Assembly: GCF_000377405.1 (NCBI RefSeq)
Contig: NZ_KB905028.1
Location: forward strand, 1 to 60,134
Length of the DNA: 60,134 nt
Origin: Thioalkalivibrio sp. ALE31
GTDB lineage: Bacteria > Pseudomonadota > Gammaproteobacteria > Ectothiorhodospirales > Ectothiorhodospiraceae
Reading direction: 5' to 3'
Under the pieces are notes generated by a model, which saw only the letters and a list, made by a program, of their open reading frames with translations, had not been told where the DNA came from and ran no database searches. This document shows, one piece after another, positions 1 through 60,134 of this stretch. The stretch's first letter is position 1, and every line of letters starts with the position of its first letter. The position numbers and the translations under genes are program-made.

Positions 1-222
1 AAGCACATGAAGAGCACCAACATGCTCGAGCGGCTGAACGAGGAGATCCGGCGCCGGACCCGGGTGGTCCGGATCTTCCCCAACACCCACAGCTGTCTAC
101 GTCTGGTGCGGGCCCTGGCCGTCGAAATCCACGAAGGCTGGCTGGAGGACAACCGCTACCTGAACATGGATCTGCTCAAAGAGCACAAGAAGATCTTGCT
201 CCGGCAGGCCGAGGCCGCCTGA
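1..222 (+). pseudogene. IS256-family transposase, C-terminal part (cut by the window edge)
   Basis: The reading frame is open from the first base, so the gene starts outside the window; only about 73 C-terminal residues are visible. The stretch MLERLNEEIRRRTRVVRIFPN followed by an LRLVRAL...W.E..RYL pattern is the characteristic end of mutator-type (IS256 family) DDE transposases. The catalytic residues lie upstream and cannot be checked, so it is open whether the full gene is intact. No host gene separates it from dapB, so the right end of the insertion sequence probably lies within the next 100 bases. Confidence 0.8.
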
Positions 223-462
223 GCCATACGGACCAACCGAACATGGCCGACTCATTTCTGCACAACTTGACGCACACAACCAGCAAGAAAGGACCTCGGG
301 GCGCGCTGGCGAGTCAGCGCCGGGCAGTATGTGGACCAAAGGCACCGTAAACACCGGAGGACGAACCAGGACCAGCCACCACGAGGCAGACGTCCAAGCG
401 AAGCCCCCCGAAACTCGAACGACGGAAAATACTGCGCTTGTAACGCCTGTCGGCGCCGCCGG
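223..462. other. Gap between transposase and dapB, probably containing the IS right end
   Basis: No convincing gene is seen here. The text around 255-290 (CATTTCTGCACAACTTGACG) has the look of IS256-family terminal repeats, but the partner end is outside the window, so this is not proven. No clear intrinsic terminator for the incoming dapB transcript was recognised. Confidence 0.35.
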
Positions 463-1302
<840 letters not shown>

Positions 1303-1329
1303 CTACGAAGCTTTGCCGCAACGTGCCAG

Positions 1330-2493
1330 TTACAGGGTTCGCACCGGGGTGCGGAAACGCCATTCGCCGTACACCGAGGCGATCACCCCGGCCGCCGCCA
1401 GGAACGCCGCGAACACGTACACCGAGGCGGGGCTGATGCCGTCCCACAGATAGCCGGCCACCAGCGAGCCCATCGCCCCGCCCAGCCCGAAGGCCAGCGA
1501 GGAGTACAGCGCCTGCCCGCGCCCCTGCAGCCGGCCCGGGAAGAAATAGTGGATCAGCGAGATCGCCGCCGCGTGGTACACCCCGTAGCTGGCCGCATGC
1601 AGCACCTGGATGAACAGCAGCATCGGCAACGAATCCGGTACCGCCGCCAGCAGCCCCCAGCGCAGCGTGGTCAGCACCAGCGCTGCCGACACCAGCAGCC
1701 AGGCCCCGAAGCGCAGGATCAGCCGCGGCATCAGCAGGAACAGCACCACCTCGGCCGCGACGCCCAGCGCCCACAGCTGCCCGGCCACGGCGCGCGAGAA
1801 CCCGGCCTGTTCCAGGTACAGGGTGAAGAAGGCGTAGTACGGCCCATGGCTGGCCTGCATGAAGAAGCAGGCCACGAACAGCGCGATCACCTCCGGCCGG
1901 CGCAGCACGGTCAGCAGCGGCGGGGCGTTGTTGTCTTCCTCTTGGTTGCGCGCCGGTTCGCGCACGAACTGCGCGGCCGCCACCACCGCGATCAGGATCG
2001 CCAGCACGATCCACGGCAGCCAGGCCACGTCGATATGATCGAAGGCCCAGCCCAGCAGCGCCACCGCGACGATAAAACCCACCGACCCCCATAGCCGCAC
2101 CAGGGCATAGCGGTGCGCATCCTGCCCCAGCGAGCGCATGGTGGTCGCCTCGAACTGCGGCAGGATCGCATTCCAGAAGAAGCTGTAGGCAGCCATCACC
2201 ACCGCCAGCCACCAGTAGCCGGTGTACAGCAGCACGCCGGTGAAGGCCACCGCCCCGCCCAGCGCGCCCCAGCGCGCGATCGGCATGTGCGCGCCAGCAC
2301 GGTCGGCCAGCCAGCCCCAGACGTTCGGGGCGATGATCTTGGTCGCCAGCACGATCGCCATCAGCTCGCCGATCTGGGCGCCGCTGAACCCCTCCTCGGA
2401 GAGATACGGCCCCCAGAACGGCATGAACGCACCGAGGCTGGCGAAGTAGAAGAAATAGACCCCGGACAGGCGCGCGTTCTGCGTCACGGCCAT
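1330..2493 (-). CDS. MFS transporter of the HcaT/phenylpropionate permease-like group
   Basis: A 387-residue protein with about twelve hydrophobic segments in two blocks of six, separated by a polar stretch near residues 180-195 (REPARNQEEDNN). The start LSGVYFFYFASLGAFMPFWGPYL and the WGWLADR loop match the MFS_1_like group that includes 3-phenylpropionate transporters (HcaT) and LacY relatives. The substrate cannot be told from sequence. It lies 45 bases downstream of aroC and upstream of dapB in the same direction, which suggests cotranscription but not a shared function. Confidence 0.85.
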   Translation of the reverse strand: MAVTQNARLSGVYFFYFASLGAFMPFWGPYLSEEGFSGAQIGELMAIVLATKIIAPNVWGWLADRAGAHMPIARWGALGGAVAFTGVLLYTGYWWLAVVMAAYSFFWNAILPQFEATTMRSLGQDAHRYALVRLWGSVGFIVAVALLGWAFDHIDVAWLPWIVLAILIAVVAAAQFVREPARNQEEDNNAPPLLTVLRRPEVIALFVACFFMQASHGPYYAFFTLYLEQAGFSRAVAGQLWALGVAAEVVLFLLMPRLILRFGAWLLVSAALVLTTLRWGLLAAVPDSLPMLLFIQVLHAASYGVYHAAAISLIHYFFPGRLQGRGQALYSSLAFGLGGAMGSLVAGYLWDGISPASVYVFAAFLAAAGVIASVYGEWRFRTPVRTL

Positions 2494-2538
2494 TGCAGGG
2501 GCCCTAGCGGTTCAGGAGACTACGGCCGGACGGCCGCG

Positions 2539-3642
2539 TCATTCGCCGGGATGATCGCGCAGTGCGAGGCCCGTATCCGCCACGTCCGCGTTCTGCCCGC
2601 GATGGCGCAGCGCGTGATCCATCAGCACCAGGGCCATCATCGCCTCGGCGATCGGGGTTGCGCGGATGCCCACGCAGGGGTCGTGCCGCCCCTTGGTCAC
2701 CACCTCGACCGACTCGCCCGCGGTGTTGATGCTGCGCCCGGGCAGACGGATGCTGGAGGTCGGCTTCATCGCGATGCTGGCGCGCACCGCCTGGCCGGTG
2801 CTGATCCCGCCCAGCACGCCGCCGGCGTGGTTGGAGAGGAAACCCTCGGGGGTGATCTCGTCACGGTGCTCGGTGCCGCGCTGGGTCACGGACTCAAAGC
2901 CCGCGCCGATCTCCACGCCCTTCACCGCATTGATACTCATCAGCGCATGCGCCAGCTCGGCATCCAGGCGGTCGAATACCGGCTCGCCCCAGCCGGCCGG
3001 CACGCCGGTGGCCTCGACGGTGACCCGCGCGCCGATGGAGTCGCCCGACTTGCGCAGGGCGTCCATGTACTCCTCCAGCTCCGGCACCTTGTCCGGGTCC
3101 GGGGAGAAGAACGGGTTGTCGTTGGCGATCTCCGGCTGCTTCGCCTCCAGCGCGATCGGGCCCAGCTGGGACAACCAGCCGCGGATGGTGATGCCGTAGC
3201 GCTGTTCAAGGTAGCGCCGGGCGATGCCGCCGGCCGCAACCCGCAGCGCCGTCTCGCGCGCGGAGCTGCGCCCGCCACCGCGATAGTCGCGCACGCCGTA
3301 TTTCTGATGGTAGGTGTAGTCCGCATGCCCGGGACGGAAGCGATCCATGATCTCGCTGTAGTCCTTGGAACGCTGATCCACGTTCTCGATCAGCAGCCCG
3401 ATCGGCGTGCCGGTGGTGCGACCCTCGAACACGCCCGAGAGGATGCGCACCTGATCCGGCTCGCGCCGCTGGGTAGTGTGGCGCGACTGCCCCGGCCGGC
3501 GGCGATCAAGGTCGAACTGCAGATCCGCCTCGCACAGCTCCAGACCGGGCGGACAACCGTCCACCACCGCGCCCAGGGCCGGCCCGTGACTCTCACCAAA
3601 GGTACTGACGACGAACAGTCGCCCAAAGCTGTTTCCCGACAT
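2539..3642 (-). CDS. aroC: Chorismate synthase
   Basis: AroC converts 5-enolpyruvylshikimate-3-phosphate to chorismate using reduced FMN, the last common step to aromatic amino acids. The protein starts [20 protein letters not shown], the family N-terminal signature, and carries [14 protein letters not shown] (residues about 38-51), [12 protein letters not shown] (about 124-135) and the C-terminal [20 protein letters not shown]. It has 367 residues, the usual length. The open frame runs further upstream, but the conserved start and the divergent gene beyond it place the initiation codon at 3642. No strong Shine-Dalgarno sequence is visible before this ATG. Confidence 0.97.
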
Positions 3643-3780
3643 GCGCGTAGTGTAGCCGCGGGCGGCGCGGCTGTCGCCTGTTCCCCCACCCGGCGGCCGG
3701 TCGGCAGCCTGTGGAATGCACCCCTCGGCAACCCCGTCCCCTATCTGCCATGATCGGTGTGCAGCATCCGAAGCCATAAT

Positions 3781-3787
3781 AAGGAGG
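3781..3787 (+). promoter_or_regulatory. Ribosome binding site AAGGAGG of the HbpS-like gene
   Basis: A perfect AAGGAGG lies five bases before the ATG at 3793 and decides the start against a longer open frame beginning at 3757. A CATAAT lies directly in front of it, but no matching -35 box stands out. Confidence 0.8.
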
Positions 3788-3792
3788 ACACC

Positions 3793-4302
3793 ATGCCGAA
3801 ATCCCTGACCCGACTCGCCACCGGCGCCGTTGCCGCCCTCTGCCTGGGCCTGGCCAGCAGCGCCCAGGCCGATGACGTCTACACCCAGCGCTTCATGACC
3901 CTGGAGCTGGCCAATGACATCGCCATGGGCGCCGTCGAGGCCTGCCGCGACATGGGGTACCAGACCTCGGTCGTCGTGGTCGACCGGGCCGGCAACGACC
4001 AGGTGGTCCTGCGCGATCGCATGGCGGGCGTGCAGACCATCCAGATCGCCGGCGACAAGGCCCGCGCCGTCACCATGTCCGGCACTACCTCCGCCAACTT
4101 CCGCGACAACCGCGAAGATATCCGCATGGAGATGAACCACGTGGACGGCATCATCATGCTGGCCGGTGGATTACCCGTCGAAGCGGCCGGCAGCATGCTG
4201 GGTGCGGTGGGCGTCTCCGGGGCGCCGGGCGGCGACCTCGACGAGGAATGCGCGCAAGCCGGGATCGACCGGGTCCAGGAACGTCTCGACTTCGTGATGT
4301 AG
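3793..4302 (+). CDS. Exported HbpS/GlcG-like heme-binding family protein (DUF336)
   Basis: A 169-residue protein with a signal peptide (positively charged start KSLTRLATG, hydrophobic core, predicted cut after SSAQA near residue 23) and then one domain of the GlcG/HbpS family. The features seen are [20 protein letters not shown], a [15 protein letters not shown] segment and the glycine-rich [20 protein letters not shown] near the C-terminus. Family members bind heme or small molecules; in Streptomyces HbpS senses redox stress, and GlcG sits in glycolate operons. No glycolate genes are near, so the ligand is unknown. It faces away from aroC and precedes a rhodanese gene. Confidence 0.85.
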
Positions 4303-4352
4303 TCCACTCGGGCGCCAGGGACGGCGCCCACCCCGATAGCCGGATCGAGACC

Positions 4353-4790
4353 ATGCCCCCAGATAACTCTTCCCGAACCCCCATTCGCATCTCGCCGGTG
4401 GAGACCTACGAGCGGCTGCAGGCACGCCCACGGGACCTGCTGATCGACATCCGCTCGACCATGGAATACCTGTTCGTCGGCCATCCGACCGGTTCGGTCC
4501 ACATCCCCTGGATCGACGAACCGGACTGGACGGTGAACCCGCAGTTCGTGCCCCAGGTCCGCAAGCTGCTGCTGGGCGGCGTCAGCGACCACAGCGACGA
4601 AGCCCCGGCCCTGTACCTGATCTGCCGCAGCGGCAAGCGCACGCTGGATGCCGGCCAGGCCCTGGTGGATGCCGGTATCGAACATGTCTTTTCGGTAGAG
4701 GAAGGCTTCGAGGGCCCGCTGGACGAACACCACCAGCGCTCCACCCGCGGCGGCTGGCGCTACCACGGCCTGCCCTGGGAGCAGTGCTGA
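4353..4790 (+). CDS. Rhodanese-domain protein
   Basis: A single-domain rhodanese of 145 residues with no signal peptide. It starts with ISPVETYERLQARPRDLLIDIRS, the normal beginning of the fold, and has the active-site loop LICRSGKRT with the sulfur-accepting Cys near residue 91. The segment HIPWID after GHPTGSV is the rhodanese 'GHIPGA' region in a diverged form. Such proteins move sulfane sulfur or detoxify cyanide. The gene begins 50 bases after the HbpS-like gene and may be cotranscribed. The longer open frame from 4248 overlaps the upstream gene and is not conserved-looking. Confidence 0.88.
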   Translation: MPPDNSSRTPIRISPVETYERLQARPRDLLIDIRSTMEYLFVGHPTGSVHIPWIDEPDWTVNPQFVPQVRKLLLGGVSDHSDEAPALYLICRSGKRTLDAGQALVDAGIEHVFSVEEGFEGPLDEHHQRSTRGGWRYHGLPWEQC

Positions 4791-4829
4791 AGCACTCATA
4801 TCCCCGTGGATCCCCCACTGTCACGGGGG

Positions 4830-4861
4830 TTGCGCGCACCCCGGGGCGATTGGTCCATAAT
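4830..4861 (+). promoter_or_regulatory. Candidate promoter of 6S RNA
   Basis: TTGCGC (4830-4835) and CATAAT (4856-4861) stand ahead of the 6S RNA 5' end near 4868. The spacer is 20 bases, longer than ideal, so the -35 assignment is tentative; the -10 is well placed. Confidence 0.5.
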
Positions 4862-4867
4862 GGAGCC

Positions 4868-5060
4868 GGACGCGTCGCTGCGGCGTTCGATTGTGGCCCG
4901 GTGGTACCCTTGAGCCTTAATTCTTCACCACGGGACCGAGTACTTCCGTTTCGCTGTGCAGGTCCGTCTTCGAGCGGAAAGCCTAAAGATTCGGAGACTT
5001 CTCCCACCTGAACCTCAGGTTCAAGGTCAAAGGTCACGCCGGCGCCCGCGGGGCGCGTCC
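4868..5060 (+). ncRNA. ssrS: 6S RNA
   Basis: The stretch carries the conserved elements of gammaproteobacterial 6S RNA: ACCCTTGAGCC on the 5' side, GGACCGAGTA, GTCCGTCTTCGAGCGGAAAGCCT and, on the 3' side, ACCTGAACCTCAGGTTCAAGG. The ends pair: GGACGCG at 4868-4874 with CGCGTCC at 5054-5060, closing a long rod with the central bubble of the family. The length of about 193 bases fits the 184 of E. coli. As in E. coli, the gene for 5-formyltetrahydrofolate cyclo-ligase follows directly. 6S RNA mimics an open promoter and binds sigma-70 RNA polymerase holoenzyme. The ends are inferred from pairing. Confidence 0.92.
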
Positions 5061-5098
5061 ACTTCCTTTTGATCCCGTCTCTCCATACCGATCCCTCT

Positions 5099-5746
5099 AT
5101 GCCAGCGGAAACCGACTCCGTTCACGATTCGCTATCGCCCGACGATCTGCGCGCCTTGCGGCTGCGTCTGCGCCGCGCGCGGGCCGCATTGTCGGACGCC
5201 CAGCTCGACCAGCACTCCGCCGCCATCTGCGAACACCTGCTGCGCTGGTTCGAGCGCTGGCAGCCCCGCTGCGTCGGCGCCTACCGGGGCCTGCGCGGCG
5301 AGGTGGACCTGACCCCGCTGACCGTCGCCCTGGCCGGACGCGGCACCCGCGTTGCCCTGCCGGTGATGGACGACAAACGCCCCGGCCGCATGCATTTCCA
5401 TGCCTGGGGGCCCGGGGATGCGCTGTGTCATAACGGCTTCGGCATTGCCGAGCCCTGCCCGGAGGCCCCGCGCATCTGGCGCCGCGAGATGCAGGTGGTA
5501 CTGATGCCGCTGGTGGCCTTCGACACGGCCGGCAACCGCATGGGCATGGGCGCCGGCTACTACGACCGCTATTTCGCCCGGCGGCGCTTCGGCATCCGCC
5601 GGCCGAAGCTGATCGGCGTAGCCCACTCGCTGCAGGGCGTGCCGGCGCTGCCCACCCAGCCCTGGGACGTCCCGCTGGACGCCGTCGTGACCGAACAGGG
5701 CTGGCATGCGCTGCCGGACCGCGCGCGGCACAATACGCACACCTGA
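5099..5746 (+). CDS. fau: 5-formyltetrahydrofolate cyclo-ligase
   Basis: The enzyme converts 5-formyl-THF to 5,10-methenyl-THF with ATP. The protein (215 residues) has LRLRLRRARAALSDAQ at the start, VGAYRGLRGEVDLTPL and the nucleotide/substrate-binding motif GMGAGYYDRYF near residue 150, then IGVAHSLQGV and the C-terminal WDVPLDAVVTE. The usual motif is GxGGGYYDR; one Gly is Ala here. A TTG at 5069 would extend it by ten residues, but the ATG at 5099 is the natural choice. Linkage to 6S RNA (ssrS-fau) is the classic arrangement. Also known as ygfA. Confidence 0.93.
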   Translation: MPAETDSVHDSLSPDDLRALRLRLRRARAALSDAQLDQHSAAICEHLLRWFERWQPRCVGAYRGLRGEVDLTPLTVALAGRGTRVALPVMDDKRPGRMHFHAWGPGDALCHNGFGIAEPCPEAPRIWRREMQVVLMPLVAFDTAGNRMGMGAGYYDRYFARRRFGIRRPKLIGVAHSLQGVPALPTQPWDVPLDAVVTEQGWHALPDRARHNTHT

Positions 5747-5777
5747 CCCCACCCCTGATTTGGCACGAGGAGCCCGC

Positions 5778-6242
5778 ATGGCCTACTGGCTGATGAAGTC
5801 CGAGCCCGACGAGTTCAGCATCGACGACCTGGAGCGCGTCGGCGTGGAGCCCTGGGACGGCATCCGCAACTACCAGGTGCGCAACATGATGCGCGACGAG
5901 ATGAAGAAGGGGGATCTCGCCTTCTTCTACCACTCCAACGCCAAGCCACCGGGCATCGTCGGTATCCTGCGCATCGAGAAAGAGGCCTACCCGGACTCCT
6001 GCGCCTTCGACCCCGAAGACCCGCACTACGACCCGAAAAGCGACCCGGACAACCCGCGCTGGCTGCGCGTCGACGTCGCCTTCGAGGAAAAATTCGGCGA
6101 TATCATCACCCTCGACTGGCTGAAGCAGCAGCCGCAGCTCGAGGACTGCCCGCTGGTACGCCGCGGCAACCGCCTGTCGGTCATGCCGATCACCCAGGAG
6201 CAGTGGGACTTCATCCTGAGCCATGCCCAGCGCGGGAAATAG
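5778..6242 (+). CDS. EVE-domain protein
   Basis: A 154-residue protein consisting almost entirely of an EVE domain: AYWLMKSEPDEFSIDDLE at the start, WDGIRNYQVRNMMRDEMKKGD, FFYHSNAKPPGIVGI and VDVAFEEKFG in the right order. EVE folds are related to PUA and YTH domains, and some bind modified cytosines or RNA bases. The start is fixed by GAGGAG at 5767-5772. It lies 31 bases after fau and overlaps the start of the GST gene, so the three are probably one transcript. Confidence 0.92.
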   Translation: MAYWLMKSEPDEFSIDDLERVGVEPWDGIRNYQVRNMMRDEMKKGDLAFFYHSNAKPPGIVGILRIEKEAYPDSCAFDPEDPHYDPKSDPDNPRWLRVDVAFEEKFGDIITLDWLKQQPQLEDCPLVRRGNRLSVMPITQEQWDFILSHAQRGK

Positions 6243-6924
6243 CCCCGTGGCCACGCTCTACCACTTCCCGCACGACGCCAAGGCCGACCGCCTTCGCCTG
6301 GCCTGTGGCTACAAGGGTGTGGAGCTCGAAACCCGCGCGCTGGACTGGTTCGACGACGAAACCTTCTTCGAACTGGGCGTGGCGCGCCAGTCGCCGATCC
6401 TGCAGATGGATGACGGCTCCCTGGCCACCGACACGCTCGCCGCGTTGCGCGACATCGACCGCCTGTTCCCGACCGGCGAGCCGCTGTCCGACGGCGTGAT
6501 CGCCGAAGACGCCTGGCAGGCCCTGGTGGACTGGCGCGCCAAGGTGGAGATCGTACTGGACCGCCTCTACGCCCCGCTGGCACCGGGCTTTCACGGCATC
6601 GGCGAAAGCGCCGATGCCCTGGCCGACTTCAAGGCCCAGGTGCAGCACCGCTTCGGCATGTCGCTGGAGGAACTGGCCAACGACCGCTACGACGGCTACA
6701 ACCAGCTCGCAAAACTAAGCCACCTGCCAGAGCTGGCCAAGCACCTGGCCGCCAGTCGCTTCTACCTGGGCCACCCGTCCATCGCCGACTGCGTGATCGC
6801 CGCCGACCTCTACCCCCTGCAGATGCACGACGGCATCAACCTGCCCGTCGACATGCTCTACTACCTGCGCCGCGTCGAGGAGACCTTCAACACCCCCCTC
6901 GACACCCAGTGGCTCGCCCGCTAA
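6223..6924 (+). CDS. Glutathione S-transferase family protein
   Basis: The N-terminal part (TLYHFPHDAKADRLRLACGYKGVELETRAL, then QSPILQMDDGSLATDTLAALRDID) is a thioredoxin-like GST N-domain with the Pro-Ile and substrate-binding D-G-S pattern, though the catalytic Ser/Tyr/Cys is not obvious. Residues 90-230 are helical, with LGHPSIADCVIAADLYPL matching the GST C-domain N-capping region. The ATG at 6223 overlaps the EVE gene by 20 bases; a GTG at 6247 is an equally good start. Its substrate is unknown. Confidence 0.8.
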   Translation: MPSAGNSPVATLYHFPHDAKADRLRLACGYKGVELETRALDWFDDETFFELGVARQSPILQMDDGSLATDTLAALRDIDRLFPTGEPLSDGVIAEDAWQALVDWRAKVEIVLDRLYAPLAPGFHGIGESADALADFKAQVQHRFGMSLEELANDRYDGYNQLAKLSHLPELAKHLAASRFYLGHPSIADCVIAADLYPLQMHDGINLPVDMLYYLRRVEETFNTPLDTQWLAR

Positions 6925-6931
6925 AGGCCGT

Positions 6932-7007
6932 GTGGGAGCGGCCCTGGCCGCGAACCGGCGGTAGGCGCAGGCACCGGCACCGCATTCGCGTGCAGGCACG
7001 CTCCCAC
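6932..7007. repeat. REP-like palindromic element A
   Basis: Ends GTGGGAGCG (6932-6940) and CGCTCCCAC (6999-7007) are inverted copies, with an imperfect, partly diverged stem between. It sits directly after the GST stop codon and shares its ends with the elements at 57420-57496 and, on one side, 21141-21217. Confidence 0.75.
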
Positions 7008-7045
7008 TGGGCTACTTGCCACAGCGACGAAAGGAGCAGCAACGA

Positions 7046-7360
7046 TCAGGCGGCCGCAAAGCGCCGGATGTGGTTCTCGTCGCGGGATTCGGCCCGGGCC
7101 AGATCGAAGTTCGTCTGCATGGTGAGCCAGTGGCGCGCCTCGCCGATGCCGCCGCTCTCGAGGCGCACGGCAAAGTCCGGCGAGATCGCGGCATGTTCGT
7201 TCAGGACGCGCGAGACCGCGTTGCGGGACATCCCCAGATGCTGTGCAAACTCCGTCACCGAAAGGCCCAGCCCGGGCAGCACACGGCGGCGCAGGATCCG
7301 CCCTGGGTGGGGCGGGTTCCGCATCGCCGCGTGTTCCTGAGGGTCAATGGTAGTCTTCAT
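7046..7360 (-). CDS. higA: HigA-type antitoxin
   Basis: A 104-residue protein with the typical HigA beginning NPPHPGRILRRRVLPGLGLSVTEFAQHLGMSRNAVSRVLN: a helix-turn-helix of the XRE family at about residues 28-55. The C-terminus SGGIGEARHWLTMQTNFDLARAE is also typical. It neutralises the HigB toxin and normally represses the operon. The ATG overlaps the end of higB by 17 bases, showing translational coupling in the toxin-first order that is characteristic of higBA. Confidence 0.92.
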   Translation of the reverse strand: MKTTIDPQEHAAMRNPPHPGRILRRRVLPGLGLSVTEFAQHLGMSRNAVSRVLNEHAAISPDFAVRLESGGIGEARHWLTMQTNFDLARAESRDENHIRRFAAA

Positions 7361-7622
7361 AATCCACCTGGTCCGCATCGTCGCCACTGAACGTGAAGGT
7401 GACAACCCAGTTGCCATTCACATGCACCGAGAAAAAGCCCGCGCGATCCCCACGTAGCGGATGAAAATCCAATCCCGGCAGATCCAGCTGTCCGGGATGG
7501 GTCGCCGCATCCAGCAGCGCGAGAATATCTTCCAGGTCTTCCACATGGTCCGCCGGCAACCCACGGCGGTCGCCCTTCACGTAAAGCCGTTTGAGCCCCT
7601 TGTGACGAATCTTCCTGATCAT
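7344..7622 (-). CDS. higB: HigB-type toxin (RelE/ParE fold mRNA interferase)
   Basis: A 92-residue protein with the HigB pattern: IRKIRHKGLKRLYVKGDRRGLP at the start, DILALLDAATHPGQLDLPGLDFHPL in the middle and WVVTFTFSGDDADQVDYEDYH at the end, where the conserved Arg/Tyr/His cluster of this family lies. Known HigB toxins cleave ribosome-bound mRNA. The ATG at 7622 is chosen because the family starts at MI..I; a longer open frame to 7640 is unlikely. It is first in the operon, right behind the promoter with an operator palindrome. Confidence 0.92.
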   Translation of the reverse strand: MIRKIRHKGLKRLYVKGDRRGLPADHVEDLEDILALLDAATHPGQLDLPGLDFHPLRGDRAGFFSVHVNGNWVVTFTFSGDDADQVDYEDYH

Positions 7623-7646
7623 CGGCCTTCCTTGGCACACGACTAA

Positions 7647-7675
7647 AATGTAATCTGTAACGTTACAGTGGTCAA
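7647..7675 (-). promoter_or_regulatory. higBA promoter with operator palindrome in the spacer
   Basis: Read on the minus strand there is TTGACC (7675-7670), a 17-base spacer and TACATT (7652-7647). A perfect 14-base palindrome CTGTAACGTTACAG (7655-7668) fills the spacer, which is where an autorepressing HigA dimer would block RNA polymerase. Spacing and boxes are seen; the role of HigA is inferred from the family. Confidence 0.8.
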
Positions 7676-7696
7676 CTCAATCCACTGACACGAGCC

Positions 7697-7972
7697 TCAG
7701 CCGAAGCGGTAGTGCTTGCGGATGTCGCGGTGTATCTCCCAGGTGCAGCCCATACCCTCGGGGAAGGTCACCAGATCGCCCTCGCCCACGGTGACGGGCT
7801 CGCCACCGTCGTCCGGGGTCACCGTCACCTGACCCTCCAGGATGTAGCAGACCTCGCGCTCGTCGTAGTGCCAGGGGAAGGTCGAAACCTCCTTCTCCCA
7901 CACCGGCCAGTCGAACACCCCCAGACGCTCCAGATGGTCCTGCTCCGGCCGATGGATCACTTCGATGGACAT
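7697..7972 (-). CDS. Small single-domain cupin protein
   Basis: A 91-residue protein made of one cupin barrel of the EutQ/DUF861 type. It shows WEKEVSTFPWHYDEREVCYILEGQVTVTPDDGG (motif 1 with His and two Glu) and GDLVTFPEGMGCTWEIHRDIRKHYRF (motif 2). These residues normally hold a metal ion. GGAGA nine bases ahead of the ATG at 7972 fixes the start, and a longer open frame to 8065 is discarded. No catalytic function can be assigned. Confidence 0.85.
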   Translation of the reverse strand: MSIEVIHRPEQDHLERLGVFDWPVWEKEVSTFPWHYDEREVCYILEGQVTVTPDDGGEPVTVGEGDLVTFPEGMGCTWEIHRDIRKHYRFG

Positions 7973-8003
7973 GACGGTCTCCTTGTCGGAATCAGCCGTC
8001 ATC

Positions 8004-8657
8004 TTAACGAGCCCGATCACCCGAACGCAGCCAGCGCACCAGCAGCAACCCGAAGGTGAGCACACCCAGCGCGGCCGGCAGGTATTCCAGCCAGAGGCCC
8101 AGCTCCCAGGCGATGAATCCGGTGACCAGCGCCCACAGGAGCGGGATGATGGCCAGCACCAGCGGGGGCCGCGGGCGGGCGAGCAGCAGGAGCCCGAGCG
8201 TCAGCAGCATGGTCGGACCGGGCGCGACGCCGACGTACTGCAACTGGGCCCAGGGTGCACCGGTCAGCGCGAGATCGAGCAATGGATAGCCGGCCAGCGC
8301 GGAGACGATCATCAAGACCGCGCCGCTGCCCGCCAGCCCGCCGGGCCAGCCGAAGCGGGCCTGGCCCATCAGGGTCAGCGCGAACAGCAGCATCAGGCCC
8401 TGGGCGACGAAGACCCCGGCCAGCCATTCAGAGGCGAAGTGGAAGGGTGCGAGCGAGCCGCCGAAGAAGACCACTCCGGTCCAGATCCACAGCACGCCCA
8501 GCATCAGGCCCAAGACACGGGCCGCCCCGCGCCAGCCCGTGAACGCGAGCGCGACGGCCACCAGCGCGAGCAGGGCACCGACCGCGTGCAGCGGCCAGAT
8601 GGCGGTGTTGTACTGGCCCAGGATGGCCAGCCAGGTGGCGCTATCGAACGGCAGCAT
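8004..8657 (-). CDS. DUF6064-type integral membrane protein
   Basis: A 217-residue protein with about six to seven hydrophobic helices. The start LPFDSATWLAILGQYNTAIWPLHAVGA and the segment GVVFFGGSLAPFHFASEW, with the short aromatic-rich loop YVGVAPGPTMLLTLGLLLL, fit the DUF6064 family, for which no function is established. It ends 31 bases before the cupin gene in the same direction. Confidence 0.7.
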   Translation of the reverse strand: MLPFDSATWLAILGQYNTAIWPLHAVGALLALVAVALAFTGWRGAARVLGLMLGVLWIWTGVVFFGGSLAPFHFASEWLAGVFVAQGLMLLFALTLMGQARFGWPGGLAGSGAVLMIVSALAGYPLLDLALTGAPWAQLQYVGVAPGPTMLLTLGLLLLARPRPPLVLAIIPLLWALVTGFIAWELGLWLEYLPAALGVLTFGLLLVRWLRSGDRAR

Positions 8658-8692
8658 CTATCTACCCCGTATCCATGGGTTGAAAGTCATTA

Positions 8693-8765
8693 CTGTAGGA
8701 GGCCAGCCCTCTGGCCGATTCGGAGTGCGACTAGACTCGTCGGCCAGAGGGCTGGCCTCCTACAG
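8693..8765. repeat. Palindromic element D with perfect 26-base arms
   Basis: CTGTAGGAGGCCAGCCCTCT... at 8693-8718 and its exact inverse at 8740-8765 enclose a 21-base spacer. The right arm contains the TAG stop codon of the aldo/keto reductase (8760-8762). The stem is strong enough to act as a transcription end or mRNA 3' stabiliser, but no T-run follows. Confidence 0.8.
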
Positions 8766-9701
8766 GTCGCCGACGTAGGCAACCATGCGGCTGCGCATAT
8801 CGGCATCCGGAAGCGGGCCGTACAGCGCGCCCATGTTCTCCTCCATGTGCGCCACGACCGAGGTCGCCGGGATCGCGCAGGTCACGTCCGGATGCGAGAC
8901 GATGAACTTGAGCAGGAACTGCGGCCAGTTCGCGCATTCGATCTCCGCCGCCCAGTCCGGCAGAGGATGACCCTCGAACTGATTGATCAGCGCCTTGCGC
9001 CGGAACGGCCGGTTGGCGATCACCGCCACCCCGTGTTCGCGCGCCAGCGGCAGCAGACGCTGCTCCGCCTCGCGGTCGAGGATGTTGTAGGTCAGCTGCA
9101 CGAAGTCCAGATCCTCGCGCCGCAGGATACGCTCCAGCTCGTCGTGGCGGCGTCCGTGCGAGGTGGTCACGCCAATGTAGCGCAGCTCCCCCGCCTCGCG
9201 ACGCTCCCGCAGCGTCTCCAGGTGGGCCTCCCAGTTCTGCAGGTTGTGCACCTGCTGCAGGTCGAGCGTATCGACGCCCCACAGTTCCCGGGATTTCGCG
9301 TGCTGCTCGCGCCCGGTAGCGGTGCTGCGCGTCCAGACCTTGGTGGCCGCGAAGGCACCTTCCGGATGCCCCAGCTCGCGCAGACCGTGCCCCACCACCG
9401 CCTCGGCGCGGCCGTACATCGGGGAGGAGTCGATCATTCCGCCGCCGCGACGGATGAAGGTGTCGAGGATGCGCGTGCGCACCGCCAGCGCATCCGGGTC
9501 CTCCGGCACGTTGAAGGTGATCCAGGTCCCCATGCCGATCACCGGGATCTTCTCCCCGGTGGACGGAATCACCTTACGCTGCGGTTCACGGTCTTCGGAG
9601 GCACCCGCGACGACCGGCCAGCCCGCCCCGACCACCAGGGCAGAGCCGGCCATCCAGCGCAGGAAGGATCGGCGCGAACGCCGTGTGGACGTTGGTTTCA
9701 T
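8760..9701 (-). CDS. Tat-exported aldo/keto reductase family protein
   Basis: The start TRRSRRSFLRWMAGSALVVGAG is a twin-arginine signal peptide, so the protein is expected in the periplasm. The rest is an aldo/keto reductase barrel: IPVIGMGTWITFNV, a DSSPMYGRAEAVVGHGLRE segment carrying the catalytic Asp and Tyr, ATKVW with the Lys, and DTLDLQQVHN where the catalytic His sits. About 313 residues from the ATG at 9701; the longer frame to 9752 would bury the Tat motif. It follows hemD by 58 bases at the end of the nitrate operon, but a role in nitrate use is not indicated. Confidence 0.85.
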   Translation of the reverse strand: MKPTSTRRSRRSFLRWMAGSALVVGAGWPVVAGASEDREPQRKVIPSTGEKIPVIGMGTWITFNVPEDPDALAVRTRILDTFIRRGGGMIDSSPMYGRAEAVVGHGLRELGHPEGAFAATKVWTRSTATGREQHAKSRELWGVDTLDLQQVHNLQNWEAHLETLRERREAGELRYIGVTTSHGRRHDELERILRREDLDFVQLTYNILDREAEQRLLPLAREHGVAVIANRPFRRKALINQFEGHPLPDWAAEIECANWPQFLLKFIVSHPDVTCAIPATSVVAHMEENMGALYGPLPDADMRSRMVAYVGDL

Positions 9702-9759
9702 GGCCCGGATCAACGCAGGGGGTTCAATTCGTGGGCCATTCGCCCGGGCCACAAGTTCC

Positions 9760-10641
9760 CTACGCAGCCGCCCGCAGATGCCGGGTAAGCGCCGAGACCA
9801 GCGGCTTCATGAAGTAACGGCCTTCGGGGACCACCGCGGGGGAAATGCCGTGGGTGCGCAGTTCCTCGGCCACCACCGGGCCAATCGCGGCGACCACGGT
9901 TCCCTCCAGCGCCGCCCGCAACGCATCGTGACGATCATCGGCCCGGGCAACCGCCAGCAGGCGCCGCACCTGGGCCTGGCTGGTGAAGGCGATCGCATCG
10001 ACCTCCCCCGCGATCAGGGCCTCGATCAGCCCGGTCACGCACCCGGTCTCGGCGGCGTCCGCATAGCGGTAGGGCCAGACCGGGAAGACCTCGGCGCCCG
10101 ACTGCTCCAGGAACTCGAGCAGGCGGCGGTTGGGTTCAGCGCCGTAGAGCTGCACCCCGATACGCTGGCCGGCCAGATGCTGCCCGGCCCGATCCTGTCC
10201 GGCCCAATCCTGTCCGGAAAGGGTTTCGATGATGCCCTCGGTCGTCGGTGTGGCCGCAATCGCATCCGGCCGCACGCCGAAGGGCTTCATTGCCCGCCCC
10301 GGCTTGGGGCCGCGCACCAGGGTCGGCGTCCGCGCCACGGCCGCCAGCCAGGCGTCCTCGCGTTCGGCACTCCGGGCAAAACCGGTCAGGCGGGTGAAGC
10401 CCTCGCCGGTCAGAAAGATCAGGCGGTCGAACGGCGCCTCGATCGCCCTGTGCAGCCAGGCCTCGATCGCCGTGCGGTCGGGGCTGTCGTGGATCGCGAT
10501 CAGGGGACAGCGCCAGACCTCGGCCCCGCGCCGCTCCAGCAGACCGGCGAAGACCTCCAGCGCCCGGCTCTCCGGCAAGGCCACCCGGCGACCCGCGAGG
10601 GCGCCGGCCGCCGCCTCCGGCAGGACGGATGCGGCCGTCAC
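9760..10641 (-). CDS. hemD: Uroporphyrinogen-III synthase-like protein in the nitrate operon
   Basis: A 293-residue protein with the two-lobed HemD layout: GRRVALPESRALEVFAGLLERRGAEVWRCPLIAI at the start, LIFLTGEGFTRL, then GVQLYGAEPNRRLLEFLEQSGAEVFPVWPYRY, AIAFTSQAQVRRLL and VVAAIGPVVAEELRTHGI. HemD makes uroporphyrinogen III, the substrate of CysG. Its start overlaps the end of cysG by four bases, supporting siroheme supply for the nitrite reductase. A short tandem repeat encodes WAGQD/RAGQH/LAGQR between the lobes. The cell may have another hemD for heme; the sequence cannot tell. Confidence 0.8.
   Translation of the reverse strand: MTAASVLPEAAAGALAGRRVALPESRALEVFAGLLERRGAEVWRCPLIAIHDSPDRTAIEAWLHRAIEAPFDRLIFLTGEGFTRLTGFARSAEREDAWLAAVARTPTLVRGPKPGRAMKPFGVRPDAIAATPTTEGIIETLSGQDWAGQDRAGQHLAGQRIGVQLYGAEPNRRLLEFLEQSGAEVFPVWPYRYADAAETGCVTGLIEALIAGEVDAIAFTSQAQVRRLLAVARADDRHDALRAALEGTVVAAIGPVVAEELRTHGISPAVVPEGRYFMKPLVSALTRHLRAAA
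10176..10220. repeat. Three tandem 15-base units inside hemD
   Basis: GATGCTGCCCGGCCC, GATCCTGTCCGGCCC and AATCCTGTCCGGAAA follow each other in frame and encode a repeating AGQ motif in the linker between the two HemD lobes. The unit length keeps the frame. Confidence 0.7.
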
Positions 10642-12110
10642 GCCGCGCTCGCCGCCGCGGCCCGCGGCCCCGGCCCCGACATCGGCATCGGCATCGGCTG
10701 CGGGAACACCGTGGAGGCCCCGACATCCGGCTGGAACCAGGCCAGACGCGCGTGGCAGGCCGCCACCTCGCCGATCACGATCAGGCTGGGCGAACCCACC
10801 TGCTCGCGCTCGGCACGCGCGGCCAGGGTATCCAGCGTGCCGCTGACCACGCGCTGGCGGGCGGTGGTGCCGTTCTCGATGATCGCCGCCGGGGTCTGCC
10901 CGGCGTGGCCGGCACCCTTCAGCCCCCGGCAGATCTCGCCCACGCCCTTGCGGCCCATGTAGAACACCAAGGTCTCGCGGGTACTGGTCAGCTGCGACCA
11001 GTCCACATCCAGCCGCCCTTCGCGGGTATGGCCGGTGATGAATCGCACCGACTGGGCATGGTCGCGGTGGGTCAGCGGTATGCCCGCATAGGCGGCACAG
11101 CCGCTGGCCGCGGTAATGCCGGGGACGACCTGGTAGGCCACGCCGTCGCGCGCCAGCACGTCCAGCTCCTCGCCGCCCCGGCCGAACACAAACGGGTCGC
11201 CGCCCTTCAGCCGCGCCACGCGCTTGCCTTCGCGCGCCAGCCGGGAGAGCAGCGCGCTGATCTCCTCCTGCGGCACGCAGTGGTGGTCGCGCTCCTTGCC
11301 GACATAGAAGCGCTCGGCCTCGCGCCGGGCCAGGTTCACCACCTCGGACGACACCAGCCGGTCGTAGACGACCACATCCGCCTGCTGCAGCAGGCGCAGC
11401 GCGCGAAAGGTCAGCAGGTCGGGATCGCCCGGCCCGGCGCCGATCAGGTAGACCTCGCCCGGCGTACTAGCCGCCGCGTCGGCCAGTTCCTGTTCCAGGC
11501 GCGCCTCGGCCGCGTCCATGCGACCGGCCAGGGCGAGCTCGGTGGCCGGCCCGGCAAAGGCCCGTTCCCAGAAGGCGCGCCGGGCGTTCACATGGTCGAA
11601 ACGGGCGCGCACCCGGTCGCGCAGCCGCCCGGCGAGATCGGCCAGCCGGCCATAGCCGGCCGGGATCAGGCTCTCGATCTTCGCGCGCAGCAGGCGCACC
11701 AGCACCGGGGCGCGGCCACCGGAGCCGATCGCGATGGTCAGCGGCCCGCGCTCCACGATGGCCGGCAGAATGAAGCTGCACAGCTCGGGCTGGTCGGCGA
11801 CGTTCACCGGGATCGAGCGCGCGATGCAGTCCTCCGAGACCTGGCGGTTGACCGCCGCGTCGTCGGTGGCGGCGATCACGATCGCCACCCCCGCCAGGCA
11901 TTCGGTGTCATAGACCCCCGAATCGCGGCTGATCGACCCCGGTTGTTCGCGCAGCAGGCGCTCGGCGGCCTCGCTGTACGCCGGGGAGCGCAGGCGCACC
12001 CGCGCCCCGGCCTCCAGCAGCAGCGCCGCCTTGCGCGTGGCCACCGGACCAGCCCCTACGACCAGGGCCTCGCGGCCGTGCAACTGCATATAAATCGGCA
12101 GGTGTTCCAT
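10638..12110 (-). CDS. cysG: Siroheme synthase (dehydrogenase, ferrochelatase and SUMT)
   Basis: This trifunctional enzyme makes siroheme, the prosthetic group of NirB, from uroporphyrinogen III. Residues 1-215 are the precorrin-2 dehydrogenase/ferrochelatase part (YMQLHGREALVVGAGPVATRKAALLLEAGA; FILPAIVERGPLTIAIGSGG). Residues about 217-460 are the uroporphyrinogen-III methyltransferase: VYLIGAGPGDPDLLTFRALRLL, VVYDRLVS, RLKGGDPFVFGRGGEE, VVPGITAASG and IPLTHRD. 490 residues, slightly longer than usual because of a C-terminal tail with PMPMPM. It begins two bases after nasA and overlaps hemD. Confidence 0.96.
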   Translation of the reverse strand: MEHLPIYMQLHGREALVVGAGPVATRKAALLLEAGARVRLRSPAYSEAAERLLREQPGSISRDSGVYDTECLAGVAIVIAATDDAAVNRQVSEDCIARSIPVNVADQPELCSFILPAIVERGPLTIAIGSGGRAPVLVRLLRAKIESLIPAGYGRLADLAGRLRDRVRARFDHVNARRAFWERAFAGPATELALAGRMDAAEARLEQELADAAASTPGEVYLIGAGPGDPDLLTFRALRLLQQADVVVYDRLVSSEVVNLARREAERFYVGKERDHHCVPQEEISALLSRLAREGKRVARLKGGDPFVFGRGGEELDVLARDGVAYQVVPGITAASGCAAYAGIPLTHRDHAQSVRFITGHTREGRLDVDWSQLTSTRETLVFYMGRKGVGEICRGLKGAGHAGQTPAAIIENGTTARQRVVSGTLDTLAARAEREQVGSPSLIVIGEVAACHARLAWFQPDVGASTVFPQPMPMPMSGPGPRAAAASAA

Positions 12111-12112
12111 GC

Positions 12113-14803
12113 TTATCCCTCCCGCGCCACGGGGTTCGTGGGCACCTCGGCTTCTTCATTCAACAGGGTCTGGATCTCGGGTCGGCAGGAGCCACAGTTG
12201 GTCCCCGCCTCGAGGGACGCACCCACGGCCTCGCAGGTGGCCAGCCCCTGCTCGCGGATCGCGGCTCGGATTCGCGTCTCGTCCACGCCGAAGCAGGCAC
12301 ACACCATGCGCCCGCGCGCGACCTGCCCGTTCGGCGGTCGCCCGGTCAGGAGCGCCATGCGCTCGGTATCGCTGATGGTCTCGGCCGCGAACAGGCCCGC
12401 CAGCCACTCGCGCTCGGGCAGGCCCCGGTCGGGACCCGCGAACAGCACGCAGGCGAGCCGGCCCTCGTGGATCCGCGCGGCGCGGTAGCGGCCCCCGGCG
12501 GGATCGGCGAACTCCAGCCATTCCCCCGGCCCGTCCAGGCGTTCGCGCCACGCATCCATCGTGGGCGGTGCGCCCCGCCCGGCCAGTTCGATGCGCAGGT
12601 GCCGGGGACCACGGGCGGTGACCGCATAGTCGGCTGCGGGCGCAGCGACCGGCTCGCGGCTCAGCACGAAGCCGTGCCAGTCCAGCGCCGCCGGGCACAC
12701 GGCCACAGCCGTGTGCTTGAACGCCGGCTGACCGGAGACCGGGTCGACATGCGCGGGCACCAGCGCATCGACCCGGGCGAGCCGCGCGATCGGCCGGCTC
12801 CAGTGCATGGGCACGAACACGCTGCCCGGGCGCTGCTCGCGGCGGGTCTGCACCCGCGCCAGCAGGCGTCCGTGGCGACTGGTCACCTCGGCGAGATCGC
12901 CGGCCTGGACCCGGAACAGCCCGGCATCCACCGGATGGATCTCGACGAACGGCTCCGGCTGATGCGCACTCAAGCGCGGGGTGCATCCCGTACGGGTCAT
13001 GCTGTGCCACTGGTCGCGGATGCGGCCGGTGTTCAGGCGCAGCGGATAGTCGGCAGCGACGGGGTCGGTCGGGGCCTGCGGAGTCACGGCCGCGAGCCGC
13101 GCCCGGCCATTGGCGGTGAAGAAACGGCCATCGGCATAGAGGTGTTCGGCACCGGTCCGGCTCCCCGCCGGCAGCGGCCACTGCACCGGCTCCAGGGCCT
13201 CGTACTCGGCGTCGGACAGCCTGGCCAGTGCGCCGATGTCGAAGTCGCGCGTGCCGTGGTTCTCGAAGGCGGACAGCGCCGCATGCTCGCGGAAGATCTC
13301 GCCCGGATGGGTATAGGGAAAGGCGTCGGCGAAACCCAGCCGCTGCGCGACTCGGGCCAGCGCCCACCAGTCGTGGCGGGCCTCGCCCGGGGGCGCCCGG
13401 AACGGGCGCTGGCGCGAGATGCGGCGCTCGGAGTTGGTTACCGTGCCGTCCTTCTCGCCCCAGGTGGTCGCCGGCAGCAGGACGTCGGCCACCCGCGTGG
13501 TCTCGGTCTCGCGCACGCAGTCGGAGACCACGACCAGCGGGCATTCGGCCAGGGCCTGCTCGAAGCGCGCGGCCTCGGGCAGGCTGAACAGCGGATTGGT
13601 GCCGATGATCCAGACCGCCTTCACCTGCCCCGACTCGACCGCGCGGAACAGGTCCAGCGCCTTAAGCCCCGGCTGGCGCGCGAGGTTCGGTGCGCCCCAG
13701 AAACGTCCGACCCGGTCCAGGGCCGCGTCGTCGAAGCCCATATGGGCGGCCAGCTGGCTGGCCAGTCCGCCGACCTCGCGCCCGCCCATCGCGTTCGGCT
13801 GGCCGGTCAGCGAGAACGGGCCCATGCCCGGGCGCCCGATGCGGCCGGTGGCCAGGTGGACGTTGAGAATCGTCCCGGCCTTGTCCACGCCGCTGTCGGA
13901 CTGGTTGATGCCCTGGCAGAAGGCGGTCACGGTGCGTTCGGTACGGGCAAACCACTGGAAGAACGTTGCCACGGCCTCCGGCTCCAGTTCGCAGGCCTCG
14001 GCGGTCGCGGCGATCGACGGGCTGGAGGCCCGCGCGGCCGCCAGGGCGTCGGCAAAGCCGTCGACATGCCGCTCCAGAAAGCCGGGGTCCAGCGCATCCT
14101 CCCGGCGCAGATGGTCCAGCAGGCCATTGAACAGCCAGGCATCCGTGCCCGGCGCCAGCGGCAGGTGCAGGTCGGCCGCCTGGGCGGTGGCCGTGCGCCG
14201 CGGGTCGATCACCACCAGTTTCATCTCCGGGCGCGCCGCGCGGGCGGCCTGCAGGCGCTGGAACAGGACCGGGTGGGCCCAGGCCATGTTGGAGCCCGTC
14301 ACCACGACCAGATCGGCCTGCTCGAGGTCGGTATAGCTCCCCGGCACGCCATCCACCCCGAAGGCGCGGGTATGGGCGGCCACGGCCGTGGACATGCAGA
14401 GCCGGGAGTTGGTGTCGATATTGGCCGAGCCGACGAAGCCCTTCATCAGCTTGTTGGCGACGTAGTAGTCCTCGGTCAGGATCTGCCCGGAGACGTACAG
14501 GGCGACCGCATCCGGCCCGTATGCCGCGATGGTCTCGCGAAAGCCGTCCGCCACATGATCCAGCGCGGTCTCCCAGTCGACGCGCCGCCCGCCGATCTCC
14601 GGGTGCAGCAGCCGGCCCTCGTCATCGAGGGTCTCCGCCAGTGCCGCGCCCTTGGAGCACAGGCGACCGGCATTCGCCGGATGGGCGAGGTCGCCGCGCA
14701 CCGCGACCGGAAACTCGCCTTCCGGCGTCGCGGTCACCTCCACGCCGCAGCCCACCCCGCAATAGGGGCAGGTCGTGCGGGTCACCGACTCAGCCGTGGC
14801 CAT
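12113..14803 (-). CDS. nasA: Assimilatory nitrate reductase, molybdenum catalytic subunit
   Basis: NasA reduces nitrate to nitrite in the cytoplasm at a Mo-bis-MGD centre. The N-terminus has the [4Fe-4S] cysteines TCPYCGVGCGVEV...GRLCSKG, followed by the molybdopterin domains (SANIDTNSRLCMSTAVAA, GTDAWLFNGLL, QSDSGVDKAGTILNVHLATGRIG, FSLTGQPNAMGGREVGG) and a dinucleotide-binding C-domain (YPLRLNTGRIRDQWHSMTRTG). After residue about 830 there is an added BFD-like [2Fe-2S] module: MVCACFGVDE...GTNCGSCRPEI. No separate NasB flavoprotein is encoded nearby, so the electron donor is unknown. 896 residues; one base from nirD and two from cysG. Confidence 0.96.
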   Translation of the reverse strand: MATAESVTRTTCPYCGVGCGVEVTATPEGEFPVAVRGDLAHPANAGRLCSKGAALAETLDDEGRLLHPEIGGRRVDWETALDHVADGFRETIAAYGPDAVALYVSGQILTEDYYVANKLMKGFVGSANIDTNSRLCMSTAVAAHTRAFGVDGVPGSYTDLEQADLVVVTGSNMAWAHPVLFQRLQAARAARPEMKLVVIDPRRTATAQAADLHLPLAPGTDAWLFNGLLDHLRREDALDPGFLERHVDGFADALAAARASSPSIAATAEACELEPEAVATFFQWFARTERTVTAFCQGINQSDSGVDKAGTILNVHLATGRIGRPGMGPFSLTGQPNAMGGREVGGLASQLAAHMGFDDAALDRVGRFWGAPNLARQPGLKALDLFRAVESGQVKAVWIIGTNPLFSLPEAARFEQALAECPLVVVSDCVRETETTRVADVLLPATTWGEKDGTVTNSERRISRQRPFRAPPGEARHDWWALARVAQRLGFADAFPYTHPGEIFREHAALSAFENHGTRDFDIGALARLSDAEYEALEPVQWPLPAGSRTGAEHLYADGRFFTANGRARLAAVTPQAPTDPVAADYPLRLNTGRIRDQWHSMTRTGCTPRLSAHQPEPFVEIHPVDAGLFRVQAGDLAEVTSRHGRLLARVQTRREQRPGSVFVPMHWSRPIARLARVDALVPAHVDPVSGQPAFKHTAVAVCPAALDWHGFVLSREPVAAPAADYAVTARGPRHLRIELAGRGAPPTMDAWRERLDGPGEWLEFADPAGGRYRAARIHEGRLACVLFAGPDRGLPEREWLAGLFAAETISDTERMALLTGRPPNGQVARGRMVCACFGVDETRIRAAIREQGLATCEAVGASLEAGTNCGSCRPEIQTLLNEEAEVPTNPVAREG

Positions 14804-14804
14804 C

Positions 14805-15176
14805 TCAGCCCGCCTCGCGGCAGGCGACCGGCACTGCCGAGGGATCGTCCGCGGAATTGGCCGTGGCGCCGGAGAGATCCAGCCACACCTGACCGTCGGT
14901 CACCCGGATCGGGAAGGCATGGGTGCAGCCACTGTCCGCCCCGGTGGCCTCGCCGGACTGCAGGTCGATCACCCAGTTGTGCAGCGGGCAGGTCACGCGC
15001 TCGCCGTGGACGATGCCCTGCGACAGCGGCCCGCCCTTGTGCGGGCACTGGTCGCGCAGGGCAAACACGCGGTCATCCGCGGTGCGGAACACGGCGATGT
15101 CGCCGTTCGGGCCCGCCACCACGCGCGCACCCAGCGGCGGGATGTCCTCGAGCGGACAGATCGCGAGCCAGCTCAT
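14805..15176 (-). CDS. nirD: Nitrite reductase (NADH) small subunit, Rieske type
   Basis: A 123-residue protein with a Rieske fold: CPHKGG near residue 43 and CPLHNW near residue 62 give the two Cys-x-His pairs of a [2Fe-2S] cluster. It pairs with NirB to reduce nitrite to ammonium. The ATG at 15176 overlaps the nirB stop codon (ATGA), a sign of translational coupling. The longer open frame to 15380 lies inside nirB and is rejected. Confidence 0.94.
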   Translation of the reverse strand: MSWLAICPLEDIPPLGARVVAGPNGDIAVFRTADDRVFALRDQCPHKGGPLSQGIVHGERVTCPLHNWVIDLQSGEATGADSGCTHAFPIRVTDGQVWLDLSGATANSADDPSAVPVACREAG

Positions 15177-17656
15177 GCCGACACCCCCTGGCGCGGGGCC
15201 GCGTCCACCGGCGTGATCGGGATGAACTCGTGCGCCGCATGCCCGGCGGCCCGCTCGGCCCAGGGGTCCACCTGCGCCACCTCCTGCGACTCCAGGAAGC
15301 GGGCGTACAGCGCGGCGCGGTTCTCGGCGTCGTCCACCAGGCGTTCCTTCACGCGGGTCAGCCCGACGCGCTCGATCCACGGGGCGGTGCGCTCCAGGTA
15401 GCGCGCGTCTTCGCGATAGAACTGCATGAAGGCCCCTGCGTATTCGAGCACCTCGGTCTCGGTTTCCACCTTGCAGAGGAAGTCGGTGGCGCGGACCTTC
15501 ACCCCGCCGTTGCCGCCCACGTGCAGCTCGTAGCCCGAGTCCACGCAGACCACGCCCAGGTCCTTGATCGTCGCCTCGGCGCAGTTACGCGGACAGCCGG
15601 AGACCGCCATCTTGAACTTGTGCGGGGTCCAGGAGCCCCAGGTCATCCGTTCCAGCTGGATGCCGAGCCCGGTCGAGTCCTGGGTGCCGAAGCGGCACCA
15701 CTCGGAACCGACACAGGTCTTCACCGTGCGCAGGGCCTTGCCGTAGGCATGGCCGGAGACAAACCCGGCCGCGCCAAGATCGCGCCACATCGCCGGCAGA
15801 TCGGGCTTCTTCACCCCCAAAAGGTCGATGCGCTGGCCACCGGTGAACTTGACCGTGGGCACCTGGTAGCGCTCGGCCACCTCGGCGATCGCGCGCAGCT
15901 CGGCCGGCGTGGTCACTCCGCCCCAGATGCGCGGCACGACGGAATAGGTGCCGTCCTTCTGGATGTTGCCGTGGGCACGCTCGTTGATGAAGCGCGACTG
16001 GGCGTCGTCCTGGTAGTCCTTCGGCCAGGCCGCCAGCAGGTAGTAGTTGAGCGCCGGGCGGCAGACATGGCAGCCGTTCGGGGTCTTCCAGTCGAGGGCC
16101 TCGAACACCGCGTCCATGGTCTTCAGCCCGTCGCGGCTGATCGCCGCGCGCACCTCGTCGTGGCTGTGGTCGGTGCAGGCGCAGACCGGCTTTTTCGCCG
16201 GGGCGTCGGAGTAGTCGCCGCCCAGCGTGGTGGCGAGCACGGACTCCACCAGCCCGGTGCAGGAGCCACAGGAGTTCGACGCCTTGGTGTGGGCGCGCAC
16301 GTCCTCCAGCGTGAACAGCTTGTGCTCGCTGATTGCCTGGACGATCTCGCCCTTGCACACGCCGTTGCAGCCGCAGATCTCGGCCTCGTCGGGCATCGCC
16401 GCGACCCGCGAGGCCTCGTCGCCGTGGCCGGAGTCACCGATATGCGCCTGGCCGAACAGCAGGTTCTCGCGGATGTCGGCCACCGGCGTGGCATCGCGCA
16501 TCAGCTGGAAGTACCAGGAGCCGTCCAGGGTATCGCCGTACAGCACCGCCCCCTGGATCCGGTTGTCCTTCAGCACCAGGCGCTTGTAGACGCCGCGCGC
16601 GGCATCCTTGAACACCAGGTCCTCGGTGGTCTCGTCGCCGGTGAAGTCGCCGGCAGAGAACAGGTCGATCCCGGTCACCTTCAGCTTGGTGGAGGTCATC
16701 GAGCCCTCGTAACGCCCGATGCCGTACTCGGCCAGGTGGTTGGCGCAGACCTTCGCCTGCTCCCACAGGGGCGCGACCAGGCCGTAGGTGGCGCCGCGGT
16801 GCTGCACGCACTCGCCGACCGCATAGATCGACGGGTCATAGGTCTGCATGGTGTCGTTCACCACCACGCCGCGCTCGCAGTGCAGCCCGGCGGACTCGGC
16901 CAGCGCGGTGTTCGGGCGGATGCCGACCGCCATCACCACCAGATCGGCATCGACCTCGCTGCCGTCGGTGAAGCGCACGCCGGTGACGCGGTCCTCGCCC
17001 AGGATCGTCTCGGTCTGGTGCGCCATGCGAAAACGCATGCCGCGCTGCTCCAGCGAGCCGCGCAGCATCCCGGCGGCCTCGGCATCCAACTGGCGCTCCA
17101 TCAGGTGATCCATCAGGTGCACCACGGTGACCTCCATGCCCTGGCGCATCAGACCGTTGGCGGCCTCCAGGCCTAGCAGGCCACCGCCGATCACCACCGC
17201 ATGCCGGTGTGCGCGACTGGCCGCGAGCATCGCGTCCACGTCGTGGATATCGCGGAAGGCGACCACGCCCTCGAGTTCGTGCCCCGGCACCGGGATCATC
17301 ACCGGGTCGGAGCCGGTCGCCAGCAGCAGGCGGTCATAGGGCGCCTCGGTGCCGTCCTCGGCGATCACCCGCCGGTTTACGCGGTCGATCCGCTCAATGC
17401 GCTTGCCCTTGTGCAGGGTGATGCCGCGTTCGGCATACCAGGCATCGTCGTTCAGCATGATCTCGTCGACGGTCTTCTCCGAGGCCAGTACCGGCGAGAG
17501 CATGATGCGGTTGTAGTTGCCCCAGGGCTCGGCACCGAACACGGTGATGTCGTACATGTCCGGCTTGAGCTTCAAAAGCTCCTCGACCGTGCGCATTCCG
17601 GCCATGCCGTTGCCGATCAGGACCAGCCGCGGCTTGTCGTTCGCGGTATCCATCAC
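15173..17656 (-). CDS. nirB: Nitrite reductase (NADH) large subunit
   Basis: NirB carries the NADH, FAD, [2Fe-2S] and siroheme-[4Fe-4S] centres of assimilatory nitrite reductase. Seen in order: FAD-binding LVLIGNGMAGMRTVEELL, a second Rossmann motif AVVIGGGLLGLEAANGLM near residue 155, BFD-type clusters (CGCNGVCKGEIV...SNSCGSCTGLV, then VCACTDHSHDEVR...GCHVCRPALNYYL), and the siroheme site CVGSEWC with GCPRNC near residues 640 and 690. 827 residues. The first codon is GTG at 17656, overlapping the nrtD stop; an ATG is the next codon. Confidence 0.97.
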   Translation of the reverse strand: MMDTANDKPRLVLIGNGMAGMRTVEELLKLKPDMYDITVFGAEPWGNYNRIMLSPVLASEKTVDEIMLNDDAWYAERGITLHKGKRIERIDRVNRRVIAEDGTEAPYDRLLLATGSDPVMIPVPGHELEGVVAFRDIHDVDAMLAASRAHRHAVVIGGGLLGLEAANGLMRQGMEVTVVHLMDHLMERQLDAEAAGMLRGSLEQRGMRFRMAHQTETILGEDRVTGVRFTDGSEVDADLVVMAVGIRPNTALAESAGLHCERGVVVNDTMQTYDPSIYAVGECVQHRGATYGLVAPLWEQAKVCANHLAEYGIGRYEGSMTSTKLKVTGIDLFSAGDFTGDETTEDLVFKDAARGVYKRLVLKDNRIQGAVLYGDTLDGSWYFQLMRDATPVADIRENLLFGQAHIGDSGHGDEASRVAAMPDEAEICGCNGVCKGEIVQAISEHKLFTLEDVRAHTKASNSCGSCTGLVESVLATTLGGDYSDAPAKKPVCACTDHSHDEVRAAISRDGLKTMDAVFEALDWKTPNGCHVCRPALNYYLLAAWPKDYQDDAQSRFINERAHGNIQKDGTYSVVPRIWGGVTTPAELRAIAEVAERYQVPTVKFTGGQRIDLLGVKKPDLPAMWRDLGAAGFVSGHAYGKALRTVKTCVGSEWCRFGTQDSTGLGIQLERMTWGSWTPHKFKMAVSGCPRNCAEATIKDLGVVCVDSGYELHVGGNGGVKVRATDFLCKVETETEVLEYAGAFMQFYREDARYLERTAPWIERVGLTRVKERLVDDAENRAALYARFLESQEVAQVDPWAERAAGHAAHEFIPITPVDAAPRQGVSA

Positions 17657-18453
17657 GCGGCCTCCGACTCGGGGTTCTTGTGGCGCTCGTGGAGAAAGCG
17701 CAGCACCTCGGCCCGGTAGTGGTTGTAATCGGCGTTGTCGGCCATCGCCAGGCGCTCGCGCGGCTTCGGCAGGTCGATCTCCAGAATCTCGCCGATGGTC
17801 GCCGCCGGGCCGTTGGTCATCATCACGATGCGGTTGGACAGCAACACCGCCTCGTCCACGTCGTGAGTGACCATCAGCACGGTATTGCCCAGCTCCGACT
17901 GGATGCGCATCACCTCGTCCTGCAGGTGCGCCCGGGTCAGCGCGTCAAGCGCGCCAAAGGGTTCGTCCATCAGCAGGACCTTCGGCTCCATCGCCAGCGC
18001 CCGGGCGATGCCCACGCGCTGCTTCATGCCGCCGGAGATCTCGTCCGGGCGCTTGTCCAGCGCGTGGCTCATGCCGACCATATCCAGCGTCTGCAGGATC
18101 CACTCGCGGCGTTCGGCGGCGGACTTGGTGCCCTTGAAGGTCTTGTCCACCGCCAGCGCCACGTTGTCGCGCACGGTCAGCCAGGGCAGCAGGGAGTGGT
18201 TCTGGAACACGACACTGCGATCCGGACCCGGCTTGCTGACCTCCTTGCCATCCAGGATCACCGCGCCGGTGCTGGTCTCCAGCAGCCCGGCGACGATGTT
18301 GAGCACCGTCGACTTGCCGCAGCCGGAGTGGCCGATGATGGAGATGAACTCGCCGCGGTCCACGTGCAGGTCGACGTCGCGCAGCACCTCGCTGGCCGTC
18401 GGGCCTTCGCCAAAGGTCTTGTGGACGTGTTCGATGGAGAGATAGCTGGTCAT
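17653..18453 (-). CDS. nrtD: Nitrate ABC transporter, ATP-binding protein
   Basis: A 266-residue ABC ATPase: Walker A GHSGCGKST near residue 42, Q-loop VVFQNHSLLPWL, signature ISGGMKQR near residue 140, Walker B VLLMDEPFGALDALT and the H-loop MVTHDVDEAVLLS. The C-terminal RERLAMADNADYNHYRAEVLRFLHERH is typical of nitrate/sulfonate/taurine-type importers such as NrtD/NasD. There is no NrtC fusion. It lies 26 bases after the permease gene and overlaps nirB. Confidence 0.93.
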   Translation of the reverse strand: MTSYLSIEHVHKTFGEGPTASEVLRDVDLHVDRGEFISIIGHSGCGKSTVLNIVAGLLETSTGAVILDGKEVSKPGPDRSVVFQNHSLLPWLTVRDNVALAVDKTFKGTKSAAERREWILQTLDMVGMSHALDKRPDEISGGMKQRVGIARALAMEPKVLLMDEPFGALDALTRAHLQDEVMRIQSELGNTVLMVTHDVDEAVLLSNRIVMMTNGPAATIGEILEIDLPKPRERLAMADNADYNHYRAEVLRFLHERHKNPESEAA

Positions 18454-18479
18454 GATGATTCTCCTTTGAGGGGGCCGGC

Positions 18480-19418
18480 TCAGCCGGCCTGCGTGCCGCG
18501 GGTGACCCAGTTGCCGACGATCGCGACCAGACGGTCGAGGAAGAACCCGACCAGGCCGACGTAGACCAGGGCCAGCACGATGTCGCTGAGCATGGAGGCG
18601 TTCCAGGCATCCCAGATGAAGAAGCCGATGCCGACCCCGCCGATCAACATCTCGGCGGCAACGATCGCCAGCCAGGCGAGGCCGATGCCGATGCGCAGAC
18701 CGGAGAAGACATACGGCGCGGCGGCCGGGAGCATGATCTTGGTGAAGTACTCGAAGCCGTTCAGACGCAGCACGCGGGCCACGTTCACGTAGTCCTGCGA
18801 GATGTTCCGGATGCCGACCGAGGTGTTGATGATGATCGGCCAGATCGCGGTGATGAAGATCACGAAGATGGCCGACGGGTTGCTGGCCTGGAAGGCAGCC
18901 AGGGAGATCGGCAGCCAGGCCAACGGCGGTACAGTGCGCAGCACCTGGAACAGCGGGTCCAGCCCGCGCATCGCCCAGGTGGACTGGCCGACCAGCACGC
19001 CGAGACCGATCCCGGCGACCACCGCCAGGGCGTAGCCGTAGGCCACACGTTCCAGGCTGGCGAGCAGCTGCCAGGCCATACCCACGTCGTTGCCGCCGTA
19101 GTCATAGAACGGATTGACGATCAGTTCCCAGGTGTCGGAGATCACCTGACTCGGGCCGGGCAGTACGGCTCCCTGGGAGGACGTCATCATTTCCCACAGA
19201 AACAAAAAAATCGCGGTCACGATCACCGGGGGCAGCACCACGGTGGCCGCGTGGCGCATACGCCGGCCCCAGAGCCCGGGGTCGGGCGGCGGGGCACCGC
19301 CGGAACGGGCCGGCGGCGGGGCCGAGCGGGCCACCGGGGCCGTGGAGGTCTCCGCGGCCGCCGGACGTTCGCGCCCGGCGCCGAAGGTCATGTTGCGATC
19401 GAGAATGGCACTCATCAT
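18480..19418 (-). CDS. nrtB: Nitrate ABC transporter, permease
   Basis: A 312-residue membrane protein. A Pro/Ala-rich cytoplasmic start of about 50 residues precedes the first helix (AATVVLPPVIVTAIFLFLWE). The binding-protein-dependent permease domain carries GQSTWAMRGLDPLFQVLRTVPPLAWLPI and the IWPIIINTSVGIRNI segment, then ARVLRLNGFEYFTKIMLPAAAPYVFSGLRIG, the EAA-like loop that contacts the ATPase. AGAGGA precedes the ATG. It stands between nrtA and nrtD. Confidence 0.93.
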   Translation of the reverse strand: MMSAILDRNMTFGAGRERPAAAETSTAPVARSAPPPARSGGAPPPDPGLWGRRMRHAATVVLPPVIVTAIFLFLWEMMTSSQGAVLPGPSQVISDTWELIVNPFYDYGGNDVGMAWQLLASLERVAYGYALAVVAGIGLGVLVGQSTWAMRGLDPLFQVLRTVPPLAWLPISLAAFQASNPSAIFVIFITAIWPIIINTSVGIRNISQDYVNVARVLRLNGFEYFTKIMLPAAAPYVFSGLRIGIGLAWLAIVAAEMLIGGVGIGFFIWDAWNASMLSDIVLALVYVGLVGFFLDRLVAIVGNWVTRGTQAG

Positions 19419-19463
19419 CGAATCCTCTTGAATCGTCTGTGCAGGTGTCGGCGGGCCGCCGCG

Positions 19464-20768
19464 TCAGGACGCGATCGCCTTGATCTCCAGGCTGTCGAGG
19501 TAGGCCTGCGGGTCTTCCGGGTCGAAGACCTTGCCGTCGAAGAACGTTTCCTGGCCGCGCGAGGTGGATTCGGGGATGTCGGCCGAATCGATGCCAAGCG
19601 TGTCGGCCGCCTCGCGCCAGATATCCTCGCGGTTGACCTCGTCTACCAGGGCCTGCATGTCGAGATCCGGCGGCAGGTAACCCCAGCGGATGTCCTCGGT
19701 AAGGAACCACAGGTCGTGGCTCTTGAAGGGATAGGAGGCCTGGTCCTTCCAGTAGCGCATCTGGTCGGGGTGGTCCTCGACCACGCGGCCGGTGCCGTAG
19801 TCGAAGTTCCCCTGCATGCGATCGATGATGTCGGCGTACGGGGCGTGGATGTAGCGCCGGCGCGAACAGATCTCGGCGACCTCTTCCTTGTTCGCCGGAT
19901 CCTCGCAGTACATCTGCGCCTCCATTACCGCCATTGTCAGGGCGCGGGCCGCATTCGGATTGGCTTCCACCCAGTCCGCGCGCATCCCCAGCGCCTTTTC
20001 CGGGTGGTTGTGCCAGAGCTCGCCGGTGGTGTTCGCGGTGTAGCCGATGCCCTGGTTGATCAGCTGCATGTTCCAGGGCTCGCAGACACAGAAGGTGTCC
20101 ATGGAACCGACGCGCATGTTGGCGACCATCTGCGCCGGCGGGACGACGATGGTGGCGATGTCGCGATCCGGGTCGATCCCACCGGCGGCCATCCAGTAGC
20201 GGATCCACAGGTCATGGGTCCCGCCGGGAAAGGTCATCGCCGCGCGGATGTCGTCACCGCCGGCGGCCTTCTCGGCGAGCGCGCCCTTGAACTCGGTCGT
20301 GTCGGTCCCGACCTTCAGGTCCGCGTACTCGTCGCCCACCGAGATGCACTGCCCGGCCAGGTTCAGCCGCGCGAGGATCGTCATCGGCGTGCCACGGCGG
20401 TGGATCAGGTAGGGCATCGGCGTCAGGATGTGCGAGCCGTCGATACCGCCGCGGCGCGAGCCCAGTTCCAGGTTGTCGCGCACCGTGCCCCAGGAGGACT
20501 GCTTCAGCACCTGCACGTCGGGCATGCCATGGGCGGCGAAGAAGCCCTTCTCCAACGCGACGAACAGCGGCGCGGCGTCGGTCAGGGCAATAAAGCCCAG
20601 CTTCGCCTCGGTCGTCTCCGGCTTGCCGTTGCCGGCCTTCGCATAGCCCCACGGCGCGGCCCCGGAAACACCCAGCGCGGTCGCGCCGATCCCGGCGGCC
20701 ATGCCGCCCAGGAAACGCCGGCGCGACAGGCCGGAGGTCTTTTTCGTGTCATTCGTGTGATCGGTCAT
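19464..20768 (-). CDS. nrtA: Nitrate ABC transporter, substrate-binding protein
   Basis: A 434-residue binding protein of the NrtA/CmpA family with a twin-arginine signal (SGLSRRRFLGGMAAGIGATALG). Typical segments are TEAKLGFIALTDAAPLFVALEKGFFAAHGM, LGSRRGGIDGSHILTPMPYLIHRR, NLAGQCISV, FPGGTHDLWIRYWMAAGGIDPDRD and VGSMDTFCVCEPWNMQLI. It captures nitrate or nitrite outside the membrane. The ATG at 20768 is used because the open frame upstream runs into the regulatory leader. First gene of the operon. Confidence 0.94.
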   Translation of the reverse strand: MTDHTNDTKKTSGLSRRRFLGGMAAGIGATALGVSGAAPWGYAKAGNGKPETTEAKLGFIALTDAAPLFVALEKGFFAAHGMPDVQVLKQSSWGTVRDNLELGSRRGGIDGSHILTPMPYLIHRRGTPMTILARLNLAGQCISVGDEYADLKVGTDTTEFKGALAEKAAGGDDIRAAMTFPGGTHDLWIRYWMAAGGIDPDRDIATIVVPPAQMVANMRVGSMDTFCVCEPWNMQLINQGIGYTANTTGELWHNHPEKALGMRADWVEANPNAARALTMAVMEAQMYCEDPANKEEVAEICSRRRYIHAPYADIIDRMQGNFDYGTGRVVEDHPDQMRYWKDQASYPFKSHDLWFLTEDIRWGYLPPDLDMQALVDEVNREDIWREAADTLGIDSADIPESTSRGQETFFDGKVFDPEDPQAYLDSLEIKAIAS

Positions 20769-20938
20769 TGCGGGTTCACTCCCCTTGTCAGCAAACACAT
20801 CCCAAAAACGAAAAAAGGCGTCACATCAGCCCGGCCGCGTTTGCAGCCGGGTGATGGACGCCTTTGTCCAGTCCCTTGGGAGGCCCGGTCGTCGGGTCTC
20901 CCTGTTGTCAGGCGACGAACCGCCGTTGGCTCGTCTTG
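20769..20938 (-). promoter_or_regulatory. nrtA leader RNA with ANTAR-type hairpin and attenuator
   Basis: About 170 untranslated bases separate the inferred start near 20938 from the nrtA ATG. Near the 5' end a hairpin (20914-20935) has an eight-pair stem and the hexaloop AACGGC, with A at loop position 1 and G at position 4, the signature bound by ANTAR proteins. A second hairpin (20878-20902) follows, with an ACGAC loop. Then comes an intrinsic terminator. The neighbouring gene nasR codes for a NIT-ANTAR protein, so nitrate-dependent antitermination is the likely mechanism. Confidence 0.75.
20811..20862 (-). terminator. Intrinsic terminator in the nrtA leader (attenuator)
   Basis: On the minus strand GGCGTC..ATCA, a CCCGGC stem and their complements GCCGGG, TGAT and GACGCC form a long hairpin (20862-20817), followed directly by TTTTTTCGTTTTT. 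It lies in front of nrtA and not behind a gene, so it must be bypassed for operon expression. Confidence 0.9.
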
Positions 20939-20947
20939 CCGATACTC

Positions 20948-20965
20948 CTGCAGGAGGTGTGCCAA
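20948..20965 (-). promoter_or_regulatory. Sigma-54 promoter of the nitrate operon
   Basis: Read on the minus strand, TTGGCACACCTCCTGCA has the -24 GG and -12 GC dinucleotides separated by exactly ten bases, and matches TGGCAC-N5-TTGCA except for one base. Its predicted start lies about three bases before the first leader hairpin. Confidence 0.8.
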
Positions 20966-21086
20966 TTAGCCGTTGCTAATCGACCCCGCCAGAAACAATC
21001 GCGCCATGGCGCGGGAAAATCGGATGGTTCGCCGTATGGAGTCGAACGCTTTCGGAAAACCCGGCGTCCGGGAGACGATCCGCAAG

Positions 21087-21133
21087 GCACCATACTGGGG
21101 CGCGCTTGCGGTGCAGATGAACCGCGCTGGTGC
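21087..21133. promoter_or_regulatory. Two NtrC-like binding sites
   Basis: GCACCATACTGGGGC (21087-21101) matches 11 of the 12 defined bases of GCACCA-N3-TGGTGC; GAACCGCGCTGGTGC (21119-21133) matches 10 of 12. Their centres are 32 bases apart, three helical turns, as in the paired NtrC sites of glnA. They lie roughly 155-190 bases upstream of the inferred transcription start. Confidence 0.65.
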
Positions 21134-21140
21134 ACAACCT

Positions 21141-21217
21141 GTAGGATCCGCCCTGGCGGCGAAGCCCCTGCCAGTGTCCGCCACTGGCAGGGGCTTCGCG
21201 GGCAAGCCCGCTCCCAC
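21141..21217. repeat. REP-like palindromic element B
   Basis: Perfect 17-base arms (21160-21176 and 21182-21198, beginning CGAAGCCCCTGCCAG) with a five-base loop form the core; the right flank ends GCGGGCAAGCCCGCTCCCAC, shared with element C. It lies between nasR and the NtrC-like sites and could end the nasR transcript. Confidence 0.75.
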
Positions 21218-21257
21218 AGAGGCGCCGCCCACCGGCATCCGTTTCCCGGAGAATGGG

Positions 21258-22571
21258 CTACAGGCCGCCCTTGCCCAGCAGGTCGGACATCGCGACGGTC
21301 GCCTCGGCGACCTCGGCGAGGCGCCGGTTCTGGTTCATCGCCGTCTGGCGCAGGAGCTTGTAGGCCTGATCCTCGCTGAGGCCGCGGTGCTGGATCAGCA
21401 GCGCCTTGGCACGCTCGATGGTCTTGCGCTCGGCCAGGGCCTGGCGTGCCGCATGCAGCTCGTCCTCCACCGACTGCAGCCGGGCCGCCTGGCGCTGCAC
21501 CAGGTCCATCACCGAGTGCCCGACAATGGGTACGTTGAGTGCGGCATCGCCCTCCTCCTGCGCGGGCTCCAGGCCCTCCGGCGCCCCAAAGAACACCGCA
21601 TACGGCACGCTGTCGCGCAGCTCCGACTCGGCGAGCTGCGCGACCCGGTCACGCACCGCGCCGAGGTCCGCGCGATCCGCCGTGATGCGTGCCGAGCAGC
21701 ACTCGTTCAGGTGCATCTCCAGCAGATCCTCGATCTCCTTCATCGCGTCGATGCGCGCGGTGGTACAGGCAAACCATTCCTCGGCCCGGGCGGGGTCGTG
21801 GTGCCCGGAAGCCTCGGTACAGGCCCGACGGCGAAGGCGCTCGATGTCGGCGGCGAAGGCCGCCGTCTGCAGCTCGCGCCAGGCGGCACAGGCCGCCGGT
21901 GCCGCGAACTCGGAGAAGATGCGGAACGCCCGTTCCTGGGCATCGATCCGATGGACCAGCGCCTGGCGCAGTTCGGGCTCGAAGTTCGCGGCGCCAAACC
22001 CGGCGGCCCCGATCGCGCGCTCCTGCCCTGCCAGTTCCTTGCCCTGCATGAAGTTCAGCAGGGCCACCAGGGCCCGCGAGACCTCGGGATCGGTCGCCGA
22101 ATCCGCAGCCTCGAACACCAGGGCCATCAGGGCGCGAATCAGCTCGCTGAAGCCGCGGGTCGAGTCCATCGGGCTCAGGGTCAGCTCCAGGACCTCCTCG
22201 CGCAGGCTGCCCAGGCCGGACAGGCCATGCAGCGCCAGCGCCATGCGCCCCAGCAGCCGACTGCGGCCATGGGCGCAGGCGTCCGGGGCCAGCCAGCCAT
22301 CCAGGTGCTCGCGGAACGCGGCCGCGGCGGCGTCCGATTCGGCCCGGTACTGCTCCAGTTCGCGGGTATAGCGCTGGCCGCCGGACCCGATCCAGAGGCT
22401 GGAGGCCCCGCGCTCGCGCTGCAGGGCATGCACCAGCGCGCGGATGCGCCCGACCAGCTGCACCGCCTCCAGCAGGCGCTCCAGGCTCACCACCTCGCAC
22501 TTGCGCGAGGCGACCAGGAAATCGCCAATGGACTCTTCGAGGGAAAAATTCGGGGATGTGTTCTGGGTCAT
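21258..22571 (-). CDS. nasR: Nitrate-responsive NIT-ANTAR antitermination regulator
   Basis: A 437-residue protein with a NIT (nitrate/nitrite-sensing) domain over residues about 30-330: LVGRIRALVHALQRERGASSLWIGSGG is the typical start with the conserved Arg residues, and ELIRALMALVFEAAD follows. The last 60 residues are an ANTAR RNA-binding domain (QALAERKTIERAKALLIQHRGLSEDQAYKLLRQTAMNQNRRLAEVA). In Klebsiella NasR binds the nasF leader in response to nitrate and lets polymerase pass a terminator. The same leader elements lie just downstream here. The ATG at 22571 is chosen; upstream frame runs through the promoter. Confidence 0.93.
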   Translation of the reverse strand: MTQNTSPNFSLEESIGDFLVASRKCEVVSLERLLEAVQLVGRIRALVHALQRERGASSLWIGSGGQRYTRELEQYRAESDAAAAAFREHLDGWLAPDACAHGRSRLLGRMALALHGLSGLGSLREEVLELTLSPMDSTRGFSELIRALMALVFEAADSATDPEVSRALVALLNFMQGKELAGQERAIGAAGFGAANFEPELRQALVHRIDAQERAFRIFSEFAAPAACAAWRELQTAAFAADIERLRRRACTEASGHHDPARAEEWFACTTARIDAMKEIEDLLEMHLNECCSARITADRADLGAVRDRVAQLAESELRDSVPYAVFFGAPEGLEPAQEEGDAALNVPIVGHSVMDLVQRQAARLQSVEDELHAARQALAERKTIERAKALLIQHRGLSEDQAYKLLRQTAMNQNRRLAEVAEATVAMSDLLGKGGL

Positions 22572-22605
22572 GCTCGTCGTCCGTGAATCACTCCCGGAAC
22601 AAACA

Positions 22606-22621
22606 AGCATGCGATGTGCCA
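22606..22621 (-). promoter_or_regulatory. Sigma-54 promoter of nasR
   Basis: On the minus strand TGGCACATCGCATGCT shows GG and GC ten bases apart, 14 of the usual consensus features including full TGGCAC. It lies 35 bases before the nasR ATG. No paired NtrC site was recognised upstream. Confidence 0.7.
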
Positions 22622-22644
22622 GTTCGACCGACTGACAGCGGGGG

Positions 22645-22680
22645 TACAAACAAAAACGGGCGGGGCATCACGCCCCGCCC
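22645..22680 (-). terminator. Intrinsic terminator after dsrE
   Basis: A perfect hairpin with arms GGGCGGGGC and GCCCCGCCC (22658-22680) is followed on the minus strand by GTTTTTGTTTG. It separates dsrE from nasR. Confidence 0.9.
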
Positions 22681-22698
22681 GCGGAACGGCACGGCCGA

Positions 22699-23055
22699 TC
22701 AGAAGCTCATGGAGCGGTCGAACTCGGCGACGGCCTGGACGTAGTGGCCCATGCCGGCCATCTCGGCGTTCGGCAGGAAGTTGTGCTCGCCGACGTCGCG
22801 ACCCTTGGCGCAGGCCTCGCAGGCCCAGAACGGGACGCCTTCACTCACCAGCGAATCCACGATGTCCTTCATTGCCGGCATGTTGTGGCCAACGATCTTG
22901 TCGTACACGTTGCGGTTGGCGATGTTCACGGCCTCGCCCTGCAGCCAGACGGTCACATCGTGGCCCTGCTGCTTGGCCACATTGGCGGCGATCATGCCAA
23001 GCGTGGCGCGGGTCGGGTCGTCGGTACCGGCGGTGACGGCAACAATAAAGCGCAT
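22699..23055 (-). CDS. DsrE-family protein
   Basis: A 118-residue protein with the DsrE/DsrF fold: RFIVAVTAGTDDPTRATLGMIAANVAKQQGHDVTVWLQGEAV at the start, then VPFWACEACAKGRDV, which places Cys residues where sulfur-carrying members have theirs, and MAGMGHYVQAVAEFDRSMSF at the end. Members carry persulfide sulfur or bind flavin; no other dsr genes are nearby, so it is a stand-alone copy. It is followed by a clear terminator, so it forms a single-gene transcript. Confidence 0.85.
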   Translation of the reverse strand: MRFIVAVTAGTDDPTRATLGMIAANVAKQQGHDVTVWLQGEAVNIANRNVYDKIVGHNMPAMKDIVDSLVSEGVPFWACEACAKGRDVGEHNFLPNAEMAGMGHYVQAVAEFDRSMSF

Positions 23056-23145
23056 GGGAGTCTCCCGGGGTTGAAAAGGTGCGAAAACGGTAGCGGCCGG
23101 TGATCGCGGCGTCGATTTCCCACAAGCGGCGGGGAAACACTCGGG

Positions 23146-23388
23146 TCAGGGGGTGCCGCGGGCCGTGACGCTGTTGCGGTAGAGCTTGAAGGCCATCAAC
23201 AGCCACGGTGTGGCGTGGAGGACCAGGTCAAGAATGTCCGGTAGCCGCGTCAGCTCACCGGCGAACAGCCAGCGCAGTTTCTCCGCGACATGCGGCTCGG
23301 GGATCCAGGGGGCCAGGCCGACGGTCGCAACCAGCAGTGCGAACAGCCAAAGGGGGGCCCGATCGACCCAGTAAAGGAAGCGTTTCAT
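23146..23388 (-). CDS. Small membrane protein of unknown function
   Basis: An 80-residue protein with two hydrophobic stretches (LWLFALLVATVGLAPW and LVLHATPWLLMAFKLY) joined by a charged loop (PEPHVAEKLRWLFAGELTRL). Similar small proteins are often labelled 'RND transporter' in related genomes without experimental support. The ATG at 23388 gives the shortest complete product; ATGs at 23397 and 23406 are also possible. It stands alone, about 90 bases from dsrE. Confidence 0.65.
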   Translation of the reverse strand: MKRFLYWVDRAPLWLFALLVATVGLAPWIPEPHVAEKLRWLFAGELTRLPDILDLVLHATPWLLMAFKLYRNSVTARGTP

Positions 23389-23483
23389 CGCGCGCATGCT
23401 ACCCAAGCCTCGTCAGCGCCGCAGCCCGGAGCCGCGATCGTCCTTGCCCGCGCGGACCGGGATGACTAGAATCCGGCCAGCTT

Positions 23484-23680
23484 CAGGGGAGTAGCGACCC
23501 GGGTGGCCTGGCCTCACCGGGGTCTGCATCAACAGATTCGATCCTCCGCCCGGAGGACCGTGGTGCAGACAGCCCCGCCGCCGATGCGGCACCGGGCCCC
23601 GCGAGACCTGTGGCATGGCGCCCCGATCCGTGGCCGGGTGGGTGGTGCGATGTCACATGTCTTGCCCACCCACCCGGCCC
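23484..23680 (+). promoter_or_regulatory. yybP-ykoY manganese riboswitch with expression platform
   Basis: The hallmark GGGGAGTAGC (23486-23495) is followed by a stem GTCTGCA...TGCAGAC (about 23522-23570) that carries TCAACAG, as in the E. coli mntP and alx leaders. Behind it a perfect 14-pair hairpin (arms 23632-23645 and 23666-23679) ends just before the GGAAGA ribosome site and the ATG at 23692. The downstream gene belongs to a family known to sit behind this Mn-sensing RNA. The 303-base gap before the gene is thus mostly this leader. Confidence 0.85.
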
Positions 23681-23691
23681 GGAAGACCGTC

Positions 23692-24249
23692 ATGGAAGCC
23701 CTGCTCGTCTCTACCGTCATCGTCGCCATCGCCGAGATGGGCGACAAGACCCAGCTCCTCGCCCTGCTCCTGATCTGCCGCTACCAGCAGACCTGGCCCA
23801 TCATCTGGGGCATCGTGGTGGCCACGCTGGCCAATCACTTCCTGGCCGCGCTGGCGGGCGTGTGGATCGGCGCCAGCATCCCGGAGGACTGGCTGCGCTG
23901 GGGCCTGGGGATCGGGTTCATCGTGATGGCCGCCTGGGTACTGGTCCCGGATGGCGAGGACGAGCTGCCGGCCGCGTCGAAGCACGGTGTGTTCTGGACC
24001 ACCACGGTGCTGTTCTTCCTGGTCGAGATGGGCGACAAGACCCAGGTCGCCACTGGCGCGCTGGCCGCGACCTTCGACAGCCTGATCCTGGTCGTGATCG
24101 GCTCGACCATCGGCATGGTGCTCGCGAATGCCCCGGTGGTGTGGCTGGGCCAGCGCTTCGCCTGCCACCTGCCCCTGCGGCTGTTACGCGCGCTCGCCGC
24201 CCTGCTGTTCCTCGCCCTGGGCATCGGGGTCCTGCTCGCCTGGGTCTGA
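23692..24249 (+). CDS. UPF0016 (TMEM165/GDT1-type) cation exporter, probably manganese
   Basis: A 185-residue membrane protein with about six helices in two repeats, each with the family signature EMGDKTQ (residues about 14-20 and 110-116). The first repeat is followed by LLALLLICRYQQTWPIIWGI, the second by VATGALAATFDSLILVVIGSTIGM. Bacterial members such as MneA export Mn2+. The Mn riboswitch in front supports that substrate. The ATG at 23692 is fixed by the conserved start MEALLVSTVIVAIAEMGDKTQ region and GGAAGA. Its end overlaps the end of the opposite TVP38 gene by 66 bases. Confidence 0.9.
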   Translation: MEALLVSTVIVAIAEMGDKTQLLALLLICRYQQTWPIIWGIVVATLANHFLAALAGVWIGASIPEDWLRWGLGIGFIVMAAWVLVPDGEDELPAASKHGVFWTTTVLFFLVEMGDKTQVATGALAATFDSLILVVIGSTIGMVLANAPVVWLGQRFACHLPLRLLRALAALLFLALGIGVLLAWV

Positions 24250-24960
24250 GGAAGATACTGAGGTCAGCGGCGCCTCGGTGTGCAGTGTCTTCTGGCCCAG
24301 CCAGATGCGGCGCACCAGACGCGGCAGCAACAACAGAAGCGCCAGCACCGCGAGCAGGGCCAGCCCCAGCTGGACCCCGCTGTCGGCGCCACTGGCCATC
24401 TCCCGGGTGGCGTGCCCCAGCCAGGCATAGGCGAACAGGCTGGGGATCAGGGCGACCATGGTGGTCAGCGCGAAGACCGGCAGCGGCAGCCGGACCAGTC
24501 CCAGGGCGTAGTTCGTCGGCGCGAACGGAAACACCGGCACCAGGCGGGTCAGGGCCACGACCCGCCAGCCCTCGGCCTCCACATCCGCCCGCAGCCGCGT
24601 GCTGCGCGGCCCCATGCGCGGGGCCAGCCAGGGCTGCAGCCAGGTACGCGCCAGCAGGAAGGCAATGACCGCCGCCAGGGTCGCTGCCAGCAGGCTGAGG
24701 GCGGCGCCGGTGAAGGGGCCGAACAACGCCCCGCCCAGCAGGATCCAGAAGGTACTGGGCAGCGGGAACAGGGCCAGCAGCATGAAGGCGAGCACGAACA
24801 CCAGATAGGCACCCGCACCCCAGCCCCGCAGCCAGGCCTCCACCTCGCCCAGCGGGAAGCCAAGGCTCGGCCACTCGGTGGTCAGCAGGATCCACGCCAG
24901 CGACACGCCGAACAGGATCGCCGCCACCGTCAGCCACCGCTTGTGATGCCGGATGCGCAA
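24184..24960 (-). CDS. TVP38/TMEM64 (DedA-like SNARE-associated) membrane protein
   Basis: About 258 residues with a first helix (WLTVAAILFGVSLAWILLTT), then the VTT domain: FMLLALFPLPSTFWILLGGALFGPFTGAALSLLAATLAAVIAFLLAR and VALTRLVPVFPFAPTNYALGLVRLPLPVFALTTMVALIPSLFAYAWLG. No ATG is available at the right place; a TTG at 24960, five bases after the rarA stop codon, is the most likely start. Family members act as lipid scramblases or unknown transporters. The acidic C-terminal tail overlaps the convergent UPF0016 gene. Confidence 0.8.
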   Translation of the reverse strand: MRIRHHKRWLTVAAILFGVSLAWILLTTEWPSLGFPLGEVEAWLRGWGAGAYLVFVLAFMLLALFPLPSTFWILLGGALFGPFTGAALSLLAATLAAVIAFLLARTWLQPWLAPRMGPRSTRLRADVEAEGWRVVALTRLVPVFPFAPTNYALGLVRLPLPVFALTTMVALIPSLFAYAWLGHATREMASGADSGVQLGLALLAVLALLLLLPRLVRRIWLGQKTLHTEAPLTSVSSSDPGEQDPDAQGEEQQGGERA

Positions 24961-24965
24961 CCCGG

Positions 24966-26348
24966 TCAGCCCTCCCCGCCGGGGTTTCCATCCGCGTCGC
25001 GCAGACGGTCCAGGCGCTCCGCCAGCGCGCGCTCGGTGCCGTCCCGGCGCGGGCTGTAGAAGCGCTCGTCTTCCAGACCCTCCGGCAGGTAGACCTGCCC
25101 ACGGGCGAAGCCATCGGGCTCGTCGTGATCGTAGCGGTACCCGGCCCCGAAGCCTTCCGCGCGCATCAGCTCGGTCGGCGCGTTGCGCAGATGCAGCGGC
25201 ACGCCCGGGCTCCCGGTCTCGAGGATCGCCGCGCGCGCCTGGTTCAGCGCAACGTAGGCACTGTTGCTCTTGGGTGCGGCGGCCAGTTCGATCACCGCCT
25301 GCACCAGCGCCAGGTCGCCCTCCGGCCGGCCCAGGCGTTCCACGGTCTGCCAGGCCGCCAGCACCCGCGCGCCCAGCCCGACTGCGGCCAGGCCGATGTC
25401 CTCGTAGGCCATGCGCAGCAGCCGCCGGCCCAGGTAGTCCGGATCGCAGCCGGCATCCAGCATGCGGGTCAGCCAGTACACCGCCGCGTTGGGGTCGGAA
25501 CCGCGCACCGACTTGTGCAGGGCAGAGATCTGGTCGTAGAAGGCATCGCCCTGGCGGTCGAAGGCCAGGGACTGCGCGCCCATGACCGCGCGCAGGGCGT
25601 CTCCGGTAATCGCCCCGTCGCGGGCCAGGTCGGAGGCGGTCTCCAGCCAGTTCAGGGCACGCCGGGCATCCCCGTCCGCGGCCCGCGCCAGGCGCTGACG
25701 CTCCTCCGGGTCCAGCGTCAGGCCACGCCCGCCCAGACCCCGTTCCGGGTCGTTCAGGGCGCGCTCGATCAGGGCCTCCACGGCCTCCGGCCCCACCGCC
25801 TCCATGCGGTAAACCCGCGCCCGCGACAGCAACGCGCTGTTCAGGGCGAACGACGGATTCTCCGTGGTCGCGCCCACGAAGGTCAGCGTGCCGTCCTCGA
25901 TATGCGGCAGCAGCGCATCCTGCTGGCCCTTGTTGAAGCGATGGATCTCGTCGATGAACAACAGCGTGCCGACCCCATTGCGCCGGCGCGCCTTCGCGGA
26001 CTCCACAACCGCACGAACGTCCTTCACCCCGGCCAGTACGGCGGACAGCGTCACCAGTCGCTGGGCGCCGGCCGCCGCCACCAGCCGCGCCAGCGTGGTC
26101 TTGCCGCATCCGGGCGGGCCCCACAGGATCATGGAGGGGGTCTGGCCCTGCTCGATCGCCTGGCGCAGCGCCGCATCCGGGCCCACCAGGTGGTCCTGGC
26201 CGACCATCTCGTCCAGCCGCGCCGGACGCATCCGCTCGGCCAGTGGCGCGGTCGGATCCGGGGCTGCCGGGGCCGGTTCGGGATCGGATTCGGGCGATGC
26301 CATGTCCGGATCCGGGCCGAACAGATCACCTTCGGGGGAATCGCTCAT
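24966..26348 (-). CDS. rarA: Replication-associated recombination protein A (MgsA)
   Basis: RarA is a clamp-loader-like AAA+ ATPase that acts at stalled replication forks. After an acidic, Pro-rich start of about 33 residues comes PLAERMRPARLDEMVGQDHLVG, Walker A GPPGCGKTT near residue 77, Walker B LLFIDEIHRFNKGQQDALLP, sensor 1 VGATTENPSFALNSALLSRARVY and the C-terminal tetramer domain with DPNAAVYWLTRMLDAGCDPDYLGRRLLRMAYEDIGLA. 460 residues. In E. coli too it follows lolA and ftsK, the order found here. Confidence 0.96.
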   Translation of the reverse strand: MSDSPEGDLFGPDPDMASPESDPEPAPAAPDPTAPLAERMRPARLDEMVGQDHLVGPDAALRQAIEQGQTPSMILWGPPGCGKTTLARLVAAAGAQRLVTLSAVLAGVKDVRAVVESAKARRRNGVGTLLFIDEIHRFNKGQQDALLPHIEDGTLTFVGATTENPSFALNSALLSRARVYRMEAVGPEAVEALIERALNDPERGLGGRGLTLDPEERQRLARAADGDARRALNWLETASDLARDGAITGDALRAVMGAQSLAFDRQGDAFYDQISALHKSVRGSDPNAAVYWLTRMLDAGCDPDYLGRRLLRMAYEDIGLAAVGLGARVLAAWQTVERLGRPEGDLALVQAVIELAAAPKSNSAYVALNQARAAILETGSPGVPLHLRNAPTELMRAEGFGAGYRYDHDEPDGFARGQVYLPEGLEDERFYSPRRDGTERALAERLDRLRDADGNPGGEG

Positions 26349-26410
26349 GGCGCGATTGTAACGCCTCGGGGGAAAGACCCCTTAGTCACTACGAAGCGCC
26401 CGAATATAGG

Positions 26411-26575
26411 CAAGGGCGATTCACAGGAAGATGGGAAGGTTCGAAGATTGATGGGGCCGTGGCGCGGTGCCGTGACCCATGAACGGGGAACCACGTAAAC
26501 GTTGTAAACGTTCTGCTACCACGTTTCCCCCAAGAACCCTTCCCACCTTCCTGCCTTCCTGTAAATCGCCCTTGG
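26411..26575. repeat. Imperfect long inverted repeat between rarA and lolA
   Basis: CAAGGGCGATTCACAGGAAG at 26411-26430, extended by ATGGGAAGGTT, is matched by an inverse arm at 26535-26575 that has a ten-base insertion (an extra GCAGGAAGG). Between the arms are two direct copies of GTAAACGTT (26497-26514). No gene fits the 271-base gap. Confidence 0.7.
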
Positions 26576-26619
26576 TTTTTCGTGCCTTGCGCAGAGGACC
26601 AAGCGCGGACGGGACGTGT

Positions 26620-27273
26620 TTACGGGCGGTAGATGTCGGTGCCGGAGGGTGGGTCGAAGGTGAAGATGGCCGGGTCGAGGTCGGCGTTGCGTTCGGTCTC
26701 GTGGAAGCGGATCACGGTCTCCTGGCCGAAGATGTCGCGGAAGGCCATGCGGGTGAGATCCCCCTCCGCGGTCAAGTCCAGGTCCAGGCTGGTGAAGTCG
26801 GCCTGCTCGTTGCGCGGCACCAGCACCAGGCGCAGGGCGTCACCCCCCGGCACCGGGCGCAGCGACATGCGGAAGTGTTCGTCCAGGCGCTCCGGCTGAG
26901 TGATCGCGGCGATCGGGGTCGCATCGAAGGCATCGCCCAGCGGGCGCACCGTGGCCTGCGACAGGTCCGGGTCGTACATCCACAGGTCCTGCCCGTCGGA
27001 GACGATGGTCTGCGGGAACGGCTCGGTCACCTCCCAGTGCAGGCGGTTGGGCATGCCCAGCTGCATGCGGCCATCGGACTCCTGCAACACGTAGCCGGTG
27101 TCGTCGCGCACGGTCTGGGTGAACACGGCGGAGAAGGTCTCCAGGCCGTCCACAAAGCGATCCAGCGCGACGCGGGCATCCGCGGCGGGTTCAGCGGCCG
27201 TTGGCGGGCCGGCGACCAGGAAAGCCGCGGCCACGAGGGCCAGGAACAGGCGCGAAGGAGAGCGAGGCTTCAT
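26620..27273 (-). CDS. lolA: Outer-membrane lipoprotein carrier protein
   Basis: LolA shuttles lipoproteins through the periplasm from LolCDE to LolB. The 217-residue product has a signal peptide (RLFLALVAAAFLVAGPPTAAEP), then the half-barrel: LDRFVDGLETFSAVFTQTVRDDTGYVLQESDGRMQLGMPNRLHWEVTEPFPQTIVSDGQDLWMYDPDLSQ with the conserved aromatic and Arg residues, and ADFTSLDLDLTAEGDLTRMAFRD. The ATG at 27273 is chosen since the signal peptide begins there; an open frame to 27390 is a read-through of the gap. Order ftsK-lolA-rarA is conserved in gammaproteobacteria. Confidence 0.95.
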   Translation of the reverse strand: MKPRSPSRLFLALVAAAFLVAGPPTAAEPAADARVALDRFVDGLETFSAVFTQTVRDDTGYVLQESDGRMQLGMPNRLHWEVTEPFPQTIVSDGQDLWMYDPDLSQATVRPLGDAFDATPIAAITQPERLDEHFRMSLRPVPGGDALRLVLVPRNEQADFTSLDLDLTAEGDLTRMAFRDIFGQETVIRFHETERNADLDPAIFTFDPPSGTDIYRP

Positions 27274-27424
27274 GCGAACTCCAGTTGGGTTGTTGCAATC
27301 ATCCTGCGCCCGGTCGCTTAACCGGGCGTGAATGTGGTGTACGGGGAGGACGAACCGCGTCACGCGATCAGGGACATGGACCTCGCCCATGCCCCAGGGT
27401 TCGGATCGCCCGGGTTCGGGGCGC

Positions 27425-29758
27425 TCAGTCGTTCGGGCCGGGGACCAGGACCTCGCGATTCCCGTTCGACTGCACCGGGCTGACCAGACCGGCGGCTTCC
27501 ATGTCCTCGACCATGCGCGCGGCGCGGTTGTAGCCGATCTTCAGCCGCCGCTGGACGAACGAGATCGAGGCCTTGCGCGACTCGATGACCACCTGGACCG
27601 CCTGGTCGTACAGTGGGTCCGACTCGCTCTCGCCCCCGTCCGGCGATTCCAGCCCGGGGATGCTGGCCGCACCCGCCTCCGGCTCGTCGAGGATGGCCTC
27701 GTTGTAGTCCGGCTCGCCGGTGGATTTCAGGTACTCGACCACCTGGTGCACCTCGTTGTCGCCAACGAAGGCCCCGTGCACGCGCTCGGGCATGGCCTTG
27801 CCGGGCGGGAGGTAGAGCATGTCGCCGTGGCCCAGCAGGTGTTCCGCGCCCATCTGGTCGAGGATGGTGCGCGAGTCCACGCGCGAGGAAACCTGGAAGG
27901 CGATGCGGGTCGGGATGTTCGCCTTGATCAGGCCGGTGATCACGTCCACCGACGGGCGCTGGGTGGCCAGGATCAGGTGGATGCCGGCGGCACGGGCCTT
28001 CTGTGCCAGGCGCGCGATCAGCTCCTCGACCTTCTTGCCGACCACCATGATCATGTCGGCAAACTCGTCGACCACGATCACGATAAACGGCAGCGGCTCC
28101 AGCTCCGGCGCCTCGGTCTCGGTAATCGCTTCCTCGGGCTTGAACAGCGGATCCTTCAGGGGCTCGCCGGCGGCCTGGGCATCACGCACCTTCTTGTTGT
28201 AGCCGCCGATGTTGCGCACGCCCATTGCCGACATCAGCTTGTAGCGGCGTTCCATCTCCGCCACCGCCCAACGCAGGGCGTTGGAGGCGTCCTTCATGTC
28301 GGTCACGACCTCGCACAGCAGATGCGGGATGCCCTCGTACACGGACAGCTCCAGCATCTTCGGGTCGATCAGGATCAGCCGGACCTCGTCCGGAGTCGCC
28401 TTGTACAGCAGCGACAGCAGCATGGCGTTCACGCCCACCGACTTCCCGGAACCGGTCGTCCCGGCCACCAGCAGGTGCGGCATCTTCGCCAGATCGGCCA
28501 TCACCGGGGCGCCGCCGATATCCTTGCCCAGCGCCATGGTCAGCGGCGACTTGTTCGAATCGAACAGGTCCGAGCGCAGGATCTCGGACAGCGCCACGAT
28601 CTCGCGATTCTCGTTCGGGATCTCCAGGCCCACCGTGGACTTGCCCGGGATCACCTCGACGATGCGCACCGCCATCACCGAGAGCGAACGCGCGAGATCG
28701 GTGGACAGCCCGGAGATGCGCGAGGCCTTGACCCCGGCGGCCGGTTGCAGCTCGAAGCGCGTAATCACCGGGCCCGGCTGCACCGCGACCACTTCGACCT
28801 CCACGCCGAAATCCTTGAGCTTGAGCTCCACCTGCCGCGACAGCGCCTGCAGGGACTCCTCCGAGAAACCTTCGGGCGGCGGCGGCGGCTCGTCGAGCAA
28901 CGACAGCGGCGGGTGCGGATCGGCCCCGCTGCCCTCGGTGAACAGCGGAACCTGTTTCTCCTTCTGCACGCGCGGACTGGGGGGCGGCGTCTCGATGCGC
29001 GGCTCCACCCGCGAGGGCGCGCGCTTCTCGGTGCGCTTGCGCTCCTTCTCTACCCGGGTCTCGCGCTCGGCCCGCTCACGGGCACCAATGCGCCGGTCGC
29101 GCGCCGAATCGATCGCCGCACGGGCGCGCTCCCAACCGCGCACGGCCAGCTGGCCGAGCCGGTCCATCAGCAGGAACCACGAAAGCCCGGTGAACAGCGT
29201 CACCCCCGCGAGGAACAGGGCCAGCAGGACCAGCGTACCGCCCACCAGGCTCAGTCCGGCGACCGCCCAGCCGCCAAACAGATCGCCGAGGATACCGCCG
29301 GCATGCACCGGCATCCCGCCCGGCAGCAAATGCAGGGCGGCCAGCGCGGAACCGGCGATCAGCGCCACGATCAGCGCCAGGCCGCGCACGGTCAGCTCCG
29401 TGGGGCTGGCAATCTGCGCCTCGCGGCGATGCCGGAACAGCCACCAGCCAATGCCAGCGACCGCCAGCGGGATCAGGTAGGCCAGATAGCCCAGCAGGTG
29501 AAAGGCGATATCCGCGAACCAGGCCCCGGTAGTACCGCCGAGATTGCGCAGGCCCTCGCCGTCGCCGGTGGTCGACCACGCCGCATCGCCGGGGTGATAG
29601 CTGGCCAGCGCCACCAGCAGATAGAGCGCCAGCATGCCGAAGATCAGCAGCGCGCCCTCGCGCAGCCCGCGCAGCAGCTGCCCGCTCAGGCTCGGCGGGG
29701 CCACCGGCTCCGCCGTCTTCTTCCCCTTGCCCCCGGTCTTGGCCTTGCTTGCGGCCAT
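27425..29758 (-). CDS. ftsK: DNA translocase FtsK
   Basis: FtsK pumps chromosome DNA at the septum and activates XerCD recombination at dif. The N-terminus has four membrane helices (from [20 protein letters not shown] to the [16 protein letters not shown] stretch), then a short charged linker of about 100 residues instead of the very long one of E. coli. The motor part has Walker [16 protein letters not shown], Walker [16 protein letters not shown], and the gamma winged helix at the end ([44 protein letters not shown]). 777 residues. GGGGAGT precedes the ATG at 29758. Confidence 0.97.
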
Positions 29759-29818
29759 GCACTCCCCACTGGTCAGGCCCGCGTCGCGGGCAACTCGAAT
29801 CATCGCGCAGTTTACCGG

Positions 29819-30574
29819 TTAAACCGGCGTTCGTGGGCGCGCCCGGCCCGGGCTGCGAACCGGTTCCGGGTCGGCGGACCAGATCCATCCCTCGCGCGCG
29901 GCGATCGCGGCCTCGTCTGCCGTCGGCGCAACCGCCTGCCCGTCCAGAAAATCGGCCCCGGCCAGTACGCACAGCACGGCATCCACCACATCGTCAGTGA
30001 CATCGTCCAGGTCCGGCACGGACACCTCGAAGGACCCCGGCAGCCGGGCTCGGACGTCGACCCGAGTCTCCCAGCCTCGGACCTTGCGCAAGGCAGCCGG
30101 ATACACCTCGATCGCGGTCGAATCGGCAATCGGCCCGGCCACCCTGGGCAGCGGAAGCGACTGCCCGCTGTGGTCGCGCAGGGCCTGCAACAGGTTGACC
30201 GCCGCCAGCGCGGTGCGCGCGATGAAGTTCGCCCCCACCTCCAGCGGGCGTTTGCCAAGGCGCTCCCGGATCACCCGGTCCGTATGACGGTGGAACATTG
30301 CATCGGCGTGCGCCGCGATGCCCGCCCCGGCCTGGTGCCCGGCCAGCTCGCTTGCCAGGCTCGATGGCCAGCCAAGCGGCGCATCCAGGCACAGCAGAAC
30401 GGGTTCCGGCGTATCCATCCAGCCGCCCAGGATCGCGGCGGGCGGTTCAGTCGGGGATGCGCGCCGTGCCGCCTCCAGACGCAGAACCCCGCCGGACCAG
30501 CGGGCCAGAGCCAGGCCCGTCTTGCGTGGCTGGGTCGCACAATCGACCCCGATGATGCGGACGGTGCCGCTCAC
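29819..30574 (-). CDS. DUF429 domain protein
   Basis: A 251-residue protein with the DUF429 pattern: RIIGVDCATQPRKTGLALA at the start (an RNase H-like strand with Asp), VLLCLDAPLGWPSSL near residue 60, FHRHTDRVIRERLGKRPLEVGANFIARTALAAVNLL and IEVYPAALRKVRGW, then DDVVDAVLCVLAGADFLDGQA. The acidic residues are in place for a metal-dependent nuclease fold, but the family has no proven activity. It starts with GTG at 30574, overlapping the stop codon of the FKBP-methyltransferase gene by four bases. Confidence 0.85.
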   Translation of the reverse strand: MSGTVRIIGVDCATQPRKTGLALARWSGGVLRLEAARRASPTEPPAAILGGWMDTPEPVLLCLDAPLGWPSSLASELAGHQAGAGIAAHADAMFHRHTDRVIRERLGKRPLEVGANFIARTALAAVNLLQALRDHSGQSLPLPRVAGPIADSTAIEVYPAALRKVRGWETRVDVRARLPGSFEVSVPDLDDVTDDVVDAVLCVLAGADFLDGQAVAPTADEAAIAAREGWIWSADPEPVRSPGRARPRTPV

Positions 30575-31812
30575 GGCCGCCGGCCCCAGACCGCGAACAC
30601 CGGATCGGCATGCTCCAGTCGCCCGGCATACGGGTCGTCCGGGGGTCTCGGCAGCCCACGCAGGGAGAAGGTCGACAGATCCACGAAGCCGGCGCGCAGA
30701 AAGACGTCGAGGACCAGCCCCATGCGCTCGAAGTCGTACAGCGGCTCCCAGGCCGCGATCGCCTTGGTCGGAAAGCAGCGATCGGAGAACGTGACCATGA
30801 ACACCCCGTCCGGGCGCAGCACCTCGCGTACCGCGCGGAACACCGCCTCGGGCTGCGTCAGGTATTCGACCGACGCGGTACAGACCACGGCATCGAAGCT
30901 CGCCGCCGCATACGGCAGTTCCGGACGGAGGTTCAGGTCGTGCACCAAGGATGACGTCAGCCGGGGGTTGTCCGCCAGCTCCTCGGCGTTCATGCCCAGC
31001 CCGATCACGGCTTCAGGCGACTCGACTCGGTCCAGGTGGGACTCCCAGCTGCTCATCAGGTCGAGCACCCGCGCACCCGCCGGGATGCAGGCGGCATACA
31101 GCGCGGCGATCTCGGCCCGCGCGGTCGCGTCCAGGTGGTGCACCCGGCGCGGCTCGGCATAGAACACCGCATCGGACTCCGGGTCCTCGCGCCCCAGCGC
31201 CCCGTCGGCCCAGAAGTCGGTCGGCCGTCCACGCCAGCGGGCCTGCATGCCCGGCCCGCGGGCCGTCAGCAGCCGGGCGACATCCACCGCCCGCTCATCG
31301 TCACGCCCAACCTCGTGGCGCGCCATGACCCGCGCCTGCAGCCGCAGCTCGTGCCCGGCCAGCGGATGATTCCGATCCGCCACCAGGTGATCACCCTCCA
31401 GCGCCCCGATCCGGAACAACTCGCGATCCCCGGCCTCGATCCCCGCATGACCGGCAAGGAACGCACGCGGGTAGAAACGCCCCGCACGGGGCTCCACCCG
31501 GCGGTGCCGGCGCAGGCCCCGGTTGAACGCCGATGCCGGAAGCTCCAGCACACGGTCGGCCTCCTCTTGCGGAACCAGGGCCGCGGCGGCCTCGCGGGAG
31601 GCCTCGTGCGCCAGCCCCGCGCCCGACCCGCGCAGGGCGGCCCCGAGATCGCCCGGCCAGCGGTCCCGTTCCGGCTCCAGCCACGGCAGGAACAGACACT
31701 CCCGGTGACGGGCCTCGGCACTCACCCAGTCCAGCGTGAAGCCGACATCCACAGCCATTCCCTGCGTCGGTCGCGCTTCACTGTTATTCGGATTGGCGAA
31801 TGGATCCCGCAT
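30571..31812 (-). CDS. SlyD-like FKBP fused to a class I methyltransferase
   Basis: A 413-residue two-domain protein. Residues about 18-170 read as an FKBP-type prolyl isomerase of the SlyD type: MAVDVGFTLDWVSAEA at the start and the strongly typical ADRNHPLAGHELRLQARVM near residue 145-163. Residues about 225-400 are a SAM-binding Rossmann domain: AGARVLDLMSSWESHLD as motif I, VIGLGMNAEEL, LPYAAASFDAVVCTASVEYL and VLRPDGVFMVTFSDRCFPTKA. The start at 31812 has GGGAGG ahead of it. The two domains suggest that the isomerase presents a protein substrate for methylation, but this is an inference. Translation is coupled to the DUF429 gene. Confidence 0.75.
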   Translation of the reverse strand: MRDPFANPNNSEARPTQGMAVDVGFTLDWVSAEARHRECLFLPWLEPERDRWPGDLGAALRGSGAGLAHEASREAAAALVPQEEADRVLELPASAFNRGLRRHRRVEPRAGRFYPRAFLAGHAGIEAGDRELFRIGALEGDHLVADRNHPLAGHELRLQARVMARHEVGRDDERAVDVARLLTARGPGMQARWRGRPTDFWADGALGREDPESDAVFYAEPRRVHHLDATARAEIAALYAACIPAGARVLDLMSSWESHLDRVESPEAVIGLGMNAEELADNPRLTSSLVHDLNLRPELPYAAASFDAVVCTASVEYLTQPEAVFRAVREVLRPDGVFMVTFSDRCFPTKAIAAWEPLYDFERMGLVLDVFLRAGFVDLSTFSLRGLPRPPDDPYAGRLEHADPVFAVWGRRP

Positions 31813-31886
31813 GAACACCCTCCCGTAGACTGCCTCGTTGACGATCTTCCGGTTATGGTACGGGCAAGCCCCCACCGGATGTCCGC

Positions 31887-33011
31887 ATGCCCCGCACCCT
31901 CTGCTCGCCCCCGTTTGTGTCGCTGCTGGCCGGCGCAGTGTTCGTGTTCGCCACGTTGCTGAGCCTGCCGTCCGCTCAGGCCGAGGGAGATGAGGCCCGC
32001 GGCATCGGCGCCGATTCGACCCTGCGCGTGGGGACGCGCTTCGTGCCACCGTTCGTGATTGCGCCGGAGGAGCCGGGCGCCGCTCCTTCCGGCATTGCCA
32101 TCGAACTGTGGGAGCGGGTCGCGGAACGCATGGAACTGGACTCCGACTACCGGGAGACCAGCCTCGAGGGACTCATCGAGGGCCTGGGGGATGACCGTAT
32201 CGATATCTCGGTCGCGGCCCTAACCGCGACCGCTGAACGCGCCGAACGGGTCGACTTCACCCATCCGTACTACAGCACCGGGCTGTCGATTGCCGTGCCC
32301 CAGCAGGGCAACCCGGTCGCCGGGGCCCTGCGCGCGTTCATCTCCATACCCTTCCTGATGGTCATCCTCGCGCTCTCCGGACTGCTCCTGCTGGTGGGTG
32401 CGCTGCTCTGGCTGTTCGAACGCCGGCGCAACGCTGACGAGTTCGGCGGCAGTGCCGCACAAGGGCTCGGCTCCGCGTTCTGGTGGGCCGCCGTGACCAT
32501 GACCACGGTGGGCTATGGCGACAAGGCCCCGCGCACCCTGCCCGGCCGCGCGATTGCGCTGGTCTGGATGTTCGCGGCGCTGATCCTGGTCTCCACCTTC
32601 ACCGCCGCCATTGCGACCACGCTGACCGTCAGTTCGCTGGACACCGGCATCCAGAATGTCTCCGACCTGGAGGGCCAGCGCATCGCCACCATCGGCGGCT
32701 CCAGTGCCGCCGCCTGGCTGGACGACCAGGGCTTTGCCTACCGTGACCATGCGGACCTCGCCACCGCACTGGGCGCAGTCGCCGAGGGCCGGGCCGACGC
32801 CATGGTCTACGACGCTCCGCTGCTGCGCTATCAGGTCCGCGAGCACTTTGCGGGGCAACTGGAGGTTCTGCCGGTCGAGTTTCTGCGCCAGGACTATGCC
32901 CTCGCCCTGCCCCAGGGCTCGCCGCTGCGCGCCCCGATGAACGTCGCTATCCTCGAGATTCTGGAATCCGACGAGTGGCAGCGGGTGCTGCGGCGCTATC
33001 TCGGCAACTGA
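31887..33011 (+). CDS. GluR0-like ligand-gated potassium channel
   Basis: A 374-residue protein with a signal peptide (VSLLAGAVFVFATLLSLPSAQA) and a periplasmic amino-acid-binding domain in two halves (residues about 45-145: TLRVGTRFVPPFVI...GIAIELWERVAERM...DISVAALTATAERAERVDFTHPYY; and about 255-370). Inserted between them are a helix (FISIPFLMVILALSGLLLLVGALLWLFERR), a pore loop with the K+ selectivity filter TMTTVGYGD, and a third helix. This is the layout of prokaryotic ionotropic glutamate receptors. The ligand cannot be predicted with certainty. It leads a three-gene plus-strand run with two PII-like genes. Confidence 0.9.
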   Translation: MPRTLCSPPFVSLLAGAVFVFATLLSLPSAQAEGDEARGIGADSTLRVGTRFVPPFVIAPEEPGAAPSGIAIELWERVAERMELDSDYRETSLEGLIEGLGDDRIDISVAALTATAERAERVDFTHPYYSTGLSIAVPQQGNPVAGALRAFISIPFLMVILALSGLLLLVGALLWLFERRRNADEFGGSAAQGLGSAFWWAAVTMTTVGYGDKAPRTLPGRAIALVWMFAALILVSTFTAAIATTLTVSSLDTGIQNVSDLEGQRIATIGGSSAAAWLDDQGFAYRDHADLATALGAVAEGRADAMVYDAPLLRYQVREHFAGQLEVLPVEFLRQDYALALPQGSPLRAPMNVAILEILESDEWQRVLRRYLGN

Positions 33012-33038
33012 CGGAGCCTGTCACGGGGAGACACCATC

Positions 33039-33368
33039 ATGGAGGAGACCTTTCTGATCGCGATCGTCGACCAGGACCGCGAGGAGCAGGCCCTGGCCAT
33101 CGCCGCCGAGGAAGGCGGCGCGGACGGGGCGGTGATCCAGGGTTCGGGCCTCGGTTTCCCCGAGCACATGACCTTTCTCGGCGTGACCTACCAGGGCAAC
33201 GAGTCGGTCTGCATCTGGCAGCTGGATACCGCGCGCGCCGAACGCATTGCGCAGCGCCTGAACCTGGAGCTCGACCTGTTCCAGCCCTACAACGGGCTTG
33301 CCTTCACCCTGGACGTGAACGCCCTTCAGGGCATGGAGTTCGTCGGCCACCTGACCACCACGCCCTGA
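33039..33368 (+). CDS. PII-like small signalling protein 1
   Basis: A 109-residue cytoplasmic protein with the ferredoxin-like beta-alpha-beta pattern of PII proteins: TFLIAIVDQDREEQALAIAAEEGGADGAVIQGSG, then strands around VCIWQLDTARAERIAQRL and the ending NGLAFTLDVNALQGME, which resembles the C-terminal nucleotide-site region of PII-like families. There is no uridylylation Tyr in a T-loop of the GlnB type. GGGGAGA precedes the ATG, 27 bases after the channel gene. The assignment to PII-like proteins is by pattern, and the bound effector is unknown. Confidence 0.65.
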   Translation: MEETFLIAIVDQDREEQALAIAAEEGGADGAVIQGSGLGFPEHMTFLGVTYQGNESVCIWQLDTARAERIAQRLNLELDLFQPYNGLAFTLDVNALQGMEFVGHLTTTP

Positions 33369-33393
33369 CGCCCCCGGATACGGAGACTCTGCC

Positions 33394-33738
33394 ATGCAAT
33401 TCGTTCTGCTCGCCGCCGTCATCCCGCGCAGCCTGGCCGACCGCGCGATCGAGATCGTTCAGCGCGACGGGGCCGCCGGCCTGACCCTACTGGATGCCCA
33501 GGGCATCGCCCAGCTGCGGCGCAACCCGGTCATGGACCTGAAGGACACCTCCGGCCGCAAGGTGCTGCTGATGGTGCTGGAGTCCAGCCTTGCCCGGCGC
33601 ATGCTGGACCACCTGGACGCGGAACTGGAACTGAGCCGACTGGGCAACGGGTTTGCCGTGACCCTGCCGATCAAGGACATCGCCGGCATCAAGCCGGAAC
33701 AGATCGAGCACCTGCGCAAGACGCTCGGGAAACACTGA
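33394..33738 (+). CDS. PII-like small signalling protein 2
   Basis: A 114-residue paralogue of the preceding protein: FVLLAAVIPRSLADRAIEIVQRDGAAGLTLLDAQG, KVLLMVLESSLARRMLDHLD and NGFAVTLPIKDIAGIKPE, which lines up with NGLAFTLDVNALQGME of the first. The region corresponding to the T-loop is short and basic (QLRRNPVMDLKDTSGRK). It begins 25 bases after its partner with GGAGA ahead of the ATG. Both probably form trimers, perhaps mixed, but this is an inference. Convergent with the BCCT gene, whose stop lies seven bases away. Confidence 0.65.
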   Translation: MQFVLLAAVIPRSLADRAIEIVQRDGAAGLTLLDAQGIAQLRRNPVMDLKDTSGRKVLLMVLESSLARRMLDHLDAELELSRLGNGFAVTLPIKDIAGIKPEQIEHLRKTLGKH

Positions 33739-33745
33739 ACGCGGC

Positions 33746-35290
33746 TCAACGCCAGGGCGGATCCACGCCCTCCACACGATACTCGCGGCCCAGCGCGCGC
33801 AGCAGGCTGAAGCAGCAGAAGACCAGGATGATTGCCACTGGCAGCCCGGCGGTCAGGGAGCCGGTCTGCAGGCTGTCCAGCGCGCGCTCGCCGCCGACGA
33901 TCAGCAGCGTCGCGGCCACCGCGCCCTCGGTAATCCCCCAGATCACCCGCTGGCGCTTCGGCGAGTGCTTCGAGCCGCGCGAGATCAGTGCATCCACCAC
34001 GTAGGTGCCGGAGGCCGACGAGGTGATGAAGTAGGTCGCGATCAGCAGGGTCGCCACGCCAGAGGCGATCGTGGTCCAGGGCAGCTGCGCGAGGGTCGCG
34101 TACAGGGCCACGGTGGTGTCCTCGGCGACCGCCGCGGCGATGCCCGCGCCGTCGTCGAACAGCTCCATGTGCAATGCAGTGCCGCCGAAGATCGCCATCC
34201 AGGCGAACACGAACAGGCTGGGCAGGGCGAGCACGCCGACGATGAACTCGCGGATGGTGCGCCCGCGCGAGATGCGCGCGATGAAGATGCCGACGAACGG
34301 CGACCAGGCGATCCACCACGCCCAGTAGAACATGGTCCAGTCCTTCTGCCACTGCGAACCGCCGATGGCGTCGGTGTGCAGGCTGAGCTGGATGATCTGC
34401 TGCAGATAGCCGCCGGTGGAGTCGAGGAAGAAGCGCAGGATGAACAGCGTCGGCCCGGCGATCAGCACGAACAGCATGAAGCTGATCGCCAGCACCAGGT
34501 TGAACACGCTGACCCACTTCAGCCCGCGATCGAGCCCGGAGATCACCGACAGCACTGCCACCGCGGTGATCGCGGTAATGATGCCCACCTGCCACCAGTG
34601 CGAGACCGGCATGTCGACCAGCACGTTGAGCCCGGTATTGAGCTGCATCGCCCCGAACCCCAGCGAAGTCGCCAGCCCGAACAGGGTGCCGAACACCGCG
34701 AGGATGTCGATCACATGCCCGATCGGGCCGTAGATGCGATCCCCCAGCAGCGGGTAGAAGATCGAGCGGATGGTCAGCGGCAGGCGGTGCCGGAAGCTGA
34801 AATAGGCGACCGACAGCCCCAGCACCACGTACACCGCCCAGGCATGCAGGCCCCAGTGGAAGAAGGTGTAGACCATCGCCTGGCGCGCGGCCGCGTCGGT
34901 CTCGCCATCGCCGGTCGGCGGGTGCTGGTAGTGCAGGATCGGCTCGGCCACACTCCAGAACACGAGGCCAATCCCCATACCGGCGGAGAACAGCATCGCG
35001 AACCAGGCAGCGAAACCGAACTCCGGCCGGTCGTCCGGCTGCCCCAGCCGGATCACGCCATAGCGGCTGAAACCCAGCCAGATCAAAAAGCCAAGGAAGA
35101 AGGTCACCACCAGCAGGTAGCCCCAGCCGAGATACTCGGTGATAAAGCCGTGGATGCTGGCGAACACCTCGCTGGCCGTGGACGGGAAGATCACCCCGAA
35201 GGCGACGAACACCACCACCATGATCGCGGAGGCAGTGAACACCGTCGGGTTCACCGTGGCGAAGAAGGCCTCCGGGCGATAGTCATTCAT
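33746..35290 (-). CDS. BCCT-family betaine/choline/carnitine-type transporter
   Basis: A 514-residue carrier with twelve helices. The BCCT signatures are present: EFGFAAWFAMLFSAGMGIGLVFWSVAEPILHY, FFHWGLHAWAVYVVLGLSVAYFSFRHRLPLTIRSIFYPLLG and WTMFYWAWWIAWSPFVGIFIARISRGRTIREFI, which holds the aromatic box for quaternary amines. The C-terminal tail is short, without a long osmosensor domain. In a halophile it would import glycine betaine or a similar solute. It stands tail to tail with the PII-like genes and 24 bases before the PEBP gene end. Confidence 0.93.
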   Translation of the reverse strand: MNDYRPEAFFATVNPTVFTASAIMVVVFVAFGVIFPSTASEVFASIHGFITEYLGWGYLLVVTFFLGFLIWLGFSRYGVIRLGQPDDRPEFGFAAWFAMLFSAGMGIGLVFWSVAEPILHYQHPPTGDGETDAAARQAMVYTFFHWGLHAWAVYVVLGLSVAYFSFRHRLPLTIRSIFYPLLGDRIYGPIGHVIDILAVFGTLFGLATSLGFGAMQLNTGLNVLVDMPVSHWWQVGIITAITAVAVLSVISGLDRGLKWVSVFNLVLAISFMLFVLIAGPTLFILRFFLDSTGGYLQQIIQLSLHTDAIGGSQWQKDWTMFYWAWWIAWSPFVGIFIARISRGRTIREFIVGVLALPSLFVFAWMAIFGGTALHMELFDDGAGIAAAVAEDTTVALYATLAQLPWTTIASGVATLLIATYFITSSASGTYVVDALISRGSKHSPKRQRVIWGITEGAVAATLLIVGGERALDSLQTGSLTAGLPVAIILVFCCFSLLRALGREYRVEGVDPPWR

Positions 35291-35314
35291 GCCGCCGCCT
35301 CCCCGCTGGCCGGA

Positions 35315-35785
35315 TCAGCCCGACGCATCGGAATCCGTGCCCTCGTCCGCGGAGCACAGCGCCCCGGTGAGATCCGCCTGGTCCAGCACGTGCCCCTCGG
35401 CCACGACATCGAACTGGCTGCGGGTCGCCCCCGCCTCCAGCTCCAGCTCGACATCCAGCGCCAGCAGGCGGAAGCGGTAGTGATGACAGCCCTCCGGCGG
35501 CACCGGGCCGAGGTAGCCGACCTTGCCGAAGGCATCCATCCCCACGCGCCCCTCGCGGGGCAGGTGCAGGGCATCCACACAATGCGTATCCGGCGGCAGG
35601 TTCCAGACCAGCCAGTGGGTGACCTCCCCCAGCGGCGAATCCAGGTCCTCCAGGATCAGCGCGAGGCTGCGCGCGCCCGCCGGCACCTCGCGGATCTCCA
35701 GCTGCGGCAGCTCGTTGGCATCCCGCGCCGAGACCTCGATCGGCATCCGTTCTCCATCGGTAAAGGCCGGACTGCTCAATCGCAT
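35315..35785 (-). CDS. YbhB/YbcL (PEBP, Raf kinase inhibitor-like) family protein
   Basis: A 156-residue cytoplasmic protein with the PEBP fold: RLSSPAFTDGERMPIEVSARD at the start, ARSLALILEDLDSPLGEVTHWLVWNLPP with the conserved D-P-[LD]-H pattern (here DSPLG...THW), and GYLGPVPPEGCHHYRFRLLALDVELEL, close to the family GPCPPxGxHRYxFxLYALD. Function in bacteria is not known. GGAGGA nine bases before the ATG at 35785 decides the start. It ends 24 bases upstream of the BCCT start and probably shares its transcript. Confidence 0.9.
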   Translation of the reverse strand: MRLSSPAFTDGERMPIEVSARDANELPQLEIREVPAGARSLALILEDLDSPLGEVTHWLVWNLPPDTHCVDALHLPREGRVGMDAFGKVGYLGPVPPEGCHHYRFRLLALDVELELEAGATRSQFDVVAEGHVLDQADLTGALCSADEGTDSDASG

Positions 35786-35939
35786 GGCCCGCATCCTCCT
35801 CCATGACCCGGTTACAGGCTCGCCCGCGGCCGAGGGCGGGTCAAGCCGTGCGCCCGACAACCCGCGGCCACATTGATCGGGATCAAGTCCCGGGCCGTTG
35901 CTTGCCCATCACACCCGCGTCGCGCGTACACTTCACCGT

Positions 35940-37340
35940 ATGGCAAAGCTGACCTTTCAGGGGGCGACCGGCGAGGTCACCGGATCGCGTTATCTCCTCG
36001 AGACCGACGACGCCCGCATCCTGCTGGAATGCGGGATGTACCAGGGCAACAGTGATGCGGACGAGGCGAACCGCGCCCCGCTCGCCGAGCTGGCGGAAAG
36101 CCTCGACGCGGTGGTGTTGTCGCACGGCCACCTCGACCACTCGGGGCTCCTGCCCAAGCTGGTGCGCGACGGCTACCGCGGCCCGATCTACTGCACGCCG
36201 GGCACCGAGGAACTGCTCGAGATCATGCTCGAGGATGCCGCGTTCGTGATGAGCAAGGACATCGAGTGGGAGAACAAGTGGCGCCGGCGCGCGGACAAGC
36301 CGCTGCTGGAGCCGGTCTATGACATCGACGACGTCGCCACCACCCTCGGGCTGTGCGAGGCCGTGCCCTACGGCCAGGCGCGCAAGATCGCGGGCGGGAT
36401 TGGCCTGACCTTTCGCGATGCCGGGCATATCCTCGGCTCCGCGATCGTGGACCTGATCGTGCCCGCTGGCGGTCGCGACCGGCATCTGGTGTTCTCGGGC
36501 GATCTCGGCAATGCCGACGCCGTGCTGATGCACGAGCCCGCGCGCCCGGAACACGCCGACCACGTGCTGCTGGAGAGCACCTACGGCGACCGCGACCACC
36601 GCCCGATGGAGGAGACGGTCGAGGAGTTCGCGCAGGTGCTGGCCGAGGCCGACAAGAGCGGCGGCAACGTGCTGATCCCGGCCTTCGCGGTCGGCCGCAC
36701 CCAGGAGGTCCTCTACCACCTGAGCATGTTGCACCACGCCGGGCGCCTGCCGCAGCAAAAGGTCTTCCTCGACAGCCCGATGGCGATCAAGGTCACCGAG
36801 CTGTACGCCCGCCTGCGCCGAACGCTGGACCCGGAGGACATGGACCGGCTGCACCAGGCCGCGAATGGGGATCCGGCTGCCTACCTGCCCGGGCTGCAGG
36901 TCTGTCGCACGGTGGAAGAATCCATGGCGATCAACCGCATCACGGGCGGCGCGATCATCATCGCCGGCTCCGGCATGTGCAATGGCGGGCGCATCCGCCA
37001 CCACATGAAGTACAACCTGTGGCGGCGCGAGGCGCATCTGGTGATCGTCGGCTTCCAGGCCGCCGGCACGCTCGGGCGGCGTCTGGTGGACGGCGCCGAG
37101 AAGGTCAAGCTGCTGGGCGACGAGGTCGCGGTGAACGCCAAGATCCATACCCTGGGAGGCTTTTCCGCTCACGCCGGGCGCAGCCAGCTGCTCGACTGGG
37201 CACGCGGCTTTCAGGACCAGCCGGTGTTCCATCTGGTCCACGGCGAGCCGGAGGCGCGCGAGGCCCTGGCCGCCGGCCTGCGTGACGAGCTGGGGGCCGA
37301 GGCGCGTGTGCCCGCCTTCGGCGAGACCATCACCCTGTAA
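35940..37340 (+). CDS. MBL-fold beta-CASP RNA nuclease
   Basis: A 466-residue metallo-beta-lactamase protein of the beta-CASP group (CPSF/YSH1-like). The metal motif is LSHGHLDHSGLLP near residue 56; later come LENT-like ESTYGDRDHR, the beta-CASP segment NVLIPAFAVGRTQEVLYHL, GSGMCNGGRIRHHMKYNLW, and the RNA-specificity domain KIHTLGGFSAHAGRSQLLDWA with HGEPEAREALA at the end. Such enzymes process RNA by endo- or exonuclease action. It is the first of three plus-strand genes ending with an RNA ligase, 21 bases before the Na/Pi carrier. Confidence 0.92.
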   Translation: MAKLTFQGATGEVTGSRYLLETDDARILLECGMYQGNSDADEANRAPLAELAESLDAVVLSHGHLDHSGLLPKLVRDGYRGPIYCTPGTEELLEIMLEDAAFVMSKDIEWENKWRRRADKPLLEPVYDIDDVATTLGLCEAVPYGQARKIAGGIGLTFRDAGHILGSAIVDLIVPAGGRDRHLVFSGDLGNADAVLMHEPARPEHADHVLLESTYGDRDHRPMEETVEEFAQVLAEADKSGGNVLIPAFAVGRTQEVLYHLSMLHHAGRLPQQKVFLDSPMAIKVTELYARLRRTLDPEDMDRLHQAANGDPAAYLPGLQVCRTVEESMAINRITGGAIIIAGSGMCNGGRIRHHMKYNLWRREAHLVIVGFQAAGTLGRRLVDGAEKVKLLGDEVAVNAKIHTLGGFSAHAGRSQLLDWARGFQDQPVFHLVHGEPEAREALAAGLRDELGAEARVPAFGETITL

Positions 37341-37361
37341 CGCCGCATCCCCACAGCTGCG

Positions 37362-39032
37362 ATGCCGGAGGCCGAAGCCGTCAGCACCTACGCCCTGATC
37401 GCCGGTTTTCTCGGCGGTCTCGGCCTGTTCCTGCTCGGGATGACCCTGCTGACCGACGGCCTGAAGACCGCCGGCGGCAAGGCGTTGCAGCATATCCTCG
37501 GGCAATGGACCCGCACCCGGCCGCGCGCCCTCGCCTCGGGCATGGGCGTGACCGCACTGGTGCAGTCCTCCAGCGCGGTCACCGTGGCCACCATCGGCTT
37601 CGCCAACGCCGGCCTGCTGACGCTCGGACAGTCGGTCTGGGTGATCTTCGGCTCTAACGTCGGCACCACCATGACCGGCTGGCTGGTCGCGCTGATCGGC
37701 TTCAACATCCGCATCGAGGCCTTCGCCCTGCCGGCGATCGGCATCGGCGCCCTGCTCTACCTGTTCATGAAGGCCGCGCGGCCGCGCTACCTGGGCCTGG
37801 CCCTGGCCGGCTTCGGGTTGCTGTTCTTCGGCATCGACGTACTGCGCGAGGCCTTCGAGGGGCTTAGTGCCACCTTCGACCTCGGCGCGCTGGCCCGCCC
37901 CGGCTTCCTCGGGCTGGTCATCATGGTCGGCATCGGCGCGCTGCTGACCGTGCTGATGCAGAGCTCCTCGGCCTCCATGGCCATGGCCCTGACCGCCGCG
38001 ATGAGCGGTGCGGTCCCGCTGGAGGCGGCCGCCGCGGCCGTGATCGGCGCCAACCTCGGCACCACGGTCAAGGCGCTGCTGGTGGTGATCGGCGCGACCC
38101 CGAACGCCAAGCGCGTCGCCGCAGCCCATGTGATCTTCAACGGCCTGACCGCAATCGTCGCGCTGCTGATCCTGCCCTGGTTCCTGGCCGCGATCGCCTG
38201 GATCTGGGGCAGCACCGGCGAGGCCCCGGCCCCGGCGGTGCTGCTGGCGCTGTTCCATACCGCGTTCAACCTGCTGGGCGTGGCGCTGATGGTCCCGGTC
38301 GCCCCGCCGATGATCCGCTGGCTGCAGGGCCGCTTCCGCACCATCGAGGAAGACATCGCCCGGCCCCGGTATCTGGACCGCAGCAGCTCCGGGGTCCCGG
38401 ATCTCGCCCTGCAGTCGCTGATCCAGGAGACCGAACGCCTGGCCGATATCGGCCATTCGATGGCACGCGAGGCCTTGCAGGCCACCCCGCCAGCTGCCGG
38501 CATCCTCGATCGCCGGCGCCTGGCCGCGGAGCAGCTCACCCAGGCCATTGCCGAGTTCGCGGCGCACACGGCCAACCACCCGATGCCGGAACAGGTCGGG
38601 CACGGCATCGCCGAGGCCGTGCGCATCGCCCGCTACCACCGCGAGGTCGCCATACTGGCCGACGAGATCGCCGACCTGCGCCGCCAGTCCAGCGGCGAGG
38701 AGCGCCCGATCGTGACCGAGCAGCGCCGCGCCTGGCAGGAACAGGCGATACGCGCCCTGGACCTGTGCAATCTGGAGGCGGACGACGGCGACAATGGCCA
38801 TGATCTGGCCGCCGCCGAGGCCGTGGACGCGGTGGAAACCACCTACGCCGAACTGAAGGCCGCCCTGCTGCGCGAGGGCACCTTCGGCTCGCTGAGCATG
38901 GCCGAGATGGAACGCCAGCTGCGGATCATCAGCATGGCGCGGCGCCTGGTCACTCAGGCGGCCAAGGCGCGTCACCACACCGAGGCGCTGAAAGACCAGA
39001 TCCGGGGGCTGCGCAAGGGAAACACGGATTGA
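37362..39032 (+). CDS. Na/Pi cotransporter family protein with PhoU-like tail
   Basis: A 556-residue protein. Residues 10-300 form the NptA/YjbB-type membrane part with both inverted-repeat signatures: ALVQSSSAVTVATIGFANAGLL (about residue 67) and VLMQSSSASMAMALTAAMSGAVPL (about 205), and GANLGTTVKALL. Residues 340-550 are helical and acidic, like PhoU domains. It would move phosphate with sodium, importing or exporting. It sits between the beta-CASP nuclease and the RNA ligase, with no visible link to RNA. Confidence 0.92.
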   Translation: MPEAEAVSTYALIAGFLGGLGLFLLGMTLLTDGLKTAGGKALQHILGQWTRTRPRALASGMGVTALVQSSSAVTVATIGFANAGLLTLGQSVWVIFGSNVGTTMTGWLVALIGFNIRIEAFALPAIGIGALLYLFMKAARPRYLGLALAGFGLLFFGIDVLREAFEGLSATFDLGALARPGFLGLVIMVGIGALLTVLMQSSSASMAMALTAAMSGAVPLEAAAAAVIGANLGTTVKALLVVIGATPNAKRVAAAHVIFNGLTAIVALLILPWFLAAIAWIWGSTGEAPAPAVLLALFHTAFNLLGVALMVPVAPPMIRWLQGRFRTIEEDIARPRYLDRSSSGVPDLALQSLIQETERLADIGHSMAREALQATPPAAGILDRRRLAAEQLTQAIAEFAAHTANHPMPEQVGHGIAEAVRIARYHREVAILADEIADLRRQSSGEERPIVTEQRRAWQEQAIRALDLCNLEADDGDNGHDLAAAEAVDAVETTYAELKAALLREGTFGSLSMAEMERQLRIISMARRLVTQAAKARHHTEALKDQIRGLRKGNTD

Positions 39033-39063
39033 TGCACACGCTCGCGTTGGCAATGGAGAACGC

Positions 39064-40167
39064 ATGATCGACCGGGACACGCTGCAGGACGCGATCGCGA
39101 ACCACCGGGCTGAGGCCCTGACCTTTGACGGGCTGGAATACGCCCGGCTGCTGGAACCGGTGAACCACTACCCGCGTGGTTCCGTGGTGCTGCCGGACGG
39201 CTCGGTGGTGCCCGGCTACCCGGCCATTGGGCGGATCCAGTCACTGGAGGCCGGCTTGCCGCGCCAGTTCGAGCAGCCGTTCTGGGCGGAGGAAAAGATC
39301 GACGGCTTCAACGTGCGCATCCTGCGCCGGGACGGCCGGGTCTACGCCTTCAGTCGGGGCGGTTTCGTCTGCGCCTTCAGCACCGACCGGGTGCCCGATT
39401 TCGTGGACCTCGGGGTGTTCGACGCCGAGCCCGACCTGGTGCTGTGCGCGGAGATCGCCGGACCGGACACCCCCTACCTGGAAGGCTCCACGCCGCGCGT
39501 GGCACAGGATGTTGGCCTGTTCGTGTTCGACCTGATGCGGCTCGGCCGCCCCGGCTTCGTGCCGCAGGACGAGAAATTCGCCCTGATGGAACGCCACCAG
39601 CTACCCCCGGCACCCCTGCACGGACGGTTCACGCCCGCGGACAGCGCAGCACTGGGACGCCTGATCCGACAACTGGATGCGGAGGGGGCCGAAGGGCTGG
39701 TACTGAAGACCGCGGACGGCCAGCACCGCGCCAAGTACGTGGCCGGGGGCTCCTGCATCAACGACATCCGGGTGTGTTCCGAGCAGCTGCTGGACCTGCC
39801 GCCGGAATACTTCACCAACCGCCTGACCCGCCTGGCGGTGTTCCTCGCGGAGCATCCCCCCACCGAACCTGCCGCCGTGGAAAGGGAACTGGGCGAGGCC
39901 CTGCTGTCCGGACTGGCAACCGCAGTGGACAAGAGCCGGCGCGAGGGACGCGTCGGCCATACCTACCGCTGCCGCTTTCGCGAGCGCGCGGGGGCGCAGC
40001 GCTTTGTCGACCACATGCAGGCAACCGGCGGGCGCCACGTGCGCTTCCTGCCGGGCACCCCGCGTCAGGAAGAAAGCGGCTACTGGCTGCTGGAGTTCGA
40101 ACGCCTGTTCGACCGCATCACCGGCACCCTCGCCTCCGCCCTGGCCGGAGACCGGCAATACGACTGA
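39064..40167 (+). CDS. ATP-dependent RNA ligase, Rnl3 (Pab1020) family
   Basis: A 367-residue nucleotidyltransferase. Motif I is EEKIDGFNVRI with the adenylate-accepting Lys78; motif III is near LVLCAEIAG, motif IIIa near VGLFVFDLMRLG, motif IV EGAEGLVLKTADG and motif V HRAKYVAGGS. After that comes the C-terminal dimer domain typical of archaeal Rnl3 ligases (Pab1020, MthRnl), which seal or circularise single-stranded RNA. Bacterial members are less common. ATG at 39064, 31 bases after the Na/Pi gene. The PIN-domain partner gene faces it from the other side. Confidence 0.9.
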   Translation: MIDRDTLQDAIANHRAEALTFDGLEYARLLEPVNHYPRGSVVLPDGSVVPGYPAIGRIQSLEAGLPRQFEQPFWAEEKIDGFNVRILRRDGRVYAFSRGGFVCAFSTDRVPDFVDLGVFDAEPDLVLCAEIAGPDTPYLEGSTPRVAQDVGLFVFDLMRLGRPGFVPQDEKFALMERHQLPPAPLHGRFTPADSAALGRLIRQLDAEGAEGLVLKTADGQHRAKYVAGGSCINDIRVCSEQLLDLPPEYFTNRLTRLAVFLAEHPPTEPAAVERELGEALLSGLATAVDKSRREGRVGHTYRCRFRERAGAQRFVDHMQATGGRHVRFLPGTPRQEESGYWLLEFERLFDRITGTLASALAGDRQYD

Positions 40168-40171
40168 GCCC

Positions 40172-40191
40172 TTCGCCTGCTTGCAGGCGAA
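40172..40191. terminator. Hairpin between the RNA ligase and PIN genes
   Basis: TTCGCCTGCTTGCAGGCGAA is a perfect hairpin with eight-pair arms and a CTTG loop, located just behind the RNA ligase stop codon. No T-run follows, so a terminator role is possible, not certain. Confidence 0.5.
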
Positions 40192-40217
40192 CTCGGGAAA
40201 GGCCCCGACTTGCGGCC

Positions 40218-40817
40218 TCAGGCTCCGCCCTGACCGGGGATGCCCGACTCGGAGAGGTTCTCCATCACCTGGCGCAGGTAGTCGGCGGTGACCAGCTTGA
40301 TGCCCATGCGGTTGCCCAGCTTGCGCATGCCCTCGTCGGCGCTGGCCAGCTCGGCATCCAGCTCCATCGCCAGCAGCACGGCATCGACATCCTCGCGCGA
40401 GTCCACCAGGCCTTTGCGCATCGCCTCGCGGAAACGCTCGCGCAGCTGCGTGATCAGCTCCGGGCGCAGCGACTCGGCCGCCCCGGCTTGGCGCGTGTGT
40501 TCCTCGGCGATGCGCAGGCCGCGGTCGATGCGGGTACGCACCTCGTCGATGAACTCGTAGAGGATGTCGCTCGGCAGGGTCAGGGCGAAACGCCGCGGGG
40601 AGCGCACCCAGACCACGGTCTCGAAGTCGGCCGCCAGGGCCTCGAGGTCGCGCATGCCGCGAAACTCCTCGTACACGGACAGCGGCATGTAGAACTCGGC
40701 GGGGCAGTGGCGCGCCAGGTTGAGAAAGGTCCGCAGGATGTCCTCGGGGTCCTCGCCGAACTGCCCGGCCACATGCGGGTTGGTAAAGACGCTGGTATCC
40801 AGCACGAATCGGCGCAT
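40218..40817 (-). CDS. RNA ligase partner protein, PIN domain (MJ0950 type)
   Basis: A 199-residue protein with a PIN-type nuclease start RRFVLDTSVFTNPHVAGQFGEDPEDILRTFLNLAR (first acidic residue Asp7), an EEFRGM segment, REDVDAVLLAMELDAELASADEGMRKLGNRMG (further acidic residues) and IKLVTADYLRQV. This is the pattern of the 'RNA ligase partner' family that accompanies Rnl3 ligases in archaea and some bacteria. The ATG at 40817 is preceded by GGAGG. It is convergent with the ligase gene, 50 bases away, not cotranscribed. The upstream open frame to 40910 is in the promoter gap. Confidence 0.88.
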   Translation of the reverse strand: MRRFVLDTSVFTNPHVAGQFGEDPEDILRTFLNLARHCPAEFYMPLSVYEEFRGMRDLEALAADFETVVWVRSPRRFALTLPSDILYEFIDEVRTRIDRGLRIAEEHTRQAGAAESLRPELITQLRERFREAMRKGLVDSREDVDAVLLAMELDAELASADEGMRKLGNRMGIKLVTADYLRQVMENLSESGIPGQGGA

Positions 40818-40942
40818 CACGACCTCCTGTCGGCTCCCTTCATCATCGGCAGGGGCCGGCAGCCCGTCAACCGGCCCGCGACACCCCGCCCGTGCCAACG
40901 CCTGTGGCATAATCGGCGCGTCTTTACCCAGCCGGACACGGA

Positions 40943-41800
40943 TTGCCCTTGGCCACCCGAGCGGAAGTCGAAAAATTCCTGGAGCGCCTGCGCGAGGACC
41001 TCGAACGTCACCAGATCGAGATCCCGACCCTGCCCGATGTCTCGGTGCAGGCGCTGTTCATCACCCAGGACGAATCCAGCTCCATCGCCGATCTGGTCAA
41101 CCTGATCTCGCGCGACACGGCCCTGGCTTCGCGCCTGGTGCGCCATGCCAACAGCCCGGCCTACCGGGGGCTGACCCGCTGCGCCACCATCCGTTCTGCG
41201 GTGACCCGCCTGGGCATGGAACGCGCCCGCCAGACCATCATCGCGCTGTCCATGAAGGAGGTCTTCCAGAGCGGGAACGAGGCCATCCGCATCCGGATGG
41301 AGGAGCTGTGGAACCACAGCCTGGAGGTGGCGATCATCAGCTACCTGCTGGCCCGTCGCCACCCCCATCTGGACCCGGACACCGCCCTGCTCGCCGGGCT
41401 GGTTCACGACATCGGCATGATCCCGATCCTGCGCCGCGCCGAGAAGACCCAGGAGATCTACGAGGATCCACGCGCCCTGCAGGCCGCGGCCGATGCCGCG
41501 CACGTCGCCATCGGCCGCGCGATGCTGAAGAACTGGAACTTCGAGCCGGAGATCATCCGCGCCGTGGCCGAACACGAAAACCTCAAGCGCGAGCCGGAGG
41601 AAGGCGAACCGGTCAATTACAGCGACATTCTGCAGGCCGCCAACATCGAGAGCCACAACGCCACCCGGCATCGACTGGCCCATATCGACCGCAGCTCGGT
41701 CGCCTCCATCCGCCGTCTGGCGGCCAAGCCCGGCACCACCCGCCTGAACTGGGAAGACGACGCAATCGGCCTGGAACACGTCAACCAGATGATCGAATGA
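40943..41800 (+). CDS. HDOD-domain signalling protein
   Basis: A 285-residue protein that is one HDOD domain: IEIPTLPDVSVQALFITQDESSSIADLVNLISRDTALASRLVRHANSPAYRG at the start, the core RSAVTRLGMERARQTIIALSMKEVF, ELWNHSLEVAIISYLLARR and GLVHDIGMIPILRRAE, where HD residues remain in LVHDIG. HDOD proteins are usually non-enzymatic output or scaffold modules in signalling and motility. No ATG fits; the start is TTG at 40943 or 40949. It is divergent from the PIN gene and leads to the BLUF gene 53 bases downstream. Confidence 0.88.
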   Translation: MPLATRAEVEKFLERLREDLERHQIEIPTLPDVSVQALFITQDESSSIADLVNLISRDTALASRLVRHANSPAYRGLTRCATIRSAVTRLGMERARQTIIALSMKEVFQSGNEAIRIRMEELWNHSLEVAIISYLLARRHPHLDPDTALLAGLVHDIGMIPILRRAEKTQEIYEDPRALQAAADAAHVAIGRAMLKNWNFEPEIIRAVAEHENLKREPEEGEPVNYSDILQAANIESHNATRHRLAHIDRSSVASIRRLAAKPGTTRLNWEDDAIGLEHVNQMIE

Positions 41801-41853
41801 ACCCCGCGGGGCGCGGGCGGTCTTCTTCATATCGCCCCGGAACGGACGCCCGC

Positions 41854-42435
41854 ATGCCCGCCATTCTCCAGCTCGTCTACGCCTCGCGCGCCACGTTTCC
41901 CGAAACCGCCTCCAGCCAGGGCATCGAACCCGAGGTCAGCCGTATCCTGATGCAGTCGCGCCAGAACAACCCGCGCGGCGGGATCGTGGGCGCGCTCTAT
42001 TACGGGGATGGCCACTTCTTCCAGTGCCTGGAGGGCGAGCCGGATACGGTACGGGAAACCCTCGACCGCATCCGCCGCGACGAACGCCACGAGGAGGTCC
42101 GTGTGCTGCGCGAACAGTCACTGGACGACCCCGGCTTCGGGGAATGGTCGATGAAATACGTTCCAGCGGCCGTGGACGTCCGGCAGCTGCTGCAACGTTT
42201 CGGCCAGCGCCAGTTCGACCCGTTCGCCTTCGACAACGACCGCATCGACGCGATGCTGGACCTGCTGCGCCAAGGCCGCGATACCACCCACGGCGTAGCT
42301 GCGAGCTCCACCGCTTCCAACCCGGGAGATGCCACCCCTGGCGCAAGCCGTGCCCTGCTCGGGGTCGGCCTGGTCACGGTGGCGATCGTGCTCGGCGTGA
42401 TCGGAGCCGCGACCTACCTGCTCGTCACGTCGTAG
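41854..42435 (+). CDS. BLUF-domain blue-light photoreceptor with C-terminal membrane helix
   Basis: A 193-residue protein. Residues 1-100 are a BLUF flavin domain with all photocycle residues: Tyr9 in LQLVYASRAT, Asn39 in SRQNNPRGGIVGALYYGDGHFFQ, Gln57 at the end of that segment, and Trp98-Ser-Met100 in GEWSM. The spacings Asn-Gln 18 and Gln-Trp 41 equal those of AppA. Residues 105-160 are helical and polar, and the last 25 (LLGVGLVTVAIVLGVIGAATYLL) form one membrane helix. Most short BLUF proteins are soluble, so the anchor is unusual. It lies between the HDOD gene and the end of the GGDEF gene. Confidence 0.92.
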   Translation: MPAILQLVYASRATFPETASSQGIEPEVSRILMQSRQNNPRGGIVGALYYGDGHFFQCLEGEPDTVRETLDRIRRDERHEEVRVLREQSLDDPGFGEWSMKYVPAAVDVRQLLQRFGQRQFDPFAFDNDRIDAMLDLLRQGRDTTHGVAASSTASNPGDATPGASRALLGVGLVTVAIVLGVIGAATYLLVTS

Positions 42436-42472
42436 AGACCTCGGGACATACCGGCAGCCCGGCCCGCCGCCT

Positions 42473-44158
42473 TCAACAATCCGTGACGTCGGGTGCGGGC
42501 GCCGGGAACGCCTGCTGGATTTGATCGCGCCCACCCCGCTTGGCCCGGTAGAGCGCCTCGTCGGCGGCAACCAGCAGTTCGGGCCCATCCTGGTCGGGGT
42601 AATCGGCCGAGCACACCATGCCGATGGAGATGGTGCTGCCAAAGCGCTCCCCCTGGTGGTTGAATTCCAGAGCAGCGAAGTTCCGCCGAACTTCCTCCAG
42701 CACCGGTCGGGCATGTTCCGCTTCGCATTCCGGCAGCACCGCGACAAACTCCTCCCCGCCATAGCGGCCGATGATGTCGGACTGGCGCAGGCGCTGTCGC
42801 AGCAAGGTCGCGATCGACATAATCACGACATCTCCCACGGCATGCCCGTAGGTATCGTTGACTCTCTTGAAGTGGTCGATGTCGAGCATCGCAAGCGTGA
42901 CGGGTCGCCCGATCCGTCTAGCGCGCAACACCTCCCGACTGGCGGCCTCCTTGATGCTGGCGTGCTTGAGCAGTCCGGTCAGACTGTCCTTGCTGATCCG
43001 CTCCTCCAGCTGGCGTGCGCGCGCGATCCGCGAGCGGGCAGCTGCCACCAGTTGCAGGTCGGAAATCGGCTTGGTCAGAAAGTCGTCCGCGCCCCGACCC
43101 ATGGCCTCGATCTGGCGCTCGATATCGGTTTCCGCGGACAGATACACAATCGGCAGATGGATATAGGCCTCGTGCTGGCGGATCACCCCCGCCAGGTCGG
43201 TGCCCGCGTATTCGGGCATATACAGATCCATCAGCACCAGTTCCGGCCGAAAGGCGGCGATCGTATCCATGATCTCGCGCGGCGCATCCAGCACCCGGGC
43301 CTCCATCCCGGCCGCGGTCAGCACCAGCCGCATATGCTCGGCAAGATCGGCGTCGTCGTCCACGATCAGCACCCGTTGCGCCGGCGCATGGCGCTCCTCG
43401 AAGATCTGCGAGATGCGGCTCACGAGCCGGGGTACATCCAGCGGTTTCAGGAAATACCCCTGCGCGCCCAGCTGAACCGCGCGCACACGCGACGGGAAGT
43501 CGTCATTCACGGAGATGAAGATCAGCGGGCAATCCAGCGCCTGCACCTGCGGGCAATCCACCAGCCGCTCGGTCGCGTTTTCGCGACCATCTTCCAGCAT
43601 GACATCCACGAGCAGCAGATCCGGCTGCTGGTCTTCCACCGCCCGCCGGAGCGCGTCGATGCCTTTGAACACCCGAACCTCGTAGTTGAAGGATTCCAGC
43701 TGCTGCTTGAGTTGGCGGGCCAGTTCCGCATCGTCCTCGACCAGCCAAATTGCCATAGCGCTCTCGGTGGCACTCCAGGCCTCCGGCACCCACCGGACCG
43801 CCGAGCGCTCCGGGCTTTCGGGCACCGTACGCGCAAGGGCCGCCAGCTCGTTCGCCAGGGACCGCCGAGTCGGCGCATCCAGCGCCAATTCCCGCACCTG
43901 CAGCCAGTCCCCGATTCGCTGCTCCAGCGCACGGGCTGCCGTGCTCAGCGACGCACAGCCGAAACTGCCCCCGCTGCCGGCCAGCTTGTGCAGACGCTGT
44001 TGCAGTTCGTCCAGCACCTCGCGGTCCTGCTCCTTCCCGGCCAACCGGCCCTGCAGAGAACTCAATGCAGCTAGCTCATCCGGCAGGTGTTCCAGATACC
44101 GAGCACGCAGTTGTGCCAGACGGTCTTTCAAGGCCTGCTCGGCGCCAGCACTTGTCAT
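42473..44158 (-). CDS. Hpt-REC-REC-GGDEF diguanylate cyclase
   Basis: A 561-residue output protein. Residues 1-110 form an Hpt-like domain with LHKLAGSGGSFGCASL (His near 57). REC 1 (about 135-250) has IWLVEDDAEL and LLLVDVMLEDG. REC 2 (about 262-380) has VLIVDDDADL, LVLMDLYMPEYAGTDL and FLTKPISD. The GGDEF domain (about 395-555) has RYGGEEF with the allosteric I-site RQSD just ahead, so active synthesis of c-di-GMP with product control is expected. It overlaps the response-regulator gene by four bases and is last in the four-gene operon. Confidence 0.92.
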   Translation of the reverse strand: MTSAGAEQALKDRLAQLRARYLEHLPDELAALSSLQGRLAGKEQDREVLDELQQRLHKLAGSGGSFGCASLSTAARALEQRIGDWLQVRELALDAPTRRSLANELAALARTVPESPERSAVRWVPEAWSATESAMAIWLVEDDAELARQLKQQLESFNYEVRVFKGIDALRRAVEDQQPDLLLVDVMLEDGRENATERLVDCPQVQALDCPLIFISVNDDFPSRVRAVQLGAQGYFLKPLDVPRLVSRISQIFEERHAPAQRVLIVDDDADLAEHMRLVLTAAGMEARVLDAPREIMDTIAAFRPELVLMDLYMPEYAGTDLAGVIRQHEAYIHLPIVYLSAETDIERQIEAMGRGADDFLTKPISDLQLVAAARSRIARARQLEERISKDSLTGLLKHASIKEAASREVLRARRIGRPVTLAMLDIDHFKRVNDTYGHAVGDVVIMSIATLLRQRLRQSDIIGRYGGEEFVAVLPECEAEHARPVLEEVRRNFAALEFNHQGERFGSTISIGMVCSADYPDQDGPELLVAADEALYRAKRGGRDQIQQAFPAPAPDVTDC

Positions 44159-44538
44159 GCCGCCCCCTGCCAGATCCGCCGTACCTCGTCGGAAAGCGTC
44201 ATGGGGTCGAACGGTTTGGCGATCACGTCACGCGCCCCCAGCGACTTGTAGTGTGCGATCTCGGAGGGCTGCACCTTGGCGGTCATGAACGCCACCGGCA
44301 CCTCGGCCAGCGCCGGAATCCCGCGTAGGGCCTCCAGGGTCGTGGGACCATCCATCCCGGGCATCATCACATCCAGCAGGATCAGGTCTGGTGCAAATGC
44401 CTCGGCATCGCGTACCGCCTCCTCGCCCGAAGCACAGGTCTTCACGGTGTAACCACCCACCGTCTCCAGGGCCAGTTCGGCAACCGCCTGAATATCCGGC
44501 TCGTCTTCGACATAGAGAATGCGTTGCAACTCGGACAC
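44155..44538 (-). CDS. Single-domain response regulator
   Basis: A 127-residue receiver of the CheY type: ILYVEDEPDIQAVAELAL (acidic pocket), LILLDVMMPGMDG with the phospho-acceptor Asp near residue 56, VAFMTAKVQ with Thr, and VIAKPFDPMTL with the Lys. It has no output domain and is likely to pass phosphate between the kinases upstream and the Hpt domain of the next gene. ATG overlaps the start of the next gene in the usual ATGA manner. Confidence 0.95.
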   Translation of the reverse strand: MSELQRILYVEDEPDIQAVAELALETVGGYTVKTCASGEEAVRDAEAFAPDLILLDVMMPGMDGPTTLEALRGIPALAEVPVAFMTAKVQPSEIAHYKSLGARDVIAKPFDPMTLSDEVRRIWQGAA

Positions 44539-44562
44539 TTTCGACTCCCCTGGGGTGAACCG

Positions 44563-47500
44563 CTACGGGTCCGTGACGTGCGGGCCGTAGCCGGACCCTG
44601 GTTCTGAACTGGATGGATAACCATTCGCATCGCGGGCAAGCGGCAACTCGAACCAGAATGTCGCTCCCTCGCCCTCCACGGAGTCAAAGCCTATACGCCC
44701 GCCCATATGTTCTACCAGTTCCCGGCTAATCGCGAGGCCGAGCCCGGTCCCGCCCTTCGTTCGGCTGTCGGAGCCATCCGCCTGTGCGAATTTCCCGAAG
44801 ATCTGCTCGCGGAAGTTGTCCGGAACACCCGGCCCATCATCCGCCACACTGACCCGGACGCCTTCAGTCGGTTCACTCAACGCCTGCACCGAAACCCGCA
44901 CGCTGCCGCCCGGGGGCGAGAACTTCACTGCGTTCGACAGAAGATTGGCGAGCACCTGCAACAGGCGCTGGTCATCGACCCGAACCGCAACCCCGGGCGC
45001 GCCACTATCGAGCACCAGCTGGACCTGGTGTTGTTCGGCATAACCCCGATAACTCTCGAGCGCCTGTTCGAGCAGCGGCTCGAGCCGCTCCGCACGCATA
45101 TCAAAGTGCAGCTTGCCCGCCGCGATCTTCTCCATATCGAGCAGATCGTTGATCAACAGCGTTAGCCGCTGGCTGTTGCGCTGGGCAATCGTGACCATTT
45201 CGCCGACCTTGCCGGGCAGTTCGCCGAGCGCGCCGCTGGCAATCATCCCGAGGGCGCCCGAGATCGACGTCAGTGGTGTCCGCAGTTCGTGGCTGACCGT
45301 GGAGACGAATTCGTTCTTCATGCGCTCCACCCGCTTGCGTTCGGTGATGTCACGCACAACCCCCACATAGAGGGGCTCGCCGTGTTGCGTGACCTCCGAT
45401 ACGGCGAGTTCCATCGGGAACACGGTTCCATCCTTGCGGCGCCCCTGCAGTTCCCTGCTGGTGCCAATCACCCGCCGGTTGCCAGTGGCCTGATAATTAC
45501 GCAGGTATACGTCATGGCTCTCACGATCAGGCCCGGTCATCAACACGCTTACATTGCGACCGGCAACCTCACGGGGCATATACCCGAAGATGCGACTTGC
45601 ACCCGGATTGAACGACTGGATCAACCCATCGCGATCGATCGTGATGATCCCGTCTACGATGTTATCGATGATCGTCTGCGTGCGAAGCGCCTGCTCCGCC
45701 AGGGCTCGCTCCGCCTCTATACGCTCGGTTACGTCTTCGTTCACGCCAGTCGCCCGCACGACCACACCTGCCGCATCGGTTATCGCCTGTGCCATAGCGC
45801 GAATATGACGTGTCGCCCCATCGCCCCGGAGAATTCGGAACGTGAACTCGCGGGGTGTCCCGGGACGTTCAAGGATCGTTTCGAGGCTGGCTTCTGCGTG
45901 CTCCACGTCTTCGGGCAGCAAGGCGCGCCTCCAGTCATCGGCATGGTGACCAAAATCGCGGGGTAACACGCCGTAAAGACGGAACATCCCGGAATCCCAG
46001 TCAAGCCGCCCACTGGTCAGGTTCAAATCCCATACACCCAGCTGCGCCGCCTCGGTGGCCAGCGTCAACTGCTGGGTGGCATCCCGGAAGCGCTGCTCGC
46101 TCTCGCGCAATTTGCGTTCAGCCTGCTTGCGGTCGGTTATGTCGGTGTAGACGGCAAGCCACACCTCTCCCTGTACCGGGTGAGTGAAGGTGCTGAAAGA
46201 AACCATACAGTCGAGTTCGGTGCCGTTCTGGTGCCGCTGTCGCAGTTCCCCTTCCCAGGCGCCATGTTGCAGGATGCTGGTGGCGACATCCTCCAGCCGA
46301 CTGGCGCCAGATTCGCGACCAGGCGGGCCGAGCTGCTGCCACGGAGTGTTGACCAGTCCGCCACGCTCGTATCCGAACATCTTCTCAGCGCCGGCATTGG
46401 CGTAGATGACGGCCTGGCTGCCCGAATCGATGAGCAACACCCCACCCTGCATCTGCTCCAGCATTCGCGCCTGCAGACGAATATCGTCCTCCAGGGTGGC
46501 GTGACTGCTGATTTTCTGGTGACGGTAACGCTCGGGAATCACCGGTGGCTGTAGTTCGAATGCCTGGATGATGTCGAAGACACCCTCGCGGTTGCATCGG
46601 GTCAGATAGCAGTTGACCGCGGCATGCTGGGTCTCCGGGTCCATCACCACACTGCCCTGCGGAGCCGTCACGCGGACGGTCTTGAGTGCATCGACCAGCG
46701 CCTCGGAATCGGTGCTGCCGGCGGCATTGGCTGCCGTGGCAAATGCCTTCACACAGACATAGGCGCCCTCGCTGAAGTTGGTGACGGTGCCATTGCCATG
46801 CGGCCAGATGCCATTGACATCGGGCATCTGTGCAAGCCGCTCCATAAAATCACGATTGGCATCGCTGTCAACGCTCATGAAATAGGTGTTGCTGGAGTAC
46901 AGGCCTTCACGCACCTCTGGCGGCAGCTTGCTCGCCATCATCTCGTCGTAGTGCCCCATAACCACAGCAATACCTGACTTGAGTCCACGCTCGGAAAAGC
47001 GCGTAAGCAGGTTGATCTGGTCGGCTCCGGCAAAGTAGGGCACAAAGACGTCGGGGGCTGCCGCCGCAACAACATCGAGCAGGCGATCAATCTCCTCTAC
47101 GGCCACGCCGAGGTCGCGGTATTCCTCACCCAACGACTCACCGCCGCACTTCGCCAACGCGTCCTTGGCGGCTGCAATGGAGCCGCGGGGCCATTCGTAG
47201 TTGTTGCCAGCAAAGAAAAACCGCGGGCCGTACTGCTCCCGCATGTAGGGGATCATGCGGTCGATCTGCTGATTGGGCAGGGCGGCGAAGTGGAAGAAAT
47301 AGCGGCTATCGATACTGCCTTCGTGGAAGGAAAAATTGAGCTGCGGAACCCGGTTCGGTTCGGCCACGCGATAGGCAACGGCGATACGGGAGTTGGACAG
47401 CAGGTTGCCAATGATGGCGGCGCAGCCATGCTGCTTGACCAGTTTTTCCGCTGCGGCGACCGCGCTCTCCGGCAAACTGCCGTCATCCTCGACCACAAGC

Positions 47501-47643
47501 TCCAGTGGCCGGCCCAGCACACCGCCCTGTTCGTTGATCTCGGCACAGGCGATCTCGGCGGCGCGGAGGATTTCCGTTCCGTATATGCTGACCAGGCCGG
47601 TCAGTGGCGGCATCAGGCCGAGCCTTACGCTCCCCACATTCAC
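44563..47643 (-). CDS. Hybrid sensor kinase with N-terminal AmiC/UrtA-like binding domain
   Basis: A 1026-residue histidine kinase. Residues 1-375 are a periplasmic-binding-type domain of the amide/urea group (VRLGLMPPLTGLVSIYGTEILRAAEIACAEINEQGGVLGRPLELVVEDDGS; SNSRIAVAYRVAEPNRVPQLNFSFHEG). There is neither signal peptide nor membrane helix, so the sensor seems to be cytoplasmic. Three PAS domains follow (about 395-515, 525-650, 655-775), then HisKA (FVSTVSHELRTPLTSISGALG, phospho-His near 785) and HATPase (NLLSNAVKFSPPGG, DDGPGVPDNF, GGTGLGLAIS). It overlaps the end of the upstream kinase gene by four bases. Confidence 0.9.
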   Translation of the reverse strand: MNVGSVRLGLMPPLTGLVSIYGTEILRAAEIACAEINEQGGVLGRPLELVVEDDGSLPESAVAAAEKLVKQHGCAAIIGNLLSNSRIAVAYRVAEPNRVPQLNFSFHEGSIDSRYFFHFAALPNQQIDRMIPYMREQYGPRFFFAGNNYEWPRGSIAAAKDALAKCGGESLGEEYRDLGVAVEEIDRLLDVVAAAAPDVFVPYFAGADQINLLTRFSERGLKSGIAVVMGHYDEMMASKLPPEVREGLYSSNTYFMSVDSDANRDFMERLAQMPDVNGIWPHGNGTVTNFSEGAYVCVKAFATAANAAGSTDSEALVDALKTVRVTAPQGSVVMDPETQHAAVNCYLTRCNREGVFDIIQAFELQPPVIPERYRHQKISSHATLEDDIRLQARMLEQMQGGVLLIDSGSQAVIYANAGAEKMFGYERGGLVNTPWQQLGPPGRESGASRLEDVATSILQHGAWEGELRQRHQNGTELDCMVSFSTFTHPVQGEVWLAVYTDITDRKQAERKLRESEQRFRDATQQLTLATEAAQLGVWDLNLTSGRLDWDSGMFRLYGVLPRDFGHHADDWRRALLPEDVEHAEASLETILERPGTPREFTFRILRGDGATRHIRAMAQAITDAAGVVVRATGVNEDVTERIEAERALAEQALRTQTIIDNIVDGIITIDRDGLIQSFNPGASRIFGYMPREVAGRNVSVLMTGPDRESHDVYLRNYQATGNRRVIGTSRELQGRRKDGTVFPMELAVSEVTQHGEPLYVGVVRDITERKRVERMKNEFVSTVSHELRTPLTSISGALGMIASGALGELPGKVGEMVTIAQRNSQRLTLLINDLLDMEKIAAGKLHFDMRAERLEPLLEQALESYRGYAEQHQVQLVLDSGAPGVAVRVDDQRLLQVLANLLSNAVKFSPPGGSVRVSVQALSEPTEGVRVSVADDGPGVPDNFREQIFGKFAQADGSDSRTKGGTGLGLAISRELVEHMGGRIGFDSVEGEGATFWFELPLARDANGYPSSSEPGSGYGPHVTDP

Positions 47644-50600
47644 TGGGCACCCCCATGCTTGCCCCGGCCCTGTCCGGTCAGTGGCAGGTCGAACCAGAAG
47701 GTCGCCCCCGCGTCCGGCACGGAGTCGAACCCGACCTCACCGCCCATGCGCTCCACTAGCTCCCGGGTGATCGCCAGCCCCAGGCCGCTACCGCCCTTCT
47801 GGCGGGTGTCGGAGGCATCGGCCTGGGAAAACTTCTGGAAGATGCGTTCGCGGAACGCCTCCGGGATCCCGGGGCCGTGATCGATCACCGAGACGCGCAC
47901 CTGCGCCTCGCCATGCTCCATCGTCATCCGCACCTCGCCACCCTCCGGCGAGAACTTGGCTGCGTTGGAGAGCAGATTGGCCAGCACCTGCTGCAGGCGG
48001 TCGGCATCCACTTCGACCCGGACCCCGTCATCCTCCACATCCAGCACCAGGTGCACCCCGTACTGGTCGGCATAGCTCTGGTTGCTGCGCACAGCCTGCT
48101 CCAGCAACGGGAACAGCGGCTGCTCTTGCATCTCGAAGCGCATCTTGCCGGCCACCAGCTTTTCCATGTCCAGCAGGTCGTTGATCAGCAGCCCCAGGCG
48201 CTGGCTGTTCTTGTGGGCAATCTCCAGCATCTCCTGCATCCGCTCCGGCAACGCTCCTGCCGCCCCGCCCGTCAGCAGGCCCAGGGCCCCGGAGATCGAC
48301 GTGAGCGGCGTGCGCAGCTCGTGGCTGACGGTGGAGATGAACTCGTTTTTCATGCGCTCGATGCGCTTGCGCTCGGAGATATCCTCGATGATGGACCAGA
48401 TCAGTTTGCGACCGGACTTGTCGTGCACGACCATTCCGTTGAGCAGCACGGGATACCGGGTGCCGTCCTTGCGGATGTATTCCTTCTCGTAGGGGCCGTA
48501 ACGGCCCGTCTGTTCCATGCTCTCCAGTTGCTGCGCTTCCTGCGCTGCGTACTCCCGGGGCGTGACATCCCAGTAGCTGAGTGCAACGAACTCCTCGCGG
48601 GTATAACCGGTCGGGCGCAACAGGGCCGCGTTGAGATCCACAAACGCCCCGGTCTCGTAATCGTTCAGCGCGATCCCCACCGGTGAGAGCTCGAACAGCC
48701 CCCGCAGGCGGGCCTCGCTGTCCGCGACGGCCAGCTCGGCCTCCTTTTCATCCGTGATATCCCGAATATATCCGTGCCACAGCGTACTGCCGTCGTCGAG
48801 GGGCTCGGGCGAGGCGTGACCCTGCACCCACCCCACGCGACCATCATCCCGCAGGGTGCGATACTCGCAATGCCAGTTGCTCATTTCCCGCCGTGACCGT
48901 TCGATGGACTGCGCCACCCGATCCCGGTCCTTCGGGTGCAGACGGCGGAACACCGCGCTGGCATCCTCGCGTGCCGCCTCTGCGCTGATGCCGTAGATGT
49001 CCCGGATGCCGGGGCTGCTGTACGGGAAGGCCACGCGGCCGTCCGGCCACTGCCGATACTGATACACCATACCCGGCACCAGTGAGGTCAGCTTCTTCAA
49101 CTGCTCGTGCGACTGTTCCCGCTCCAGGCTCGCCGCCACCCAGCGCCCCAACAGACGCACGAACATGCGTTCACCCTCGCTGAACGCGGCCCGTCTGGGG
49201 TGCGCCGACGAAAAGTTCAGGGTGCCAAAGCGCTGCCCCTCAACCTCCAGCACGACACCGATGTAGGCTTCCAGGCCGAAGTCCGCGTAACACGGGTGGC
49301 CCTGGTGCTCGGACGCGCCCATGTGCTCGATCGTCAGCAGGTCGTTGTGCGCAAGGGTCAGCGCACAGTAGGTATGCCCGAGTGCAAAGCGCTGACCACG
49401 CTCGAGAGGGGCGCCAGCCGGCGCGACGAACGCACGCACCGTATAGTCGTCGCCGCGGATCCGGCTGACGATGCCCAGTTCCAGCCCAAGAAAGTCGGCC
49501 CCCATTTGTAGCGCGCGCTCGAGCTGGTCATCGAGGTCCAGCGCCACCAGGGATGCAATCTCGTTGAGCGCCGCGAACGCGTCCAGCTGGCGCTGATGCT
49601 GTTCACGATGTTCCCGTTCCCGGGTCGCATCGAGGATGAAGCCGTCGAGGTAGCGTACTCGGCCATCCGGATCACGAATGGCGGAGCCCCGTTCCTGGGC
49701 CCAGCGGATACTGCCGTCACGATGCCAAATACGGTATTCAACGGACCAGTCGTTGCCGGCGCTCAAGGCCTGTTCCACCGCATCCTGGACTCGTGCCTGA
49801 TCATCCTCGTGGATCACGCTGGCGTAACTGCGCACGGCATTGTCGATGAAGTCGCTGGCAGGATAGCCCGACAGCGGATCCACCTGGTCGCTCATGTAGA
49901 GCATGGTCCAGTCCGAATCCGGCAGGCAGCGATAGGTGATTCCGGGGATATTGTCGACCAGCGAGCGGAACTGTTGCTCGCTCTCGCGGATCCGTTCGGC
50001 ATCCTCGCGTTCCCGGGTCACATCGGACTCGATCGCGATGAACCCCTGCAACACCCCCTGCTCGTCGCGCAATGGGGTGCAGTGGATCCGCACCCAGTAC
50101 GGGTGGCCGTCGATGTGGTAGTTCAACAGCTCTTCAACGAATGGTTCGCCACGCGCCAGCGCCCCACCGATCCGGGCTACCGTCTCCGGATCGGTCCCGG
50201 CACCCTGCAACAGTTCACTCGGCTGGCGGCCAAGCATTGCGTCCAGGGTGTAGCCACTCAAGCGGGTAAAGCCGTCGTTGATCCACTCGACCCGACCGTC
50301 GGCGTCGGTAATGATCACGCCATTGGTCGTCTCGCTCGCCACCCGGGACAGCCGCGCCCGCTCCAACTGGCCCGCCCGGTAACGACGACGAGTGCGAGCC
50401 GCATCCACCAACTGCCCCAGCGTGGCGAGCAGCGGCTGCAGAAACTCCACCAGTTCCGGGTCGTAGCCACCCGGACGGTTGGCGATCCCCAGCACGGCGA
50501 TCCGCTCGCCCCCGTACTCGATGGGTATCCCCAGAAAGGCCTTGAGCGGCGGATGTCCTTCGGGCAACCCGCCGCTGCGCGGGTCTCCGGCGGGGTCATT

Positions 50601-51449
50601 GGCAATCACCGGCCCCGCGCCGGTCAGGGCCGCGCCGAACAGGGTCTCCAGGTTGTGAAACTCCAGCCCCTGGGGTGCGTTGGCCGCATAGAAGGCGCGG
50701 GTCGCGTCATCCCAGGCGATATTGGTGATGGCACTGGTCTTGAGGTAAGGCGAACCTTCAGGCGTGTGCAGCACCTCTCCGATAAAGCCGTATTCGCTGT
50801 GGGTCAGCTCGAGAATATCCGCCAGCAGTCCGTCAAAGACCTGCCCACGGTCCTGATCGGCATCGCGAATAAACGCCGACTGCGCACGGGTAATCACCTC
50901 GCCAAGCTGCCGCAGATCCCCCAGCGCATTGCCAAGCGCCCGCTGTTCGGTGGAGTCGATTTCCGCCGCGACCGCATCGGCGAGGTCACGCAGGGAGCGT
51001 CGCTCGTCCTCGCTCAACTGCCGCGGCCGGCCGTCGATCAGGCAAAGCGTCCCGATCCGGTAACCGTCGGAGGTTGTCAGTGGTGCACCGGCGTAGAACC
51101 GGATCTGCGGCTCCCCGGTCACCAGTGGGTTGTCGGCAAACCGGGCGTCCGCGCGCGCATCGGGAATCTCGAAGATATCGCCCCCGAGAATCGTATGCCC
51201 GCAAAAGGAGACATCACGCCCGGTCTCCGCCACCTCGAGACCCTGCCGCGACTTGAACCACTGCCGGTCCTCATCCACCAGCGAAACCAGCGCGATGGAC
51301 ACCCCGAACATCCGCCGCGCCAGACGCGTCAGTCGGTCGAACCGCTCCTCAGCCGCGGTATCCAATAGCCCTCGAGCCCGCAGCGCTCGCAGCCGCTCTT
51401 TTTCGTTGCCGGGGCAGGGAGGCGTTTTCAACAGAATTGGACCACGCAC
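47640..51449 (-). CDS. Large GAF/PAS sensor histidine kinase
   Basis: About 1269 residues. Domains in order: GAF (FDRLTRLARRMFGVSIALVSLVDEDRQWFKS...FCGHTIL), a second GAF (about 185-340), PAS (about 360-480), PAS (about 490-610), a third GAF (about 620-770), two more PAS (about 790-1020), HisKA (FISTVSHELRTPLTSISGALG) and HATPase (NLLSNAAKFSPEGG, GGSGLGLAIT). No membrane helices, so it is cytoplasmic. The open frame extends to 51767 but that part is the MITE; no ATG exists before the first GAF, so GTG at 51449 or TTG at 51431 is used. Its kinase core is close to that of the next gene. Confidence 0.88.
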   Translation of the reverse strand: MRGPILLKTPPCPGNEKERLRALRARGLLDTAAEERFDRLTRLARRMFGVSIALVSLVDEDRQWFKSRQGLEVAETGRDVSFCGHTILGGDIFEIPDARADARFADNPLVTGEPQIRFYAGAPLTTSDGYRIGTLCLIDGRPRQLSEDERRSLRDLADAVAAEIDSTEQRALGNALGDLRQLGEVITRAQSAFIRDADQDRGQVFDGLLADILELTHSEYGFIGEVLHTPEGSPYLKTSAITNIAWDDATRAFYAANAPQGLEFHNLETLFGAALTGAGPVIANDPAGDPRSGGLPEGHPPLKAFLGIPIEYGGERIAVLGIANRPGGYDPELVEFLQPLLATLGQLVDAARTRRRYRAGQLERARLSRVASETTNGVIITDADGRVEWINDGFTRLSGYTLDAMLGRQPSELLQGAGTDPETVARIGGALARGEPFVEELLNYHIDGHPYWVRIHCTPLRDEQGVLQGFIAIESDVTREREDAERIRESEQQFRSLVDNIPGITYRCLPDSDWTMLYMSDQVDPLSGYPASDFIDNAVRSYASVIHEDDQARVQDAVEQALSAGNDWSVEYRIWHRDGSIRWAQERGSAIRDPDGRVRYLDGFILDATREREHREQHQRQLDAFAALNEIASLVALDLDDQLERALQMGADFLGLELGIVSRIRGDDYTVRAFVAPAGAPLERGQRFALGHTYCALTLAHNDLLTIEHMGASEHQGHPCYADFGLEAYIGVVLEVEGQRFGTLNFSSAHPRRAAFSEGERMFVRLLGRWVAASLEREQSHEQLKKLTSLVPGMVYQYRQWPDGRVAFPYSSPGIRDIYGISAEAAREDASAVFRRLHPKDRDRVAQSIERSRREMSNWHCEYRTLRDDGRVGWVQGHASPEPLDDGSTLWHGYIRDITDEKEAELAVADSEARLRGLFELSPVGIALNDYETGAFVDLNAALLRPTGYTREEFVALSYWDVTPREYAAQEAQQLESMEQTGRYGPYEKEYIRKDGTRYPVLLNGMVVHDKSGRKLIWSIIEDISERKRIERMKNEFISTVSHELRTPLTSISGALGLLTGGAAGALPERMQEMLEIAHKNSQRLGLLINDLLDMEKLVAGKMRFEMQEQPLFPLLEQAVRSNQSYADQYGVHLVLDVEDDGVRVEVDADRLQQVLANLLSNAAKFSPEGGEVRMTMEHGEAQVRVSVIDHGPGIPEAFRERIFQKFSQADASDTRQKGGSGLGLAITRELVERMGGEVGFDSVPDAGATFWFDLPLTGQGRGKHGGAQ

Positions 51450-51496
51450 AACTCGGGAATACCCGATACTGCCACGTCCAGCTTTCTGCCCCAACC

Positions 51497-51780
51497 AGGG
51501 AGACGCTGATTGAATCGCACGTCCGCGCTCGAGTCGCTTTTGCGTGCGAACAAGGCGCGGTGACTGCCGTGCAGTCATTCTGCACAAGGGAGCCGCAACG
51601 CCGTGCGCGCGCAAAAGCGGCCGAGCCCCTGATTTCGATGGCTTGTGGGGTTGGTGCCCCCTGTTCCCCGATCCTGCGTTGCGCCGCTTGCGGGTAGAAC
51701 CACTACCCGCTACACGACGCGCCTTGTCTCGGAAAACAGGGGACACCAACGCGGACGTGCAATTCAATCAGCGTCTCCCT
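51497..51780. mobile_element. MITE-like element, copy 1
   Basis: The ends AGGGAGACGCTGATTGAATC (from 51497) and its inverse (to 51780) are parts of 31-base terminal inverted repeats with one mismatch. Inside are nested hairpins, for example GGGTAGAACCACTACCC, and no credible gene. A second copy at 59827-60128 is nearly identical outside one variable stretch. It fills most of the 352-base gap between guaA and the kinase gene. No clear target duplication flanks this copy. Confidence 0.85.
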
Positions 51781-51801
51781 AAGAGACGCCGTCCAAGAGG
51801 A

Positions 51802-53379
51802 CTATTCCCACTCGATGGTGGCGGGAGGCTTGCCGGAGATGTCGTAGGTCACGCGCGAGATGCCGGGGATCTCGTTGATGATCCGGCGCGAGACGTGATC
51901 GAGGAAGTCGTACGGCAGGTGCGCCCAGCGCGCGGTCATGAAGTCGATGGTCTCCACCGCGCGCAGCGCGACCACGTAATCGTAGCGCCGACCGTCGCCC
52001 ATCACCCCGACCGACTTCACCGGCAGGAACACCGCAAACGCCTGCGAGGTCTTGTCGTACAGATCCGCCTTGCGCAGCTCCTCGATGAAGATCGCATCGG
52101 CCCGGCGCAGCAGATCGGCGTATTCCTTTTTCACGGCGCCGAGGATGCGCACGCCCAGACCCGGCCCCGGGAACGGGTGGCGGTAGACCATCTCGGTGGG
52201 CAGGCCCAGCTCCACGCCGATCTTGCGCACCTCGTCCTTGAACAGCTCGCGCAGCGGCTCCACCAGCCCCAGCTTCATGTTCTCCGGCAGGCCGCCCACG
52301 TTGTGGTGCGACTTGATCACATGCGCCTTGCCGGTCTTCGAGTCGGCCGACTCGATCACGTCCGGGTAGATCGTGCCCTGGGCCAGCCATTGCACGTTGT
52401 TCAGCTTCGCGGCCTCCTCGTCGAACACGTCGATGAACAGCCCGCCGATGACCTTGCGCTTGGCCTCCGGATCCTCGACCCCGGCGAGCGCACGCATGAA
52501 GCGGTCCTCGGCATCCACGCGGATCACGTTCACGCCCATGTGGCGGGCGAAGGTCGCCATCACGTGGTCGCCCTCGCCCTCGCGCAGCAGTCCGGTGTCC
52601 ACGAACACGCAGGTCAGCTGGTCGCCGATCGCCTTGTGCAGCAGCGCACCGACCACCGAGGAGTCCACCCCGCCGGACAGGCCCAGCACCACGTGGTCGT
52701 CGCCGACCTGTTCGCGCACCCGCGCGGCCATGTCGTCGATGATGTTGTCGGCGGTCCACAGCGCCTCGCAGCCGCAGATCTCGTGCAGGAAGCGTTCGAT
52801 GATGCGCTGGCCCTGGGTGGTGTGCGTGACCTCGGGATGGAACTGCACGCCGTAGAAGCCGCGCTCCGGGTCGGCCATGCCGGCGATCGGCGCGGAGTCG
52901 GTGGAGGCCATCAGGCGAAAGCCCTCCGGCAGTTCGGTCACGTGGTCGCCATGCGACATCCACACGTCCAGCAGGCCGTAGCCCTCCGGTGTGGTGTGAT
53001 CCTCGATGTCGCGCAAAAGCGGGGTATGACCGCGGGCGCGCACCTGGGCGTAGCCGAACTCGCGACGCTCGGACGGCTCGACCCGGCCGCCCAACTGCGC
53101 GGCCATGGTCTGCATGCCGTAGCAGATCCCCAGCACCGGCACGCCCAGCTCGAACACTGTGTCCTCGGCGCGCGGCGGCTGGTCGATATTTACCGACTCC
53201 GGGCCACCGGACAGGATGATCCCGGTGGGATTGAACGCGCGGATGTCCGCCGCCGGCATGTCCCAGGCGTGTACCTCGGAGTAGACCCCGGCCTCGCGCA
53301 CGCGGCGGGCGATCAGCTGGGTGTACTGGGAGCCGAAGTCCAGCACCAGAATGCGGTGGGCGTGAAGATCCTGGGTCAT
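51802..53379 (-). CDS. guaA: GMP synthase (glutamine-hydrolysing)
   Basis: GuaA converts XMP to GMP using glutamine and ATP. The N-terminal glutamine amidotransferase has [20 protein letters not shown] and [15 protein letters not shown] with the nucleophile Cys, then HPEVTHT with His. The synthetase part has the PP-loop [14 protein letters not shown] and the C-terminal [13 protein letters not shown] and [25 protein letters not shown]. 525 residues, full length. It follows guaB by 64 bases, the classic guaBA operon. Confidence 0.98.
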
Positions 53380-53443
53380 GAGGTCATCCGCTATACCGGC
53401 CGGACGGCCGGTGGGGTATCGGGACCGGGCCGTGTCGGGCCGG

Positions 53444-55066
<1,623 letters not shown>

Positions 55067-55097
55067 TCACTCCGGACCCTCCGCCAGGCGAGAACCC

Positions 55098-55871
55098 ATG
55101 CCCGAACGCGCGCCCCCGGCCCGCATCACCCGCCGCTCCGCGCTGGCCCTGCTGCTGGCCCCCGGCCTCGGCCTGGCCACCGCGTCCAGCGCCCAGGCCG
55201 ACTGGTGGCGCTTCGGCCAGGACATGTTCCGCTCGCTGATCACGCGTCCGCCGGAGTTCTCCGGGCTGTCCACCGCGGAGCTGATCGAGGCCGTCCACGA
55301 AGCACTGGTCATCGCGACCCACGCGGCCTCCGAGACCCTCAGCCGGCGCAACGGCTTCTACGGCAATCCCGACGTGCGCATCCCCCTGCCCGAGGTACTC
55401 GCGACCACCCGGCGCTCCCTGGGGCGCCTGGGTATGGCCGCGCCGCTGGACACCCTGGAGGAGCGCATGAACCGCGCGGCCGAGGACGCCGTCTGGCAGG
55501 CACGGGAGCCCTTCATCCGGGCCATCTTCGCCCTCGACCTGAACAATGCACGGGGCATCCTGCTGGGCGACGAGGACGCCGCCACCCGCCATCTGGAGGC
55601 CCACATGCGCCCGCGCCTGACCGATGCCATGCGCCCGGTCGTGGAGAACAGCCTGGACGCCGTGGAGGCCCTGACAACCTATCGCGAACTGGAGGCGCGC
55701 ATGCGCGACATCCCGTTCCTCGCGAACGTGCGTCTGGACCTTGCCGAGCACGTGCTGGAGCACACCATGGACGGCCTGTTCCATGCCATGGCCGAGGAAG
55801 AGGCCCGCCTGCGGGTCGACCCGGTCGGGCGCGGCACCGACGTGTTCCAGCGCGTCTTCAGCCGCCTGTAA
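55098..55871 (+). CDS. Exported DUF4197 protein
   Basis: A 257-residue protein with a signal peptide that contains a twin-arginine-like [25 protein letters not shown]. The mature part follows the DUF4197 pattern: LSTAELIEAVHEALVIATHAASETLSRRNGFYGNPDVRIPLPEVL, a middle of helices (LDTLEERMNRAAEDAV) and FIRAIFALDLNNARGILLGDEDAATRHLEAH, then VLEHTMDGLFHAMAEEEARLRVDPVGRGTDVFQRVF. Function is not known. It lies eleven bases before xseA. The ATG at 55098 is chosen over 55059 because the signal peptide starts there. Confidence 0.9.
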   Translation: MPERAPPARITRRSALALLLAPGLGLATASSAQADWWRFGQDMFRSLITRPPEFSGLSTAELIEAVHEALVIATHAASETLSRRNGFYGNPDVRIPLPEVLATTRRSLGRLGMAAPLDTLEERMNRAAEDAVWQAREPFIRAIFALDLNNARGILLGDEDAATRHLEAHMRPRLTDAMRPVVENSLDAVEALTTYRELEARMRDIPFLANVRLDLAEHVLEHTMDGLFHAMAEEEARLRVDPVGRGTDVFQRVFSRL

Positions 55872-55882
55872 GCGAGGGCCGC

Positions 55883-57292
55883 ATGAGCGATACCCCGGTC
55901 TTTTCCGTCACCCAACTCAACCAGTGCGCCGACGGGCTGCTCCGCGACGGCCTCGGCGTGGTGCGCGTCGAGGGCGAAGTCTCCAACCTGCGCCAGTATG
56001 CCTCGGGCCACCAGTACTTCTCGCTGAAGGACGAGAACGCCTCGGTGAACTGCGTGCTGTTTCGCGGCAAGGCGCGCCAGGCGGCGCGTTTTGCCGACGG
56101 CGACGCGGTCCAGATCCGCGGGCGCGCCGGGATCTACGGCGCCCGTGGCCAGTTCCAGATCATCGTCGAGGCCCTGCAGCCGGCCGGCGAGGGGCGCCTG
56201 CTGGCCGCCTTCCAGCGGCTCAAGGAGAAACTCGCCGCCGAGGGCCTGTTCGACGCCGAGCGCAAGCAGCCGCTGCCCGCCTGGACCCACCGCCTGGGCG
56301 TGATCACCTCCACCCAGGGCGACGTGCGCCACGACATCGAGCGCACCCTGGCGCGGCGCTTCCCGCTGCTGCTGCCGGTCACGCTTTACCCCACCGCCGT
56401 CCAGGGCGCGCAGGCCGCCGGCCAGATCGTCGCGGCGCTGGAACAGGCTGCGGCCGAGGGCCGGGTCGACGTGATTATCCTCGCCCGTGGCGGCGGCTCG
56501 CTGGAGGACCTGCAGGCCTTCAACGAGGAGAGCGTCGCACGCGCGATCGCCGCCTGCCCCATCCCGATCGTCACCGGCGTGGGGCACGAGACCGACACCA
56601 CCATCGCCGACTTCGTCGCCGATCTGCGCGCCTCCACGCCGACCGCCGCGGCGGAGGCCGTCAGCCCGGATGCCGCCACCCTGCGCCACCAGCTGGCGCG
56701 GGCCCGCGAACGCCTCACCGGCCTGCTAGGCCAGCGCATCGCGCGCCACCGGCAGACCCTCACCGCCCTGCACACCCGCCTGGAGCGCCGCCACCCCAGC
56801 CAGCTCCTGGAGCGCAATGCCCAGCGCCTGGACGACCAGCGCGAGCGCCTGAACCGCGCCTGGTCACGCCTCGAGGAACGCGCCCGATCGCGGCTGCAGC
56901 GCGCCCAGTTGCGCCTGGCCGGGGCCTCGCCCGGCAACCGCCTGACTGCCGCGCGCATGCGTCTGGAGCACCTGCGCCAGCGTCTGGCCCGGGTGCGCCC
57001 CGACCACGACATCACCCAGCGGCGGGAGGCCCTGGCGCGGCTCCAGCGGCAACTGGAGTGCGCCACCCGGCAGGCGCTCGCCACCCGCCAGCGCCACCTG
57101 GATGCCACCGCGCGCCAGCTCCGCTCCCTGGACCCGGAGGCGGTACTGGAACGCGGCTACGCGATCCTGCAGACCCCCGAGGGCGAGGTCCTGCGCCGCG
57201 CGGACCAGACCGCCCCCGGCCAGCACCTGCGCGCACGCCTGGCGCGCGGCCGCCTGGACCTCGACGTCACCGCCACCCACACCGACGACTGA
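55883..57292 (+). CDS. xseA: Exodeoxyribonuclease VII large subunit
   Basis: XseA, with several XseB chains, degrades single-stranded DNA to oligonucleotides. Residues 5-100 are an OB-fold (FSVTQLNQCADGLLRDGLGVVRVEGEVSNLRQYASGHQYFSLKDE). The catalytic part has RLGVITSTQGDVRHDIERTLARRFP, ILARGGGSLEDLQAFNEESVARAI and GVGHETDTTIADFVADLRASTPTAAAE. A long Arg/Gln/Leu-rich coiled coil (about 280-405) binds XseB, and the end DPEAVLERGYAIL is conserved. 469 residues, normal. XseB is not in the window. Confidence 0.96.
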   Translation: MSDTPVFSVTQLNQCADGLLRDGLGVVRVEGEVSNLRQYASGHQYFSLKDENASVNCVLFRGKARQAARFADGDAVQIRGRAGIYGARGQFQIIVEALQPAGEGRLLAAFQRLKEKLAAEGLFDAERKQPLPAWTHRLGVITSTQGDVRHDIERTLARRFPLLLPVTLYPTAVQGAQAAGQIVAALEQAAAEGRVDVIILARGGGSLEDLQAFNEESVARAIAACPIPIVTGVGHETDTTIADFVADLRASTPTAAAEAVSPDAATLRHQLARARERLTGLLGQRIARHRQTLTALHTRLERRHPSQLLERNAQRLDDQRERLNRAWSRLEERARSRLQRAQLRLAGASPGNRLTAARMRLEHLRQRLARVRPDHDITQRREALARLQRQLECATRQALATRQRHLDATARQLRSLDPEAVLERGYAILQTPEGEVLRRADQTAPGQHLRARLARGRLDLDVTATHTDD

Positions 57293-57419
57293 GGCGCGCG
57301 GCCTCCGCCTTTAAGGAGACGCTGAGCCCGTAGCAGGGAGCCGTGCGGCGCGGGGTCATCCCGGGCCGCAGCGCGGCGCAGAGCCGGGATGGCGATCGGC
57401 TCGGCACACGCAATACACC

Positions 57420-57496
57420 GTGGGAGCGTGCTTGCACGCGAAGCCCCTGCCAGAGTCGGACGCGGGCAGGGGCTTCGCGTGCAAGCACGCTCCCAC
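57420..57496. repeat. REP-like palindromic element C with perfect 31-base arms
   Basis: The left arm (57420-57450, starting GTGGGAGCGTGCTTGCACGC) and its exact inverse (57466-57496) flank a 15-base spacer. It lies in the 267-base gap between convergent xseA and proB, where no gene is seen. Ends are shared with elements at 6932-7007 and 21141-21217. Confidence 0.85.
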
Positions 57497-57559
57497 AGGG
57501 GGTGCATGGAGCCCCGCCGAGGGCGGCTGGGTACGAACGCGTACGCGCCCGCAGGCGAA

Positions 57560-60128
<2,569 letters not shown>

Positions 60129-60134
60129 GCCGGC

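Follow-up and report, generated by a model that had tools for sequence, protein, structure and literature searches.

The window, by which we mean the whole 60,134-nucleotide stretch of Thioalkalivibrio sp. ALE31 DNA that was analysed, contained a gene for a ligand-gated potassium channel followed by the genes of two small PII-like proteins, P2 and P3 (Table 1). All three open reading frames ran in the same direction. The preliminary description of the locus had given intervals of 27 and 25 bases (channel to P2 and P2 to P3, respectively) and a BCCT gene lying tail to tail with P3, and the coordinates of the open reading frames agreed on both points, the BCCT gene ending at 33746. Two terminator-like sites were detected, both at 31915-31940 near the channel's own start, and none was detected between the channel, P2 and P3 genes. 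A promoter scan, which was uninformative, detected no promoter-like sites at the locus. The methyltransferase-domain gene adjoined the pair or the channel in 14 of 14 genomes and was taken as the marker of the syntenic spot. Further along the window, the BCCT gene and a PEBP gene stood between P3 and the genes of a beta-CASP protein and a Na/Pi cotransporter (NaPi). The beta-CASP metallo-beta-lactamase protein (window positions 35940-37337) scored 364 against a cutoff of 800 with the NCBIfam Cas14-type CASP model.

Table 1. Features of the channel locus, in positions of the window.
Feature	Position	Strand	Remarks
Methyltransferase-domain gene	30571..31806	-	divergent; start approximate
GluR0-type ligand-gated K+ channel	31887..33011	+	374 aa; from domain profiles and solved relatives
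Gap between channel and P2	33012..33038		27 bases; 26-29 bases across the eight trio genomes; terminator-like site absent
P2, putative A-type PII-like protein	33039..33368	+	109 aa; from tree, profile and model
P2 T-loop (predicted)	33144..33200	+	aa 36-54; strands 2-3 of the model
P3, putative PII-like protein, B-type side of the tree	33394..33738	+	114 aa
BCCT betaine/choline-type transporter	33746..35290	-	convergent with P3

The channel protein matched the Pfam families SBP_bac_3 (6.9e-24), Lig_chan (4.3e-19) and Ion_trans_2 (4.8e-13). The SBP_bac_3 match covered amino acids 46-373 and the other two were nested within it, which indicates a ligand domain split by M1-P-M2. Hydrophobic stretches were found at amino acids 143-179 and 217-251, and the K+ selectivity filter TTVGYGD at amino acids 206-212. 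The closest solved structures were GluR0 ligand domains, namely 2pyy (2.2e-29) and 1iit/1ii5 (about 3e-24). Arg 118 and Asp 309 of the channel aligned with an Arg and an Asp of GluR0, which we take to be the amino-acid anchors. The three domain matches, the 2pyy match and the filter bear out the earlier assignment to the GluR0-type K+ channels. GluR0 of Synechocystis (slr1257; relative 2pyy) has the same SBP_bac_3 domain split around M1-P-M2, the same TTVGYGD and the same Arg/Asp pair, and the window channel differs from it only by the PII-like genes 3' of it. The presumed cytosolic loops of the channel, ERRRNADEFGGS and DKAPRTLPGR, were near-alike in solitary channels (e.g., at L160), so that a new docking surface in the channel is not evident. 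Judged by its sequence, the channel protein looks ordinary for the GluR0 family.

At E 1e-20, the class-wide search (369 genomes) gave relatives of the channel in 15 genomes, the window's genome and G223 included, and the phylum-wide search (398 genomes) gave them in 28, the window's genome included. Within the genus, distant relatives were found in three genomes (G288, G276, and G300). The channel-bearing genomes outside the trio clade numbered 43, comprising 13 of the class, 27 of the phylum and 3 of the genus. A scan of about 1.5 kb on each side of their channel genes with a PII-like profile at E 10 found a PII-like open reading frame in 0 of 43, the distance being an upper bound at those channel loci that end at contig edges. 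Both trio loci used as a control were detected by the scan.

The PII proteins are textbook regulators of nitrogen and carbon metabolism, the classical GlnB/GlnK being trimers that bind ATP/ADP/2-oxoglutarate. P2 had no significant Pfam match, and P3 scored 17.6 bits against the Pfam P-II family (PF00543), below the gathering cutoff of 25. The same cutoff was exceeded by five DUF1538-type relatives (25.7 to 49.9 bits), and a P-II match was absent in two scanned PII-like proteins (the outgroup P3 and L013). A profile built from 38 members of the family retrieved P-II chains from the PDB, the best being 9p1x (6.4e-9). The AlphaFold models had a mean pLDDT of 73.5 for P2 and 79.1 for P3, with a poor T-loop in both. 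Their top 50 Foldseek matches were PII proteins of the GlnK/GlnB type, SbtB, CPII, PotN, CutA1 and other PII-like proteins, with E values of about 1e-5 to 3e-4 and TM scores to the query of 0.50-0.67. The structure models and the 38-member profile thus upheld the earlier view that both small proteins are PII-like; the predicted fold of P2 and P3 is clearly that of PII (ferredoxin-like babbab), with a match that is not tight.

The identity between P2 and P3 was 23%. The motif NGxAxTL, which had been described as an ending shared by the two proteins, is present in both; it was rejected as a private mark of the pair, as it sits at the PII B-loop and the next strand, a site at which G-x-A-F is common across the subfamily. 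The classical T-loop modification motif of GlnB/GlnK is YRGAEY, in place of which P2 has TYQGNES; P3 is without any such stretch. The phosphate contacts in the nucleotide site of PII are made by the Lys of GDGK and the Args of the C-loop (RTGE). At the aligned positions P2 contained YNGLAFTL and P3 contained GNGFAVTL...GIKPEQ, and the Lys and Args were not seen. P2 and P3 therefore differ from GlnK in having no YRGAEY-type T-loop and neither the GDGK lysine nor the C-loop arginines. The seven named relatives of P2 came from Thioalkalivibrio (six) and an Azoarcus MAG (one), and a search of plasmids with P2 gave no match at E 1e-3.

A survey of gene neighbourhoods, as suggested in the preliminary description, found the trio conserved beyond the strain: the order channel-P2-P3 was present in 8 of the 30 genomes of the genus (G000, G296, G223, G281, G283, G274, G298, and G277). 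The close form of the channel stood immediately 5' of P2, with a gap of 26-29 bases, in all eight genomes carrying that form. P2 and P3 were found at the same syntenic spot in 14 of the 30 genomes, six of which (G275, G294, G293, G297, G279, and G285) contained no channel relative at E 1e-20. The trio as a fixed unit was rejected, because the pair persists in these six genomes. What stays constant at the locus is thus the P2-P3 pair rather than the trio. In the P2-P3 tree, type I comprised G000, G223, G296, G281, and G283, all five with the channel, and the second set comprised G274, G298, and G277 with the channel and G275, G294, G293, and G297 without it.

A K+/H+ antiporter of the CvrA type (NCBIfam PRK05326) was present 3' of P3, on the opposite strand and convergent with it, in five relatives (G275, G294, G293, G297, and G277) and not at that spot in the window. 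G277 contained both transporters at the locus, the channel as well as the antiporter. The G275 antiporter (L005), the sole copy scanned, had a K+/H+ antiporter score of 797.6 against a cutoff of 309, and the post-P3 antiporters of the other genomes were 92-93% identical to it. In the window's genome one match to the CvrA-type antiporter was found at E 1e-60; it lay elsewhere, was 49% identical and contained internal stops. BCCT was present at the locus in 7 of the 14 genomes and immediately 3' of P3 in five. G279 and G285 had the order methyltransferase, P2, P3, beta-CASP nuclease, Na/Pi cotransporter, in which the last four genes ran in one direction. The beta-CASP and NaPi genes were absent from the stretch read in G274, G298, G277, G293, and G297.

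Of 274 genomes searched in the class, 76 carried relatives of P2. A separate profile search dropped matches under 20 bits. A DUF1538 gene was present within 1.5 kb at 26 of the 29 loci opened (best matches, with the window's own locus excluded), and the three loci without it were L040, the G223 trio locus and L027, the last being on a short contig. According to PMC5484666, UmpAB (DUF1538) is an assayed Na+(Li+,K+)/H+ antiporter, reported as a hetero-dimer. An A-type PII-like gene, a DUF1538 gene and a B-type PII-like gene stood in a row at L009, L010, L100, L101, and L205. A maximum-likelihood tree computed from 93 proteins separated the P2 rows (14) together with 11 A-type relatives from all others at 100/100. 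The P3 clade (99/95) was placed on the B-type side, its exact branch being open and long branches being flagged; the outgroup P3 was far from the B-type as well, so the origin of P3 is unsure. On these sequence comparisons, P2 is assigned to the A-type and P3 to the B-type of a subfamily whose genes mostly lie next to those of UmpAB-type (DUF1538) antiporters.

Within the genus, 14 A-type genes were found at the window-type locus, 7 beside DUF1538 and 2 (G300 and G290) before a cation ATPase, and no genus genome contained two A-type genes. DUF1538 was detected at E 1e-20 in 29 of the 30 genus genomes. Whereas the relatives of P2 and P3 are mostly encoded alongside UmpAB/DUF1538, the pair of the window lies apart, on contig C9; the antiporter gene of the same genome is on contig C1, where DUF1538 is followed by a B-type PII-like gene and then a CBS gene. 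This DUF1538 protein matched both the UmpA and the UmpB halves, with scores just below the NCBI cutoffs (444.9 vs 490 and 407.4 vs 500, respectively). The osmotic or cation setting proposed for the locus was strengthened by these neighbourhoods, as relatives of the pair adjoin UmpAB-type antiporters, a K+/H+ antiporter and a cation ATPase.

Two further arrangements of the subfamily were observed. At L004:3955-6210 the genes of a fused UmpA-UmpB-like DUF1538 protein, a B-type PII-like protein and a CBS-domain protein were consecutive, and the same three kinds also occurred together at L009, L010, L014, L100, and L101. An A-type PII-like gene was present directly 5' of a P2-type cation-transporting ATPase at L203:2797-5962 (G300) and L204:3389-6548 (G290); these ATPases were PMR1/SERCA-like, under the equivalog cutoffs.

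The dN/dS values (NG86, first 309 bases, G279 and G285 left out) were 0.16 for P2 and 0.22 for P3 with the channel (28 pairs), and 0.10 for P2 and 0.12 for P3 without it (six pairs among G275, G294, G293, and G297). The purifying selection in these four channel-free genomes implies that the pair is maintained without the channel. The T-loop of type I P2 had an identity of 0.60 to the A-type relatives, where the value across the whole alignment was 0.45 (P 0.05 for columns drawn at random), in a test that takes columns as independent, ignoring tree structure, and in which one (L119, G300) of the 11 rows of the comparison group is ATPase-linked and not DUF1538-linked. The corresponding T-loop values were 0.56 (P 0.12) for the second set and 0.62 (P 0.08) for the outgroup P2. 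The likeness of the P2 T-loop to that of the A-type relatives, a weak statistical signal, is suggestive only.

The T-loop of P3 had an identity of 0.15 to the B-type, compared with 0.34 overall (P 0.006), and of 0.15 to the outgroup P3, compared with 0.39 overall (P 0.003). The P3 T-loop identities ranged between 0.13 and 0.15 against 0.33-0.39 overall. The outgroup P3, which is channel-free and has YEG at the T-loop place, was 0.28 identical to the B-type both in the T-loop and overall. The low identity of the T-loop relative to the whole protein indicates that the P3 T-loop was rewritten in a clade of 12 genomes. The loop was of the same kind with the channel and without it (four channel-free genomes), and its identity between the two types was 0.75, the type I group being taken without the window's own P3; the other P3 T-loop comparisons included it. 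Since the rewritten loop is common to channel-free genomes, the channel is unlikely to be the sole target of P3.

In the reading that we favour, to which we give a probability of about 0.5, P2 and P3 are mobile, general regulators of alkali-cation transport; the main target of P2 would be the antiporter to which it is not linked, and P3 would act elsewhere. One Thioalkalivibrio lineage carries the pair at a locus of its own, which genes for K+ transport enter and leave, namely those of the GluR0-type channel upstream and the CvrA-type K+/H+ antiporter downstream. P2 and P3 would be cytosolic oligomers, presumably trimers, which would respond to a small molecule and tune the transporters of alkali cations via their T-loops. 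The P2 T-loop is like that of the antiporter-linked relatives, so the most likely target of P2 is still the UmpAB-like antiporter encoded elsewhere in the genome, on which it would act in trans. P3 probably gained another target, as its rewritten T-loop suggests. Judged by its spacing and neighbours, the channel is probably co-transcribed with the pair and takes part in their response to salt and K+, in which an amino-acid-like ligand would open it from the outer side. Several points count against the reading of the pair as general regulators: the P2 T-loop signal is weak, the origin of P3 is unsure, the UmpA and UmpB scores fall just short of their cutoffs, the DUF1538 link of its relatives is one of adjacency only, the hetero-dimer symmetry of UmpAB is no obvious fit to a PII trimer, and the channel keeps its place before P2.

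The preliminary description had instead seen a channel controlled by an amino acid from outside and by the paired PII-like proteins from inside. In a narrowed form of that model, P2 and/or P3 would bind the cytosolic face of the channel and gate it, so that the channel would respond both to an external amino acid and to a signal of the cell; the likeliest binder would be P3, given the rewriting of its T-loop. The channel standing directly 5' of P2 in 8/8 genomes at 26-29 bases, together with its presence in all five type I genomes, favours some link; further points for gating are the lack of detected terminator-like sites between the genes and the rewriting of the P3 T-loop in the channel-bearing clade, where the channel-free outgroup P3 has YEG. 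The GluR0 pore is described in PMC6385376 as an inverted K+ channel, which would place the filter side towards the cytosol. The idea of a dedicated pair is not supported, in view of the 6 of 14 pair genomes without a channel relative (E 1e-20), the 0 of 43 other channel genomes with a PII-like neighbour (about 1.5 kb), the grouping of P2 with antiporter-linked proteins, and channel cytosolic loops that are much alike in trio and solitary channels. The P3 loop of the same kind in four channel-free genomes also speaks against gating. Moreover, known PII transporter targets appear limited to those able to form trimers (PMC10710835), a symmetry not shared by K+ channels and iGluRs, which form tetramers (PMC6385376). 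We regard direct PII gating of the channel as unlikely, and as less likely than a general regulation of cation transport. The still bolder proposal, that the docking loop of P3 was remodelled so that the protein controls a K+ channel of tetrameric form, or the K+/H+ antiporter in its place, within a wider and apparently undescribed group, seems to us quite unlikely.

It was also considered that the genes are mere neighbours at an insertion-tolerant spot by the methyltransferase gene, the channel, the antiporter and BCCT having no functional tie to the pair. Such a spot would account for the differing genes that flank the pair in differing genomes, for the MITE-like palindrome between P2 and P3 in G274 and G298, and for the exchange of locus pieces by recombination, as in G223; it is rendered somewhat improbable by the fact that the channel and the CvrA-type antiporter are both K+ transporters, by the other cation transporters that adjoin A-type relatives elsewhere in the genus, and by the conserved, operon-like spacing of the channel. 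A regulation of the beta-CASP nuclease or the Na/Pi cotransporter, which lie downstream in another arrangement, appears very improbable: P2, P3, beta-CASP and NaPi follow one another in one direction in G279 and G285, and NaPi belongs to a Na+-coupled transporter family, but BCCT and the PEBP gene intervene in the window and neither gene was in the stretch read in the five genomes named above.

The pair is like the GlnK-AmtB and SbtB-SbtA systems in its PII fold and in having small PII-like genes that adjoin transporter genes; the targets of those two systems are trimers, according to PMC10710835. In the main text of the UmpAB paper (PMC5484666) the terms P-II, PII and nitrogen regulatory were not found. 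Among open-access titles and abstract starts, none linked PII-like proteins to DUF1538 or to a K+ channel; the papers holding both of the former terms were Bacillus genome papers. The parts of the locus are of known kinds, and the open-access searches gave no mention of a link between PII-like proteins and DUF1538 or of such a pair next to a K+ channel gene. If true, control of a K+ channel by P3 would, to our knowledge, be the first case of an ion channel under PII-type control, and the pair would belong to an apparently undescribed PII-like group moving among cation antiporters, channels and cation ATPases. That members of the subfamily adjoin a K+ channel, a cation ATPase and antiporters of the Na+/K+ and K+/H+ kinds suggests a PII-type control of alkali-cation balance, which would be important for salt- and alkali-loving bacteria and is simple to test. 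It also offers a candidate function for the PII-like gene that accompanies DUF1538 across much of the class.

The species tree, built with FastTree on two proteins, conflicted with the P2-P3 gene tree for G223. The G223 locus looks recombinant at about the equivalent of window position 32680: the start of its channel is like that of G274/G277, and the end of the channel, P2 and P3 resemble those of G000, P3 being identical. A palindromic, MITE-like element of about 265-280 bases with the ends GGAAACACTGATCAATGTACA separates P2 and P3 in G274 and G298; none was found in the window. The same end was also present just 3' of P3 in G297 (L086). The coordinates of the element were 7277-7598 in L094 and 6935-7240 in L093, with 2394 and 7045 in L086.
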